DNA from: Thermomicrobiales bacterium
Lineage (GTDB): Bacteria > Chloroflexota > Chloroflexia > Thermomicrobiales > CFX8
Direction of reading: 5' to 3'
NCBI GenBank assembly: GCA_023954495.1
Contig: JAMLIA010000016.1
Location: forward strand, 1-54,895
Length of the DNA: 54,895 nt
A program made the translations under genes and the position numbers. Shown here one piece after another: positions 1-54,895 of this stretch. The notes beneath the pieces are model-generated. The model was not told the origin of the DNA and ran no database searches. It saw only the letters and a list, made by a program, of their open reading frames with translations. Positions within the stretch are counted from its first letter, which is position 1; each line of letters begins with the position of its first letter.

Positions 1-728
<728 letters not shown>

Positions 729-758
729 ATTCGCTATCGCTGTCCATCTCATTGGCGG

Positions 759-803
759 GCGGGCGGCAAGTGCCGCCCGCTCACTTCATCTCGTCAGAAG
801 TGA
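759..803 (+). other. Two tandem hairpins between gap and pgk
   Basis: The first hairpin has perfect 10-base arms (GCGGGCGGCA at 759-768 and its complement at 771-780). A second follows at once (TCACTTC at 781-787, GAAGTGA at 797-803) and ends 2 bases before the pgk ribosome-binding sequence AAGGAGCG. Neither is followed by a run of T, so a simple terminator is unlikely. An mRNA processing or stability element, or modulation of pgk translation, is possible. The pairing is seen directly; the role is inference. Confidence 0.5.
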
Positions 804-816
804 AAGGAGCGACGGC

Positions 817-1989
817 GTGGCGTTTCGCACACTCGATGCGCTCGATGTTTCCGGCAAACGGGTACTGGTTCGCGTCGATTTCAATGTGCCGCTCGACGGA
901 CCAACAATCACCGACGACACACGCATTCAGGCTGCGTTGCCAACGATCAGGGCTCTGCTCGATCACAATGCAGCGGTCATTCTCGTCTCGCACCTCGGAC
1001 GACCAAAAGGAAAGGTCGCCCCTGAGTTTTCGCTCGCACCCATTGCAAAGCGTCTGAGCGAGCTGTTGGGCATGGATGTCTCGTTCGCCTCCGACGTCGT
1101 CGGACCGTCCGCGCAGGAGATCTCACGAACGATTCGGCCAGGTGAAGTCGCGCTGTTGGAGAACGTGCGCTTTGAGCCGGGCGAGGAGCGCAACGACGAC
1201 GATCTGGCGACGGCGCTCGCCGGACTGGCCGATGCCTACGTCAACGACGCGTTCGGCGCAGCGCATAGAGCCCATGCATCGACCGAAGGGGTTGCGCACA
1301 AGCTGCCGCACGCCGCCGGACTATTGATGGAACGCGAGCTGTCGTCGCTGTCACGTGCGCTAGATGATCCGGGTCGACCGCTAGTTGTTATTCTTGGCGG
1401 TGCGAAGATCTCGGACAAGATCGGCGTGATCCGCAAGTATCTCGAAACCGCAGACGCGATCCTCGTCGGGGGCGGCATCGCCAACACACTGGCCGCAGCG
1501 CAGGGCCGCCAGATGGGCACCTCGCTCGTAGAAACCGGCAGCCTGGATGTCGCCCGCCAGATCCTCAGCGACGCTGAGACAGCCACGTGCGATCTGGTGA
1601 TTCCGAGCGACTTCGTTGTTGCAGCCAGCCCCAAAGACACAGCCCATGCCACGACAGTGACCGAGGTTCCATCGGATCAGGCAGCGCTCGATATTGGACC
1701 CGCCAGCATCGCGGCGTTCAGCGAATGGATCGCCCGGGCGAAGACCATTGTCTGGAACGGCCCGATGGGGTTGTTTGAAGTATCCCCGTTTGACGCCGGT
1801 ACGCGCGCCGTTGCTGCCGCAGTCGCGGCGTCGGACGGTTACTCGATTGTCGGCGGCGGCGACTCGGTTGCGGCTGTCCAGCAGGCGGGACTGGCCGACA
1901 AGATGGATCACGTTTCGACCGGTGGCGGCGCGTCACTGGAGTTCCTTGAAGGGAAGACGCTTCCCGGCGTCGCAGCACTGGAGGAGTGA
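817..1989 (+). CDS. pgk: Phosphoglycerate kinase
   Basis: Transfers phosphate from 1,3-bisphosphoglycerate to ADP in glycolysis. The product is 390 residues, a normal length. The N-terminal substrate domain has RVDFNVPLDG and the SHLGRPKG basic motif. The hinge region has GGAKISDKIGV, and the C-terminal nucleotide domain has WNGPMGLFE and the glycine-rich GGGDSVAA stretch with the final STGGGASLEFLEGK. The start is GTG at 817, preceded by AAGGAGCG at a good distance. The gene lies between gap and tpiA, and its stop is 2 bases from the chosen tpiA start, so pgk and tpiA are probably translationally coupled. Confidence 0.98.
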   Translation: MAFRTLDALDVSGKRVLVRVDFNVPLDGPTITDDTRIQAALPTIRALLDHNAAVILVSHLGRPKGKVAPEFSLAPIAKRLSELLGMDVSFASDVVGPSAQEISRTIRPGEVALLENVRFEPGEERNDDDLATALAGLADAYVNDAFGAAHRAHASTEGVAHKLPHAAGLLMERELSSLSRALDDPGRPLVVILGGAKISDKIGVIRKYLETADAILVGGGIANTLAAAQGRQMGTSLVETGSLDVARQILSDAETATCDLVIPSDFVVAASPKDTAHATTVTEVPSDQAALDIGPASIAAFSEWIARAKTIVWNGPMGLFEVSPFDAGTRAVAAAVAASDGYSIVGGGDSVAAVQQAGLADKMDHVSTGGGASLEFLEGKTLPGVAALEE

Positions 1990-1991
1990 CC

Positions 1992-2750
1992 GTGTCACGC
2001 AAGCCGATCGTTGCCGGCAACTGGAAGATGAACACGACGCTTGATGAAGCGCGAGCACTGGCTGAGGGTATTGCGTCCAACGCCGGCAGTATCAGCGGCG
2101 TCGAGTTAGCTGTGTTTCCGCCATTCCCGTGGCTCGTCCCTGTTCGCGACGCGCTCCAGGACAGCGGCGTCGCGCTGGGCGCACAGAACTGCTACATCAA
2201 AGAATCCGGCGCATTCACCGGCGAGGTGTCGCCGTGGGCGCTTGCAGGCGTCTGCCAGATGATCCTGGCGGGGCACAGCGAACGTCGCCACGTCTTTGGC
2301 GAGTCCGACGGGCTTGTCGGGCAAAAGGTCGACGCAACGTTGGCGGCCGGACTGACGAGCGTTCTGTGTGTCGGTGAGTTGTTGGACGAGCGACAAGCGG
2401 GCGACGCTGAGGCTGTAGTTGAGCGTCAGCTCGCAGCCGGTCTGGCCAACGTGAGCACCGACTTGCTGCCGCGGCTCGTCGTGGCCTACGAGCCGGTCTG
2501 GGCGATCGGTACCGGCGTCGCGGCGACACCCGCCGACGCGCAGGAGATGTGCGCAACGATCCGGCGCTGGATGGCGAGCAAGTTTGGCGACGAAGGCGCA
2601 GCGGTGCGCGTGCTGTACGGCGGCTCGGTCTCGCCCGACAACGCGACCGAGCTGTTCAGCCAGACGGATGTCGATGGTGGTCTTGTCGGAGGTGCAAGCC
2701 TCAAGGCAGAATCATTCATCGCAATCGCTGTCGCAGCCGTGGGTGTGTAG
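1992..2750 (+). CDS. tpiA: Triose-phosphate isomerase
   Basis: Interconverts dihydroxyacetone phosphate and glyceraldehyde 3-phosphate. The 252-residue TIM barrel shows the substrate lysine in AGNWKMN, the catalytic histidine in AGHSERR, the catalytic glutamate in YEPVWAIGTG, and the phosphate-gripping YGGSVSPDN and GGLVGGASL motifs. A GTG at 1986 overlaps the pgk stop, but GTG at 1992 is preferred because GGAGGA at 1980-1985 then lies 6 bases upstream. The protein then begins MSRKPIVAGNWK, as in homologues. It is followed by secG 45 bases later. Confidence 0.97.
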   Translation: MSRKPIVAGNWKMNTTLDEARALAEGIASNAGSISGVELAVFPPFPWLVPVRDALQDSGVALGAQNCYIKESGAFTGEVSPWALAGVCQMILAGHSERRHVFGESDGLVGQKVDATLAAGLTSVLCVGELLDERQAGDAEAVVERQLAAGLANVSTDLLPRLVVAYEPVWAIGTGVAATPADAQEMCATIRRWMASKFGDEGAAVRVLYGGSVSPDNATELFSQTDVDGGLVGGASLKAESFIAIAVAAVGV

Positions 2751-2795
2751 TATCCTTTCACGGTTGTTTGACTCGTCGTTCGAAAGGTTCGTCGG

Positions 2796-3017
2796 TTGGA
2801 TTTCGCACTCGATCTTGCGATCATCGTCGTATCGATCATGCTGATGGCTGTGATCCTGATGCAATCAAAGGGATCAGGGTTCAGCGGCGCGTTCGGTGGC
2901 GATACATCGTCGATCTATCGAACACGGCGCGGCTTTGAGCGCACGTTGTACAACTTCACGATCGGCGTCGGTGTCATCTTCGTCGTACTGTCGATTATCG
3001 CCGCAGTCGCTCGATAG
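2796..3017 (+). CDS. secG: Preprotein translocase subunit SecG
   Basis: Small membrane subunit of the SecYEG export channel. The 73-residue product has two hydrophobic helices, one near residues 4-22 and one near 52-70. They flank the typical cytoplasmic loop with QSKGSGFSGAFGG. The start is a TTG with AAAGG about 8 bases upstream. It follows tpiA directly, an arrangement common in Gram-positive-like bacteria, and is followed by tatA, a component of the other general export system. Confidence 0.92.
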   Translation: MDFALDLAIIVVSIMLMAVILMQSKGSGFSGAFGGDTSSIYRTRRGFERTLYNFTIGVGVIFVVLSIIAAVAR

Positions 3018-3034
3018 CACCGAAACTGTCTTGG

Positions 3035-3061
3035 TTGACGTATACAAGGCTGCGGTATACT
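3035..3061 (+). promoter_or_regulatory. Candidate sigma-70 promoter for tatA
   Basis: TTGACG at 3035-3040 and TATACT at 3056-3061 lie ahead of tatA. The spacer is only 15 bases, shorter than ideal, so the -35 assignment is uncertain. The same TATACT hexamer precedes several other genes in this window. Confidence 0.4.
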
Positions 3062-3106
3062 CGCCGCGCAAGCGCGATATCAGCGGTCGAATAGGAGGCT
3101 CCACCA

Positions 3107-3316
3107 ATGCCGTCTCTGGGGTGGCAGGAACTCGTCATCATCCTGGTAATTGTCGTCATCATTTTCGGAGTGGGCAAGCTCCCCGAGATTGGCGGCGCTC
3201 TGGGTAAGGGCATCAAAGAGTTCAAGACCAATGTCGAAGAGGGCGATGAAGTCGATGTGGTAGAGACCAAGGAAGTCACCACAACGACCAAGACGCCGGC
3301 GAAGGAAGAGCTCTAG
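3107..3316 (+). CDS. tatA: Sec-independent (Tat) translocase protein TatA
   Basis: Pore-forming component of the twin-arginine export system, which moves folded proteins across the membrane. The 69-residue protein has one N-terminal membrane helix (residues 8-22), the conserved [20 protein letters not shown] amphipathic segment, and a charged tail. The start ATG is preceded by AGGAGG. No tatC lies in the window; a longer second TatA/B-type gene lies at 36849. A perfect hairpin follows 32 bases after the stop. Confidence 0.93.
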
Positions 3317-3348
3317 GCTCATCTTTCACATCATCACGGATCGTGAGC

Positions 3349-3376
3349 AATGCCCGGGTCTTTTGCCCCGGGCATT
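3349..3376 (+). terminator. Hairpin terminator after tatA
   Basis: AATGCCCGGG at 3349-3358 pairs perfectly with CCCGGGCATT at 3367-3376 around an 8-base loop. The T tract downstream is poor (TTTGCGTG), so termination may be partial. It separates tatA from lepB. Confidence 0.6.
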
Positions 3377-3422
3377 TGCGTGCGCGGCTGAGCGCCGATC
3401 TCGTGGCCTTCCGGCCCGGCGG

Positions 3423-3428
3423 TATACT
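3423..3428 (+). promoter_or_regulatory. Candidate -10 box upstream of lepB
   Basis: TATACT sits 41 bases before the lepB ATG at 3470. I see no good -35 box. Transcription starting from here would begin after the alternative GTG at 3431, which is one reason to prefer the ATG start. Confidence 0.35.
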
Positions 3429-3469
3429 CGGTGCGGGCCGCTGAATGGCATCTTGAAGGACGATACAGC

Positions 3470-4198
3470 ATGCATGACGGCTCTCAGGCAGACAAGCGGC
3501 CTGGAGACGAAATCCACACCATAACCCCACCTTCGACCGACGCGCAGTCTACGCAGGATCTTCCCGCCGTGCAGCCGCAACGCACTCAGCAGCGCGGGGT
3601 GCTCTGGGACGTCGTCGAAACATTGATCCTTGCACTCGTGATCTTCGTCGCTGTTCGGATGGTCGTCCTGAATTTTCGAGTCGATGGCGAATCGATGCAT
3701 CCAAATCTTGATGACCGCCAGATGCTCCTCGTCATTCGACCGGTGTACTGGCATTTTGATCTGAACGCCGTGCTCAACGTTCTGCCATTTATCGATCGGG
3801 AAGGCGAGAACGTCGTGTTCCCATTTCACCCACCACAGCGAGGCGACATCATCGTCCTGCACCCACCTGTTGACGGCGGGAAGCCGTACATCAAACGCAT
3901 CATCGGCCTGCCGGGCGAACGAATTGCGATCCATGATGGTGCCGTGTACATCAACGGCAATCGGCTGGACGAGTCGTACTTGAATGGTGTTGAGACAGCC
4001 TGGGCCGGGACACTCAGCCAGAACGAGCTGACGATTCCGGATGGCCAGTATTACGTTCTCGGCGATAATCGGGCAAACTCATCTGATTCCCGGGCGTTTG
4101 GGCCAATTGGAATCGATCAGATTATCGGACGGGCGTGGATATCGTACTGGCCGAAAAGTGATATAGGTATTCTGTCCACACCGTCGTATCCCCAATAG
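3470..4198 (+). CDS. lepB: Signal peptidase I
   Basis: Membrane serine protease that removes signal peptides from exported proteins. The 242-residue product has an N-terminal Pro/Gln-rich tail, one membrane helix at about residues 47-67, the catalytic serine in DGESMHPN, and the catalytic lysine in PYIKRIIGLPGE. The signature GDNRANSSDSRAFGPI lies near the C terminus. ATG at 3470 is preferred over an in-frame GTG at 3431 because GAAGGA lies upstream at a usable distance and a TATACT box lies just before 3431. It sits close to secG and tatA, so the region is rich in export functions. Confidence 0.93.
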   Translation: MHDGSQADKRPGDEIHTITPPSTDAQSTQDLPAVQPQRTQQRGVLWDVVETLILALVIFVAVRMVVLNFRVDGESMHPNLDDRQMLLVIRPVYWHFDLNAVLNVLPFIDREGENVVFPFHPPQRGDIIVLHPPVDGGKPYIKRIIGLPGERIAIHDGAVYINGNRLDESYLNGVETAWAGTLSQNELTIPDGQYYVLGDNRANSSDSRAFGPIGIDQIIGRAWISYWPKSDIGILSTPSYPQ

Positions 4199-4269
4199 GG
4201 GATGGTGTCTTTCATCCGGGGCGTGTCCTACCTCGGTGCGAGACTTCCACTGTGAAGGGGCATCGAATC

Positions 4270-4806
4270 ATGATAGAGACTGTCGTCGACAGCATCCGTG
4301 TGAGCCTTGTTACGCAGGCACGGGTAGTCATCCTCAAAGAGGTAGAGGGTGACCGGCATCTTCCGATCTGGATCGGCGCGTTCGAGGCCGAAGCCATTGC
4401 AATGGAGCTGCAGGGCATCTCGTCGCCACGTCCGCTGCCGTACGATCTGTTGCGCTCGGTCATCGGTGAACTGGGTGGGGATATCAATCGCATTGTCATC
4501 ACCGAGATCAATAATGATGTCTACTACGCACGCATCATCATTCAGCAAAACGGTATGGGCGTCGAGATCGACTCGCGGCCATCGGATGCGATCGCACTGG
4601 CTGTCCGCGCGAAGGTGCCAATCTTCGTCGACGATTCGGTGATGGCGCGCGCTGGGGTCCAGCTTGATGACAACGCCGATGATGAGTCTACGGCTGAAGG
4701 CGAAGGCACCGGCGAGCCGACGGTGAGCGAAGAGAAGCTGTCGGCATTCCGCGACTTCATTGACACGCTCGATCTCGATGACTTTGGCCAGAAGCGTGAC
4801 AATTAG
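4270..4806 (+). CDS. Bifunctional nuclease (BFN, DUF151) domain protein
   Basis: The 178-residue protein matches the DUF151/BFN family. Motifs are LPIWIGAFEAEAIAMEL (residues 35-51), RPLPYDLLRSVI, and SRPSDAIALAVRAKVPIFV (about 98-116). An acidic tail follows. Family members have reported DNase/RNase activity; no specific role can be read from the sequence here. ATG at 4270 is chosen over GTG at 4252 because GAAGGGG lies 9 bases before it. It follows lepB and precedes a redox-type sigma factor, so a stress-linked role is possible but unproven. Confidence 0.85.
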   Translation: MIETVVDSIRVSLVTQARVVILKEVEGDRHLPIWIGAFEAEAIAMELQGISSPRPLPYDLLRSVIGELGGDINRIVITEINNDVYYARIIIQQNGMGVEIDSRPSDAIALAVRAKVPIFVDDSVMARAGVQLDDNADDESTAEGEGTGEPTVSEEKLSAFRDFIDTLDLDDFGQKRDN

Positions 4807-4838
4807 ACCTGAACCGGGCAGTTGACAGGTAGTTGGTT

Positions 4839-4864
4839 GGAATATTGCGCAATGACCACGTGTT
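4839..4864 (+). promoter_or_regulatory. Candidate ECF (SigR-type) promoter, GGAAT-N18-GTT
   Basis: GGAAT at 4839-4843 and GTT at 4862-4864 are separated by exactly 18 bases. This is the consensus and spacing known for SigR-type ECF factors. It lies immediately upstream of the sigma gene, so autoregulation is the natural reading. The match is visible; its activity is inferred. Confidence 0.55.
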
Positions 4865-4881
4865 CATCATCTCAAGTCGAC

Positions 4882-5505
4882 ATGTGCGCTGACGGCGTGA
4901 TCTGCACTCGCAATGATGACGCCTCACGCCGTGATCGGCTGGAGCAACAAGCGCTTGAGCATATCGACGCGCTGTATCGAACGGCGTTGCGGATGACGCG
5001 AAATGCGGCAGATGCTGAAGACCTCGTTCAGGAGACGTATTTGCGAGCGTTCCGCTCGTTGCACCAGTTCGCCGAAGGTACGAACTTGCGAGCCTGGCTG
5101 TTTCGCATCATGACGAACACGTACATCAATGAGTATCGCAAGCGGCAGCGCCGACCATCGAAAGCATCGCTCGACGATCTTGAAGAGTTCTATCTCTACG
5201 ACCACCTGATCGATTCGGGGGTCCAGCCGGGCGTTGAGCGACCGGAAGACATTGTGCTGAGCCAACTGTCGGTCGACAGCGTGGTCAGCGCGATTGAGGA
5301 TCTCCCAGAAGAATTTCGCCAGGTCGTGCTACTGGCTGATGTCGAAGGCTTCAGCTATCGAGATATCGCCTCAATCGTCGACATACCAATAGGAACCGTC
5401 ATGTCCCGACTCTATCGCGCCCGTCGCCGACTCCAGCGTACGCTGTATGACGCGGCAATCGAGACCGGAATCATCGAAAGAGCGGCGCTCGATGGGAACG
5501 TGTAA
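4882..5505 (+). CDS. ECF sigma factor, SigR/SigE-like
   Basis: Alternative RNA polymerase sigma factor. Region 2 is at about residues 22-95 ([20 protein letters not shown], then [19 protein letters not shown]). Region 4 is at about 135-195 ([20 protein letters not shown], then [15 protein letters not shown]). The 207-residue start at ATG 4882 is chosen because the candidate SigR-type promoter at 4839-4864 would place the transcript start a few bases upstream. Earlier in-frame starts at TTG 4822 and ATG 4852 would lie upstream of or inside that promoter. The 3' end overlaps a zinc anti-sigma gene. The pair closely resembles the SigR-RsrA thiol-stress system of actinobacteria; the target genes are not visible here. 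Confidence 0.88.
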
Positions 5506-5719
5506 GCAGACGATCGAACACCTGTACCAGTATCTGGATCGCGAGCTGTCAGCCGAGGAACGTCGTGAGGTGCAACGGCATCTCGATGAGTGCCCGCCGT
5601 GTCGCGACCATTTCAGGTTCGAAGAAAATGTGCTGAGCATCATCGGGCATCGTTGTCGCCAGACGAGCGCACCGACTGAATTGCGAGACCGCGTGCGGAA
5701 GATGTGTCGCGAGGGCTAG
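5492..5719 (+). CDS. Zinc-binding anti-sigma factor, RsrA-like
   Basis: The 75-residue protein overlaps the 3' end of the sigma gene by 14 bases. It carries HLDECPPC, the HxxxCxxC zinc motif (His30, Cys34, Cys37), with a further cysteine at position 4. The Cys4-to-His30 spacing of 26 equals the Cys11-to-His37 spacing of Streptomyces RsrA, where these four residues bind zinc. In RsrA, oxidation of the thiols releases the sigma factor. Cys57 and Cys71 could also take part. It probably holds the sigma factor inactive under reducing conditions. Its stop overlaps the stop of the convergent gene on the other strand. Confidence 0.85.
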
Positions 5720-6129
5720 ACAGGCATGTCAGGCGGCAGAGCATCTTCCCTGAATCGGCCCAGCTCGAATGAGATGCCTGGGCAGCGGATGTTATGCAGG
5801 TCGATCTTGGCATTGATCGCAGTCGCCAGCTTTCGGTAATTCTCCCCTGCGCGTACCGACAACGCGTGCCGCGTTCCATACTGACGAATAAGATCGCGCC
5901 ACTCTGCGACTGCTTCAAGTACATGCGGTCGCTCGTAGTAGATCTGTTTGCGGAGCTCAAGCCACTCCGGGAGGAACCCGGCATTGTGCAGGATGTGGTT
6001 GCCCATCCAGTCGTCGCCAGTGTAGTCATCGTCCTGAGCGGCGAGACGTTTGCCGGAAGACCGCAGGTTCTCAAAATCACCGCGATCAATGGCCTCGCGA
6101 ATCTTCTCCTCGGCTATCCGCTCAAACAT
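5716..6129 (-). CDS. DUF1992 (DnaJ-C28-like domain) protein
   Basis: The 137-residue protein matches the DUF1992 domain found at the C terminus of DnaJ homologue subfamily C member 28. The motifs AEEKIREAIDRGDFENL, then GDDWMGNHILHNAGFLPEWLEL, are typical. No J domain is present, which is usual for bacterial members. The reading frame is open much further upstream, but ATG at 6129 is preceded by GAGGAG at a good distance and gives a protein that begins where homologues begin. The function is unknown. It is transcribed away from nuoE, and its stop codon overlaps that of the anti-sigma gene (CTAG). Confidence 0.82.
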   Translation of the reverse strand: MFERIAEEKIREAIDRGDFENLRSSGKRLAAQDDDYTGDDWMGNHILHNAGFLPEWLELRKQIYYERPHVLEAVAEWRDLIRQYGTRHALSVRAGENYRKLATAINAKIDLHNIRCPGISFELGRFREDALPPDMPV

Positions 6130-6157
6130 TCGTCGCTCCTCTGGCACGGCACCGCTG

Positions 6158-6185
6158 TTGTGAGGCAAATCGGCAATGTTATACT
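6158..6185 (+). promoter_or_regulatory. Candidate sigma-70 promoter for nuoEF
   Basis: TTGTGA at 6158-6163 and TATACT at 6180-6185 with a 16-base spacer. They lie between the divergent DUF1992 gene (start 6129) and the nuoE start at 6271. Confidence 0.55.
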
Positions 6186-6270
6186 CGCCGTAGTGCGCGT
6201 GAAGCATCTCACGCGCCCATTGCAGCGACAACGTACGTCCAACGACACCCCAAAGCGGAAGGGCGCAGAC

Positions 6271-6810
6271 TTGGCTCAAGAGGTTCTCGTCAGCGAGTCG
6301 GATCTGGACGACATTCGCACGCTGCTTCGAGCGAAGTACCAACCACGAGATTTCGAAGAAGCACAGGAGATGATTCTCGGTGCTTGCCAGGACGTACAGC
6401 ATCTCATTGGCTGGGTGTCGCCGGAAGCGGCCCGCGTTGTTGGCGAACATCTCGGCGTTACCGAGAATCGCATCTTCGGACTCCTGACTTTCTATGCTGA
6501 TTTTCGGACGCAACCACCCGGCAATCACTTCATGCTTCTCTGTCATGGCACAGCCTGTTACGTTGCCGGCAGCCAGAAGCTGATTGATGAGTTGCAGTCG
6601 CGCTACGGTATTAGCGGCGACGAAACGACTGCAGACGGTGAGTTGACCGTTCAGATTGTGAACGGCTGCCTGGGTGTCTGCGAGCTTGCACCGGCCGTGC
6701 AGGTCGATCACCACGACTATTTCGGCCACCTGAACGTGAACAGTTTCAACGAGGCGATTGCCGAGGTCATTCGGCGAGGGCCGGCTGGGGGTCACCATGA
6801 AGCTCACTGA
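6271..6810 (+). CDS. nuoE: NADH dehydrogenase subunit E-like protein (2Fe-2S, thioredoxin-like)
   Basis: Carries electrons between the flavin subunit and further iron-sulfur centres in NADH-oxidising complexes. The 179-residue product has an N-terminal helical region, then the 2Fe-2S fold with CHGTAC and, about 40 residues later, GCLGVCELAP, giving the four cysteine ligands. The reading frame is open far upstream, but TTG at 6271 has GGAAGGG 7 bases before it and gives the usual length. It overlaps nuoF by 14 bases. No other Nuo subunits are in the window, so the pair may serve a soluble diaphorase, a formate dehydrogenase or a hydrogenase instead of the main complex I operon. Confidence 0.88.
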   Translation: MAQEVLVSESDLDDIRTLLRAKYQPRDFEEAQEMILGACQDVQHLIGWVSPEAARVVGEHLGVTENRIFGLLTFYADFRTQPPGNHFMLLCHGTACYVAGSQKLIDELQSRYGISGDETTADGELTVQIVNGCLGVCELAPAVQVDHHDYFGHLNVNSFNEAIAEVIRRGPAGGHHEAH

Positions 6811-8524
6811 TCAGCAGGGATTCGAGCAATACGCCGCTCAGCTCGCAGCTGATTGGGCAAAGCTTCACGACGGCAGCCAGTGGGTTGTTCGCGTTCCCAT
6901 CGGTGAGTGGTCGAAATCCAAGGGTGCGCTCGCGACGTTCGATCATCTGCGTCTGCTCCTGGAAGAGTCCGGTCTGCCATACACGCTGAAGCGCGTTGGA
7001 TCCGGCGGTTGGAACTGGGCTGATCCGTCCGTGGTCGTCGAAGGACCAAACCATCCGTCGATCCTCTATGCCAACGTCACCGCAGAGCGCGTCCCGGAGC
7101 TGGTCGAATCACTGAAGGCCGGCACGCCGAACGAGACAATGGCCGTCGGTACATTTGGATCTGCGCCGGTTGGCTCGATCCGTCCGTTGGCTGAGCATCC
7201 GTTCTTTTCCGATCAGAAGCGCTACCTGACGGCTGACTGGGGCGTCATCGACCCGGAGTCGATCGAGGACTATATCGCCAGGGGCGGCTACTCGGCGTTA
7301 AAGAAGGCGCTCTTCGAGATGACCCCGGAAGAAGTCATCGAAGAGATGAAGACCGCCGAAGTCCGCGGGCGTGGCGGCGCTGGGTTCCCGGCCGGCATCA
7401 AGTGGGAGAGTGCTCGGCGCTCGCGCGGCGAGCCGAAGTTTGTTGCCGTCAACTCCCACGAAGGCGAGCCGAACGTCTACAAGGACCGCCAGCTCATTGA
7501 GAGCAATCCGCACCTCGTGCTGGAAGGCATTCTCATCGCCTGCTACGCCGTCGGCTCCAACCGCGGCTACAACTACGTCGGCGGTGAGCACGTGCTCGCG
7601 CTGGAGCGTTTTCGCAAGGCAGTCGAGCAGGCCGAAGAGTGGGGACTCATCGGCGACAACGTCCTCAACTCCGGTTTCAACGTCGAAGTCCGCGCCCGCG
7701 CTGGTGGCGGCGCGTACATCTGCGGCGAAGGTTCGGCCCTGATGTACTCGGTCATGGGTGAGCGCGGCCAGCCGCGCACCAAGCCACCGCGCAGTGTCGA
7801 CGAGGGCCTGTGGCGGCGACCGACGATGCTCAACAACACTGAGTCAATCGCTAACGCTCCGCTCGTCATCAAGAACGGCGGCGACTGGTATGCCAGCCTC
7901 GGCACTGAGAAGAGCAAGGGCACAAAGCTCTTTACGTTCCAGGGGCCGCTGAAGCGCCTCGGCGTCGTCGAGATGGAGATGGGCGTCAACCTCAAGCACC
8001 TCATCTTCGACGTCTATGGCGGCATGAAGGACGGCTACACGTTCAAGGGCGTTCAGACCGGCGGTGTCTCGGCGGGTGCTCTGCGAGAAGATCAGCTGGA
8101 TCATCCAGTTGATTTCGATTCGCTCACCTCGCTGGGCGCGATGCTCGGTTCGGGCGGCTTCGTCGTCTTCGACCAGAGCGTCTGCGTCGTTTCCTTCGCG
8201 CGCTACCTGATGGCGTTCAATCGGTACGAGTCGTGCAGCAAGTGCACGCCATGCCGCTTGGGTAATCCGGCGCTGACAGAGATCATCGATCGCATTCGCA
8301 ACGGCAGCGGGCGTCCGTCCGATCTCAAGTTGATCGAGCAGACGAGCAAGCACGTGATCGAGCTATCGCTCTGCGGGCTTGGCCAGGTCGCACCGATGCC
8401 GGTACTCGGCATGATGCGTGCGTTCCCGGAAGAGTGGCGACAGCACATCGAAGACGGTGTTTGCGCTGCGGGAGACTGCCCGATGCACGCCCGAGAGCTC
8501 GTTGCGGCTGCCGCCGACGACTAG
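6797..8524 (+). CDS. nuoF: NADH dehydrogenase subunit F-like protein (HoxF/HndC type)
   Basis: FMN- and NADH-binding 4Fe-4S subunit. The 575-residue protein is longer than E. coli NuoF (about 445) because residues 1-110 form an extra thioredoxin-like domain that has lost its cluster cysteines (GSGGWNWADPSVVVEGP). Then come the nucleotide motif RGRGGAGFPAG, the flavin region GEGSALMYSVMGERGQPR, and the 4Fe-4S ligands in ESCSKCTPCRLG with a later cysteine in LCGLG. This layout is that of HoxF/HndC diaphorase subunits. The start is ATG 6797, inside the end of nuoE. The stop overlaps that of the convergent transporter gene. The electron acceptor cannot be deduced from context. Confidence 0.9.
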   Translation: MKLTDQQGFEQYAAQLAADWAKLHDGSQWVVRVPIGEWSKSKGALATFDHLRLLLEESGLPYTLKRVGSGGWNWADPSVVVEGPNHPSILYANVTAERVPELVESLKAGTPNETMAVGTFGSAPVGSIRPLAEHPFFSDQKRYLTADWGVIDPESIEDYIARGGYSALKKALFEMTPEEVIEEMKTAEVRGRGGAGFPAGIKWESARRSRGEPKFVAVNSHEGEPNVYKDRQLIESNPHLVLEGILIACYAVGSNRGYNYVGGEHVLALERFRKAVEQAEEWGLIGDNVLNSGFNVEVRARAGGGAYICGEGSALMYSVMGERGQPRTKPPRSVDEGLWRRPTMLNNTESIANAPLVIKNGGDWYASLGTEKSKGTKLFTFQGPLKRLGVVEMEMGVNLKHLIFDVYGGMKDGYTFKGVQTGGVSAGALREDQLDHPVDFDSLTSLGAMLGSGGFVVFDQSVCVVSFARYLMAFNRYESCSKCTPCRLGNPALTEIIDRIRNGSGRPSDLKLIEQTSKHVIELSLCGLGQVAPMPVLGMMRAFPEEWRQHIEDGVCAAGDCPMHARELVAAAADD

Positions 8525-9480
8525 CGGCGAGACCGGCCCAGACTACCAAGAACGACACCGGCGGCGATCGCAAGACCGCCGCCGATTTGTATCCACGCCA
8601 GCCGCTCGCCAAGCACCATGTAGGCGAGCAGCACCGCTATTGCCGGCTCCGTGGTCGCAATCAAGCTGGCTCGGCTCGGGCCAAGGTGTGAGAGCCCCCA
8701 CGTGTAAAGCACCATCGGCGCAACCGTCGTGCCGATCCCATTCACGACTGCGATGACAGCGATGCTCGTCAGCGACGGCAGGCTACCGCCATCGACGATG
8801 AGCTTGACTGGCCAGAGCGCGAGTGCACCGATGGCGATCGTCAGTGTGACCACTGCAAGCGATGTCATGTGGTCGAGAGCATGGCGCGCCAGCAGGCTGT
8901 ACGAAGCGTAGGTCATCGCTGAGAGCAGGCCGAGCGCGATGCCAAGCCAGCTCGCGTTGCCATCCATGCTGCCAGCTACCCCGAGAACGCCGACAAAAGC
9001 AAGCACAAGCGCAATTCGATGCGTCGTGGGCACGGGTATGCGGTACATGAGCCACGACCCGATGGCGACCAGCGCTGGCGCAACATACAGCAACACCGTC
9101 GCAACAGCGACGCCCGCCTCGCGATAGGCGAACATCAGCAAGACATAAAACATTGCCGTGCTGACCAGACCCATTGTCACCACTGCCAGGGCAAGTCGTG
9201 GATTTCGCAGTGCAGCAAGATCGCGCTTAGCGGCAGTATGCCGCGAGAATGCCGCCAGCAGCACGACCGCTGCGGCCGACGCTCGCAGTGTGACGAGCGT
9301 CACCGGCTCGATGTCAACGTGCCGACCGATCAGGTCGTAGGTGACACCGAGCGCGCCCCAGCAAGCTGCCGCGGCAACAACTGCCGCGACAGCGAGAACA
9401 GTGGAGCGGGGTATAGCGGCGTCAGCCGAGGTCGATCGTTTGGCCAATGCCCTGCGCTGCAGCAGCCTCCAGTGCGGCAC
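8521..9480 (-). CDS. EamA/DMT family transporter
   Basis: Predicted inner-membrane drug/metabolite transporter with ten hydrophobic helices in two EamA repeats of about 140 residues each. Typical features are AACWGALGVTYDLIGRHV near the N terminus and PAIAVLLAYMVLGERLAWIQ in the second repeat. The substrate is unknown; family members export amino acids, nucleotides and other metabolites. The start is uncertain: GTG at 9480 lies 59 bases inside the upstream gene, while TTG at 9447 would shorten the overlap. It is probably co-transcribed with the ornithine cyclodeaminase-family gene. That pairing hints at amino-acid-related transport, but this is weak. Confidence 0.87.
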   Translation of the reverse strand: MPHWRLLQRRALAKRSTSADAAIPRSTVLAVAAVVAAAACWGALGVTYDLIGRHVDIEPVTLVTLRASAAAVVLLAAFSRHTAAKRDLAALRNPRLALAVVTMGLVSTAMFYVLLMFAYREAGVAVATVLLYVAPALVAIGSWLMYRIPVPTTHRIALVLAFVGVLGVAGSMDGNASWLGIALGLLSAMTYASYSLLARHALDHMTSLAVVTLTIAIGALALWPVKLIVDGGSLPSLTSIAVIAVVNGIGTTVAPMVLYTWGLSHLGPSRASLIATTEPAIAVLLAYMVLGERLAWIQIGGGLAIAAGVVLGSLGRSRR

Positions 9481-10429
9481 CGCACACGATCATGTCCTGT
9501 ATGGCGTTACCGACCGACTTGAAGAAGGTGATCTGGTCATCGGTTTCGCGACCGGCGATCTCGCCAGTAGCCACCTGGCCCAGCTCAATGCTGATGGAAT
9601 CGCGCGTCACGACGCCGCGATCTATCGATTGAATGAGGTCTCCAGCTTCGTGGAGCGCCGCTTCGACGGCGTCGACGACGATGCGTGCACGCGCGATCGT
9701 TGCGTCGGGGATTTCCTGCATCTCCGGCGTGTAAGCGCCGATGCCATTGATGTGCGTTCCGGGCGCGAGCCACGTATCCTCAAACACTGGGCTTGTCGCC
9801 GTGGTGGCAGTGCAAATGATGTCGGCACCTGACACAGCAGCCTGTGCGTCATCGGCGACGACGACCTTCGGCATGCCCTCCGGGATCCAGGCCGAGAGCC
9901 GCTCGGCAAACGACTCGCGCGATGCAGCAAAGAGATCGTAGACCCGAATCTCCTCGATGTTCCGCACGCTGCAGACTGCGGCGGCCTGGGTGACTCCCTG
10001 TGCCCCTGCGCCGATCACCGCCAGCGTCTTCGCATCCGGGCGAGCCAGCAGGTCGGTTGCCGCGCCCGATACAGCGCCGGTGCGCAACGCAGTTACGGCT
10101 GCGCCTTCGAGTAACCCGATCGGCACGCCAGTCTCTGGATCGACGACGACGACGATCGCGTTGATCGTGGGCAGCCCACGTTCCCGATTTCCGCCGAACA
10201 CTGACACGACCTTCACACCAGTCGCCGACGGCGCGTCGTCACCCGCCGGAACGAATGCGGGCATGAAGAGGACGACGCCACTGCCGTCCGGCATGTTCAC
10301 CGGTGTCCGAAGCGGACTGATTGTCTCACCGCGGCTGTAGGCGGAGAACACCTGCTTCATCAGTTCGACTGCATCTCGCATCGGGACGAGACGCCTGAAT
10401 TCATCCGCCGTCAACGCTCGCACAATCAT
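9422..10429 (-). CDS. Ornithine cyclodeaminase / mu-crystallin family protein
   Basis: NAD(P)-dependent enzyme of 335 residues. Features are the N-terminal substrate-binding segment, EGAAVTALRTGAVSGAATDL (about 108-127), and a Rossmann motif VIGAGAQGVTQAAAV (about 137-151). Next come TATTATSPVFEDTWLAPGTH and the C-terminal VKSVGNAIQDM-like end. Members convert ornithine to proline or act as alanine, ketimine or other imine reductases, and sequence alone does not settle which. The ATG start at 10429 has GGGAG just upstream. It overlaps the downstream EamA transporter and diverges from recQ. Confidence 0.88.
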   Translation of the reverse strand: MIVRALTADEFRRLVPMRDAVELMKQVFSAYSRGETISPLRTPVNMPDGSGVVLFMPAFVPAGDDAPSATGVKVVSVFGGNRERGLPTINAIVVVVDPETGVPIGLLEGAAVTALRTGAVSGAATDLLARPDAKTLAVIGAGAQGVTQAAAVCSVRNIEEIRVYDLFAASRESFAERLSAWIPEGMPKVVVADDAQAAVSGADIICTATTATSPVFEDTWLAPGTHINGIGAYTPEMQEIPDATIARARIVVDAVEAALHEAGDLIQSIDRGVVTRDSISIELGQVATGEIAGRETDDQITFFKSVGNAIQDMIVCGAALEAAAAQGIGQTIDLG

Positions 10430-10521
10430 CTCCCTTTACGCCTGCTCGATACCTGGTAGTCGCAGTCTAGCATGCCCCGGTTGGGCGACCTGACCTCACT
10501 GATGGCGTATCCTTGAGGGTA

Positions 10522-12744
10522 ATGACGACACAACGACCAGCCGGCACAACACAGGGACAGCACCCTGCACCCTCCCGTCCCGGGCGCTACGGCGATCCAG
10601 TCATGTCGACGCTCCAGTCTGTCTGGGGCTACGACGAGTTTCGCCCGCTGCAGGAAGACATCGTCCGCACGATCCTGGACGGCCGCGACGCGTTCGTGCT
10701 GCTACCGACTGGCGGTGGCAAATCCCTCTGCTATCAGCTACCGGCACTCTTGCTTGACGGTCTGACGATCGTCATATCGCCGCTCATCGCGCTGATGAAG
10801 GATCAGGTTGATGCGCTCACAGAGCTGAACGTGCCAGCGACCTACATCAATAGCTCGCTTGATTCAGCAGAGATTCGCGACCGCATGCGCCAGATCGCGA
10901 GCGGCGAAATCAAGCTGCTCTACGTCGCCCCGGAGCGCTTTTCGACGCCCGGATTCACGCAGCGTATTCAGCAGCGCGGAGTGTCGCTCGTGGCGATTGA
11001 CGAGGCGCACTGCGTGTCAGAGTGGGGCCACGACTTCCGACCGGAGTACCGCGACCTGTTGCGGTTGCGCGATGCGTTTCCTGGCGCGGTGTTCGCAGCG
11101 TTCACGGCGACGGCGACACGGCAGGTCCAGAACGACATTCGCCAGCAACTCGGCCTCGCGGACGCGGAGCAGTTTCAGGGTAGCTTCAATCGCCCGAACC
11201 TGTACTACGAGGTCCGCCCCAAGCGCAAGACTTACGATCAGATCCTGGCCTACATCCGCAGCAAGCCCGGCGCAAGCGGCATCATCTACTGCCTGTCGCG
11301 CGCCGGTGTCGAATCGACTGCTGAACGCCTGCAACGTGACGGCATATCTACTGCCGCGTACCACGGCGGGATGGATTCCGAACAGCGTCGCACGGCGCAG
11401 GAAGCGTTCGTGCGCGACAACGTGCAGGTCGTCGTGGCGACCATCGCGTTCGGCATGGGGATCGACAAGCCGGACGTCCGCTTCGTCATCCACCAGGACC
11501 TGCCGCGCAATCTCGAAAGCTACTATCAGGAAAGTGGGCGAGCCGGGCGTGACGGCGAACCGAGCGACTGCATCCTCTTTTACAGCTACGGTGATGTCAC
11601 CCGGCAAATGGTGTTTGTCGACGAGAAGCCAACCCGACGCCTCCGCGAGATTGCGCAGAGCCAGCTCCAGCAAATGTCGGGGTGGGCCGAAAGTAGCAAG
11701 TGTCGGCGCGCAGCCTTGTTGGAGTATTTCGAGGAATCGTTCGACGGCCAGGCACCTCCGTGCTGCGATATCTGCGGAAATCCTCCGGATGTCGAAGACA
11801 TGACCATTCCAGCGCAGATGCTGATGTCGTGCGTGAAGCGAACCGGTGAGCGCTTCGGTCTGGGCTACGTTGTCGATGTCCTACGCGGTTCGCGGGATCA
11901 GCGAATTCTCCGTGCGGGCCATGACAGGTTGTCCACCTGGGGCATTGGTAAGGATCGGCCGAAGTCCGACTGGCAGTTTCTGGGGCGATCGCTCATTCGC
12001 GACGGCTACCTCCATCAGGACTCTGCGAACTTCAATATCATCTCGATCACGCCACGCGGCGCAGAGGTCCTGTTTCGGGGCGCGCGCGTGAGCTACGCGA
12101 TGCCGCCGAAGACACAGTCCGGTGGTGCGGACGCGGTTGATGTCGCGTACCCGCAGCTGTTTGAACAGCTCCGGCGACTCCGCAAGCAACTCGCAGATGA
12201 GCGTGGTGTCCCGCCCTACGTTGTGTTCCCGGATTCGACACTGCGGCAGATGTCCTCGCGGCTGCCAATGACGCCGAACGCCCTGCTGCGCATTGTCGGA
12301 GTTGGTGAACGCAAAGCCGCAGCCTATGGTCCGGCATTTCTCGATGCCATTTCGACATTCGTCAATTCGACCGGCGCAACGCCACAACAAGCGCCAGCGA
12401 GCCCGCCTTCGGTCGCGCGGCGGTCGTCATTGACCGGCACCGCGAAGACGACACTGGATCTGTTCAACCGGGGGTTGTCGATCGAGGACGTCGCCAAGGA
12501 ACGCGGCCTCGCTGTCTCGACTGTCGAAGCGCATCTCGTTGAGGCAATTGAGAGTGGCGCGAACGTTGACGTCGGCCACGTCGTCACGCCGACGATGATT
12601 GCACAGGTCGAGGCGGCGATCCGCAAGGTCGGTGACGAGCTCCTGCGTCCGATCATGGACGAGGTAGGTGAAGATGCCGGCTATTCCTGGGGGCAGTTGC
12701 GACTGATCCGCGCCTGGATGCGACGGCGAAACGCGCAACAGTAG
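10522..12744 (+). CDS. recQ: ATP-dependent DNA helicase RecQ
   Basis: 3'-5' DNA helicase for recombination and repair. The 740-residue product has the helicase core (GGGKSLCYQLPALL Walker A, DEAH box within IDEAHCVSEWGHDFRPEY, FTATATRQV). Motif VI is in ESGRAGRDG. A zinc-binding region with C-x16-C-x2-C spacing lies near residues 395-425, followed by RQC and HRDC domains. The last 100 residues form a helix-turn-helix extension (HTH_40 type; LFNRGLSIEDVAKERGLAVS) found in long RecQ proteins. The ATG at 10522 is chosen; an in-frame TTG lies at 10513. TATCCT at 10508-10513 could be a -10 box giving a leaderless transcript. Confidence 0.96.
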   Translation: MTTQRPAGTTQGQHPAPSRPGRYGDPVMSTLQSVWGYDEFRPLQEDIVRTILDGRDAFVLLPTGGGKSLCYQLPALLLDGLTIVISPLIALMKDQVDALTELNVPATYINSSLDSAEIRDRMRQIASGEIKLLYVAPERFSTPGFTQRIQQRGVSLVAIDEAHCVSEWGHDFRPEYRDLLRLRDAFPGAVFAAFTATATRQVQNDIRQQLGLADAEQFQGSFNRPNLYYEVRPKRKTYDQILAYIRSKPGASGIIYCLSRAGVESTAERLQRDGISTAAYHGGMDSEQRRTAQEAFVRDNVQVVVATIAFGMGIDKPDVRFVIHQDLPRNLESYYQESGRAGRDGEPSDCILFYSYGDVTRQMVFVDEKPTRRLREIAQSQLQQMSGWAESSKCRRAALLEYFEESFDGQAPPCCDICGNPPDVEDMTIPAQMLMSCVKRTGERFGLGYVVDVLRGSRDQRILRAGHDRLSTWGIGKDRPKSDWQFLGRSLIRDGYLHQDSANFNIISITPRGAEVLFRGARVSYAMPPKTQSGGADAVDVAYPQLFEQLRRLRKQLADERGVPPYVVFPDSTLRQMSSRLPMTPNALLRIVGVGERKAAAYGPAFLDAISTFVNSTGATPQQAPASPPSVARRSSLTGTAKTTLDLFNRGLSIEDVAKERGLAVSTVEAHLVEAIESGANVDVGHVVTPTMIAQVEAAIRKVGDELLRPIMDEVGEDAGYSWGQLRLIRAWMRRRNAQQ

Positions 12745-12798
12745 TCCCGTCAATGCGACGTGCATCAGCGGGAGTGGACGTAGACCTGTTGCTGGAGG

Positions 12799-12870
12799 CT
12801 CCCCGACTTGGACTCGAACCAAGAACCTTACGGTTAACAGCCGTCTGCTCTACCATTGAGCTATCGGGGA
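12799..12870 (-). tRNA. tRNA-Asn (anticodon GTT)
   Basis: 72-base cloverleaf on the minus strand. The acceptor arms TCCCCGA and TCGGGGA pair perfectly. The D stem is GCTC/GAGC, the anticodon loop CTGTTAA contains GTT, and the T arm CTTGG-TTCGAGT-CCAAG is perfect. The discriminator is G and the CCA end is not encoded. A G-A mismatch closes the anticodon stem at positions 27 and 43. It is relevant to the predicted non-discriminating AspRS at 19509. Confidence 0.96.
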
Positions 12871-12895
12871 ATAGTGGCCCTGTTGAGCCGTCGGA

Positions 12896-12924
12896 ATGCT
12901 AACACGCAGCCGATGTTGCTGCAA
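12896..12924 (-). promoter_or_regulatory. Candidate promoter for tRNA-Asn
   Basis: On the minus strand TTGCAG (12919-12924) and TAGCAT (12896-12901) are separated by 17 bases, giving a predicted 5' leader of about 19 bases before the tRNA. Confidence 0.5.
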
Positions 12925-13023
12925 CCAGTTCCATAGATTGTGAACTCCTGTACAATGCCAGTATCGCCGTTGATCATGCCTGAGCAGGCGGGTAGGTAAC
13001 GGGCGATCCCTGGAGGTAACAAG

Positions 13024-14004
13024 ATGCGTCAGTCTCGTGGCCAGAGCCACGCGGACGATCGGCTGCCCGTCATTGGCGTCGAGATCGGTGGGCGCGGATT
13101 GCGCGTCGTCCTCGCCGATGCGAGCGACGACATCCGCGATACGGAACGCGCGATAGATTCGGCGATGACCGCGCACGCGACGGTTGATACTGCCTGCACG
13201 CTCATCGACCAGATCCTCTCACGTCGCAATCTGACCTACGCCGATATCTCCGGGATCGGGATCGCGTTTGGTGGGCCGGTTGATGTCCGTCGTGGCATCA
13301 CGCTGCGCTCACATCGCATCGAAGGTTTCGAACAGTTTCCACTGGTCGGCGTGATGGAAGAGCACTTCGGCGTGCCCGTCGTGCTGGAGAACGACGCCCG
13401 CGCTGCGGCATTCGGTGAGTACACGCACGGTGCCGGGCGCGGCGCACGCGACATGGTCTACGTGCATCTCGGTCGCGGCGTCGGCGGCGCGGTGATCATT
13501 CGTGGCACCTTGCTCCACGGTTCGGCGATGACGGCCGGCGAGATTGGTCATATGGTCGTCACGACCGACGGCCCGCGCTGCTCATGCGGCAAACCGGGAC
13601 ACCTCGAAGCGTATGCATCCGAACCTGCGATCATCTCGCGTATCACGTCGCGAGTGAATCAGGCTGACCCGGAGGAACGCGCTACCTGGCTATCCAGCCC
13701 TGGGGTGACGCTGCAGCGCGTCTTCGAGCGCTACGACGAAGATGATATCGCTCGTGAGGTGATTGACGAGACGATTCAGGTGATCGGCCTGGCGGGAGCG
13801 AATCTCGTCACGGCGCTGAACCCGGACGCGTTTGTGATAGGCGGGTATGTCGCGCTTGCCGGGCCGCGGCTGACGGCCGGGATCAGAGCGAAGATCAGGC
13901 AGTATGCCGTCGACCCTGCCGCCCAACGGGTGCTGGTTGCGCCGGGACAGCTCGGAGCGGATGCCGGCGTTGTCGGTGCGGTCGTCCTTGCGCACCAAAG
14001 CTAA
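13024..14004 (+). CDS. ROK family protein (sugar kinase-like)
   Basis: The 326-residue protein has the ASKHA fold of ROK kinases: N-terminal phosphate motif GVEIGGRGLRVVLAD, GIAFGGPVD, the catalytic-loop region VVLENDARAAAFGEY with the conserved Asp, VHLGRGVGGAVI, and GEIGHMVV. The zinc motif reads RCSCGKPGHLE, with histidine where the family usually has a third cysteine. No DNA-binding domain precedes it, so a glucokinase-type sugar kinase is more likely than a repressor, but the substrate is unknown. The start ATG is preceded by GGAGG. It is monocistronic or heads the next group of genes. Confidence 0.88.
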   Translation: MRQSRGQSHADDRLPVIGVEIGGRGLRVVLADASDDIRDTERAIDSAMTAHATVDTACTLIDQILSRRNLTYADISGIGIAFGGPVDVRRGITLRSHRIEGFEQFPLVGVMEEHFGVPVVLENDARAAAFGEYTHGAGRGARDMVYVHLGRGVGGAVIIRGTLLHGSAMTAGEIGHMVVTTDGPRCSCGKPGHLEAYASEPAIISRITSRVNQADPEERATWLSSPGVTLQRVFERYDEDDIAREVIDETIQVIGLAGANLVTALNPDAFVIGGYVALAGPRLTAGIRAKIRQYAVDPAAQRVLVAPGQLGADAGVVGAVVLAHQS

Positions 14005-14072
14005 CCGCAGCGTTACGTCGCGCTGGTGTAGAATTGTTGGCTGCAATACGCGCAGGAACTCGTGGGGGTGAC

Positions 14073-14189
14073 ATGCTAACACTGAGCGAACCGGACCTGA
14101 CTTATCTACTGACACTGTTGCGATCTCGCGACGAGCCATTTACGACTGAAGAGCTGATCGCAGCGCTCCGCGAGCGCGCCAACGCGTAA
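14073..14189 (+). CDS. Possible 38-residue protein
   Basis: Short ORF starting with ATG 14073 and ending with TAA 14187, preceded by GGGGG four bases upstream of the ATG. The product is acidic and helical in character (starts MLTLSEPDLTYLLTLLRS). It has no recognised domain. It sits alone between the ROK gene and the large unknown gene at 14249 and could be a real small protein or a leader ORF. The good ribosome-binding sequence and the position in an otherwise gene-free gap are the only support. Confidence 0.4.
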   Translation: MLTLSEPDLTYLLTLLRSRDEPFTTEELIAALRERANA

Positions 14190-14248
14190 TGCCCTGCCAG
14201 TACGCACGGGGCAGCACCATCTGACCAGCAGGAGAGGGACAACAGACG

Positions 14249-15889
14249 ATGCAGGCAGAGCAGACGCTGGAAGCACCGGCCTACAGCGGCACCGACGAGC
14301 AGAAAGCGCTCGCCGCCGAGATTTTCCAGATCTTTCGAATTCAGGGGCGATTCTTCAGCGATACTGCTCCGATCCGTCTGTCACTGACACAGCTCACCCA
14401 GTTCATGGAGCAAGCCAAGCCGAAAGAGTCGAAGTGGTCGGCACGCATCGATGATGCACTGTCTGCCAACTCGGATGTCTTTGCGCGCGAAGGCGATGGC
14501 GATGACGTCGCCTTCGTGACGACGCGCGTCGGGAATCTCCCTCACGGCACGCCGGGCAAGCGAGGGCAGGTATTGACCACCAGGTTCGCGACGCCCGAGC
14601 CGCGACGCGCGGCACCTGCTCGCAAGTCGGCAGTTGCTCCCGCATCGTCGCTCCTGGGAGTGGTTGAGTCGGAGACCCTTGATGCGCCCACCGAGGAAAC
14701 CGACGCACCGGCAGCGGCTGCCACGCCAGTCGCGCAGAGTGCTCTTGAGGTCGAACCAGCGAGTGCATCCGACGACGATCTCGCTACGGCGATCCGTCAC
14801 GCGCTCGATGGCGAACTCAGCGTTGCGCGCTGGGGCGACAAGTGGATCGCTGAGGATCGCGTGCATCGCTTCTCGCGCGGCGACTTCCGCCGGATCGAGG
14901 ATCTGATCCGCGAGCATCCGAATGGAACCGTCACCGACGCTGAGATTGCCGACGATATCGTCGGTGTGCGCTCCAACTCCGACAACTACGCACAGACGCT
15001 CTTTGCCATCAACTACCGTCTGTCGCACGAGCAGCGCGAGTTTGAGTTCCTCGGATCTGCCGAGCATGGAATCTGGGCGCTGGCGAATCCGGCAGCGATC
15101 GGTACGTCCAAGCGCAAGGCAAGTGAGCTTGGGCAGGACTATCGCGTGCTGCTGGAGTTCGGCACTGCTGCCGAACCGGCTGAAGAGGGACTCGTCGAGC
15201 ATATCCTGAGCTTCTACGAGTACACCTACGGAGTTCTGCCGTACGACTCGAACCTGCGCACGATCATGCCGTCGCCAGGATTCAAGGATCAGCGCGCTGC
15301 GCGGATCACCTTCGAGTCGCCCCAGACCTCGGACATCGTTCAGGCTGAGCTGCGCTTTCCAACTGGCAATCGCGGCGGATTCATCGCCGGCCTCGAGAAC
15401 TTCTTCGCCGAAAACCTCATCCCGGGTGCGGTGCTGACGATCGAGAAGACCGACACGCCACTGCACTTCCTGCTGGAGTACTTCCAGGTTTCCGGCGAGG
15501 ACCGCAAGCTCCTGCACCTTGACGACAAGAAGAACGTTTTCGCCTATCGCCCAACAACGTTCTACTGCGCGACGCAGGACGAGTTTGTTCTCAGTGACAA
15601 TCGCTTCCCACGGCTGGTCGATCTCGCGCCGCTTGACGAGCGCACCAAGCGCCATCCTGAGCAGGTCGTCGTGGCTGCATTCGAGCGTGCGGGCGAGAAC
15701 CTGGAATCGGCCGAGAATCCCAGGTTCTTCGCCATGTTCAGCGATCTGTTGACAGTCGCGAACATCGAGCGACCAATGCCGGCCGATCTGCTACGCAATA
15801 TCCTGACGAGTGGTGAATACGCGATGTTCAGCGCTGATGAAACGACCGAGGATGCATACTTCTACACCCCCGTCTCCGGAGCCGAATAA
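14249..15889 (+). CDS. Protein of unknown function, possible winged-helix segments
   Basis: I do not recognise this 546-residue protein. Residues 1-85 are predominantly helical, with a possible winged-helix shape (AEIFQIFRIQGRFFSDTAP, then LSLTQLTQFMEQ). Residues 95-175 are an Ala/Pro/Glu-rich linker. Residues 175-280 again look like a winged-helix region (FRRIEDLIREHPNGTVTDAE, then FEFLGSAEHGIWAL). Residues 290-450 form a beta-rich, moderately charged domain (AELRFPTGNRGGFIAGLENF), and the tail is helical. There are no membrane segments or signal peptide. The start ATG is preceded by GGAGAGGGA. A HEAT-repeat protein follows 112 bases downstream. A DNA-associated role is a guess. Confidence 0.85.
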   Translation: MQAEQTLEAPAYSGTDEQKALAAEIFQIFRIQGRFFSDTAPIRLSLTQLTQFMEQAKPKESKWSARIDDALSANSDVFAREGDGDDVAFVTTRVGNLPHGTPGKRGQVLTTRFATPEPRRAAPARKSAVAPASSLLGVVESETLDAPTEETDAPAAAATPVAQSALEVEPASASDDDLATAIRHALDGELSVARWGDKWIAEDRVHRFSRGDFRRIEDLIREHPNGTVTDAEIADDIVGVRSNSDNYAQTLFAINYRLSHEQREFEFLGSAEHGIWALANPAAIGTSKRKASELGQDYRVLLEFGTAAEPAEEGLVEHILSFYEYTYGVLPYDSNLRTIMPSPGFKDQRAARITFESPQTSDIVQAELRFPTGNRGGFIAGLENFFAENLIPGAVLTIEKTDTPLHFLLEYFQVSGEDRKLLHLDDKKNVFAYRPTTFYCATQDEFVLSDNRFPRLVDLAPLDERTKRHPEQVVVAAFERAGENLESAENPRFFAMFSDLLTVANIERPMPADLLRNILTSGEYAMFSADETTEDAYFYTPVSGAE

Positions 15890-16001
15890 CACCGACGGCA
15901 CCATCGACGGGGTCGAGCAGGTTCGCCGACGCCGTCATCGCTGATCCGTCCGGCAGCCACTCACCGGCGGCACTCTCCGACCTGGAGCGACCGGCGCCGC
16001 T

Positions 16002-16802
16002 GTGTTCCACGATCGATGGCTCGACCTGCCGGCTGAGGCTCGTCTGATGCTGGCGCGGACGATGGTCGACGACGCAGCAACCGCCATTGAGCATCAGTAC
16101 AGCCGAGCTCTGCTCGCTGTCCTGGATGATCCCGATCCGGACGTGCGGCTAGCAGTTCTCGAAGGTCTGTCCGAGACAACTGCGCCGGAATTACTTGACT
16201 ATTTACTTGAGCACATAGAGACCGAAGACGATGCCCGCGTTCGTCAGCTCATGGCGCTGGAGCTCGGACGGCTGGCCTTTGAGTCGGTTGATGACGACCG
16301 GCTTGATGTCATCCGCGATGTGCTCTTTCGCGTATTCGAAAACGACGTGGCTCTGGACGTCCGGCGTCGGGCGCTGGAGTCGCTTGGGTACCTCGAAGGC
16401 GAAGACATCCAGGAAGCGATCGAGGACGGCTATGCCGATTTTTCGATCGAGATGCGCTCAAGCGCGCTGCATGCAATGGGGTTGCAAGCAACGCAGCGCT
16501 GGGTCGATATCTGCCTCGAAGAGTTACGCTCTGACGAGGCTGAGCTGAGATTTGAAGCGTTGTTTGCGCTTGGCTCAATCGGTGATCTCCGCACGGCGTC
16601 AGACGTCATCGATGCCATTGAGGACGAAGACGCTGAAGTAGCATTAGCCGCGATACACGCGCTGGGCGAAATCGGCGGGCAAATGGCGATCAACCGCTTG
16701 CGCCAACTTGTGGACGTTGAGAACCCGGCGATCGCAGAAGCTGCGGAAGACGCGCTCCAGGAAGCTCAGCTGACGGCGAACCCGCTGCGCCCATTGCTGT
16801 AA
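16002..16802 (+). CDS. HEAT-repeat protein
   Basis: The 266-residue acidic protein is built almost entirely of HEAT-like helical repeats of about 30 residues. Repeat cores include VLDDPDPDVRLAVLEGLSET, DVALDVRRRALESLGYLEG, AELRFEALFALGSIGD and AEVALAAIHALGEIGG. Such solenoids usually serve protein-protein contacts. The GTG at 16002 is the only usable start after an in-frame stop at 15942, and GGAGCG lies 12 bases or more before it. It lies between the unrecognised 546-residue protein and murE, 30 bases before the latter. The partner is unknown; co-expression with either neighbour is likely from spacing. Confidence 0.85.
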   Translation: MFHDRWLDLPAEARLMLARTMVDDAATAIEHQYSRALLAVLDDPDPDVRLAVLEGLSETTAPELLDYLLEHIETEDDARVRQLMALELGRLAFESVDDDRLDVIRDVLFRVFENDVALDVRRRALESLGYLEGEDIQEAIEDGYADFSIEMRSSALHAMGLQATQRWVDICLEELRSDEAELRFEALFALGSIGDLRTASDVIDAIEDEDAEVALAAIHALGEIGGQMAINRLRQLVDVENPAIAEAAEDALQEAQLTANPLRPLL

Positions 16803-16832
16803 CCTCTTCGCCGTCTCGGGCTTCCAGGATAC

Positions 16833-18425
16833 GTGACTCGTCCGCATCAGGGGAGAGACGACATTAGCACGCGCTACGCACGAGCCATCACTGAGATCGT
16901 CGCCGATGTTCCCAATGCCATCATTCACGGCGATACAGAAACGGTCATCCAGTCAGTTGAATTCGACAGTCGCCTCGTAGAATCCGGGGGACTCTTTGTC
17001 GCACTGCGCGGCGGCTATACCGACGGACACGTGTACCTCGATCAGGCCCGCAAGCGAGGCGCAGTGGCTGCGCTGGTCGAGCGCGGCGAGGCTGACAAGA
17101 TTCGATCCGAGTGGCCGACAATCATTGAGGTCGACGATACTCGCGCCGCTCTTGCGATCGTCGCGGCTGAGTTCTATTACCATCCGTCGCAGGACCTGTG
17201 CATCGTCGGCGTCACCGGCACCGACGGCAAGACGACGACAAGCCATCTCATTGAGGCGATGCTGCGGCACGTCGGGCGACGGACCGGGCTGATCGGTACC
17301 GTCGAGGTTCGCATTGCCGGCGAAGTCGATCTGCATGAATCGCGACAGACGACGCCCGAATCGCTGGTGATCCAGCGGATTCTGGCAACGATGCGGGATC
17401 GCTCGGTTGATACAGCCATCCTCGAAGCAACTTCACACGGCCTGGTGATGCATCGTCTGGACTCGTGTGCCTTCGACATCGGCGTCGTCACCAACATCAC
17501 GCATGAGCATCTTGACTTTCACGGGTCGGTCGAAGCGTATCGGGAAGCGAAGGCGATGCTGCTCGATAACGTCGCGCGCGACAAAGCTCGTGGGCGACGT
17601 GGCGCGCTCGTACTGAACCGCGACGACGAGGGCGCGCGATCCGTCGCTGCCCACGGGCGCGGCTGCGACATTCTCTGGTACTCAATGGACCCTGAATCGG
17701 ACGCCGAATTTCGTGCTTCGGCGATCGAGTTCCAGACTGCCGGGCAGCGATTCACCCTGCATACGCCAATGGGCGACGCCTGCATCTCGTTGGCCCTGCC
17801 GGGCCGCTACAACGTCGCCAACGCGCTGGCAGCAGCAGCGGTCGGGCATGCGCTCAGCCTGTCGCTTTCGCAGATTGCGGAAGGACTTGAATCGCTGGAC
17901 GCAGTGCCGGGGCGCATGCAATCAGTCGACGAGGGTCAGCCGTACTCGGTCATCGTCGACTACGCGCATACGCCGGACGCCATCAAGTCTGTCCTCACAG
18001 TCCTGCGCGACGTCACACCGGGACGATTAATGGTGCTGTTCGGTTCAGCCGGAGAGCGCGACATCGACAAGCGGGCGATTCAGGGACAGGTTGCGATTGA
18101 GTATTCGGACTTCGCGGTCTTCGCCAGCGAGGATCCGCGATTCGAGGACCCGATGGTAATCATCGACGCCATTGCCGATGGCGCCATGCAGGCGGGCGGA
18201 CGGCGCGGTGTAGACTTCGACTGCATCGAAGACCGCCGCACCGCTATTGCAACGATTCTCCAGAATGCACGCGCCGGAGATGTGGTCGTCCTGGCCGGAA
18301 AAGGACACGAGAAGAGCATGATCTACGGCTCCGAGAAGCGTCCGTGGGACGAGGCGGCCGTCGCCGCCGAGGTACTCCGCAAGCTGGGCTATTCGGCTTC
18401 AAACCAGAATGTCTCCTCACAATGA
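16833..18425 (+). CDS. murE: UDP-MurNAc-tripeptide synthetase MurE
   Basis: Adds the third, diamino acid residue of the peptidoglycan stem peptide. The 530-residue product shows the N-terminal UDP-MurNAc domain (SVEFDSRLVESGGLFVALRG), ATP motif GVTGTDGKTTTSHLI, EATSHGLVMHRLD, the carbamylated-lysine region, and the C-terminal VIVDYAHTPDAI and GKGHEKSMI. The amino-acid selecting motif, DNPR in meso-diaminopimelate enzymes, reads EDPR here (codons 18129-18140). This leaves open which diamino acid is used (DAP, Lys or Orn). The start is GTG 16833. The stop overlaps the next gene as ATGA. Confidence 0.93.
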   Translation: MTRPHQGRDDISTRYARAITEIVADVPNAIIHGDTETVIQSVEFDSRLVESGGLFVALRGGYTDGHVYLDQARKRGAVAALVERGEADKIRSEWPTIIEVDDTRAALAIVAAEFYYHPSQDLCIVGVTGTDGKTTTSHLIEAMLRHVGRRTGLIGTVEVRIAGEVDLHESRQTTPESLVIQRILATMRDRSVDTAILEATSHGLVMHRLDSCAFDIGVVTNITHEHLDFHGSVEAYREAKAMLLDNVARDKARGRRGALVLNRDDEGARSVAAHGRGCDILWYSMDPESDAEFRASAIEFQTAGQRFTLHTPMGDACISLALPGRYNVANALAAAAVGHALSLSLSQIAEGLESLDAVPGRMQSVDEGQPYSVIVDYAHTPDAIKSVLTVLRDVTPGRLMVLFGSAGERDIDKRAIQGQVAIEYSDFAVFASEDPRFEDPMVIIDAIADGAMQAGGRRGVDFDCIEDRRTAIATILQNARAGDVVVLAGKGHEKSMIYGSEKRPWDEAAVAAEVLRKLGYSASNQNVSSQ

Positions 18426-19261
18426 AGCGACGCTCTGCACTCTGGCTGATCGCGTTGTCTGTCTGGATGATCGTTGCCGGATGCGGCACGGTTGATCCGG
18501 AGCTGGCTTCGCCTGAGCCCGACACGCCATCACGCGCTGCAGCAAGCCCGTCCGGGCGAATTCTCTTTGTCTCAGACAACCACGTGAGCGTTTGGGACGG
18601 ATCCACGCGCACGCTGATTGATGATGTCAACGGCGCTTCGCCGACCTGGGCTCCGGCGGGGGATCGGTTTGCCTACGTTGAGATGCACGATGGCTATTCG
18701 GACATTGTCGTCGCTAGCGCCGACGGCACGACGCTGAAGCGCATCACAACGAACGAACCGGATGCGCCGCTCTTCAGCCTGGAATACGCTTGCGAAGCCT
18801 ATTGGGCTCTGGATGCAACATGGTCGCCAGTCGGTGAGCAGCTCATCTGGGTGAGCGATCGCGGAACAGGTTCTTCAGACTGTGAGTCGCGATTTTCCGA
18901 CCCATTGACACTGTGGTATTCGGAGAACCTCGACGGCGACCAGTCGATCTTCAGCTATTACCTGCCGGCAGCCGCGAGCGTCGATGCCCCACAGGAGAAC
19001 CCGACGTTCTCTCATGACGGCAAGACTGTCGCGTTCACTGCGCGCATCGGTATCGAATCGCCACGCAACACGGAAATCTGGACTCTGAACCTCGATACTG
19101 CTGACGTCGACGAGCTGGTAATTGCACCAGATGGCGTGTTCGATCCTGACTGGTCACCAACGTCGAACAATATTGCGTACGTCCAGCGAACCGGAACGGC
19201 CAGCGATGTCTGGATCGCACCACCAACGGCGCACCAAAGCGTATCAACTCACGCATCGTAG
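18422..19261 (+). CDS. TolB-like beta-propeller lipoprotein (open frame of a frameshifted gene)
   Basis: Starts with ATG 18422 inside the murE stop. A basic N terminus and hydrophobic segment lead to the lipobox VAGC, so it is a predicted lipoprotein. PD40/TolB-type propeller blades follow (SPTWAPAGDRFAYVE, then ATWSPVGEQLIWVSDR, then NPTFSHDGKTVAFTAR, then DPDWSPTSNNIAYVQR). The frame closes at 19261 after a stretch of unrelated residues. The next frame continues the propeller to 19452, so one base has probably been lost near 19222. Either this is a damaged gene or the base call is wrong. The intact protein would have about 343 residues. The function is unknown. Confidence 0.78.
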   Translation: MKRRSALWLIALSVWMIVAGCGTVDPELASPEPDTPSRAAASPSGRILFVSDNHVSVWDGSTRTLIDDVNGASPTWAPAGDRFAYVEMHDGYSDIVVASADGTTLKRITTNEPDAPLFSLEYACEAYWALDATWSPVGEQLIWVSDRGTGSSDCESRFSDPLTLWYSENLDGDQSIFSYYLPAAASVDAPQENPTFSHDGKTVAFTARIGIESPRNTEIWTLNLDTADVDELVIAPDGVFDPDWSPTSNNIAYVQRTGTASDVWIAPPTAHQSVSTHAS

Positions 19262-19452
19262 GCAGCGCCGTCTCGCCTGCATGGTCGCCGGACGGTGAGA
19301 TGATCGTTTTCTTTCGCGAGCGCGACAGCACATTCGAAGCCTGGTACGTGGAAGTGACCGAAGAGGGTGGCAAGCTCGTGGCGTCCGAACCGCAGAGGCT
19401 GTTTACCGCATCGAACATCGACGCTGCCTCAGGAATGTCCTGGATACAGTAA
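19222..19452 (+). pseudogene. 3' remainder of the propeller lipoprotein in a shifted frame
   Basis: Reading from 19222 in the frame one base back gives TNGAPKRINSRIVGSAVSP, then AWSPDGEMIVFFRERDS, a further propeller blade, ending at TAA 19450-19452. There is no independent start or ribosome-binding sequence. This segment completes the lipoprotein begun at 18422 if one base is restored. Confidence 0.75.
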
Positions 19453-19467
19453 TTCTGATTGCAAAAC

Positions 19468-19493
19468 GGGGCTGCGCCAATTGGCGCAGCCCC
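19468..19493 (-). terminator. Terminator between the lipoprotein gene and aspS
   Basis: Perfect 26-base palindrome, 13-base arms GGGGCTGCGCCAA and TTGGCGCAGCCCC. On the minus strand it is followed by GTTTTGC, so it fits best as the terminator of the lepA-mazG-aspS operon. It may act in both directions. Confidence 0.8.
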
Positions 19494-19508
19494 CTTCGCG
19501 TTGCGCTG

Positions 19509-21323
19509 CTACTTCGCAGGTGACTCGTTCTTTGGCCAGACGACAGCAATATGGAGATCATCGAGCTGTGCCTGATCGACGTCACCCGGTGCGTCGAACA
19601 TCAAGTCGCGTGCCGACTGATTCTTCGGGAACGCCATGACCTCACGGAGTGTCGGCTCGGCAGCCAGAATCATGGCAATGCGATCGATGCCCGGAGCGAT
19701 GCCACCGTGCGGTGGTGCGCCGTATTCAAACGCCCGCAGCAAGTGGCCGAAGCGCTCTTCGATCTGCGCATCTTCGTAGCCCATCAGCGCAAAGACCTGG
19801 CGCTGCAGTTCGCGCTGGTGAATACGAATTGAGCCGCCGCCGACTTCAAAGCCGTTGAGGACGATGTCGTACGCTTTGGCTCTGACTGCGCCCGGGTCAC
19901 TCTCCAATAGCGGAATGTCCTCATCGAGCGGTGCGGTGAACGGGTGGTGCATGGCATCCCACCGCTGGCCGTCTTCGTCCCAACCCATGAGTGGGAAGTC
20001 GATGACCCAGCAGAACGCGGCGACTGTCGGATCGGTCAGCCCGAGCTCCTCACCAAATCGCTCACGCAGACGACCGAGCACGTTGGCCGCCACCTCAGCT
20101 CGATCGGCAACGAAGAGGATCAAGTCGCCGGCGCCGGCACCTGTTGCCGCTGCAATCGCATCCAGCTCTTCTGTCGAGAGGAACTTGGCAATTGGCGAGC
20201 GGACCGAACGGTCGCCATCAGCACCGGCTTCAAAAGCGAGCCAGGCGAGTCCCTTCGCTCCGAACTTCCGCGAGAACTCTGTCAGCTCATCGACCTGCTT
20301 ACGCGTGACATCGGCCTTGCCCGGCACGGCGATGGCGCGCACCACACCACCGGACTCGACCGCGCCACGGAAGACGCCAAACTCGGACGCCGCTACAACG
20401 TCAGAGACGTCGGCAATCTCCAGACCGTAGCGCAGGTCCGGCTTGTCCGTGCCGAAGCGGCGCATCGCATCGTCGTAGGTCAGGCGCGGGAACGTCGATT
20501 CCTGCAAATTCATCTCAGTCAACCCAACGAGGTCGATGAACAGCCCCTCAGTGAGTTGCATGATCTGCTCCATGTCGACAAACGACATCTCCAGATCGAG
20601 CTGCGTGAACTCCGGTTGCCGATCGGCGCGCTGATCCTCGTCGCGGAAGCAGCGAGCGATCTGGTAATACCGATCCATGCCCGAGACCATCAGCAACTGC
20701 TTCATTTGTTGCGGCGACTGCGGCAGAGCATAGAACTGGCCAGTATACAGGCGGCTCGGCACGAGGTAATCCCGCGCGCCTTCCGGCGTGCTCTTGATCA
20801 GGATCGGCGTCTCGATCTCGACGAAGTCGCGATCATCCAGGTACTCACGGATCTTCTTGATGATCCGGTGTCGCAGGATGAGATTGTGCTGCATCTTCGG
20901 TCGGCGAAGGTCGAGGTAGCGGTACTCGAGTCGCAGCGATTCATCGACATCCGAATGATCATTGATCTCAAATGGCGTCGTCTTCGCCGCATTGAGAATC
21001 ACGAGCTCGGAAACGACGACCTCGATGTCACCCGTGGCCATGTTCGGATTGCGCGTGCCCTCCGGCCGCAATTGCACCGTGCCTGTCACAGCAAGCACGA
21101 ACTCGGATCGCACCTGCTCAGCGATGCGGTGCGCGTTGGGCGAGTCTTCCGGGTTGCAGACAACCTGGGTCAGCCCGTAGCGATCCCGAATGTCGAGGAA
21201 GATCAATCCGCCATGATCTCGGCGGCGATTGACCCAGCCTTTGACGGTCACAGTCCTGCCTGCGTCTTCGGCACGCAGCTCGCCACAGGTGCAATACGGT
21301 CGCAATTTGTCGATCGTCGTCAT
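19509..21323 (-). CDS. aspS: Aspartyl-tRNA synthetase, probably non-discriminating
   Basis: Charges tRNA with aspartate. The 604-residue bacterial-type enzyme has the anticodon-binding OB fold (residues 1-110), class II motif 2 ([18 protein letters not shown]), the bacterial GAD insertion, and motif 3 ([13 protein letters not shown]). Residue 37, in [10 protein letters not shown], is histidine at the position of His31 of Pseudomonas AspRS, and RPEG follows in the next strand. These are features of enzymes that also charge tRNA-Asn. In such bacteria Asp-tRNA-Asn is amidated by GatCAB. It is the last gene of the lepA-mazG-aspS operon, with a 4-base overlap to mazG. Confidence 0.96.
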
Positions 21324-22300
21324 GCCTTCGTAGACCCTCCCCCAGTGGTTGATTGATGCTCCAGCTGTTTCACACGATTCCAGATAGTGAGGACCTCGTC
21401 GGGCGATGTCGCCCGTTCGTCGCCGAATACATGCGGATGGCGTCGCACGAGCTTTTCGCTCAGCGCCAGCACCGCGTCCTCAAAGGTGAAAAACCCGTGC
21501 TCTTCCGCGATCTGCGCCACCATCAGGACGTTCCCCAGGATGTCGCCAAGCTCTTCGGCGGCATTCGGCGCGTCACTGTTTGTCAGCGCCTGACGAAGCT
21601 CCTCGACTTCCTCACTGATGTAGTCGAGTGTCGTAGCTTCAGTCTGCTCACGATCCCACGGGCAACCATCCGGTCGGCGCAGGCGCGCGTAGATCTGGCG
21701 CAGGCCCGAGATTGATGTCGCGGCCTCTTCGTGCCGCGTACTGGGCACAAGAACGTAGTCGTCGCCGTTTGGCGTTGGCGGCTCGGCCAGGCCAAGTCGC
21801 GCTGTCAGGACAGCCGTTGAACCGGCGATTACGCCGTCGCCGCACCAGTTGGTGACGATGGTCGTCGCGCCGCTATCCAGCGCCAACAATCCAGCATCAA
21901 ACGGGACTGCAGCGCGTGCCTGAGCGAGCGCCAGGGCATCGACAAATATCACTGGTCCGGCAATGTTCGGATACGGCCGACCCGTGGTAGTGATCGTTGC
22001 AGATTCGGCGAGGTGTTCGATGATGACGTCGGCGATACCGCCGAATGGGCCGGCCAGATAGATAACCCGGTCAACTCCGCGCTCGCGAGCCGCAGCAACG
22101 ATGTTGTCGGCGATGCGTGTCGCTGTCTCACCGTCGATTTCGCCATCGAGCCAGTCATCATAGGTTCGCGTAGCGATGCCGAGTGCGCTGACCGATTCAG
22201 GAATCAATCGCGCAACGCGAGCAACGACTAGCACGGAATCAGGCGCTATGGCCGACAACTCGCCGTAATCACCTGCAAGCACTGCTATCGACAGCGTCAT
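21320..22300 (-). CDS. mazG: MazG nucleotide pyrophosphohydrolase with degenerate N-terminal methylase-like domain
   Basis: The C-terminal 110 residues are a MazG domain: [14 protein letters not shown], the metal-binding EEVEEL, EELGDIL, and [13 protein letters not shown]. These enzymes hydrolyse (deoxy)nucleoside triphosphates to monophosphates. The N-terminal 200 residues correspond in position to the tetrapyrrole-methylase-like domain of YabN-type proteins. I cannot find a clear SAM-binding glycine loop, so the domain may be inactive. The ATG start at 22300 overlaps the lepA stop, and the stop overlaps the aspS start, so all three genes are translationally coupled. Confidence 0.88.
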
Positions 22301-24123
22301 CCTGCCCGCTCCGAGCCGCGGTCATCGCCAAGGCTCAGCACTGCCATGAAGGCCTCTTGCGGGATTTCGACATTCCCAACCATCTTCATGCGTGCTTTGC
22401 CTTCCTTCTGCTTCTCCAGCAGCTTGCGCTTGCGCGTAATGTCGCCGCCGTAGCATTTGGAAAGGACGTTCTTGCGCATCGCCTTGATCGTCTCGCGCGA
22501 AATCACCCGACTGCCGATCGCCGCCTGAATCGGCACCTCGAACATCTGCCGCGGGATGAGCTGCTTGAGCTGTGCAACGAGCGCGCGACCGCGGGTGTAG
22601 GCGTCCTCGCGGTGCGTGATGAGCGACAGCGCATCGACTGGCACGCCATTCACCAACACATCGAGCTTGACCAGATCAGCGGCGCGCATGCTGTTGAACT
22701 GGTAGTCGAGCGACGCGTATCCCTGCGTGCGCGACTTGAGCTGATCGTAGAAGTCGACGATGAGTTCGCCGAGCGGCATGCCGAACTTGATCGATACGCG
22801 TTCCTCGTCGAGGTAATCCATCGCGTCGAACGCTCCGTGGCGCGTTGTCACGAGCTCCATGATGGTGCCGATATAGCGGGACGGCGCGATGATCGTGAGA
22901 TCCATCCACGGCTCGCGGATCTCGGCGAGCTCACCAGATGGCGGCATGTCAGACGGGTTGTCGACGTGCAGGGTCTCGCCGTTGATCTTGCTGACCTCAT
23001 ACTCCACGCTCGGCGCAGTCGCCAGCAAGTCGAGCCCGTACTCGCGTTCAAGTCGCTCCTGCACGATCTCCATGTGGAGCAGGCCGAGAAACCCGCACCG
23101 AAAGCCAAACCCGAGGGCATCCGAAGACTCCGGGAGAAAGACCAGCGAGGCGTCGTTCAGCTTCAAACGTTCCAGCGCGTCGCGCAGATCCGGATAGTCT
23201 TCGCTGTTGACCGGGTAGAAGCCGGCAAACACCATTGGCTTTGCCGGGCGGTACCCTGCTAAAGGTTCCGTAGCGGGGCGCTGAGCGAGCGTGATTGTGT
23301 CGCCGACCTGAACGTCAGCGACTTCCTTTAGCCCGGTTGCAACGTACCCGACTTCGCCGGTTCGCAGTCCATTAACGGCCGTCATACTCGGACGGAAGAC
23401 GCCGGTCTCAAGGATTTCCGCCTGCTTGCCGGTCGCCATCAGTCGGATGCGTGAGTCCTTGGGCAACACGCCGTCGACGATCTTCACGTACGCAATCACG
23501 CCTTTGTAGGCATCGTAATGTGAATCGAAGATCAACGCCCGCAATGGTGCTTCGGCATCGCCGCCCGGTGGCGGAATGTGCGCGACGATCGCCTCAAGGA
23601 TCTCTGGGATACCAGCACCCGATTTCGCCGATGCTGGAATGATCTCGGAAGGCAGCAGCCCGATCAGATCGCCGACCTCCTGTGACACGCGCTCCGGCTG
23701 GGCATTTGGCAGGTCGATCTTGTTGATGACGGCAACCATCGCCAGGTCGTGTTCCAACGCGAGATAGACGTTGGCCAGCGTTTGGGCCTCGATACCCTGC
23801 GCAGCGTCGACGACGAGCAGCGCACCCTCGCAGGCCGCGAGTGTTCGGCTTACTTCGTAGGTGAAGTCAACGTGGCCGGGAGTATCGATCAGGTTGAGCT
23901 CGTAAGTTTCGCCATCGCTCGCGCGGTAATTCATGCGAACGGCGCGAGCCTTGATCGTAATGCCCTTCTCGCGCTCAAGGTCCATTGAGTCGAGAATCTG
24001 CTCGACCATTTCGCGCTGAGTCACCGTGCCGGTTTGCTCCAGCAGTCGGTCGGCGAGCGTCGATTTTCCATGATCGATATGGGCGATGATACCGAAATTG
24101 CGAATGCGTTGACGATCGTCCAT
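22297..24123 (-). CDS. lepA: Elongation factor 4 (LepA) GTPase
   Basis: Ribosome-associated translational GTPase that can back-translocate ribosomes. The 608-residue product has the G1 loop [10 protein letters not shown]3 DTPGHVDF and G4 NKIDLP. EF-G-like domains follow ([12 protein letters not shown]-type [20 protein letters not shown]), ending with the LepA-specific C-terminal domain ([20 protein letters not shown]). A TTG at 24180 would add 19 residues, but a TATACT -10 box overlaps it. ATG 24123 with AGAGGA upstream gives the standard [20 protein letters not shown] start. It is the first gene of the lepA-mazG-aspS operon. Confidence 0.97.
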
Positions 24124-24179
24124 CAGGTCGTGGGGTTCCTCTCGCCGTGCGGTGTTGGTGGTCGACAATCCAACGATCA

Positions 24180-24185
24180 AGTATA
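24180..24185 (-). promoter_or_regulatory. Candidate -10 box of the lepA operon
   Basis: TATACT on the minus strand, 57 bases before the chosen lepA start. No convincing -35 box is visible. A divergent TATAAT for rpsT lies 69 bases away on the other strand. Confidence 0.4.
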
Positions 24186-24253
24186 CCGACCGGACGAACT
24201 CCGACGTTTGGCGACTTCCGCAGCCATTTGTGGCTTGTACATCCCGAATCGGC

Positions 24254-24259
24254 TATAAT
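24254..24259 (+). promoter_or_regulatory. -10 box of rpsT
   Basis: Perfect TATAAT 80 bases before the rpsT start. The upstream TTGTGG and TTGTAC sequences are at poor spacings (20 and 13), so the -35 is not assigned. Confidence 0.5.
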
Positions 24260-24339
24260 CCACTGGTTCGCTCGCCCAGCTGATGGGCGTGCTTTCTGTG
24301 TTCACGAACATGCTGTCATTCAGACAGAGGGGGAAGAGG

Positions 24340-24612
24340 TTGACGAACAGCAAGTCTGCTGCGAAGCGTGTACGGGTGGCAGAGCGCCGTCGAATTCGGA
24401 ATCGCGTGTATCGCTCGGCGTCGCGCACACTGGTCCGCAAGGCGGAAGAGGCCATCGCGGCTGCTGAGCAGGAGGCCGCAAACGGAGCGGTGCTCAATGC
24501 CCAGGCTATGCTGGATCGTGCGGCCTCGAAGGGCATTATTCACCCGAACAATGCCGCTCGACGCAAGTCCCGCCTGATGGCCAAGTACAACAAGATGACG
24601 GCCGCGAGCTAA
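24340..24612 (+). CDS. rpsT: 30S ribosomal protein S20
   Basis: Binds 16S rRNA in the small ribosomal subunit. The 90-residue basic helical protein has the typical NSKSAAKRVRVAERRRIRNR start and GIIHPNNAARRKSRLMAKYN end. The open frame extends 19 codons upstream, but TTG at 24340 is preceded by AGAGGGGGAA and matches the family start. A single gene with its own TATAAT. The stop codon overlaps the stop of convergent holA. Confidence 0.96.
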   Translation: MTNSKSAAKRVRVAERRRIRNRVYRSASRTLVRKAEEAIAAAEQEAANGAVLNAQAMLDRAASKGIIHPNNAARRKSRLMAKYNKMTAAS

Positions 24613-25658
24613 TACGCTCGCCGTCGTGGTCCCGCGCTCATTCTGATAGCCTCGGCGATCTGTGCCACCAGTGCAACAATGATCGTCGAGGCTGTTTCAT
24701 GCCCGGCCTTGATCGCTGTATCTGCCTCACGGAGCAGGTACGCTACGCGGAGGTTGGCCGAATCTGACAGATCGGGTTTCTTTCCTGTAACCGTCAATCG
24801 GCCGGTAGTGGTAGCGCTGGCTGCCGCAACGGCTGGCTGCCCGAATTCTCGAACGTGCCGCACGATTGCTCGCACCACGGCTTCCGACGAGATACTACCC
24901 ATGATCTTCTCGGCCGGCTCGCCAGCTTCGAGCATGCGCTCCAGCTCCTGCAGAGCCGGACTCACCCGGCCCTCAAACACGAGATCCGTCAACCGGTAAG
25001 CGATGAACCCGCCGCGATCCTCCACCAGAAGCGCAACGAGATCTGCGTCAATCACGCCATCCGACGCAGTGACGAGCTTGTCAATCTCGGATGCGATCAC
25101 GCGGGTGTCGGGTGTCGGGCCACTGTTCTTGCCACCGGCAGATTGCCAGCTGGTCGGATAAAGCAGGGTGAGCAGGTGCTGCGCCGCTTGCGGCTGAATC
25201 TCTGCGCCCTGCGCCCGAACGCGGTCGGTTACCCAGGCCAGCAGCTCACCGCCACGTGGAACGATGAAGGCTTCCTCACTCCAGGCAAGCGCTTTCGTCG
25301 CCTTCCGCACGTAATGATTTGGCGAAAGCGAACCGATGTGACGAAGGATGATGAACGTCGTTGGCGGACTCGACTTCAGTAGCGCATGCAGCTCGCCCCA
25401 CGGGATGCGTCCGGCAGACTCTTCATCTGCGGCAGTGTCGCCCCCGCGCCGTGGTATCGCGAGCGGTTGTTGCAGGATGACGACGCGCTGACCGCCAAAG
25501 AATGGCGCGGCCTGCAGCGCGCTGGCTATCTCTGTAATCGTTGAGGATTGCACGTCGATCGAGATCGCGCTGAGTCCCTGCGGATCGAGCGATTGACGTA
25601 ATTGAACTACGCGCTCGTCAATCAGCAACTCGTTGTCGCCATAGAGTAGTGTGCTCAC
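24609..25658 (-). CDS. holA: DNA polymerase III subunit delta
   Basis: Clamp-loader subunit that opens the sliding clamp. The 349-residue product has the N-terminal AAA+-like fold starting LLYGDNELLIDERVVQLRQ, the segment APFFGGQRVVILQQP, and VIASEIDKLVTASDG. The C-terminal helical domain is LLREADTAIKAG. Length and layout are normal. An inserted basic/acidic stretch (about residues 70-85, RRGGDTAADEES) interrupts domain 1. The start is GTG 25658. Its position next to rpsT, in convergent orientation, recurs in many bacteria. Confidence 0.92.
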   Translation of the reverse strand: MSTLLYGDNELLIDERVVQLRQSLDPQGLSAISIDVQSSTITEIASALQAAPFFGGQRVVILQQPLAIPRRGGDTAADEESAGRIPWGELHALLKSSPPTTFIILRHIGSLSPNHYVRKATKALAWSEEAFIVPRGGELLAWVTDRVRAQGAEIQPQAAQHLLTLLYPTSWQSAGGKNSGPTPDTRVIASEIDKLVTASDGVIDADLVALLVEDRGGFIAYRLTDLVFEGRVSPALQELERMLEAGEPAEKIMGSISSEAVVRAIVRHVREFGQPAVAAASATTTGRLTVTGKKPDLSDSANLRVAYLLREADTAIKAGHETASTIIVALVAQIAEAIRMSAGPRRRAY

Positions 25659-25951
25659 TGCTGATCCCGGTCATTGCGGATGGACTTCACATGAAAGGAG
25701 TGGGCGAAGCGCGCTGCACCAGTTGGGCTAGTTTCAAGCCTGCATCTGCAGGTGGGAGTCCGGAGGAGCGGTTCCTGGGAATCGACCAACGACGCCCGAA
25801 AACTAGTGATGTTGGCTCGAAACGTTGTTTCCATCTGGCCGCGGTAATCGCCTCGCCCACAGGTGAGTATACCAACGGGGGCATATGCCGGGAATTGGCG
25901 CAGGCACTGCCACCCTGACTACAATGCAACGACGGAAGAGGAGTGGAGAAC
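25659..25951. other. Divergent intergenic region with inverted repeats
   Basis: 293 bases between holA and the 2-hydroxyacid dehydrogenase gene. The arms CTAGTTT (about 25729) and AAACTAG (about 25799) could pair and enclose a small palindrome CCTGCATCTGCAGG (25739-25752). TACAAT at 25920-25925 is a likely -10 box for the plus-strand gene, with TTGGCG at 25895-25900 as a weak -35 (19-base spacer). An open frame crosses most of it but has no convincing start or family match. The region could hold a structured leader or small RNA; I recognise no known RNA family. Confidence 0.35.
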
Positions 25952-26911
25952 GTGACACGAATTGCGGTTACCCGCCGTATCGACCCCGGTGCGCGGTCGG
26001 TGCTGGAGAGCGCCGGTGAAGTGACGATGTGGGATAGTGATCTCCCGCCGGACCCGAGCCAGCTCGCTGAATTACTCGCCGATGCCGACGCCGGACTCAC
26101 GCTGCTCACCGATCGGATCGATGGCTCGCTGCTTGATCAATGCTCGAAGCTGCGCGTGGTCAGCAACCTGGCGGTCGGTTACGACAACATCGATGTTCCG
26201 GCTTGCACGGCGCGAGGTGTCGCTGCCTGCACGACGCCGAACGTACTGACGCAAACGACCGCCGAGCTCGCTTTCACCCTGCTGCTGACGGTCGCCCGCC
26301 AGGTCATCCCGGCCGCCGACGCTGCCCGCAACGGGGACTGGAAGACGTGGTATCCGTTTCGATTTCTCGGTCGCGACCTTGCAGGCCTGACGCTCGGAAT
26401 CGTTGGCCTCGGTCGCATTGGACTGGCAGTTGCCAAGATGGGCGAGGCGTTCGGAATGAACGTCATCTACGCTGGCGGGCGATCGAGTGACGAATTCCGC
26501 AAGGTCTCGCTCGACGAGCTGCTTCGTACTTCGGATATCGTCTCGCTGCACGTCCCCGCGACGCCAGCAACGCACCATCTCATTGGCCACGATGCGCTGG
26601 CGAGGATGAAACGAGACGCCATGCTCATCAACACCGCTCGCGGTTCAGTCATCGACACCGACGCACTGGTTGCGGCACTCAATGACGGTCGGCTCTTTGG
26701 GGTCGGACTCGATGTCACCGATCCGGAGCCGCTGCCGGCTGACCATCCGCTGTATGAGTTCGAGCGTGTCACGATCCTGCCGCACATCGCCAGCGCCAGC
26801 GAAGCGACGCGGCTCAAGATGTCGGACCTCGCGGCGAAGAACATCGTCGCGGTTCTCGAAAGAACCGAACCACCGCATTGCCTGAACCCGGAGGTGCTGA
26901 CCGATGCCTGA
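25952..26911 (+). CDS. D-2-hydroxyacid dehydrogenase (glyoxylate/hydroxypyruvate reductase-like)
   Basis: NAD(P)-dependent reductase of 2-oxoacids, about 319 residues. Features are VSNLAVGYDNIDVPACTARG, the nucleotide-binding GIVGLGRIGLAVAKMGEAFG, the catalytic arginine in NTARGSVIDTDALV, glutamate in DVTDPEPLP and histidine in ILPHIASAS. The closest pattern is that of glyoxylate reductase (GyaR-type) enzymes, but D-lactate, hydroxypyruvate or phosphoglycerate cannot be excluded. GTG 25952 is preferred over GTG 25943 because GGAGTGGAG precedes it at a workable distance. It overlaps fabF by 8 bases, which suggests co-transcription. Confidence 0.88.
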   Translation: MTRIAVTRRIDPGARSVLESAGEVTMWDSDLPPDPSQLAELLADADAGLTLLTDRIDGSLLDQCSKLRVVSNLAVGYDNIDVPACTARGVAACTTPNVLTQTTAELAFTLLLTVARQVIPAADAARNGDWKTWYPFRFLGRDLAGLTLGIVGLGRIGLAVAKMGEAFGMNVIYAGGRSSDEFRKVSLDELLRTSDIVSLHVPATPATHHLIGHDALARMKRDAMLINTARGSVIDTDALVAALNDGRLFGVGLDVTDPEPLPADHPLYEFERVTILPHIASASEATRLKMSDLAAKNIVAVLERTEPPHCLNPEVLTDA

Positions 26912-28160
26912 TTGCGGCGATGAGAACGCAGTTGTCATAACCGGCGTCGGATGTGTGTCGCCGGTCGGCATCGGCGCTACGAAATCGTGGGAAGCGATCC
27001 TCGCCGGCAAGGGTGGTGTCGTCCCCATCGATCGATTCGACGCCGACGGGTTCCCGGTCCAGATCGCTGCTCAGGTCCCAGACTTCAACGGCGGCGACTG
27101 GTTGTCTGCCAAAGAGGCACGCCGCACGGATCGCTTTATCCAATTCGCAGTGGCGGCGACGGATGAGGCAGTGGCACATGCCGGTCTGGACATCGCTGCC
27201 GAGATAGGCGACCGAGTCGGCGTCGTCATCGGATCGGCCATGGGTGGCATGGAGACAATCGATTCCGGGTTCGCCACCCTCGCCACAAAGGGACCAAATC
27301 GAGTCAGCCCGTTCTTCGTCCCGATGATGCTGGCCGATATGGCATCCGGAATCGTCTCAATCCGCCTCGGCGCACGCGGTGCCAACCTCGCAACGGTGAG
27401 CGCCTGCGCCAGTGGAGCGCACGCAATCGGTGAGGCAGCCGCGATGATCGCGCGCGGCGATGTTGATGTTGTCATTGCCGGTGGTTCCGAAGCTGCCATC
27501 ACCCCTGCCGGTGTGGCTGGGTTCGCCGCTGCCGGGGCGCTTTCGACGCGGAACGACGATCCGGCTCGCGCCAGCCGTCCATTCGACCGCGAGCGCGACG
27601 GCTTCGTCCTTGGCGAAGGGGCGGGGATCGTCGTTCTTGAGTCGCTGCGGTTCGCTCGCCAGCGCGGCGCAACGATCCTGGCGAACGTCAGTGGGTACGG
27701 CGCGACAGCCGACGCGTCACACATCGTTCAGCCGGGGCCCGATGGCGAGGGTGCTGCGCGCGCCATGAGTCTCGCGATCGCCCGCGCTGGACTCACCTCG
27801 GCCGACATTTCCTACATCAAGGCCCACGGCACGTCGACGAAACTGAATGACGCGTTCGAAACGCGCTCTATCCGAACTGTATTCGGAGCCGACGCCCCAC
27901 CTGTATCATCGACCAAAGGCGCAACTGGCCACCTGCTTGGTGCAGCCGGGGCAGTTGAGGCCGTCTTCTCCGTCCTCGCGTTGCAGTCGAAGACAATGCC
28001 GCCGACGATTAACTATGAAGTGCCAGACCCGGAATGTGACCTGGACTGCGTGCCGAACAAACCTCGCACGGCAGCGCTCAAGCACATCGTCAGCAACTCA
28101 CTTGGCTTCGGTGGGCATAACGTCTCGCTTGTGTTCAGCGCTCCGAGCGCGACCGAATAA
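26904..28160 (+). CDS. fabF: Beta-ketoacyl-[ACP] synthase II
   Basis: Condensing enzyme that elongates fatty acids with malonyl-ACP. The 418-residue product shows the catalytic triad: cysteine in SACASGAHAIGE, and histidines in IKAHGTSTKLND and NSLGFGGHNVS. FVLGEGAGIVVLE and TKGATGHLLGAAGAVEA are also standard. The ATG start at 26904 lies within the end of the dehydrogenase gene. No acpP or other fab gene is next to it. A strong hairpin follows the stop. Confidence 0.95.
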   Translation: MPDCGDENAVVITGVGCVSPVGIGATKSWEAILAGKGGVVPIDRFDADGFPVQIAAQVPDFNGGDWLSAKEARRTDRFIQFAVAATDEAVAHAGLDIAAEIGDRVGVVIGSAMGGMETIDSGFATLATKGPNRVSPFFVPMMLADMASGIVSIRLGARGANLATVSACASGAHAIGEAAAMIARGDVDVVIAGGSEAAITPAGVAGFAAAGALSTRNDDPARASRPFDRERDGFVLGEGAGIVVLESLRFARQRGATILANVSGYGATADASHIVQPGPDGEGAARAMSLAIARAGLTSADISYIKAHGTSTKLNDAFETRSIRTVFGADAPPVSSTKGATGHLLGAAGAVEAVFSVLALQSKTMPPTINYEVPDPECDLDCVPNKPRTAALKHIVSNSLGFGGHNVSLVFSAPSATE

Positions 28161-28174
28161 CATTTCACAACAAA

Positions 28175-28208
28175 GCAAACAGGTGGCGGAGTTCCGCCTC
28201 CTGTTTGC
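28175..28208. terminator. Bidirectional terminator between fabF and rpoD
   Basis: GCAAACAGG (28175-28183) pairs with CCTGTTTGC (28200-28208), and the inner arms GGCGGA and TCCGCC pair as well. The stem is long with two small bulges. It lies in the 67 bases between the convergent fabF and rpoD genes. Confidence 0.75.
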
Positions 28209-28227
28209 GTTCTATCTCTGACTGAAC

Positions 28228-29424
<1,197 letters not shown>

Positions 29425-29606
29425 GCTCGAATGCCCCTCCCGCCCATGTTGTGCCAACTGCTACTGTGGCGATGAGGACGCGTCGGCCGTGTTCGCGAGG
29501 TGCCGCCGGCTGGCGTTGTGAGAGGTTCCCCAGAATGCCGGTCAATGTGAGAACACGAGTATCCTTATCGTCCAATGTGGATTCGCCTGTAGCTTGCCTT
29601 TTGCGG

Positions 29607-29635
29607 AGTATACGGCAGGTTTACCCATATTTCAA
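29607..29635 (-). promoter_or_regulatory. Promoter of rpoD
   Basis: TTGAAA (29630-29635) and TATACT (29607-29612) on the minus strand with a 17-base spacer, the best sigma-70 match in the window. The leader to the ATG is about 175 bases; I see no riboswitch in it. Confidence 0.7.
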
Positions 29636-29697
29636 TACACTGCCATGACGTCGCTCGGCACAGATGTTGCCGAATCGGCTTGTAACGGAGGAATCAG

Positions 29698-30195
29698 GTG
29701 ATCACCCTTGGTGTCGATCCAGGATCAGCATTGCTCGGCTACGGACTGGTTCACGGTGAAGACGAGCCTCAGCTCATAACCTACGGAGTGGTCGCAACGA
29801 CGACGGCTGAGACAACGGCAGAGCGACTGGTTCGGGTCTACGACGCCGTCTGGCAGCTGATCCGCGACCACGCGCCCGATGTCCTTGCGATCGAACAGCT
29901 CTTCTTTGCCCGCAACGTCACGACCGCACTCGGAGTAGGGCAGGCACGCGGAGTCGTGCTCCTGGCAGCGGCGCAGCACGGTATGCCGGTATTCGAGTAC
30001 AAACCATCCGAGGTCAAGGAAGCGATATCCGGATACGGAAAGGCGACCAAGCAGCAGATGCAATACATGGTGCAGATGCTGCTGGGGATGACCGAGATTC
30101 CCACGCCGGACGACGCCGCCGACGCGCTGGCGGTCGCGATCTGTCATGTCCAGCGAAGTCGCTTCAGCCGCCAGTATGGGATTGCCAATCGATGA
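29698..30195 (+). CDS. ruvC: Crossover junction endodeoxyribonuclease RuvC
   Basis: Resolves Holliday junctions. The 165-residue RNase H-like nuclease has its acidic residues in GVDPGSALLGYG, LAIEQLFFARN and PDDAADALAVAICH, and the typical KPSEVKEAISGYGKATKQQM segment. The start is GTG 29698 with GGAGG upstream. The stop overlaps the tlyA start, and tlyA overlaps larB, so the three genes form one coupled unit. ruvA and ruvB are not present here. Confidence 0.95.
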   Translation: MITLGVDPGSALLGYGLVHGEDEPQLITYGVVATTTAETTAERLVRVYDAVWQLIRDHAPDVLAIEQLFFARNVTTALGVGQARGVVLLAAAQHGMPVFEYKPSEVKEAISGYGKATKQQMQYMVQMLLGMTEIPTPDDAADALAVAICHVQRSRFSRQYGIANR

Positions 30196-30986
30196 CCGAG
30201 AAGCCCCGAAGAGTTCGCGCTGACGAGCTCATTGTCCAACTCGGATTGGCCGACTCACGATCGCAAGCCAAGGCGCTGATTCTTGCTGGAGACGTGCGTG
30301 CAGGTGATCGAGTGATCAACCGTCCAGCCGAAATGCTGGACGACAGTCTGGCGCTGACCCTGAAGGCGAAGCTGCCGTACGTCAGCCGCGGCGGACTGAA
30401 GCTCGAGCACGCGCTGGAAACCTTCGGCATCAGCGTCGAGGGCAGCGTGGCAGCCGACCTCGGCGCATCAACCGGCGGGTTCACGGACTGCATGCTTCAG
30501 CGTGGCGTGCGTCGTGTCTACGCGATCGACGTCGGCTACGGCCAGCTCGATTACCGGTTGCGTTCGGATGACCGCGTTGTCGTGATGGAGCGTGTCAACG
30601 CAAGGCACCTGGAAGCGCTGCCGGAGCCGGTTGAGCTGGTGTCCATTGATGTGTCGTTCATATCGCTCGCACTGATCCTGCCGGTCGCCTATCGGCTGTT
30701 GACGGATTCCGGCTCGTGCATCGCGCTTATCAAGCCGCAGTTTGAGGCTGGCAAACAGCATGTTGGCAAAGGCGGCGTCGTCCGCGATCTGAAGATCCGT
30801 CGACAGGTGATTGCTCAAACGATCGACACTGCCAGAACGATTGGATTCGGGGCGCGCGGACTGGTGCGCTCACCGATCACCGGGCCAGCCGGAAACGTTG
30901 AGTTTCTCGTCTGGCTCGACAAGCGTGCCGAGCTCGATGTCGGCCCGTCTTTCGACGCTCTCATCACACGAGAGGTGGGCGAATGA
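30192..30986 (+). CDS. tlyA: TlyA family rRNA (cytidine-2'-O)-methyltransferase
   Basis: The 264-residue protein has an N-terminal S4 RNA-binding domain (VRADELIVQLGLADSRSQAK). An FtsJ-like methyltransferase domain follows, with the SAM motif DLGASTGGFTDCMLQRG and VYAIDVGYGQLDYRLR. It ends with IKPQFEAGKQHVGKGGVVRD. The family methylates ribose of C1409 in 16S and, for the long form, C1920 in 23S rRNA, which affects capreomycin sensitivity. Some members are also described as haemolysins; the methyltransferase role is the better supported. Coupled to ruvC and larB by 4-base overlaps. Confidence 0.93.
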   Translation: MTEKPRRVRADELIVQLGLADSRSQAKALILAGDVRAGDRVINRPAEMLDDSLALTLKAKLPYVSRGGLKLEHALETFGISVEGSVAADLGASTGGFTDCMLQRGVRRVYAIDVGYGQLDYRLRSDDRVVVMERVNARHLEALPEPVELVSIDVSFISLALILPVAYRLLTDSGSCIALIKPQFEAGKQHVGKGGVVRDLKIRRQVIAQTIDTARTIGFGARGLVRSPITGPAGNVEFLVWLDKRAELDVGPSFDALITREVGE

Positions 30987-31726
30987 GCGATCCGTTCGTG
31001 GACATGATCCGGGCGCTGAATGCGGCCAGATCCGACATGATTGACGAAACGCTGGACGTTCGATCTGACACCAATCGTCGGCAGCGTACCGGCGCACCGG
31101 AAATCGTGTTCGGCGAAGGCAAGTCGGACGAGCAGATCGTCACGGCCTGCCGCAGTCTCCTGTCTGTCAATCCTCGTGTGATCGTCAGTCGGATCAATCG
31201 TGAGCGGGCTGAGGGCGTCGCCGCGGCAATCGGCGCGGTTGAGATCCAGCAGCCATTCGCCGGGCGGACGTGTGTTGTCGTGCGGGACGCTGCCGAGCGC
31301 GCTGAGGCGCTGGGTCGGATCGCCGTCATCACTGCCGGTACGTCTGACCTTGCCGTTGCCGGCGAGGCTGCGACGGTCGCAAGCGAGCTTGGTTGCGATG
31401 TCACGTTGATCGCTGACGTTGGGGTTGCTGGGCTTCATCGCCTTGTCCAGCCGCTGCGCTCTCTCGTCGCGAGCGGCGTCAGCGCGCTCATCGTCGCAGC
31501 CGGAATGGACGGAGCGTTGCCAACAGTCGTCGCTGGGCTCGTGGATGTCCCAGTGATCGGGCTCCCGACATCCGTTGGCTATGGCGTCGCGACCGGCGGC
31601 AATGCCGCACTCGGCACGATGCTCGCTTCCTGTGTGCCTGGTCTGGCCGTCGTCAATATCGACAATGGCGTTGGTGCCGGCGTGTTTGCGGCGAGGATTG
31701 TCAACGCAGGCGTGAAGTCGACGTAA
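30983..31726 (+). CDS. larB: Nickel pincer cofactor biosynthesis protein LarB
   Basis: Carboxylates and hydrolyses nicotinic acid adenine dinucleotide in the first step of nickel pincer cofactor synthesis for lactate racemase-type enzymes. The 247-residue product shows PEIVFGEGKSDEQI near residue 40 and the PurE-like C-terminal half. Its motifs are ITAGTSDLAVAGEAA, IVAAGMDGALPTVVAGL and PVIGLPTSVGYG. larA, larC and larE are not in the window, so the cofactor may be built by genes elsewhere. It is the last gene of the ruvC-tlyA-larB unit. Confidence 0.9.
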   Translation: MSDPFVDMIRALNAARSDMIDETLDVRSDTNRRQRTGAPEIVFGEGKSDEQIVTACRSLLSVNPRVIVSRINRERAEGVAAAIGAVEIQQPFAGRTCVVVRDAAERAEALGRIAVITAGTSDLAVAGEAATVASELGCDVTLIADVGVAGLHRLVQPLRSLVASGVSALIVAAGMDGALPTVVAGLVDVPVIGLPTSVGYGVATGGNAALGTMLASCVPGLAVVNIDNGVGAGVFAARIVNAGVKST

Positions 31727-31928
31727 TGAGTTGTTTGCGTCTGACTGTCGGGCGGGTGGGAGATCTCTCACTGCGGTTCGAGATGACAAGAAGCGAGGAT
31801 GACTGTCGGGTCGAACTGCTCGACATTGATAACGCTGTGGGTAGTTTGATGCTGTTTGGCGACCACGCAACATGTCTGAATAGCGCATGGCTGCTGACCT
31901 GGCGATTCAGGCTGGATGCTGCTTTCAG
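31727..31928. repeat. Intergenic stretch with short direct repeats and a hairpin
   Basis: 202 bases between larB and the convergent meaB remnant. GACTGTCGGG occurs twice (31743-31752 and 31801-31810). Between them ATCTC and GAGAT can pair around a 12-base loop, in a sequence resembling the short intergenic repeat units common in Chloroflexota. Only one unit is present here, so the repeat assignment is tentative. I see no gene in it. Confidence 0.35.
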
Positions 31929-32267
31929 TCAGTCATCCTGCCGATACCGCGCCACTGTAAGGCGTGCCACCGCAGTGGCAACGGATATGGGGTCGATGTC
32001 GCGAGTTGCCAGTGATTCGAGCAGGCCGCCAATTTCCGCATCGTCCGCTGCCGCCTCGATCTCGCGCGTGAGCTGCCGCCGCGCGAGGCGAATCACTTCG
32101 CGCCGATCGCGGCGTGCGCGGCGCTTGCGACCTTCGCCGCTTGCCTCCAGGAACTGTCGGTGTTGGTCGATTCCGTCGACAAGAGCTTCAGTGTTGCGGT
32201 GTTCGCTGGCGACTGCCTCAATGATCGGCGGCGTCCACGGTCGAGCATCACTCAAGCGCAGCATCAT
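31929..32267 (-). CDS. C-terminal part of MeaB-type GTPase, separated by a frameshift
   Basis: The 112-residue product begins [19 protein letters not shown] and continues with the helical tail normally found at the C terminus of MeaB/ArgK GTPases, including the dimerisation region. It follows on directly from the truncated GTPase upstream. Restoring one base at about 32266 (CTCGG to CTCCGG) would fuse the two frames into VRDLRMMLRL, the expected sequence. As it stands it begins with ATG overlapping the upstream TGA, so separate translation by coupling is conceivable. A mutation or base-calling error is more likely. Confidence 0.75.
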   Translation of the reverse strand: MMLRLSDARPWTPPIIEAVASEHRNTEALVDGIDQHRQFLEASGEGRKRRARRDRREVIRLARRQLTREIEAAADDAEIGGLLESLATRDIDPISVATAVARLTVARYRQDD

Positions 32268-32896
32268 CCGAGATCGCGGACCAGGTCGTGCGCTCCGGGG
32301 AGGTCAGCCTTGTTCACCACCAGAACGTCGGCGATCTCCAGCACACCGGCCTTGATCGCCTGAATGGCGTCGCCCGTGCCGGGGACCTGAATGAGCAACG
32401 TGGTGTCCGCCAGGTCGCCGACATCGACCTCGTCCTGACCGACGCCGACGGTCTCGATCAGGATCAGGTCAAACCCGTAGGCGTCCAGCAAATGGACGAC
32501 TGCGCCAACGCCGATCGACAAGCCGCCCATCTCGCCTCGCGTCGCCATCGACCGGATGTAGACACCCGGGTCGTCATAGTTGTCGAGCATGCGGATGCGG
32601 TCGCCAAGGGTCGCCCCACCTGTCAGCGCACTCGATGGGTCAACGGCCACAACCGCGACGGACTGCCCACGACTCCGGTAGGCGCGAATCAGCGCGTTCG
32701 TGAGCGTGCTCTTGCCGGCACCCGGGGGGCCAGTGATGCCAACGACGTAAGCAGTGCCGGTCGAGCCGTAGAGGTCAGCCATAGCACGCATGCCGGTTGG
32801 GTTGCCGTTTTCGACCAGCGATATCAAGCGAGCGAGCGCGGCCCGATCGCCAGTGCGAAAGCGCTCGACCAGATCGCGGGGGGCAGTCGCCGTCAC
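32264..32896 (-). CDS. meaB: MeaB/ArgK-type GTPase chaperone, G domain (truncated by frameshift)
   Basis: Protects and reloads B12-dependent acyl-CoA mutases. The 210-residue product has the Walker [18 protein letters not shown], the switch segment [47 protein letters not shown] and NKADLP. It ends early at VRDLG, while homologues have about 310-330 residues. The missing part lies in the next frame (31929-32267). The GTG start overlaps the stop of the mutase small subunit. With that neighbour, the likely client is the mutase encoded just upstream. Confidence 0.88.
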
Positions 32897-33321
32897 GAAC
32901 CGCTCCGATCCGGCGCGTGCTCGCGGATGAATCGCACGGCCTCGTCCATCGGGGTGCCGGGACCGAATACGGCGGCAACGCCCAGCTCTCTCACGCGCGG
33001 GACATCCTCATTCGGGATCGTCCCACCTGCGACGACGAGCACATCGTCAACACCTGCCTTTTCGAGCTCGGCAAAGATTTTGGGAAAGAGGGCAAGGTGC
33101 GCGCCCGACAGGATCGAGAGACCGATGACATCGGCGTCCTCATCAATCGCAGCGCGCGCGATCATTTCGGGAGTCTGGAACAAGCCGGTGTAGATGACTT
33201 CCATACCGGCATCGCGCAGTGCGCGAACCATGACCTTAGCGCCGCGATCGTGTCCGTCCAGCCCCGGCTTCGCAACCAGCACCCGGATCGGTGTTGTGCG
33301 TGAACTCGCTTGACTGACCAT
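32893..33321 (-). CDS. B12-binding small subunit of acyl-CoA mutase (isobutyryl-CoA mutase-like)
   Basis: The 142-residue protein is a stand-alone cobalamin-binding domain. It has the DGHDRG motif whose histidine is the lower cobalt ligand ([13 protein letters not shown], about residues 20-32), followed by LSILSGAHL and [11 protein letters not shown]. This is the domain that forms the C terminus of single-chain methylmalonyl-CoA mutase; here it is a separate gene, as in IcmB and in archaeal-type MCM. ATG 33321 is chosen for its GGGGAG upstream. It starts 10 bases after the large subunit gene ends and overlaps the GTPase gene. Confidence 0.9.
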
Positions 33322-33331
33322 GATGCTCCCC

Positions 33332-34981
33332 CTAGACGACGACTGTCTGCCTATATTCACCGTACACGTGTCGCAAGCAGTTCGTGATCTCACCGAGTGT
33401 GGCATACGCGTTCGCTGCGTCAATCAGGTACGGCATGACGTTTACACCATCGCTCGCGGCATTGCTGAGTCGCTCGAGTGCCGCGCGGTGCGCTCCCTCG
33501 TCGCGGTCGGCGCGCGTCTGACGCAGCCGCTCGATCTGCCGCGCTTCGCCGTGCGGGTCCATCTTCAGAATTGGGATGCCCGGCTCCTCGTCAGAACGGA
33601 ATGCGTTCACGCCGATAACGATCTTGCGCTGCTCGACCAGCGCCTGCTCATAGCTGTACGAGCTGTCCGCGATCCTGCGCAGGAAATAGCCGTTTTCAAT
33701 CGCCGGAATGACGCCGCCATACGAGTCAATTTCGTCAAAGATCGCTTGCACGCGCCACTCCATGTCGCTCGTCATCGCTTCGACTGCGTACGAGCCTCCG
33801 AGCGGATCGGCGATGTTCGTGACGCCGCTTTCGTGGGCGATGATCTGCTGGGTTCGGAGTGCGATCCTGGCTGCCCACTCACTCGGCAAAGCGATTGCCT
33901 CATCAAGCGAGTTCGTGTGCAAGCTCTGGGTGCCGCCGAGCGCTGCCGCCAACGCCTGGATCGTCGTCCGGATCGCGTTGTTCTCCGGCTCCTGCGCACT
34001 CAGCGAGCAACCGGCTGTCTGAGTGTGAAAGCGCATCCACAGCGAGCGCTCATTCTTCGCGCCGTAGCGTTCAAGCATCAGGCGCGCCCACATGCGTCGT
34101 GCTGCGCGGAATTTGCTGATCTCCTCGAAGAAATCGTTGTGGCAGTTAAAGAAGAACGATAGTCGCGGTGCAAACTCGTCGATGTCCAGTCCGCGGTCTA
34201 TCGCAGCTTCAACGTAAGCCAGCCCGTCCGCCAGCGTAAATGCAAGCTCTTCGGCGGCTGTCGCGCCTGCCTCACGGATGTGATAGCCGGATATCGAAAT
34301 CGAATTCCAGAGCGGCATCTCGCGAGTTGAAAACTCGATAGTGTCGGTAACGAGATTCATCGACGGGCGCGGCGGAAAGATGAACTCATTCTGCGAGGTG
34401 AACTCCTTCAGAATGTCGTTCTGGAGTGTTCCCCGGAGCTTACTGCGCGGCACGCCACGCTTCTCGGCTGCTGCGATGTACATTGCCCAGATAACCGCTG
34501 CTGGGCCATTGACTGTCATTGACGTTGTGACCTGATCGAGCGGGATCTGGTCGAGCAGTACTTCCATGTCAGCCAGAGACGACACCGCGACTCCGCACTT
34601 ACCAAACTCACCCTCGGCAAGCGGATCGTCTGTGTCGCGTCCATAGAGTGTTGGGAGATCGAACGCGATCGACAACCCCGTTTCGCCATGGTCAAGCAGG
34701 TAGCGAAAGCGAGCATTGGTTTCCTCTGCTGAACCAAACCCGGCGAACATGCGGATCGTCCACAGCTTGCCGCGGTACATCGACCGGTGAATACCTCGGG
34801 TGAACGGGTAGGTGCCCGGATCGCCCAGGTCGCGATCGTAATCGAAGCCAGCAGCTTCCAGGTCTGCGGGCGTGTAGACCGCCTTCACCGGCGCGCCAGA
34901 GACAGTGGTGAACTCGCGATCCTCGGGCGGTGGGCCGACGTAGCGATCGTCGCCCGATATGCTGCTCAATGGTCCGACCAT
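33332..34981 (-). CDS. Acyl-CoA mutase large subunit with isobutyryl-CoA mutase signature
   Basis: Catalytic TIM-barrel subunit of a B12-dependent acyl-CoA mutase, 549 residues from ATG 34981 (GAGGAGGG upstream). CoA- and substrate-binding motifs are [16 protein letters not shown] and [17 protein letters not shown], and the conserved histidine is in SISGYH (His234). At the two positions that select the substrate, methylmalonyl-CoA mutase has Tyr89 and Arg207. This protein has Phe79 (WTIRMFAGF) and Gln197 ([10 protein letters not shown]), the pair of isobutyryl-CoA mutase (Phe80 and Gln198). Isobutyryl-CoA to butyryl-CoA is therefore the better prediction. Automatic annotation would probably call it methylmalonyl-CoA mutase. 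The adjacent 3-hydroxybutyryl-CoA dehydrogenase agrees with C4 metabolism. Confidence 0.9.
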
Positions 34982-35040
34982 GGAACCCTCCTCACAGTAC
35001 CGGTCTGTAGTCGGCGCCGTTGCCGACCGGAGGTGCAGAT

Positions 35041-35068
35041 GGGCCGAGCGGGAATGCCCGCCCGACCC
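35041..35068 (-). other. Hairpin between hbd and the mutase gene
   Basis: GGGCCGAGCGGG and CCCGCCCGACCC can pair around AATG with two mismatches. It lies in the 168-base gap between the 3-hydroxybutyryl-CoA dehydrogenase stop and the mutase start. There is no T run, so it may be a weak terminator or a processing site. GATAAT on the minus strand (around 35127) could be a -10 box for the mutase operon, without a clear -35. Confidence 0.35.
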
Positions 35069-35149
35069 ATACTCACGAGACCGAGATGTGTGCGGGAGGG
35101 CCGACACGCAGCGGCTCCTACCGCAGATTATCGCAGGTCGTTGACCACG

Positions 35150-36007
35150 CTAGGCTATTCGGTAGTCGTAGAAGCCCTCGCCGGATTTTCGCCCGAGTTT
35201 GCCGGCCACGACCATCTTGCGCAGCAACGGGCAGGGCCGATACTTCGGATCACCGAGATCGCGATGCAGAACCACGAGGATGTCCAGACAGACGTCGAGG
35301 CCGATCAGGTCGGCAAGTGCGAGCGGTCCCATGGGATGGTTCATGCCGAGCTTCATGACGGCATCAATGTTGTCGCGCGTCGCCACGCCCTCCATCAGGC
35401 AGAAGACCGCCTCGTTGATCATGGGCAGCAGAACCCGGTTTGAGACGAAGCCCGGGAAGTCGTTGACCTCGACTGGAGTTTTGCCGACGCGCTCAGCAAG
35501 CGCGACGACCGACGCCACGGTGTCGTCATCCGTCTCAAGCCCACGAATGATCTCGACAAGCTGCATGACCGGGACGGGATTGAAGAAGTGCATGCCGATG
35601 ACCTGCTGCGGTCGACCCGTGGCGGCGCCAAGCATGGTGATTGGAATCGACGATGTGTTTGATGCGAGGATAGCCCGCTCGGGCGCAATCTCGTCCGCAC
35701 GCTCGAAGATATTGCGCTTCACCTCGGCGACTTCGGGCACAGCCTCGATCACCAGATCGACGTCGGCGATCGGATCGAAGGAAAGTGACGTTTCGATCAG
35801 ACCCAGCGCCAGATCCTTATCGCTCTCGCTGATACGTTCCTTGTCGACGCTGCGCTGGAGGTTGGCTCGAATCGTCGATATCCCGCGATCGAGACTCTCC
35901 TGGGCCACGTCAATCATCGTCACGGGAACGCCAGCTTGCGCGACGACCTGCGTGATGCCATTGCCCATCGTTCCACCGCCGACGACAGCAACCCGGCTCA
36001 GATCCAT
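35150..36007 (-). CDS. 3-hydroxybutyryl-CoA dehydrogenase
   Basis: NAD(P)-dependent oxidoreductase interconverting 3-hydroxybutyryl-CoA and acetoacetyl-CoA. The 285-residue product has the dinucleotide motif [48 protein letters not shown], the catalytic histidine in [18 protein letters not shown], and [17 protein letters not shown]. The C-terminal domain is also typical ([14 protein letters not shown]). The ATG start is at 36007. It lies upstream of, and on the same strand as, the predicted isobutyryl-CoA mutase locus. This suggests that butyryl-CoA made there is oxidised through the C4 route. Confidence 0.93.
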
Positions 36008-36086
36008 GCACCCATCCCTTCGTATCTCAGCATTCAGTTCACGCGCTTGATGAGCATTGTCAAACCCAGAGCACCGCTCGGTTGTA

Positions 36087-36698
36087 TCACGCTTTCTCTG
36101 GCTTCGTCCCGGCAGCCGCTTTCTGGTTGAACTGGTTCATCGCCGGGGTCATCCCCTCGCGCATCCAGACGAGGACAGCGTCAACAGTCCGCTCGAGAAC
36201 GGCATCGAGCTCGCGTCGCTCGGCATCGCTGAATCGGGCCAGCACGTAGGGGACGGTTGGGCCAGTTGCCGGTCGGGAAATGCCAATGCGAAGTCGCGGG
36301 AATGTATTCGTATGCACGCTGCGGATGATTGACGCGATCCCGTTGTGCCCGCCGTCGCTCCCTTCGGCGCGCAGCCGGATCGTTCCAAGCGGCAGATCCA
36401 GATCGTCGTAGACAATGAGGAGTCGATCGAGCGCTACCTTGTACCAGCGCACGAGCTGGTCGACCGCGATACCACTCTCGTTCATGAACGTCTGCGGCTG
36501 CGCAAGGACAACCCGCATGCCATCGAGGCGGGTTTCGACGATGTGTGCCTGGAATCTGGCTCGCGACGTACCCTCGGGAAGTCGCCGCTGCAGACGCTCA
36601 ATGGCCATGAACCCGGCGTTGTGACGCGTGCCTTCGTAGCGGCGGCCCGGGTTGCCGAGCCCAACGATGAGCCAGACCTCTCCATCCCCTTGATTCAA
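36087..36698 (-). CDS. pth: Peptidyl-tRNA hydrolase
   Basis: Releases tRNA from peptidyl-tRNAs dropped by ribosomes. The 203-residue product has [18 protein letters not shown] with the catalytic histidine, [21 protein letters not shown] with the catalytic aspartate, and [12 protein letters not shown]. The open frame extends to 36827, but TTG 36698 is preceded by GGGAGAAC and gives the usual length and N terminus. Its plus-strand neighbour tatA/B diverges from it. Confidence 0.93.
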
Positions 36699-36777
36699 TG
36701 TTCTCCCATTCTCCTGACGACGACGGAATAGTCGCACCTGCTTGCCCCAATTCAGAATCAGGGGCGATTTCCCCCGA

Positions 36778-36786
36778 TGGTATACT
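36778..36786 (+). promoter_or_regulatory. Extended -10 promoter for the tatA/B gene
   Basis: TGG-TATACT: the TG at 36778-36779 and TATACT at 36781-36786 form an extended -10. No -35 box is visible, which extended -10 promoters can tolerate. It lies 63 bases before the start codon. Confidence 0.5.
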
Positions 36787-36848
36787 GCTGAGTCGTTGAC
36801 ACCCGACGTTGCCGGCGCTAATAGCACTGCGGACCCCGGAGTATTGCA

Positions 36849-37259
36849 ATGAATCTTTTCGGCATGGGCACCCCGGAGATCCTGGTGATCATGGTCGTCG
36901 CCCTGATCATCTTCGGTCCAGGTAAGCTCCCTGAGATCGGCGCACAGGTCGGCAAGGCCGTGCGCGACTTCCGCCGTATGACCAAGGAAATGACGTCCGA
37001 ATTCGAGGACTCCATTGGTGACGTTCAGTCTTCCGTCAACGAAGTGAAGCAGACCGTCTCTAACGTCCAGAAGGAGACCTCGGCAATCGCCGAGTCTATC
37101 CCGTCGTCGATCAGCGGGACAACCTCCAAGGCGGCCACAAAGCCACAGGCTGTAGCCGCTTCGAGCGAGGCGACGCGCGACGACCCGTTTGCCGATCTCG
37201 CTGCCTTGGACGAAATCGAAGTGGCCGAAGAGACACCGGCAACTTCTTCAAGCACCTAA
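36849..37259 (+). CDS. TatA/TatB family twin-arginine translocase protein
   Basis: The 136-residue protein has an N-terminal membrane helix (about residues 9-22), the hinge FGPGKLPEIGAQVGKAVRDF, and a long amphipathic, Ser/Thr/Glu-rich tail. It is twice the length of the TatA at 3107. A TatB role is possible, but the FGPGKLPEIG motif is shared by TatA and TatB, and low-GC-type bacteria can use TatA alone. The tail ends in a low-complexity acidic segment. The stop overlaps that of the convergent methyltransferase gene. tatC is not seen. Confidence 0.87.
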   Translation: MNLFGMGTPEILVIMVVALIIFGPGKLPEIGAQVGKAVRDFRRMTKEMTSEFEDSIGDVQSSVNEVKQTVSNVQKETSAIAESIPSSISGTTSKAATKPQAVAASSEATRDDPFADLAALDEIEVAEETPATSSST

Positions 37260-37867
37260 TCGGTCCTGGTCGCAACCCAGAGATACGCCGTGCCCCAGCG
37301 ATCGTTACGGACGACAAGTTCGCCATGCAAGTGGAGCATCTGCGGTAGTTCAGGTGGGTTGGCGTGGCCTGACCCATAGGCCAATCGTGCCAGCCAGCCG
37401 CGGAAACGCGCGAACGGGCCACGTCGATACGCCCCGCCGAGCAGAACGTGCAACTGCCCACCTGTCGTGAGCACGCGCTGGATTTCCTGAAGTACCTGCT
37501 CAGAGTAGATCCATGGCCCTGGATACGTTGCCGTAACCACCTGGACGCTCGCGTCCAGCAGGGGCACTGCTTCTGCAGATGCGCGGATGACCGTGACTCC
37601 TCGCCCGTGCGCTCGCTTCGCCATCGCGCGCGATGGGTCGATCCCAATTGCGAGACGATCGCAGCGCCGTGCCGCGTTCAGGAGCCTTCCATCACCGCAT
37701 CCGATGTCAAGCAACCGGCCATCCGGCACGGATTCCAGCAGATCGCGTCGTCGGCCATCCCAGGCCGCGCCCATCAACAGTCGTCCTGCTGGCTCATGCA
37801 GCAGGGCTAAACGGCCATACAGCAGGGCGAAGGCGCGTGCCAACAGCGTTCTGCGCAAATCAGACAC
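37256..37867 (-). CDS. Class I SAM-dependent methyltransferase
   Basis: The 203-residue product has the SAM-binding motif I LLDIGCGDGRLLNAA, an acidic end of strand two (AIGIDPS), and the VTATYPGPWIYS segment. The later VLTTGGQLHVLLGGAYRRG segment is typical of UbiE/type 11 methyltransferases. The substrate is unknown. The GTG start at 37867 lies only 32 bases from the divergent tgt start, so both promoters share a very small space. Confidence 0.82.
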   Translation of the reverse strand: MSDLRRTLLARAFALLYGRLALLHEPAGRLLMGAAWDGRRRDLLESVPDGRLLDIGCGDGRLLNAARRCDRLAIGIDPSRAMAKRAHGRGVTVIRASAEAVPLLDASVQVVTATYPGPWIYSEQVLQEIQRVLTTGGQLHVLLGGAYRRGPFARFRGWLARLAYGSGHANPPELPQMLHLHGELVVRNDRWGTAYLWVATRTD

Positions 37868-37886
37868 GACCCATACCGCCTGCTGG

Positions 37887-37892
37887 CATACT
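37887..37892 (+). promoter_or_regulatory. Candidate -10 box of tgt; possible leaderless transcript
   Basis: CATACT, preceded by TGG as in an extended -10, ends 7 bases before the tgt ATG at 37900. A transcript starting at the normal distance would begin at or just before the start codon. No ribosome-binding sequence is present upstream of the ATG, in keeping with a leaderless mRNA. Confidence 0.4.
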
Positions 37893-37899
37893 AGCGACC

Positions 37900-39102
37900 A
37901 TGATGATGCAGTCTCACAATTCGTTCGTTCTCGAAGCTACCGACGGACGGGCGCGTGTTGGCCGCCTCAGCCTGCCGCGCGGAGAAGTTCGCACCCCCGC
38001 ATTCATGCCGGTTGGCACTCAGGCGTCGGTGAAATCGCTCGACCCGGATGATATCCGCAGCACGGGAAGCCAGATCATTCTGGCAAACACCTATCACCTC
38101 ATGCTGCGCCCGGGCGCGGACGCTTTGCAAAAACTCGGCGGAGTCAGCCGCTTCATGCGCTGGGGTGGACCTGTTCTCACCGACTCAGGCGGATTTCAGG
38201 TGTTCAGTCTGGCCGGCAGCCGAAAGCTGACTGACGAGGGCGTCGTGTTCCGATCGCACCTCGACGGCAGCCAGCACCTGCTGACCCCTGAAATCGCCAT
38301 GGAGCTGCAGTTCAAGTTCGGTTCCGACATTACGATGGCCCTCGATGTGTTGGCCGGATTCGATGATTCGGAGTCCGCGCAAGTGGACGCGATGCGCCGC
38401 ACCCACGCCTGGCTGCCGCGGAACAGCAAGCGCTTCCGCGAGCTCCACGAAAGCGACTCGCCGCGTGTCTTGCTCTTCGGCATCGCCCAGGGTGGCTTCG
38501 ATGCCAACCGGAGACAGGAGTCGGCTGCATTTGTCGCCGCGTCGGATATCGACGGATGCGCGATCGGCGGCCTCAGCGTCGGCGAGCCGAAGGAGACGAT
38601 GGCTGAGATGCTTGACGCGTCCATCAGCGGTCTCCCTGACGATCGCCCTCGCTACCTGATGGGCGTCGGTTCACCAGAAGACCTGTGGAATGGCGTCGCG
38701 GCCGGCGTGGATATGTTCGATTGCGTCCTACCAACGCGCGTTGCCCGTCGCGGCGCGCTGTTCACTCGCGAGGGGCGTATTGACATAACAGCAGCACGCT
38801 ACAAGGTGCTGGACGAACCGATCGAGGCGGATTGCGACTGCTATGCCTGTCAGACGTTCAGCGCCGCCTATATCCATCACCTGTTTCGCGCGCGGGAACT
38901 GTTGGCCTACCGACTGGCATCGATTCACAATGTCCGCTTTCTCGTCAGGCAGATGGAGCAGATGGAGGATGCTATTCGGCGCGGTGCGTTCGCCGCAGAG
39001 CGCCGCGCATTCATCGACACCTATCAGCCGGCCAATCAGCGCATCGCCGCCGAGCAGCGCGCCAAGCACCGTGCGGCGCGAGCGCGCGATTTCGCACGCT
39101 GA
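37900..39102 (+). CDS. tgt: tRNA-guanine transglycosylase
   Basis: Exchanges guanine-34 for the queuosine precursor in tRNAs for Asn, Asp, His and Tyr. The 400-residue product has TYHLMLRPG, the catalytic aspartate region TDSGGFQVFSL, GGLSVGEPKE, VLPTRVARRG with the nucleophile aspartate in MFDCVLPTR, and the zinc ligands CDCYACQTFSAAYIHHL. The open frame continues upstream, but homologues begin at the ATG cluster 37900-37908; which of the three ATGs is used is unclear. A FecR-domain gene starts 3 bases after the stop. Confidence 0.95.
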   Translation: MMMQSHNSFVLEATDGRARVGRLSLPRGEVRTPAFMPVGTQASVKSLDPDDIRSTGSQIILANTYHLMLRPGADALQKLGGVSRFMRWGGPVLTDSGGFQVFSLAGSRKLTDEGVVFRSHLDGSQHLLTPEIAMELQFKFGSDITMALDVLAGFDDSESAQVDAMRRTHAWLPRNSKRFRELHESDSPRVLLFGIAQGGFDANRRQESAAFVAASDIDGCAIGGLSVGEPKETMAEMLDASISGLPDDRPRYLMGVGSPEDLWNGVAAGVDMFDCVLPTRVARRGALFTREGRIDITAARYKVLDEPIEADCDCYACQTFSAAYIHHLFRARELLAYRLASIHNVRFLVRQMEQMEDAIRRGAFAAERRAFIDTYQPANQRIAAEQRAKHRAARARDFAR

Positions 39103-39105
39103 TCC

Positions 39106-40476
39106 ATGGCCGCAGATGACACAACCCACGTCGGTGTCTCAGAGGGTTTCCTGAACGGCGAGATCATGCTTCGGACTCCTGCGTCTCAAATGCGGCGTGC
39201 CTGGATCGTGCTGGGCGCAGCATCGCTCGCGACGTTGCTTCTGCTTGTCGCGCTGATTACCGCGTCCATCTGGGTCAGTCGTCACGCTACCGAGCCGCGC
39301 AATGCGCACATAACCTTTGTCAGTGGGACGGGAGCGCTGGTGCGCTCGCCTGGCGATTCAGGCTGGCGGTTGATTGGGTCTGATGAACGCGTTGAGGAAG
39401 GGGACAGTATCTCGACGACACTGGGCACGGTCGTGACACTGGAGGCATTCGACGGCACGACGTTCGAGATTTCAGAAGACTCGGTCGTGACCATCCGGCG
39501 CATGCGATCGTCGAGATTCATCCAGCGAACCAAGTTGATTGAGCTCGAGCCCGAGCGCGGCGCTATCTACGTCAACATGCAGCCGGCCGCCGAGTATGGG
39601 TACAGCGAGGTTGTCGTTGAGGCAGCTGGTGCGCGCGTCGTGATGGCATCTGAAAGAGCTCGCCAGCAAGCAGGCTCGTTCCTCTTCGAAGTCATCTCGC
39701 AACTGACGAGACTCGCGGGCGATCACCAGCGTTCGCACGGCGGTTCTGCGCGGACGGCGACGGTGACGCATTCCGGAAACGAGCTGGTTCTGACTGATGA
39801 CCAGCAAACGGTCATCTCACCAACGGGCGAGTTTGGAGACATCACCCGGCCTGTGCGTGAGCTTATCGTCAACGGTGCGTTCCAAAGCGGCATGGATGGT
39901 TGGATCGACTTCCGCCAGCAAAACCCGGAACACGCGGGCGTCGTGCCGCTGAATGCGTCCGTGGAGCTGGTCCCGGACAAGACACCCAACGGTGACGTGA
40001 TCGCGCTGGAGATCAGCCGACCATCGTCGGCGGGCGGCGGAGTAGTGCAGGCCGGCGTCCGCCAGCACATCGGCAAGACACTCCGCGTCGTCACGTCGTT
40101 GCGACTGCAACTGGATGTCCAGATAACCGACCAGGTACCGGCCGGCGGCGGGAATGACCTCAATCAGTTCCCCCTGATCGTGACCATGAACTACATTGAC
40201 CTGGAAGGCAAAGAACGAATCTGGTCGCACGGCTATTATGCGATCGACGATCCAGCTCATCCGGTTGATGAGTTTCGGGCGTCGCGGATCGAGCGCGATG
40301 AATGGCGGCGAGTGTCGTTCGACTTGAGCAATCTATCGCCGTTACCAAGCCAGATAACGTCGATCGTGGTGTACGCTTCTGGCGAGAGCTTTCAGACACG
40401 GATTGCAAACGTGTCACTCACCACAGGCGAATTGCTCCGAAATTCGGGGGCAGCGGCTGCAGTAGATGCGCCGTAG
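39106..40476 (+). CDS. Membrane-anchored FecR-domain protein
   Basis: The 456-residue product has a short cytoplasmic N terminus, one membrane helix (about residues 32-54) and an extracytoplasmic FecR-like domain. That domain covers about 80-200 (GSDERVEEGDSISTTLGTVV, then VTLEAFDGTTFEISEDS). A C-terminal beta-rich segment starts with NGAFQSGMDGWIDFR, which resembles carbohydrate-binding jelly-roll domains. FecR proteins usually signal to an ECF sigma factor, but no sigma gene is adjacent. A structural or cell-surface role is equally possible. It starts 3 bases after tgt and precedes UDP-glucose dehydrogenase, a source of surface sugars. Confidence 0.8.
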   Translation: MAADDTTHVGVSEGFLNGEIMLRTPASQMRRAWIVLGAASLATLLLLVALITASIWVSRHATEPRNAHITFVSGTGALVRSPGDSGWRLIGSDERVEEGDSISTTLGTVVTLEAFDGTTFEISEDSVVTIRRMRSSRFIQRTKLIELEPERGAIYVNMQPAAEYGYSEVVVEAAGARVVMASERARQQAGSFLFEVISQLTRLAGDHQRSHGGSARTATVTHSGNELVLTDDQQTVISPTGEFGDITRPVRELIVNGAFQSGMDGWIDFRQQNPEHAGVVPLNASVELVPDKTPNGDVIALEISRPSSAGGGVVQAGVRQHIGKTLRVVTSLRLQLDVQITDQVPAGGGNDLNQFPLIVTMNYIDLEGKERIWSHGYYAIDDPAHPVDEFRASRIERDEWRRVSFDLSNLSPLPSQITSIVVYASGESFQTRIANVSLTTGELLRNSGAAAAVDAP

Positions 40477-40518
40477 GTCGCCCCTCTGACTGCGTCCCAC
40501 AGGAGGAAGTGACGTTTC

Positions 40519-41811
40519 ATGGCGCGGATCAGCATTATCGGTAGTGGCTACGTCGGACTCGTCTATGCCGCTGCGTTTGCAGACCTTGGGAACGACGTCG
40601 TCGGCATCGACATTAATGCCGAGAAAGTCGAACTCCTGCAGCAGGGCGAGTGCCCGATTTATGAACCGGGACTCCCGGAGATCCTCGCGCGCAACCTTCA
40701 GGCTGGCCGGCTGCGATTTACTACATCGTACGCAGATGCAGTGCCCAGCTCGCAGTTCGTCTTCATTTGCGTGGACACACCGCAATCATTCAACGGCGAA
40801 GCCGATATGCGCGCCGTCCGGCGGGCCGCCACCACGACGGCTGAGCACCTCACGGGCCACACGGTCATCGTCAACAAGAGCACGATGCCGATCGGCTCGG
40901 GCGACCTGGTCGCGAAGATTCTTGAAGAGCACATCAGCGGTGATGCGACATTCGCTGTTGTCAGTAACCCTGAGTTTCTCCGAGAAGGCTCGGCTGTGCA
41001 CGATGTCATGCACCCGGAGCGAGTTGTCCTCGGCTCGGACCGCAAAGAAGCCGCCGAGAAGGTGGCCAGCCTGTACAGCGTGCTGAACGCCCCGATAGTC
41101 GTTACCGACCTGCGGTCGGCAGAGATGATCAAGTATGCGTCGAATGCGTTCTTGGCGACGAAGATCTCGTTCATTAATGAGATCGCGCGAATTTGCGAGC
41201 GCGTCGGCGCAGACGTGACCGTCGTCTCGAAGGGCATGGGCCATGACCCACGGATCGGCTCGCTCTTCCTGGAGGCAGGTATCGGATATGGCGGCTCCTG
41301 TTTCCCGAAGGACGTCAGCGCGCTCGCCTATATGGCCGAAGAAGCCAACACGCACCCGCAACTGCTGCGCGCCGTCATCGAGATCAACAACGATCAGCGC
41401 CGCCGGTTCGTTCAGAAGCTGCAAACACACCTCGGGGACCTGAACGAGCGCAAGATCGGCATCTGGGGGCTGGCATTCAAGCAGAACACCGACGACATGC
41501 GCGAATCTCCGGCAGTGGACATCATCCGGATGATCGAGCAGCGTGGCGGGCAAGTGCGCGCGTACGACCCTGCTGCGGCTGAGACGGCTCGACCGCTGCT
41601 CCCAAACATCGACATTTGCGACAACCCATATGACGTGGTCGATGGCGCTGACGCGCTGTGCGTTGTCACTCCGTGGAACGAATTCAAGCAGGCCAACCTT
41701 GGACGAGTTGCCGAAATGATGCGCACACCGCTGCTCCTTGATGGCCGCAACATTTACGAACCCGAAGAAGTCAGAGCGCATGGATTGACCTATGTCGGCG
41801 TCGGAAGGTAA
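40519..41811 (+). CDS. ugd: UDP-glucose 6-dehydrogenase family protein
   Basis: NAD-dependent four-electron oxidation of a nucleotide sugar, most likely UDP-glucose to UDP-glucuronate. The 430-residue product has the Rossmann motif ISIIGSGYVGLVYAAAFADLG, STMPIGSGDLV, NPEFLREGSAVHDVMHPERVV, KYASNAFLATKISFINE, and the catalytic cysteine in GYGGSCFPKDVSAL. The C-terminal NAD domain is present (GLAFKQNTDDMRESPA). A GDP-mannose dehydrogenase role is less likely from the motif pattern. The start ATG is preceded by AGGAGG. The 3' end overlaps acpS by 20 bases. Confidence 0.93.
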   Translation: MARISIIGSGYVGLVYAAAFADLGNDVVGIDINAEKVELLQQGECPIYEPGLPEILARNLQAGRLRFTTSYADAVPSSQFVFICVDTPQSFNGEADMRAVRRAATTTAEHLTGHTVIVNKSTMPIGSGDLVAKILEEHISGDATFAVVSNPEFLREGSAVHDVMHPERVVLGSDRKEAAEKVASLYSVLNAPIVVTDLRSAEMIKYASNAFLATKISFINEIARICERVGADVTVVSKGMGHDPRIGSLFLEAGIGYGGSCFPKDVSALAYMAEEANTHPQLLRAVIEINNDQRRRFVQKLQTHLGDLNERKIGIWGLAFKQNTDDMRESPAVDIIRMIEQRGGQVRAYDPAAAETARPLLPNIDICDNPYDVVDGADALCVVTPWNEFKQANLGRVAEMMRTPLLLDGRNIYEPEEVRAHGLTYVGVGR

Positions 41812-42226
41812 GTACCAGCCGGTCTGGGACAGTGAGGCCGCCGGACCGGTTGAAGTCGGCATCGACATCATCGAGATCGAACGCATTGCACACACGTTGG
41901 AACGCTTTGGCGATCGATTCCTGAACCGCGTCTACTCTCCGCGAGAGCGCGAACGCTACGGCAAGCGCGTGCAGGAACTCGCGGCACGGTTCGCGGCCAA
42001 GGAGGCGACAATGAAGGCGCTAGGCACTGGCGTACGCGGTGTTCGATGGCGCGACATTGAGGTGTTGCCCAATCGGCGGGGCAAGCCAATCCTCGTCCTG
42101 CACGAGACTGCACAACGGCGCGCGGATCTACTCGGATTCCAGCACTTCGCAGTGTCGCTGACTCATTCACGGGGCGAGGCGATGGCGATTGTCATCGCGA
42201 CGAAACAGGCCAACGATTTGCTATGA
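41792..42226 (+). CDS. acpS: Holo-[acyl-carrier-protein] synthase
   Basis: Transfers 4'-phosphopantetheine to acyl carrier protein. The 144-residue product has the magnesium-binding aspartate in VEVGIDIIEIERI, and FAAKEATMKALGTGVRGVRW with the conserved glutamate and lysine. SLTHSRGEAMAIVIA is near the end. The N terminus carries about 20 residues more than the usual enzyme and overlaps ugd; a later start is possible but no better candidate is visible. It overlaps nnr by 4 bases, a pairing seen in many bacteria. Confidence 0.93.
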   Translation: MSASEGKYQPVWDSEAAGPVEVGIDIIEIERIAHTLERFGDRFLNRVYSPRERERYGKRVQELAARFAAKEATMKALGTGVRGVRWRDIEVLPNRRGKPILVLHETAQRRADLLGFQHFAVSLTHSRGEAMAIVIATKQANDLL

Positions 42227-43761
42227 CGGTCCTGGTCACAGGCGACGAGATGGCCGAAGCTGAGCGCCGCACGATGGATTCGGGCATTAGTGGCCCCGAA
42301 CTCATGCGCCGCGCCGCGATCGCTATTGCCGACTGGGTCGAAGCGCACTGCGTGTCAGCAGGCTCTGTGGTCGGACTTGTCGGCCCGGGAAACAATGGCG
42401 GCGACACGCTGGTTGCGCTCGGCATCCTCGGCGCACGTGGATGGCGAAGCAGAGCTGTCTTTGTCAGTCGAGACGAATTCGGCGATTTGCCGCTGGGTAC
42501 CGACGAGCAGGCAACTATCGAGGTCGTTGATTTCACTTCGGCAAATGATGCAGACGTGATCCTCGACGGCATCTACGGCTTTCGCAGCCGACCGACTCTG
42601 CCAGCACACGTCGCGTCACTCTGCAACGCCGTATCGCGCGCCAGGGCAGCGTCCGGCGCACGCGTCATCGCCATTGACACGCCGTCTGGAATTGACGTAA
42701 CGACTGGCGAAGCGACGAACGCAACGCTCCATGCAGATGTCACGCTGTGTTTGGCGTTACCCAAGGTCGGTCTGACGCGTGAGCCGGCTGCAAACTTCGT
42801 TGGCGAACTTGAGCTGATTGACATCGGCATCCTGCCGCCGGACATCCCTGGCCGCGAACAGCTGATGGATCGAGCATCGATTGCCGAACTCCTCCCGGAG
42901 CGCCGAGCCAACGCGCATAAGAGCAACGTCGGTGCTGTCCTGATCGTCGGTGGGGCACCCACCTATTTCGGCGCACCGCGGCTGTCGGCGGAGGCTGCCC
43001 TGCGAATCGGAGCAGGGCTGGTCGCCGCCGCAATTCCTTCCCCGATCGTGCCGGTGCTGGCGACCCAGGTGCCGGAGGCAGTCGTCGTCCCGTGCGACGG
43101 TGACGACAGCATTCCGGCCATCGCCCGCTTCGTGCACGAGCGCGACTCGATGCTGCGCGCGATGGTCATTGGCCCGGGGCTAGGGCGCAGCGACCATGCG
43201 TCAGACATGCTCACCGCGCTACTCGGAGACCAAGCGCCCGACGACATCCGTCGCCGCCTGAAAGTGATCGACGCAGACGCGCTCAACTGGATGTCCGAGC
43301 AGCCTGCGCCGCCTGCCGGTCTGACTGCTGGGACGGCAGTGCTCACGCCACACCCCGGTGAGATGAGCCGCCTGCTGCACTGCAGCACAAGCGAGGTGCT
43401 TACCGACCCGGCAGAGACCGCGCGTCGAGCGGCAGCGAAATTCGAGCAGGTGGTTATTCTCAAATCCGGCCATTCGCCGGTCGCTCATCCGGACGGGCGG
43501 GTCTGGCTAGCGCAGCGCACCACGCCCGAATTGGCCACGGCCGGAACCGGCGATGTGCTCGCCGGCATCATTGGCGGTCTGCTTGCGCAAGGGCTGTCGC
43601 CATGGGATGCAGCTCGCGCAGGCGTCTTTGTCGGCGCGCAGGCCGGTAAGCGTGCGACGAGCCTTCAGGGTACAGTAGGCGTGGTTGCTCGCGATGTGAT
43701 CAACGAGTTGGGCCGCGCATATCTGGATGTCCAAAGTCCAGGTTGGCAAAGGTGGAGATGA
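42223..43761 (+). CDS. nnr: Bifunctional NAD(P)H-hydrate repair enzyme
   Basis: The N-terminal epimerase domain (residues 1-215, GLVGPGNNGGDTLVAL, then VIAIDTPSGIDVTTGE) interconverts R and S forms of hydrated NAD(P)H. The C-terminal dehydratase domain (about 230-500, ANAHKSNVGAVLIVGG, VIGPGLGRSDHA, VLTPHPGEMSRLL, LATAGTGDVLAGIIGGLLAQG) restores NAD(P)H using ADP or ATP. The 512-residue length is normal. The ATG start overlaps the acpS stop. Confidence 0.95.
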   Translation: MTVLVTGDEMAEAERRTMDSGISGPELMRRAAIAIADWVEAHCVSAGSVVGLVGPGNNGGDTLVALGILGARGWRSRAVFVSRDEFGDLPLGTDEQATIEVVDFTSANDADVILDGIYGFRSRPTLPAHVASLCNAVSRARAASGARVIAIDTPSGIDVTTGEATNATLHADVTLCLALPKVGLTREPAANFVGELELIDIGILPPDIPGREQLMDRASIAELLPERRANAHKSNVGAVLIVGGAPTYFGAPRLSAEAALRIGAGLVAAAIPSPIVPVLATQVPEAVVVPCDGDDSIPAIARFVHERDSMLRAMVIGPGLGRSDHASDMLTALLGDQAPDDIRRRLKVIDADALNWMSEQPAPPAGLTAGTAVLTPHPGEMSRLLHCSTSEVLTDPAETARRAAAKFEQVVILKSGHSPVAHPDGRVWLAQRTTPELATAGTGDVLAGIIGGLLAQGLSPWDAARAGVFVGAQAGKRATSLQGTVGVVARDVINELGRAYLDVQSPGWQRWR

Positions 43762-43780
43762 GGAGGGGAGGGGAGTCCAG

Positions 43781-44278
43781 GTGTTGAGCACTGATTCACA
43801 GGTTGCGACGATCATGACTCGCGATGTCATCACCGTGTCGCCGGATACGAGCGTCACCGATGTTGCGCGATTGATGACCGACCACGACATTTCCGGCATC
43901 CCCGTCGTTGCAAACGGGTTTCTCGTTGGTCTCGTGACTGAAGTCGACGTCGTCTCACGCGAGATCGATGTCGATCCGCCAGCCTACGGGACATTCCTCG
44001 ACGCGGTCTTTCGCTTTCCGTGGGACCGCTCTGACGAGGAGCTTCGCCGTGTGCTCGCCACTACGGCCGGGGATCTGATGACCCGCGAGGTCCGAACCAT
44101 TCGAGCGGAGGACCTGATTCGCGACGCGGCAAACATGATGTTCAAGCAGAGCGTGAATCCATTGCCGGTAGTTGATGCAGATGGTCGAGTGATCGGGATC
44201 GTGTCCCGATCTGACATCGTCCGCCTTGTTGCGGACGCCGCTGATATCGCTGAAGGGAGCGCCGAAGGGCGTGGCTGA
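43781..44278 (+). CDS. CBS-domain pair protein
   Basis: The 165-residue protein consists of two CBS motifs: IMTRDVITVSPDTSVTDVAR with ISGIPVVANGFLVGLVTEVD, and LMTREVRTIRAEDLIRDAAN with VNPLPVVDADGRVIGIVSRS. A short helical insertion separates them. Such Bateman modules bind adenine nucleotides and often act as regulatory partners. The frame is open from 43727, inside nnr, but GTG 43781 has GGAGGGGAG upstream. It overlaps alr by 8 bases. The partner protein is unknown. Confidence 0.88.
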   Translation: MLSTDSQVATIMTRDVITVSPDTSVTDVARLMTDHDISGIPVVANGFLVGLVTEVDVVSREIDVDPPAYGTFLDAVFRFPWDRSDEELRRVLATTAGDLMTREVRTIRAEDLIRDAANMMFKQSVNPLPVVDADGRVIGIVSRSDIVRLVADAADIAEGSAEGRG

Positions 44279-45494
44279 CCCAAAGACCTCATCGCTGGCG
44301 TCGAGCCTGGAATCAGTTGGTGAGACGCGCGCGATTGTTGATCTCGACGCATATGCGCACAACATCGCGGTCTTGCGTGCTGCTGCGCCGGAAGACGCGG
44401 CATTCATGGCGGTCGTCAAGGCGGACGCGTATGGGCACGGCCTCGTTGAATGTGGCCGCATGGCTCAAGAAGTCGGCTGCGAGTGGCTCGGAGTCGCGCG
44501 CATCGTTGAGGCGCTCCGCCTCCGTGATGCCGGCATCGATCTGCCGATCCTGGTGCTTGGCCCCCCGGTATCGACGGAGCTCGCAACCGCGATCCAGCGC
44601 GGTGTAACGCTGGCTGCCGGAAGCTGGTCGATGGTCGGGCGCATCCGGGAGACGGCAGCTGACGTCGGCGCGACCGCACGCGTTCACGTGAAAGTCGACA
44701 TCGGCATGCGTCGCTACGGGTTCCTTCCGGACGATGTCGGCGATGCCGTAACACAGATCAGCGCGATGCCGGAGATCGAGATCGACGGTGTGTTCAGCCA
44801 CTTCTCCAGCGCAGACGAGCCGGGAGCGGAGCCGACTGGCCAGCAAATAGAGATCTTCAGTTCTGCGGTCGAAGCAGTCCGGGCGGCAGGTGTCGACCCG
44901 CGCTGGGTCCATCTCTCCAACAGTGCCGGAATCATCACCGGACGAACCGGCCCGACCAACATGGTGCGTTCGGGCGCGGCGACTTATGGGCTTTCGCCTT
45001 CCCCCGAAGTGCCGTGCGACGATCGATTCCGACCGGTCATGTCGATTCGCAGTGTCGTGGCCCGCGTCAGCGAGGCAACTCTCGATTGCGGCGTGTCATA
45101 CAACTACCTCTACCGCACGACGACCGAAGAGAAGCTGGCAACGATCCCGATCGGTTACGCCGACGGCATGCCTCGCCCGTTGGCGAATCAGGGTTGGTTC
45201 GTCATCGGCGGCCAACGTCGCCCGATTCGCGGGCGCGTCTGCATGGATCAAACGATTGTCGGAGATGCCGATGGCGTCAGCGAAGGCGATGAGGTGATCA
45301 TCGTCGGGTCGCCTGACGACGGTGCCATGTCGTTCGAGGACATCGGCCCGATGGCTGCGACAAACAACTATGAGGTCGCCACTCGGCTGATGGCGCGAGT
45401 GCCGCGCCTCTACATTCGCAACGGCGAGCCGGTCGCGGTTGAGCACCTGCTCAGCGACGCGACGGTTCGCGCTGCTGAATCGGCCCGCGCATAG
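44271..45494 (+). CDS. alr: Alanine racemase
   Basis: PLP enzyme making D-alanine for peptidoglycan. The 407-residue product has the PLP-lysine motif AVVKADAYGHG, VHVKVDIGMRRYGF, SNSAGIITG, and the catalytic tyrosine in CGVSYNYLYR (most enzymes have G rather than N after this tyrosine). TIPIGYADGMPR and GRVCMDQ follow. The GTG start at 44271 with GAAGGGC upstream is preferred over the open ATG at 44226. It is the last gene of the acpS-nnr-CBS-alr run and is followed by a strong terminator. Confidence 0.95.
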   Translation: MADPKTSSLASSLESVGETRAIVDLDAYAHNIAVLRAAAPEDAAFMAVVKADAYGHGLVECGRMAQEVGCEWLGVARIVEALRLRDAGIDLPILVLGPPVSTELATAIQRGVTLAAGSWSMVGRIRETAADVGATARVHVKVDIGMRRYGFLPDDVGDAVTQISAMPEIEIDGVFSHFSSADEPGAEPTGQQIEIFSSAVEAVRAAGVDPRWVHLSNSAGIITGRTGPTNMVRSGAATYGLSPSPEVPCDDRFRPVMSIRSVVARVSEATLDCGVSYNYLYRTTTEEKLATIPIGYADGMPRPLANQGWFVIGGQRRPIRGRVCMDQTIVGDADGVSEGDEVIIVGSPDDGAMSFEDIGPMAATNNYEVATRLMARVPRLYIRNGEPVAVEHLLSDATVRAAESARA

Positions 45495-45496
45495 CA

Positions 45497-45528
45497 AAAG
45501 CGGCCGGTAACGTGTTACCGGCCGCTTT
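45497..45528. terminator. Terminator between alr and the HTH gene
   Basis: Perfect 15-base arms AAAGCGGCCGGTAAC and GTTACCGGCCGCTTT with a 2-base centre, flanked by A and T runs, so it can act in both directions for these convergent genes. Confidence 0.88.
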
Positions 45529-45541
45529 CAGATTCAATTGA

Positions 45542-46069
45542 CTAGCCTTGCTGGAGTCCTCCAGCATCGTGCAACAACGACTCAACATCGCGCTGAACCA
45601 CAAACGTACGCCCGGACATCTCGTCGCGAACGTAGCCGAGGTGCCGTTCATCCATCCAGCGATAGATGGTCGGACGGGTCACACCCAGACGCTGTGCGGC
45701 AGCGCCGATCGACACCAGCTCGGATGGTTCGTACGCACGATACTTCGCCATCGACAGCATCCCGCCCAGCGGTGTCTCCCAGAACGACCGCGGCACTGTG
45801 TAGTCCTCGGCCATCGGTGGCCAGAACAGCAACTGCAAGACGCTATCAATCGCTTCAAGCACACGATCTTTTGGCTCGCGAACCTCGCCGCGGGCAAGCT
45901 GCGCGAGGCGAAGGAGATCCTGTCCCAGAGGACCACTTCGCAAAGTCGCCATGTTGAGCGGGCGCTCAGCATCGGGGAAAAGCTGGCTCACCAAGCGATG
46001 ATGGTGGCTGTAGACAATCCGGAGCGCATCATCGATCACTCCTTGATAGTCAGTACGTTCGCCCTCCAC
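45542..46069 (-). CDS. Helix-turn-helix (excisionase/MerR-like) regulator
   Basis: The 175-residue protein has an unrecognised helical N-terminal 110 residues and a C-terminal HTH_17-type domain (SIGAAAQRLGVTRPTIYRWM, then SGRTFVVQRDVESLL). It is a predicted DNA-binding protein. The open frame reaches 46165, but a strong promoter (TTGACG-N18-TACAAT at 46120-46149) covers that region. GTG 46069 with AAAGGAGC upstream is therefore the likely start. It is divergent from a two-gene ABC exporter, with dyad sequences in between, so it may regulate the exporter. Confidence 0.8.
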   Translation of the reverse strand: MEGERTDYQGVIDDALRIVYSHHHRLVSQLFPDAERPLNMATLRSGPLGQDLLRLAQLARGEVREPKDRVLEAIDSVLQLLFWPPMAEDYTVPRSFWETPLGGMLSMAKYRAYEPSELVSIGAAAQRLGVTRPTIYRWMDERHLGYVRDEMSGRTFVVQRDVESLLHDAGGLQQG

Positions 46070-46119
46070 GCCTGCTCCTTTCGCGCGGCGTACCGTGTAT
46101 GTCCTCCCTGTACGTACCC

Positions 46120-46149
46120 ATTGTATCTGCATTCCTGTAATCTCGTCAA
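46120..46149 (-). promoter_or_regulatory. Promoter of the HTH regulator gene
   Basis: TTGACG (46144-46149) and TACAAT (46120-46125) on the minus strand with an 18-base spacer, a good sigma-70 match. Confidence 0.65.
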
Positions 46150-46219
46150 TCAGGTTACAGGGCAAAATTCATCGTTTGTACGCGGAAAGACCCAGTCAGA
46201 TTGAATTATGCGCAAACAT

Positions 46220-46262
46220 CGATAGATATCTGTCGTGCGCTTCTTGAGAAGCCTGTTATAGT
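46220..46262 (+). promoter_or_regulatory. Exporter promoter with two dyad operators
   Basis: CGATAGATATCTGTCG (46220-46235) is a dyad with 14 of 16 bases symmetric. CTTCTTGAGAAG (46240-46251) is a second, shorter dyad. Both lie directly upstream of an extended -10 (TGT-TATAGT, TATAGT at 46257-46262) for the ABC exporter genes. Their position fits operator sites, possibly for the divergent HTH protein. Confidence 0.5.
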
Positions 46263-46307
46263 AGTTCTTCTGACCGGGGCATCGATGTCTCTTTCGAGGA
46301 GTCGCGC

Positions 46308-48059
46308 GTGCGTGTCATCTGGCGTATCCTGCTGTATTTGAAACCCTATCGCGGACGACTCGTTTTCGCGTACCTGGCGCTGTTTATCGGAACAGGTGCC
46401 CAACTGCTGGTGCCGCGCCTCGTGCAGCGCGTCATCGACGAGGGCATCGTGAAAAGCGATCAGTCAGCCATCCTCACCGGCGCTGGCATGATCATCGGCG
46501 TCGTTGCGATTCAGGCGGTCTTCACCTATGTCCGCTCGTATCTCTTTCAGGCAATGGCCGAGACTGTCTCGACAGACATACGCCATCAGCTCTACGGGCA
46601 TCTATTGAAGCTGCCGTTCCAGTATTTCGATGTCGCGCAGTCCGGGCAGCTGATGTCGCGTGCGACCGAAGACGTGAACGCGATTCGGCGCTTCCTGATG
46701 TTCTCACTCCGCATGGTGATCTACGCCGTAACGATGTTCGTCATCGTCAGCTTCCTGCTGCTCCGTGAGCACTTCACGCTCGGCATTATCTCGCTCGCAG
46801 TTATGCCGATCCTCGCATTCACTGCGGTCTACTTCTCCATAAACATCCGACCGATGTTCGCGCGAATCCAGCAGGAATTTGGCGAGATGTCGAGCGTCAT
46901 GCAGGAGAATCTCGCCGGCACACGGGTCGTCCGCGTCTTCGCGCGGGAAGATTCCGAGATCAGGAAGTTCGATCACTCGCTCGACGTTCTCTATGATCGA
47001 CAGATTGACGCGATCAGGTACTACTCATTCTTCTTTCCCTTCATGCAGTTTCTCTCCGGCCTGTCGCTCGGCCTGATTCTCTGGTATGGCGGTCGCCAGG
47101 TGCTGAACGGGTCGCTCTCAATTGGTACCTTCGTCGCCTTCAATCTCTACCTGACGTTGCTGGCGAACCCGCTCCGTCAACTTGGCTGGATCATGAACTC
47201 GGTCGCGCGCGCCATCGCATCCGGCGACCGCATCTTCGAGGTCATCGACACGCGGCCAGCCATTCGCAACAAGGACGGCGCTGCGCCACTGGAGTCGCCG
47301 CGCGGCGATGTCGCGTTCGCGGACGTTTCCTTCACCTATCCGCATACGGCGCGGCCTGCTATTCGCGACGTGACGTTCTCAGCATCTTCCGGTGCAGTCA
47401 TCGGCCTGATCGGCTCGACCGGCAGCGGCAAGAGTACGGTGACGAACCTCCTGGCAAGGTTCTACGAAATCTCACGCGGGTCGATCACATTCGATGGCAT
47501 TGATGTGCGCGACATTGAGCTTGCCAGCTTGCGCCGCAACATCGGCTTCGTGTTGCAGGAGACGTTCCTGTTCTCGTCAACGATTCGTGACAACATCGCG
47601 TTCGGAAATCCGAACGCCACGATTGAGGAAGTCGAGCAGGCTGCCCGCATCGCTCAAGCGTATGACTTCATCTCGGCGATGCCGGATGGGTTCGACTCAC
47701 AGCTCGGGGAGCGCGGCGTCTCGCTCTCGGGCGGCCAGCGCCAGCGCGTTGCGATCGCGCGGGCGATCTGCTCCGATCCTCGAATTCTGGTGTTTGACGA
47801 CGCCACATCCAGCGTCGACACAGAAACTGAGTTCCAGATCCAGCAGGCGCTCAATAACGCAATGGCCGGTCGCACGACCTTCATCATCGCGCAGCGCGTA
47901 TCAAGCCTGAAAGACGCCGACGAGATTCTAGTTTTCGATGAAGGTGCCATCGTCGAGCGCGGGAAGCACCAGCACCTCATCACGCAAGGTGGCCACTACG
48001 CCAGACTGTACGAGCTGCAGCTGAAAGATCAGGAGGAGTTCGTCACGGCGGCGGATTAG
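46308..48059 (+). CDS. ABC exporter subunit with degenerate catalytic residues
   Basis: Half-transporter of 583 residues: six membrane helices (residues about 15-310), then an ATPase domain. It has Walker A GLIGSTGSGKST, Q-loop FVLQETFLFS and signature VSLSGGQRQR. Walker B is LVFDDATSSVD, with aspartate in place of the catalytic glutamate (codon 47799-47801). The switch residue is glutamine, not histidine (IIAQRVSS, codon 47892-47894). These are the changes found in the degenerate-site subunit of heterodimeric exporters such as TM287/288. Its partner is the next gene. The start is GTG 46308 with GAGGAG upstream. The substrate is unknown (drugs or lipids in relatives). Confidence 0.92.
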   Translation: MRVIWRILLYLKPYRGRLVFAYLALFIGTGAQLLVPRLVQRVIDEGIVKSDQSAILTGAGMIIGVVAIQAVFTYVRSYLFQAMAETVSTDIRHQLYGHLLKLPFQYFDVAQSGQLMSRATEDVNAIRRFLMFSLRMVIYAVTMFVIVSFLLLREHFTLGIISLAVMPILAFTAVYFSINIRPMFARIQQEFGEMSSVMQENLAGTRVVRVFAREDSEIRKFDHSLDVLYDRQIDAIRYYSFFFPFMQFLSGLSLGLILWYGGRQVLNGSLSIGTFVAFNLYLTLLANPLRQLGWIMNSVARAIASGDRIFEVIDTRPAIRNKDGAAPLESPRGDVAFADVSFTYPHTARPAIRDVTFSASSGAVIGLIGSTGSGKSTVTNLLARFYEISRGSITFDGIDVRDIELASLRRNIGFVLQETFLFSSTIRDNIAFGNPNATIEEVEQAARIAQAYDFISAMPDGFDSQLGERGVSLSGGQRQRVAIARAICSDPRILVFDDATSSVDTETEFQIQQALNNAMAGRTTFIIAQRVSSLKDADEILVFDEGAIVERGKHQHLITQGGHYARLYELQLKDQEEFVTAAD

Positions 48060-48077
48060 TCGGTCCGGACAACGAAC

Positions 48078-49898
48078 ATGCGCAACATAGCGAATCCAGA
48101 CGATCTCCTCGGAAAAGCCTACGATAGCCGGATTGCGCGGCGTCTCGTCGCGCAAGTGCGCCCATACACTCGGCCAGCCGGTATTGCCGTCATTCTCATT
48201 TTGCTCGTCACCGTCTTCGAGCTTGCGATCCCGTTCCTGTTTGGCTTGTCCGTCGACATCGTACGTGACGCCATCGAAGGAACAACCGGCCGCAGCTTCT
48301 TTGGACGCCATGGAAACGACGCGCTCAATTTGCTGGGGATCGCGTTTCTAAGCGTTCTCCTGCTTCGATTTGTGGCGCGCTATTTCGAGATGTTCCTGAT
48401 GGGCCAGGTCGGCCAGCGCATCGTCTACGACCTGCGCTCGTCGATGTTCAGCCACATCCAGCGACTCGACATTCGCTATATCGATCGGCGCGGTGTTGGG
48501 TCGATCATGTCGCGTTTGCAAAATGACGTGTCCGTTATCGATCAACTGTTTGCTGATGGATTGGTCGACATCCTGTCGCAGATGGCGCTGCTGGTCGGCA
48601 TCATCGTCCTGATGTGGGTGACCAACTGGAAGCTGGCTCTGGTCGCGTTCGCATTGCTCCCGATCATGGTTGTGATGATGCGATTCTGGCGCTCGCGCGC
48701 GATCCTGACCTATCGACAGACACGCATCACGATTGCACGCGTAAACGGGTTCCTGGCAGAGAACATTGCCGGTATGCGTGTGATTCAGTCGTTCACACGC
48801 GAACCGCGCAACCTGCGGACATTCACCGGTATCAACGACGAGAATCTGGACGCCAACCTCGACGCGGCGCGGCTCTCAGCGTTCCTCTTTCCGTTCGTCA
48901 CATTCGTTGAATACGTCACGATCGCGCTCGTCCTCTATGTCGGCGGACGGATGGTTGGCGGCGTTGCCTTCACGGTTGGTGAGCTGGTGACGTTCGTTGC
49001 CTACGTTGCCCGCTTCTACGAGCCGATCAACCAGCTTTCGCAGGCGTACAACACGTTGCAGGCTGCGACAGCCGCCGGCGAGCGCATCTACTCGATTCAG
49101 GACGCGGTGCCCGAGATCAACGACGCACCAAACGCAATCGTGCTCCCGCGGATCGAAGGACACGTCGAGTTCGACCATGTTCGGTTCGGCTACGATGAAG
49201 TTGAAGTGCTGCACGACATCGTGCTTGACGTTCAACCCGGCGAGTCGATTGCATTCGTCGGTGAGACCGGTGCAGGCAAGTCGTCAATGATCAACTTGCT
49301 GACGCGCTTCTATGATGTCCGCGACGGTGCGATCCGCGTTGATGGCTACGACGTCCGCGACGTGACCCAGCAGTCTCTGCGCTCACAGCTGGGAGTCGTA
49401 CCGCAGGACACGTTCCTCTTTGCGGGCACTATTCGCGACAACATCAAGTTCGCGCGTCCAGATGCAACCGACGACGAGATGATCGCAGCCGCCACTGCCG
49501 TTGGTGCTCACGACTTCATCATGGCGCTGAGCGGCGGCTATGACTCCGAAGTGCATGAGCGCGGCGCAACGCTCTCAGTCGGCCAGCGCCAGCTGCTCTC
49601 GTTCGCGCGCGCGCTCATCGCAGATCCGCGCGTCATCGTGCTGGATGAAGCTACGTCGAGCGTCGACACCGAGACCGAGCAGGTCATCCAGGCGGCGCTC
49701 CGCACGCTGCTCGCCGGACGTACGTCGTTCATCATCGCTCATCGACTCTCAACCATTCGCGAGTCGACGCGTGTTGTCGTGCTGGATCACGGACGGATCG
49801 TCGAAGCTGGATCACACGATGAGCTGCTGGAACGCCGCGGTACTTACCACAAGCTCTATACGATGCAGTTCCGCGCGGCAGATGCAGCAGCGGACTGA
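48078..49898 (+). CDS. ABC exporter subunit, partner of the preceding gene
   Basis: Half-transporter of 606 residues with six membrane helices and an ATPase domain. It has Walker A FVGETGAGKSS, Q-loop VVPQDTFLFA, intact Walker B VIVLDEATSSVD and switch histidine IIAHRLST. Its signature is LSVGQ, not LSGGQ (Val codon 49578-49580). The full catalytic residues here, with the altered signature, complement the defects of the first subunit. The two are therefore expected to form one heterodimer with one active and one degenerate ATP site. The genes are 18 bases apart. It ends 10 bases from the stop of the convergent GNAT gene. Confidence 0.92.
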   Translation: MRNIANPDDLLGKAYDSRIARRLVAQVRPYTRPAGIAVILILLVTVFELAIPFLFGLSVDIVRDAIEGTTGRSFFGRHGNDALNLLGIAFLSVLLLRFVARYFEMFLMGQVGQRIVYDLRSSMFSHIQRLDIRYIDRRGVGSIMSRLQNDVSVIDQLFADGLVDILSQMALLVGIIVLMWVTNWKLALVAFALLPIMVVMMRFWRSRAILTYRQTRITIARVNGFLAENIAGMRVIQSFTREPRNLRTFTGINDENLDANLDAARLSAFLFPFVTFVEYVTIALVLYVGGRMVGGVAFTVGELVTFVAYVARFYEPINQLSQAYNTLQAATAAGERIYSIQDAVPEINDAPNAIVLPRIEGHVEFDHVRFGYDEVEVLHDIVLDVQPGESIAFVGETGAGKSSMINLLTRFYDVRDGAIRVDGYDVRDVTQQSLRSQLGVVPQDTFLFAGTIRDNIKFARPDATDDEMIAAATAVGAHDFIMALSGGYDSEVHERGATLSVGQRQLLSFARALIADPRVIVLDEATSSVDTETEQVIQAALRTLLAGRTSFIIAHRLSTIRESTRVVVLDHGRIVEAGSHDELLERRGTYHKLYTMQFRAADAAAD

Positions 49899-49908
49899 GC
49901 ATGACGAT

Positions 49909-50391
49909 CTATCCTTGTGAATGAGTCTGCGGATCGAGGCGCAACTTCATGCCGACGTGCGTGGCCTCGAAACCGAGCGATCTGTACCAGCGGTGCGCGT
50001 CAGTTCGGCGTTGATCGGTTGTCAGTTGGACGATCCGGACACCACGTTGTCGCGCACGATCAATCGTCCATTCGAACATCTGACGACCAACTCCGCCACC
50101 GCGAAGAGTAGATGCTACGCGCACCGATTCGATCTGCGCGCGCACTGCACCCATGTGCGAGAGACCGGGGATGTAGGTCACCTGGAGCACGGACACGACT
50201 TGATCGCCTTGAACTCCGACAATCAGTTCGTTGCGGGGATCGTCCAGAATTTCCTGGAATGCAGTCGCGTACACTTCGCGACCGCCTCGTTCGGCTGATT
50301 CGCGCTGGGAACCCAGAACATCGTCGGCAAGCAGGCGAATGATCGAATCGAGATCACCGGCATGTGCGAGGCGAAACGTTACGTCAGCCAT
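49909..50391 (-). CDS. GNAT family N-acetyltransferase
   Basis: The 160-residue protein has the GNAT fold: DLDSIIRLLADDVLGSQRES near the N terminus, the VLQVTYIPGLS strand, the acetyl-CoA loop VASTLRGGGVGRQMFEWTI, and a final RWYRSLGFEATHVGMK motif. The acceptor is unknown. The frame is open far upstream, but ATG 50391 gives the family start (MADVTFRLAHAGDLDS). It is the last gene of the minus-strand operon. Confidence 0.87.
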   Translation of the reverse strand: MADVTFRLAHAGDLDSIIRLLADDVLGSQRESAERGGREVYATAFQEILDDPRNELIVGVQGDQVVSVLQVTYIPGLSHMGAVRAQIESVRVASTLRGGGVGRQMFEWTIDRARQRGVRIVQLTTDQRRTDAHRWYRSLGFEATHVGMKLRLDPQTHSQG

Positions 50392-50407
50392 GACCCGTCC
50401 TCTATCA

Positions 50408-51196
50408 TCACATACCCAGCGTGAGTTGGATGGCTGGCGGAGCGGAGACATCGGTTCGTTCACTTCGGCTGAGTGCGCCAACCGAGGTTGTCGTCCGCCC
50501 TGCCAAAACCAGCGCCTCTTGCGCGCTGGCAATCGCGAGTGCCGCCGTGTTGTTCTTGTCGGACAGATGCGCGAGCCAGACCGCTTTCGTGCGCTCCGTT
50601 GTCGCTGCGACGAGCGCCGCAGCGCAATCGTCGTTGCTGAGGTGCCCGAGCGGGCTTTCGATCCGGCGCTTGAGCCGAGCGGGGTAGGGGCCGAAGCGCA
50701 ACATGTGCGGATCGAAATTCGACTCCAGGACGACGACGTCGGCGCTCCCCATCGCTTCAATGACGGTTTCACTGACGTAGCCAAGATCCGTAAATATCGC
50801 AGCACGCAGATTACCATCGTCGACGACAAACCCGCACGGTTCAGCGGCGTCGTGCGAAACGGCAACGAACTCGACCTCGACGCCGCTATCCTGCCAGCGT
50901 TCCCCGGCAGCACGCCTGGTGAATGCGCGCTCGTAACGGATTGCACGTTGCGTCCCCTGCGTCGTCACAATCTGGCAGCCGGTGCGCTTGGTGATTGAAT
51001 CGAGTGCGCGAACATGGTCGATGTGCTCGTGGCTAACGACGATGCCTGCCAGGCGATCCTGCACATCGAAGTCGCGTATGGCGGCCTGAACCGTCCGCGA
51101 TCCGACACCGCAATCAATCAGGAAAGCAATCGTTCCGCTGTCGAACAGAAATGCATTGCCGCTACTACCGGAACCGAGGGAAACGATTCGCGTCAT
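50408..51196 (-). CDS. MBL-fold metallo-hydrolase (WalJ/YycJ-like)
   Basis: The 262-residue product has [14 protein letters not shown] at the N terminus, the metal-binding SHEHIDHV, and the later [29 protein letters not shown] and LAHLSDKNN motifs of the YycJ/WalJ group. Relatives are 5'-3' DNA exonucleases or have cell-wall-related effects; the function here is not certain. The ATG start at 51196 overlaps the yggS stop by 4 bases. Confidence 0.88.
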
Positions 51197-51897
51197 GAAG
51201 CCTGGACCGGCGCAAAGATAGCCCGACCGACGCGCACAATCGTCGCGCCCTCCTCGATCGCAACCTCGAAGTCGTTTGTCATGCCCATCGATAGCTCGCT
51301 CAGGTCTGATTCTGGATATGCAGTTTGCAGCTTGTCGCGCAACTCGCGCAGACCAACAAAGACCGGTCGCGTCACGTCCGCATCACCAACCAACGGCGCC
51401 ATCGTCATCAGACCGCGAAGGCGCAGGTTCGGCGATGCGAGTGTCGCCTCAATCAACCCGGCAACTTCATCCGGCGCGCAACCGTGCTTCTGCTCTTCGG
51501 CAGCGATGTTCACCTGCAACAAGATTGGCTGGATAACGCCATGTGTGCTGCAGCGCACCTGGAGTGCCTCGATCAAGCCGAGGCGGTCGACCGAGTGGAG
51601 CAGGTACACACGCCCCACGATCTGCCGCACCTTGTTCGTCTGCAGGCTACCAATGAGATGCAGATGCGCGTCTGCCGGTGCGCCCTCGAACTTCGGCATC
51701 GCATCCTGGACGCGATTCTCACCGAAGTGGCGCAAGCCAAGATCGTAGGCATCATCAACTTCGGAGCGACCGACGGTCTTGCTCACGGCTACGAGGGTCA
51801 CGTCGGCTGCGGAGCGTCCACTGCGCTCGGCGGCACGTGCCAAACGATCCTGGACATCAACAATTCGAGCAGCGAGGCTACTGGCGGTGGATGTCAT
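51193..51897 (-). CDS. yggS: YggS family PLP homeostasis protein
   Basis: PLP-binding protein involved in vitamin B6 balance. The 234-residue product has the PLP lysine in [37 protein letters not shown], and the C-terminal [27 protein letters not shown]-type end (about 205-230). It overlaps pgeF upstream and the MBL gene downstream; the pgeF-yggS pairing is frequent in Gram-positive and Chloroflexota genomes. Confidence 0.93.
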
Positions 51898-52706
51898 TCA
51901 CCGGTCCTTTCCGCCAACTGAGCTACCAGGAGCATGCGTCCTGCGTGTGCCGCACCCTGACGCGCAGCACGATAGGAGAAGAATCGGTCAATTCGGCACC
52001 GAACGCAAACGCCACTTATTTCCACCTGCGACGGATGAACGTCGGCGGCTTGCAGGTTCAGCAGGTTCGCCGTCCAGAGATCAAGGTGCCTGCCACCGTT
52101 CGCTACTGCCGCTTCCGTTCGATCAATACAGCGCGCACGCCACGCATCAATAACTTCTGAACCTACCTCATAGCAGCACGGGCCGATCGACGGGCCAATG
52201 CCGATCTGCAGGTCGGTCGGTTGCGTGCCAAACGCAGCCTGCATCGTCTCAACTGCGCTGGTTGCGATGCCACTCACCGTGCCGCGCCAGCCTGCGTGCA
52301 CGACACCGACAGCGTGATGTACCGGGTCAAAAAGCAGGAGCGGTACACAGTCAGCCACGATGACGCCGAGTGCAATCGTTGGGTCGTCAGTGACGAGCGC
52401 GTCGGTAGTGGGGAAGCCGTCGAACTTCGGAAATCGTCCCCGGCCCCGGTCCCTTGCCGTTACGACTTCAACGCTATTGCCGTGCGTCTGGCGTCCGAGC
52501 GTCAGGACTCCTGGATCAATACCCACATCAGCAAGGAATGCGTTGCGATTACGCTCTATGATCTCGCTGTCGGTGTCGCGGCCATGCCCTACGTCGCCTT
52601 GATGCCCGGCAGACGGAACGCGTCCACTCATACCGTGGATGAGCGGCGCATCACTCAGCGACGAGAATCGATATGCGACGTGACCAGCAGTTGCGGGTTG
52701 GCTCAC
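51894..52706 (-). CDS. pgeF: Peptidoglycan editing factor PgeF (YfiH/DUF152 family, multicopper-oxidase-like)
   Basis: The 270-residue product shows the family motifs: LTLGRQTHGNSVEVV, TDALVTDDPTIALGVIVADC, VHAGWRGTVSGI, IGPSIGPCCYEVG, and the late SGVCVRCRIDRFFSYRA. The zinc site is formed by His (QTHG), Cys (ADC) and His (VHAGWRG). The family removes misplaced L-serine from the muropeptide and has been called polyphenol oxidase. GTG 52706, overlapping the upstream TGA and preceded by GGAGGAGC, is chosen over a longer open frame. Confidence 0.9.
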   Translation of the reverse strand: MSQPATAGHVAYRFSSLSDAPLIHGMSGRVPSAGHQGDVGHGRDTDSEIIERNRNAFLADVGIDPGVLTLGRQTHGNSVEVVTARDRGRGRFPKFDGFPTTDALVTDDPTIALGVIVADCVPLLLFDPVHHAVGVVHAGWRGTVSGIATSAVETMQAAFGTQPTDLQIGIGPSIGPCCYEVGSEVIDAWRARCIDRTEAAVANGGRHLDLWTANLLNLQAADVHPSQVEISGVCVRCRIDRFFSYRAARQGAAHAGRMLLVAQLAERTGE

Positions 52707-54292
52707 TGCTCCTCCGTCGCGGCGCGCAGAATGATTTGATCGACCACGAGCTCGACAGGTGCCAGATCGTCGGTAAAGACGCGGTCCTCGCCTGACCACT
52801 CGCGGATGTTGCCAGTGTTCAGCGCGATGTCCCCGACCTGCCGAATCAACGAATCCTCAGGGATACCGGCGATATTCGCTGCAAAGTTCTCGATGTCGGT
52901 CGGCTGCATCGTGGCGATCACCATACTATTGGTGAAGCGATCAACATCAATGATGTAAACGTTCGGGAAGACAGCGGCCATTGTCGATGCCATCACATCG
53001 ACCAAACGGAAGTCGGTCGATGTTCGGCCGGCGTTCAGCACAACCACGCCATCATCCGTGAGATGATCGCGCGCCGACTCGAAGAACTCTTTAGTCGTGA
53101 GATGGAATGGAATGTACGGCTGGCGATAGGCATCAATACCGATGACGTCGTACTTCTTGCCGCTCCGACTGAGATAGTAGCGACCGTCGTCAACGATGAC
53201 ATTGAGGTTCGGCTCATTCATGTTGAAGTACTCGCGCCCTATGTCAACGATTTCGCCGTCGATCTCGACGCCGTCAATCGGGATCGGCCCGTATGCCTCG
53301 GTGAACTGCTGCGCGACCGTGCCTGCAGCCAGCCCGATGAGCAAGAGACTCTGCACATCCTCCGGCGACTGATCGACGTTGAAGTATGGGCCGACCATAA
53401 AGTAATCCCACGGCCCGCCGGTAAGTTGTTGATCCGGCGAATAGATCGAGTGTGTAGCGTGGCCCTCGTTGAGCGCCAGACGGATCTCGTTACGATAGGA
53501 GATCACCTGAACGTAGTTGTACGGCGTCTCCGCCTCGTGGATGACCGTGCCATACTCGGGTGGCCGAATGAGTCCGGATGGCTGGAAGATCGGTGCCATT
53601 GCCACAACGACAAGCATCGCAATAGCGAGCGACAGCTCACGAACGGCGGGAATGGCAAGCAGTGCCAGCACCGACGGAATCAGAATCGCGAGCGACAGGA
53701 TGAGGAAATTCGTCCGCGTCCCGAACATGGGAATCAGCACGAACGTCGGCAGAAAGCTGCCGATGATCGAACCGACCGTCGATAGCGCATAGAGCGATCC
53801 TGCTGTGTTGCCGGCTGCTGAGACGTCGGCCAGACGCAGCCGCACCGCAAACGGTGAGATGCAGCCGAGCAGCGTAATTGGAACGGCAAAGAGCAGCATT
53901 GTGCCGAGCAGAGATCCGTAGAACGCTCCGACCGACACGTTGTCGAACGCCGAGAGCGAAATCTCCAGGATCGGGCGCGACAGCAACGGGATGAACGCGA
54001 CGCTGAAGCCGGCAATCGCTGTGAGCGCGAACAACAGCTCGGGATCAGGATGGCGGTCTGCGAGCCGTCCGCCGATGAAATACCCCAGCGTCAGATAGAG
54101 GAGTGTCAGGCCGATCAGGTTCGCCCAGATGAACGTCGAAGAACCGAAGTATGGGCCGACCAGCCGCGACGCGCTCGTCTCAACCGCGATACTGCAAACG
54201 CCACCAAAGAAGACGATGGCCGAGAGTGCCACGCCGCGCGGGTTCAGCCAGGCCGATCGCCCGCGCGACGCTGAAATGGTAGTTGCAACCAC
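52703..54292 (-). CDS. Fused membrane transporter-like / spermidine synthase-like protein
   Basis: The 529-residue product has an N-terminal membrane part with about seven to eight helices (residues 20-235). It includes FFGGVCSIAVETSASRLVGP and GCISPFAVRLRLADVSAAGN, typical of fused MFS/spermidine-synthase proteins. The C-terminal spermidine-synthase-like methyltransferase fold (about 260-500) has LLIGLAAGTVAQQFTEAYG, IDGVEIDGEIVDIGREYF and VIVDDGRYYLSRSGKKYDVI. The polyamine-binding acidic residues are only partly recognisable, so true spermidine synthesis is not assured. The GTG start at 54292 is 3 bases from the stop of the TPP enzyme. Confidence 0.87.
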   Translation of the reverse strand: MVATTISASRGRSAWLNPRGVALSAIVFFGGVCSIAVETSASRLVGPYFGSSTFIWANLIGLTLLYLTLGYFIGGRLADRHPDPELLFALTAIAGFSVAFIPLLSRPILEISLSAFDNVSVGAFYGSLLGTMLLFAVPITLLGCISPFAVRLRLADVSAAGNTAGSLYALSTVGSIIGSFLPTFVLIPMFGTRTNFLILSLAILIPSVLALLAIPAVRELSLAIAMLVVVAMAPIFQPSGLIRPPEYGTVIHEAETPYNYVQVISYRNEIRLALNEGHATHSIYSPDQQLTGGPWDYFMVGPYFNVDQSPEDVQSLLLIGLAAGTVAQQFTEAYGPIPIDGVEIDGEIVDIGREYFNMNEPNLNVIVDDGRYYLSRSGKKYDVIGIDAYRQPYIPFHLTTKEFFESARDHLTDDGVVVLNAGRTSTDFRLVDVMASTMAAVFPNVYIIDVDRFTNSMVIATMQPTDIENFAANIAGIPEDSLIRQVGDIALNTGNIREWSGEDRVFTDDLAPVELVVDQIILRAATEEQ

Positions 54293-54295
54293 TCG

Positions 54296-54895
54296 TTAGT
54301 ACGTTTCCAGCTGAATCGGAACGTCGATCAGAACTGGCATTGTCGACGATTTCGCACGCTCAAGCGCCTCGGTCAATTCCGCAGGCGAGTTCACGCGTAC
54401 GCCTTCGATACCATAAGCGTCAGCCAGCTTGACGTAATCAGGATTTACCAGATCAACCGCAACATAGCGACCTGGGTAGGTGCGCTTCTGCGCGGCCTTA
54501 ACTGCCGTGTGGGTGGCGTCGTTGAAGATCACCATCGTGATCGGGATACGATGATGGACGGCTGCACCGATCTCCTCCATGGTGAACTGGAAGCCACCGT
54601 CTCCAGTCATTGACACGACCTGCGCATCCGGGAGGGCAACCTTCGCACCGATCGCAGTCGGCATCGCAGAGCCGAGCGTGCCGAAGCCGCGCGGGAATGT
54701 GTAGGTCCGTGGCTCAAACACCGGGAAGTAGCGCACGCCCTCGTAGGCCATCATCGTCATGTCGTTGCAGAGGACAGCGTCGCGATCCATGCCGGCGCGC
54801 AGAGCATCAAGGTACTCGACGTAACCGGCGGTGCGAGCATCTGTCGGCTCCTGAAGACGATCGCGCACGGCAGCAACCGCGCTGGTCTCCCAGCG
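54296..54895 (-). CDS. Thiamine-pyrophosphate enzyme, C-terminal part (acetolactate synthase-like; partial)
   Basis: About 199 residues from the window end to the TAG. The TPP/magnesium motif is MTGDGGFQFTMEEIGAAV with the second metal ligand in VIFNDATHT, in the usual GDG-to-N spacing. The upstream PRGFGTLGSAMPTAIGAKVA also fits the acetolactate synthase/benzoylformate decarboxylase superfamily. The frame is still open at base 54895, so about two thirds of the protein lies outside. The lack of a nearby ilvN or ilvC means the specific substrate is unresolved. It is the first visible gene of the minus-strand operon ending at 49909. Confidence 0.88.
   Translation of the reverse strand, partial: RWETSAVAAVRDRLQEPTDARTAGYVEYLDALRAGMDRDAVLCNDMTMMAYEGVRYFPVFEPRTYTFPRGFGTLGSAMPTAIGAKVALPDAQVVSMTGDGGFQFTMEEIGAAVHHRIPITMVIFNDATHTAVKAAQKRTYPGRYVAVDLVNPDYVKLADAYGIEGVRVNSPAELTEALERAKSSTMPVLIDVPIQLETY

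Follow-up and report, generated by a model that had tools for sequence, protein, structure and literature searches.

A predicted SigR/RsrA-type thiol-oxidation switch with a thiol-gene regulon in a Chloroflexota bacterium

Does a thiol-oxidation circuit known from actinobacteria operate in a Thermomicrobiales bacterium of the phylum Chloroflexota? The question is raised by a contig of 54,895 nt (the window, that is, the whole stretch of DNA analysed here), in which the gene of an ECF sigma factor overlaps that of a small zinc anti-sigma factor and is accompanied by the motif GGAAT-N18-GTT (Table 1). The window's genome (G000; 3.36 Mb, 152 contigs) is compared with relatives that include G001, G002, and G004; f1 denotes the window's own family, and f2, f4, and f5 denote further families of the order. 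The comparison makes it highly probable, on the evidence of sequence, that the bacterium possesses a switch of the SigR/RsrA kind with a thiol-gene regulon.

Table 1 Features of the sigma/anti-sigma locus in the window
Feature	Position	Strand	Basis
Upstream gene, bifunctional-nuclease-like by reading of the frame	4252..4806	+	ORF
-35 element GGAAT (GGAATA with the next base), putative SigR/SigH-type	4839..4843	+	Sequence; conserved in 7/7 loci of f1, f4, and f5
In-frame ATG between the -35 and -10 words	4852..4854	+	Same offset, in frame, in four f1 members (ATG, ATG, ATG, GTG)
-10 element GTT, 18 bases after GGAAT, putative	4862..4864	+	Sequence; spacing peak N17-N18 at target genes
ECF sigma factor, SigR/SigH type	4882..5505	+	207 aa from ATG 4882; 217 aa from ATG 4852
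RsrA-type zinc anti-sigma factor, 75 aa	5492..5719	+	TIGR03988, PDB 5frf, PF13490 zf-HC2
Cys4 codon, N-terminal zinc ligand and predicted trigger cysteine (= RsrA Cys11)	5501..5503	+	Invariant in 13 sequences; role PMC4960319
Other predicted zinc ligands: His30 (5579-5581), Cys34 (5591-5593), Cys37 (5600-5602)	5579..5602	+	Invariant in 13 sequences

The class of SigR/SigH sigma factors corresponds to TIGR02947 (SigH_actino) and to ECF12. In a profile search with the sigma factor, TIGR02947 is the best of 100 models (229.2 bits; next, 152.8), with a score below the hypothetical-equivalog cut-off of 251.55 bits of this model, which is named for actinobacteria. The best PDB match is M. tuberculosis SigH (5zx2, 170 bits). 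By ORF reading, the sigma gene ends with a stop codon at 5503-5505 and shares 14 nt with the anti-sigma gene. Beyond the pair, a 363-aa minus-strand frame (5716-6807) overlaps the apparent start of a plus-strand nuoE-like NADH dehydrogenase gene and is probably spurious in part.

The anti-sigma factor passes the equivalog cut-off of the RsrA model TIGR03988 (73.9 versus 62.5 bits), and matches the PF13490 zf-HC2 domain. Its best PDB sequence match is RsrA (5frf, E 3e-8). The AlphaFold model, of modest confidence (pLDDT 74.8, pTM 0.43), comprises four helices (residues 4-16, 21-33, 35-57, and 62-74), and RsrA is likewise a four-helix protein with the zinc anti-sigma fold. A search with this model gives no PDB fold match with E below 0.001. 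An anti-sigma factor scoring above the TIGR03988 cut-off is present in 32 of the 301 Chloroflexota genomes sampled, so the RsrA type is not confined to one genome.

In the alignment of 13 relatives from the order, C4, H30, C34, and C37 are invariant and the remaining cysteines vary. The residues that the initial annotation had picked out in the overlapping anti-sigma factor are confirmed, and so is the 26-residue Cys-His spacing that it had equated with that of Streptomyces RsrA (C4-H30 here, C11-H37 there). Other zinc anti-sigma factors have the same motif, so the spacing alone is not diagnostic; the CHCC motif together with the N-terminal cysteine, present here, decides (PMC4960319). In RsrA, zinc is held by the four CHCC residues, and the sensing of disulfide stress depends on the N-terminal one of the cysteines (PMC4960319).

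In the phylogenetic tree, the order's sigma factors fall into a single clade (support 94/94), which adjoins sequences of Actinomycetota and Zixibacteria; the branch uniting these to the exclusion of the order's other ECF sigma factors is supported at only 89/69, and the rooting is unsure. Since the sigma factors of the order make up a clade of their own beside the actinobacterial one, the SigR/RsrA system of the order looks old rather than newly transferred.

The motif at the sigma gene is not significant when taken alone. It is the single match in the window, where 0.84 matches are expected by chance and at least one occurs in 53 of 100 shuffles; the case therefore rests on comparison. GGAATA-N16/17-GTT precedes sigR in 4/4 f1, 2/2 f4, and 1/1 f5 loci with upstream sequence, and the spacers have diverged. 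GGAAT-N17..19-GTT is found at 0/12 f2 loci inside the 360 bp 5' of the conserved sigma anchor, although the mshA of two f2 genomes carries the motif.

The position of the motif is less simple than its words. The initial annotation had placed GGAAT-N18-GTT just before the sigma gene; both words and the 18-base spacing are as described, but the in-frame ATG 4852 lies inside the spacer, so that "just before" holds only if translation starts at ATG 4882 or GTG 4897, the later starts available in the window's genome. A transcript from the predicted promoter would begin downstream of ATG 4852 and so cannot contain it. In G001, the later start is a GTG with GGAGG before it, whereas in G004 the interval from the predicted transcript start to the conserved sigma domain offers no plausible canonical start. 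An unusual start is conceivable, because sigR of Streptomyces starts at GTC and yields two isoforms (PMC5472188). At f1 and f2 loci, sigR likewise follows a frame with a C-terminus resembling that of the upstream gene product, and a read-through transcript from the upstream gene could possibly contain ATG 4852.

Genome-wide enrichment of the motif, whose absence the initial annotation had named as counter-evidence, is not seen in the raw count for the window's genome: GGAAT-N18-GTT occurs 46 times, compared with about 44 times for each other spacing (438 over ten spacings), though the excess is strong at the expected genes. The raw count is a weak test, since a few dozen regulon sites would be swamped by the other matches to an 8-base motif. 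We therefore turn to the genes themselves. The genes downstream of intergenic matches were surveyed in the window's genome and three relatives with no preselection of genes. Among the products of the genes so found are an MshC-like ligase, an MshA-like glycosyltransferase, a thioredoxin, a second thioredoxin that is extended at its C-terminus, two Thioredoxin_9 proteins, a protein resembling thioredoxin reductase, and, in three relatives, a nitroreductase. In the window's genome, the motif precedes the thioredoxin gene (C10), the gene of the C-terminally extended thioredoxin (C99, with the variant GGAACA), the two Thioredoxin_9 genes, and the MshC-like and MshA-like genes. The same target genes carry the motif in relatives. 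Motif sites seen in one genome only (before genes of a topoisomerase, a ribosomal protein, an integrase, an ABC transporter, and others) have no conserved counterpart and are set aside as chance matches.

Across the order, the motif occurs upstream of mshA in 9 of 11 genomes, both Sphaerobacter-type genomes among them, and upstream of mshC in 5 of 11 (6 if GGAAC is allowed); GGAAT words precede sigR at seven of the nine loci listed and thioredoxin genes at three of eight. For sigR, mshA, mshC, and thioredoxin combined, GGAAT-N17..19-GTT is present at 24/39 targets and at 3/42 control genes, these counts not being independent events because the sequences are related. Two of the three positive controls are Mca-like genes of f4, which may themselves be genuine targets. 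When the four gene-genome pairs that had revealed the targets are dropped, 20/35 remain. Permuted words score a mean of 0.63 (sd 1.4) in the same 39 regions, and the top-scoring ones are register shifts of the true words. The spacing profile at the targets peaks at 17 (8 sites) and 18 (15 sites). Thus, the motif does occur upstream of thioredoxin and thiol-biosynthesis genes, where the initial annotation had suggested to search for it.

Several further sites accompany these targets. The Thioredoxin_9 (PF14595) pair with a SigR-type motif lies at G000:C6:59855 and C64:11473 (L159, L180), and the homologues in G001 and G004 are preceded by it likewise. In the three relatives with the nitroreductase (L214, L236, L257), a GGAATA promoter precedes this gene of the nitroreductase family. 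In five f1 genomes (L345, L344, L341, L346, L338), the gene 5' of the MshA-like gene reads like a ribosome hibernation factor, and the SigR-type promoter at these mshA loci lies around or past the end of that gene.

The identity of the thiol genes bears on what the regulon would do. All 11 genomes compared within the order encode an MshC-like protein of about 400 aa, which lacks the tRNA anticodon domain. In the tree, these proteins join the MshC of PDB 8hfm with support of 100/100, apart from cysteinyl-tRNA synthetase (CysRS), and a separate canonical CysRS from eight of the genomes is included. The MshC-like proteins score 380-414 bits with TIGR03447, under its equivalog cut-off of 485.1, and the canonical CysRS of the same genomes score 295-330. 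The 403-aa promoter target could be taken for a CysRS, since it passes the TIGR00435 cut-off and has E. coli CysRS as its best single PDB match; this identity was rejected on the tree, which places the protein with MshC. A SigR-type promoter stands before this ligase gene (L017/L323; G000:C8:37229-38529, minus strand), also in the nearest relative. The match to the canonical CysRS of the window's genome (G000:C4:72921-74074) is spread over two adjacent frames that overlap, which makes a frameshift or an assembly error likely.

MshA-like proteins of the 11 genomes score 346-386 bits with TIGR03449, under the equivalog cut-off of 462.5; for that of G004, the next-best model reaches only 122 bits. 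The scores of both protein types may fall short because the models were built on actinobacteria, in which case orthology of function is unproven. Two f4 genomes encode Mca-like proteins (201-227 bits), and the search of the f1 and f2 genomes for Mca yields only distant LmbE-type deacetylases. From the MshA-like and MshC-like gene types, it is plausible that these organisms make a mycothiol-type thiol.

Could the pair be of another kind? An ECF sigma factor with a zinc anti-sigma factor such as an RsiW-like one, in which CHCC is structural rather than redox-sensing and the targets respond otherwise, would account for RsiW being the second PDB sequence match (E 2.6e-4) and the nearest, though weak, fold match (E 0.14), and the zinc motif by itself is no proof of redox sensing. 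We consider this explanation improbable: the RsrA cut-off is passed and other anti-sigma models score far under their own cut-offs, a protein of 75 aa is too short to accommodate the membrane domain that RsiW-type proteins have, and the motif-bearing targets are thiol genes. Recent acquisition of the operon from an actinobacterium, which would leave a pair that is SigR-like by descent only and lacks a working regulon, fits the observation that the closest named sequences in the scan are actinobacterial. However, the sigma clade of the order falls outside the actinobacterial clade (support 98/97) and the target promoters are shared between families of the order, which makes such an origin very improbable.

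The start codon in the spacer gives weight to a different objection, namely that the f1 sigR "promoter" is spurious, with GGAAT as a weak ribosome-binding context, GTT supplied by a conserved Cys codon (M-x-x-C), and transcription coming from upstream. In accordance with it, a start codon lies in frame at offset 13 in 4/4 f1 loci, a Cys codon overlies GTT in 3/4, the distance to the conserved sigma anchor differs among the four loci only by multiples of 3, and G004 has the missing later start noted above. On the other hand, GGAATA is not a Shine-Dalgarno sequence, G002 retains GTT with Arg in place of the Cys codon, f4 and f5 have the same sigR promoter with no start codon at that offset, and identical words stand before mshA, mshC, and trx. 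A spurious f1 promoter is thus improbable, and a SigR/RsrA-type switch remains the preferred reading.

Such a switch would work as follows. In the reduced cell, the anti-sigma factor, with zinc bound by C4, H30, C34, and C37, would hold the sigma factor. Thiol oxidants would drive out the zinc, a disulfide (C4-C34 or C4-C37) would form, and the anti-sigma factor would release the sigma factor. The free sigma factor would take RNA polymerase to GGAAT[A/G]-N16/17-GTT promoters, the predicted targets being its own operon, thioredoxins and thioredoxin-fold proteins, and the MshA-like and MshC-like enzymes. Reductants from the target genes would then reset the anti-sigma factor.

Mycothiol has been described as unique to Actinobacteria (PMC4935862), and a survey of ECF anti-sigma factors places SigR-group anti-sigmas in Actinobacteria only (PMC7406223). 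In a literature search with most subscription journals outside its scope, we found no paper connecting SigR and RsrA to Chloroflexi, none connecting RsrA to Chloroflexota, and, among the matches listed, none on mycothiol synthesis in Chloroflexi. The initial annotation had suggested that the actinobacterial thiol-oxidation circuit operates in a Chloroflexota genome; as a prediction, this is supported by the RsrA cut-off, the invariant ligands, and the conserved target promoters. A regulon thought to be actinobacterial thus appears to be present in a second phylum. If true, SigR/RsrA and its promoters at mshA- and mshC-like genes across a Chloroflexota order would move the origin of the circuit, and a mycothiol-type thiol would be predicted in cultured organisms such as Sphaerobacter. 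A wider joint reading is tentative, with a chance that we put slightly short of even: Thermomicrobiales-type Chloroflexota would produce, under the control of SigR, mycothiol or a thiol closely related to it, the RsrA-SigR-mycothiol loop would exist outside, and perhaps before, the Actinomycetota, and, with the f1 promoter lying over the first start codon, oxidation would give an N-terminally shorter sigma factor, the reverse of Streptomyces SigR/SigR'.

Of the known systems, mycothiol biosynthesis by MshA, MshC, and Mca has its likeness in the MshA-like and MshC-like proteins of the 11 genomes and the Mca-like proteins of the two f4 genomes, all of which score below the equivalog cut-offs; the counterparts recognised include neither MshB nor MshD. 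The S. coelicolor SigR/RsrA system resembles the present one in its ECF sigma factor, its overlapping CHCC anti-sigma factor with the 26-residue Cys-His spacing, its GGAAT-N18-GTT promoters, and its targets, among which are sigR, thioredoxin, and mshA; direct control of mshA and mca by SigR is established there (PMC3489674). It differs in the length of RsrA (105 aa versus 75 aa), in the non-ligand cysteines, and in phylum. M. tuberculosis SigH is alike in providing the best structural-database match to the sigma factor. For C. glutamicum SigH/RshA, the measured promoters of mshC (GGAATA-N17-GTT), trxB1 (GGAATA-N17-GTT), and mca (GGAATG-N17-GTT) have the same words and spacing as those found here (PMC10012870). 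In corynebacteria, autoregulation of sigH is rare (PMC10012870), whereas the sigR site is among the best conserved here, in three families. In Streptomyces, autoregulation acts from an upstream promoter, from which the longer SigR' is made (PMC5472188); here, the autoregulated promoter overlaps the first start codon, and an autoregulated transcript could therefore give only the shorter sigma factor.
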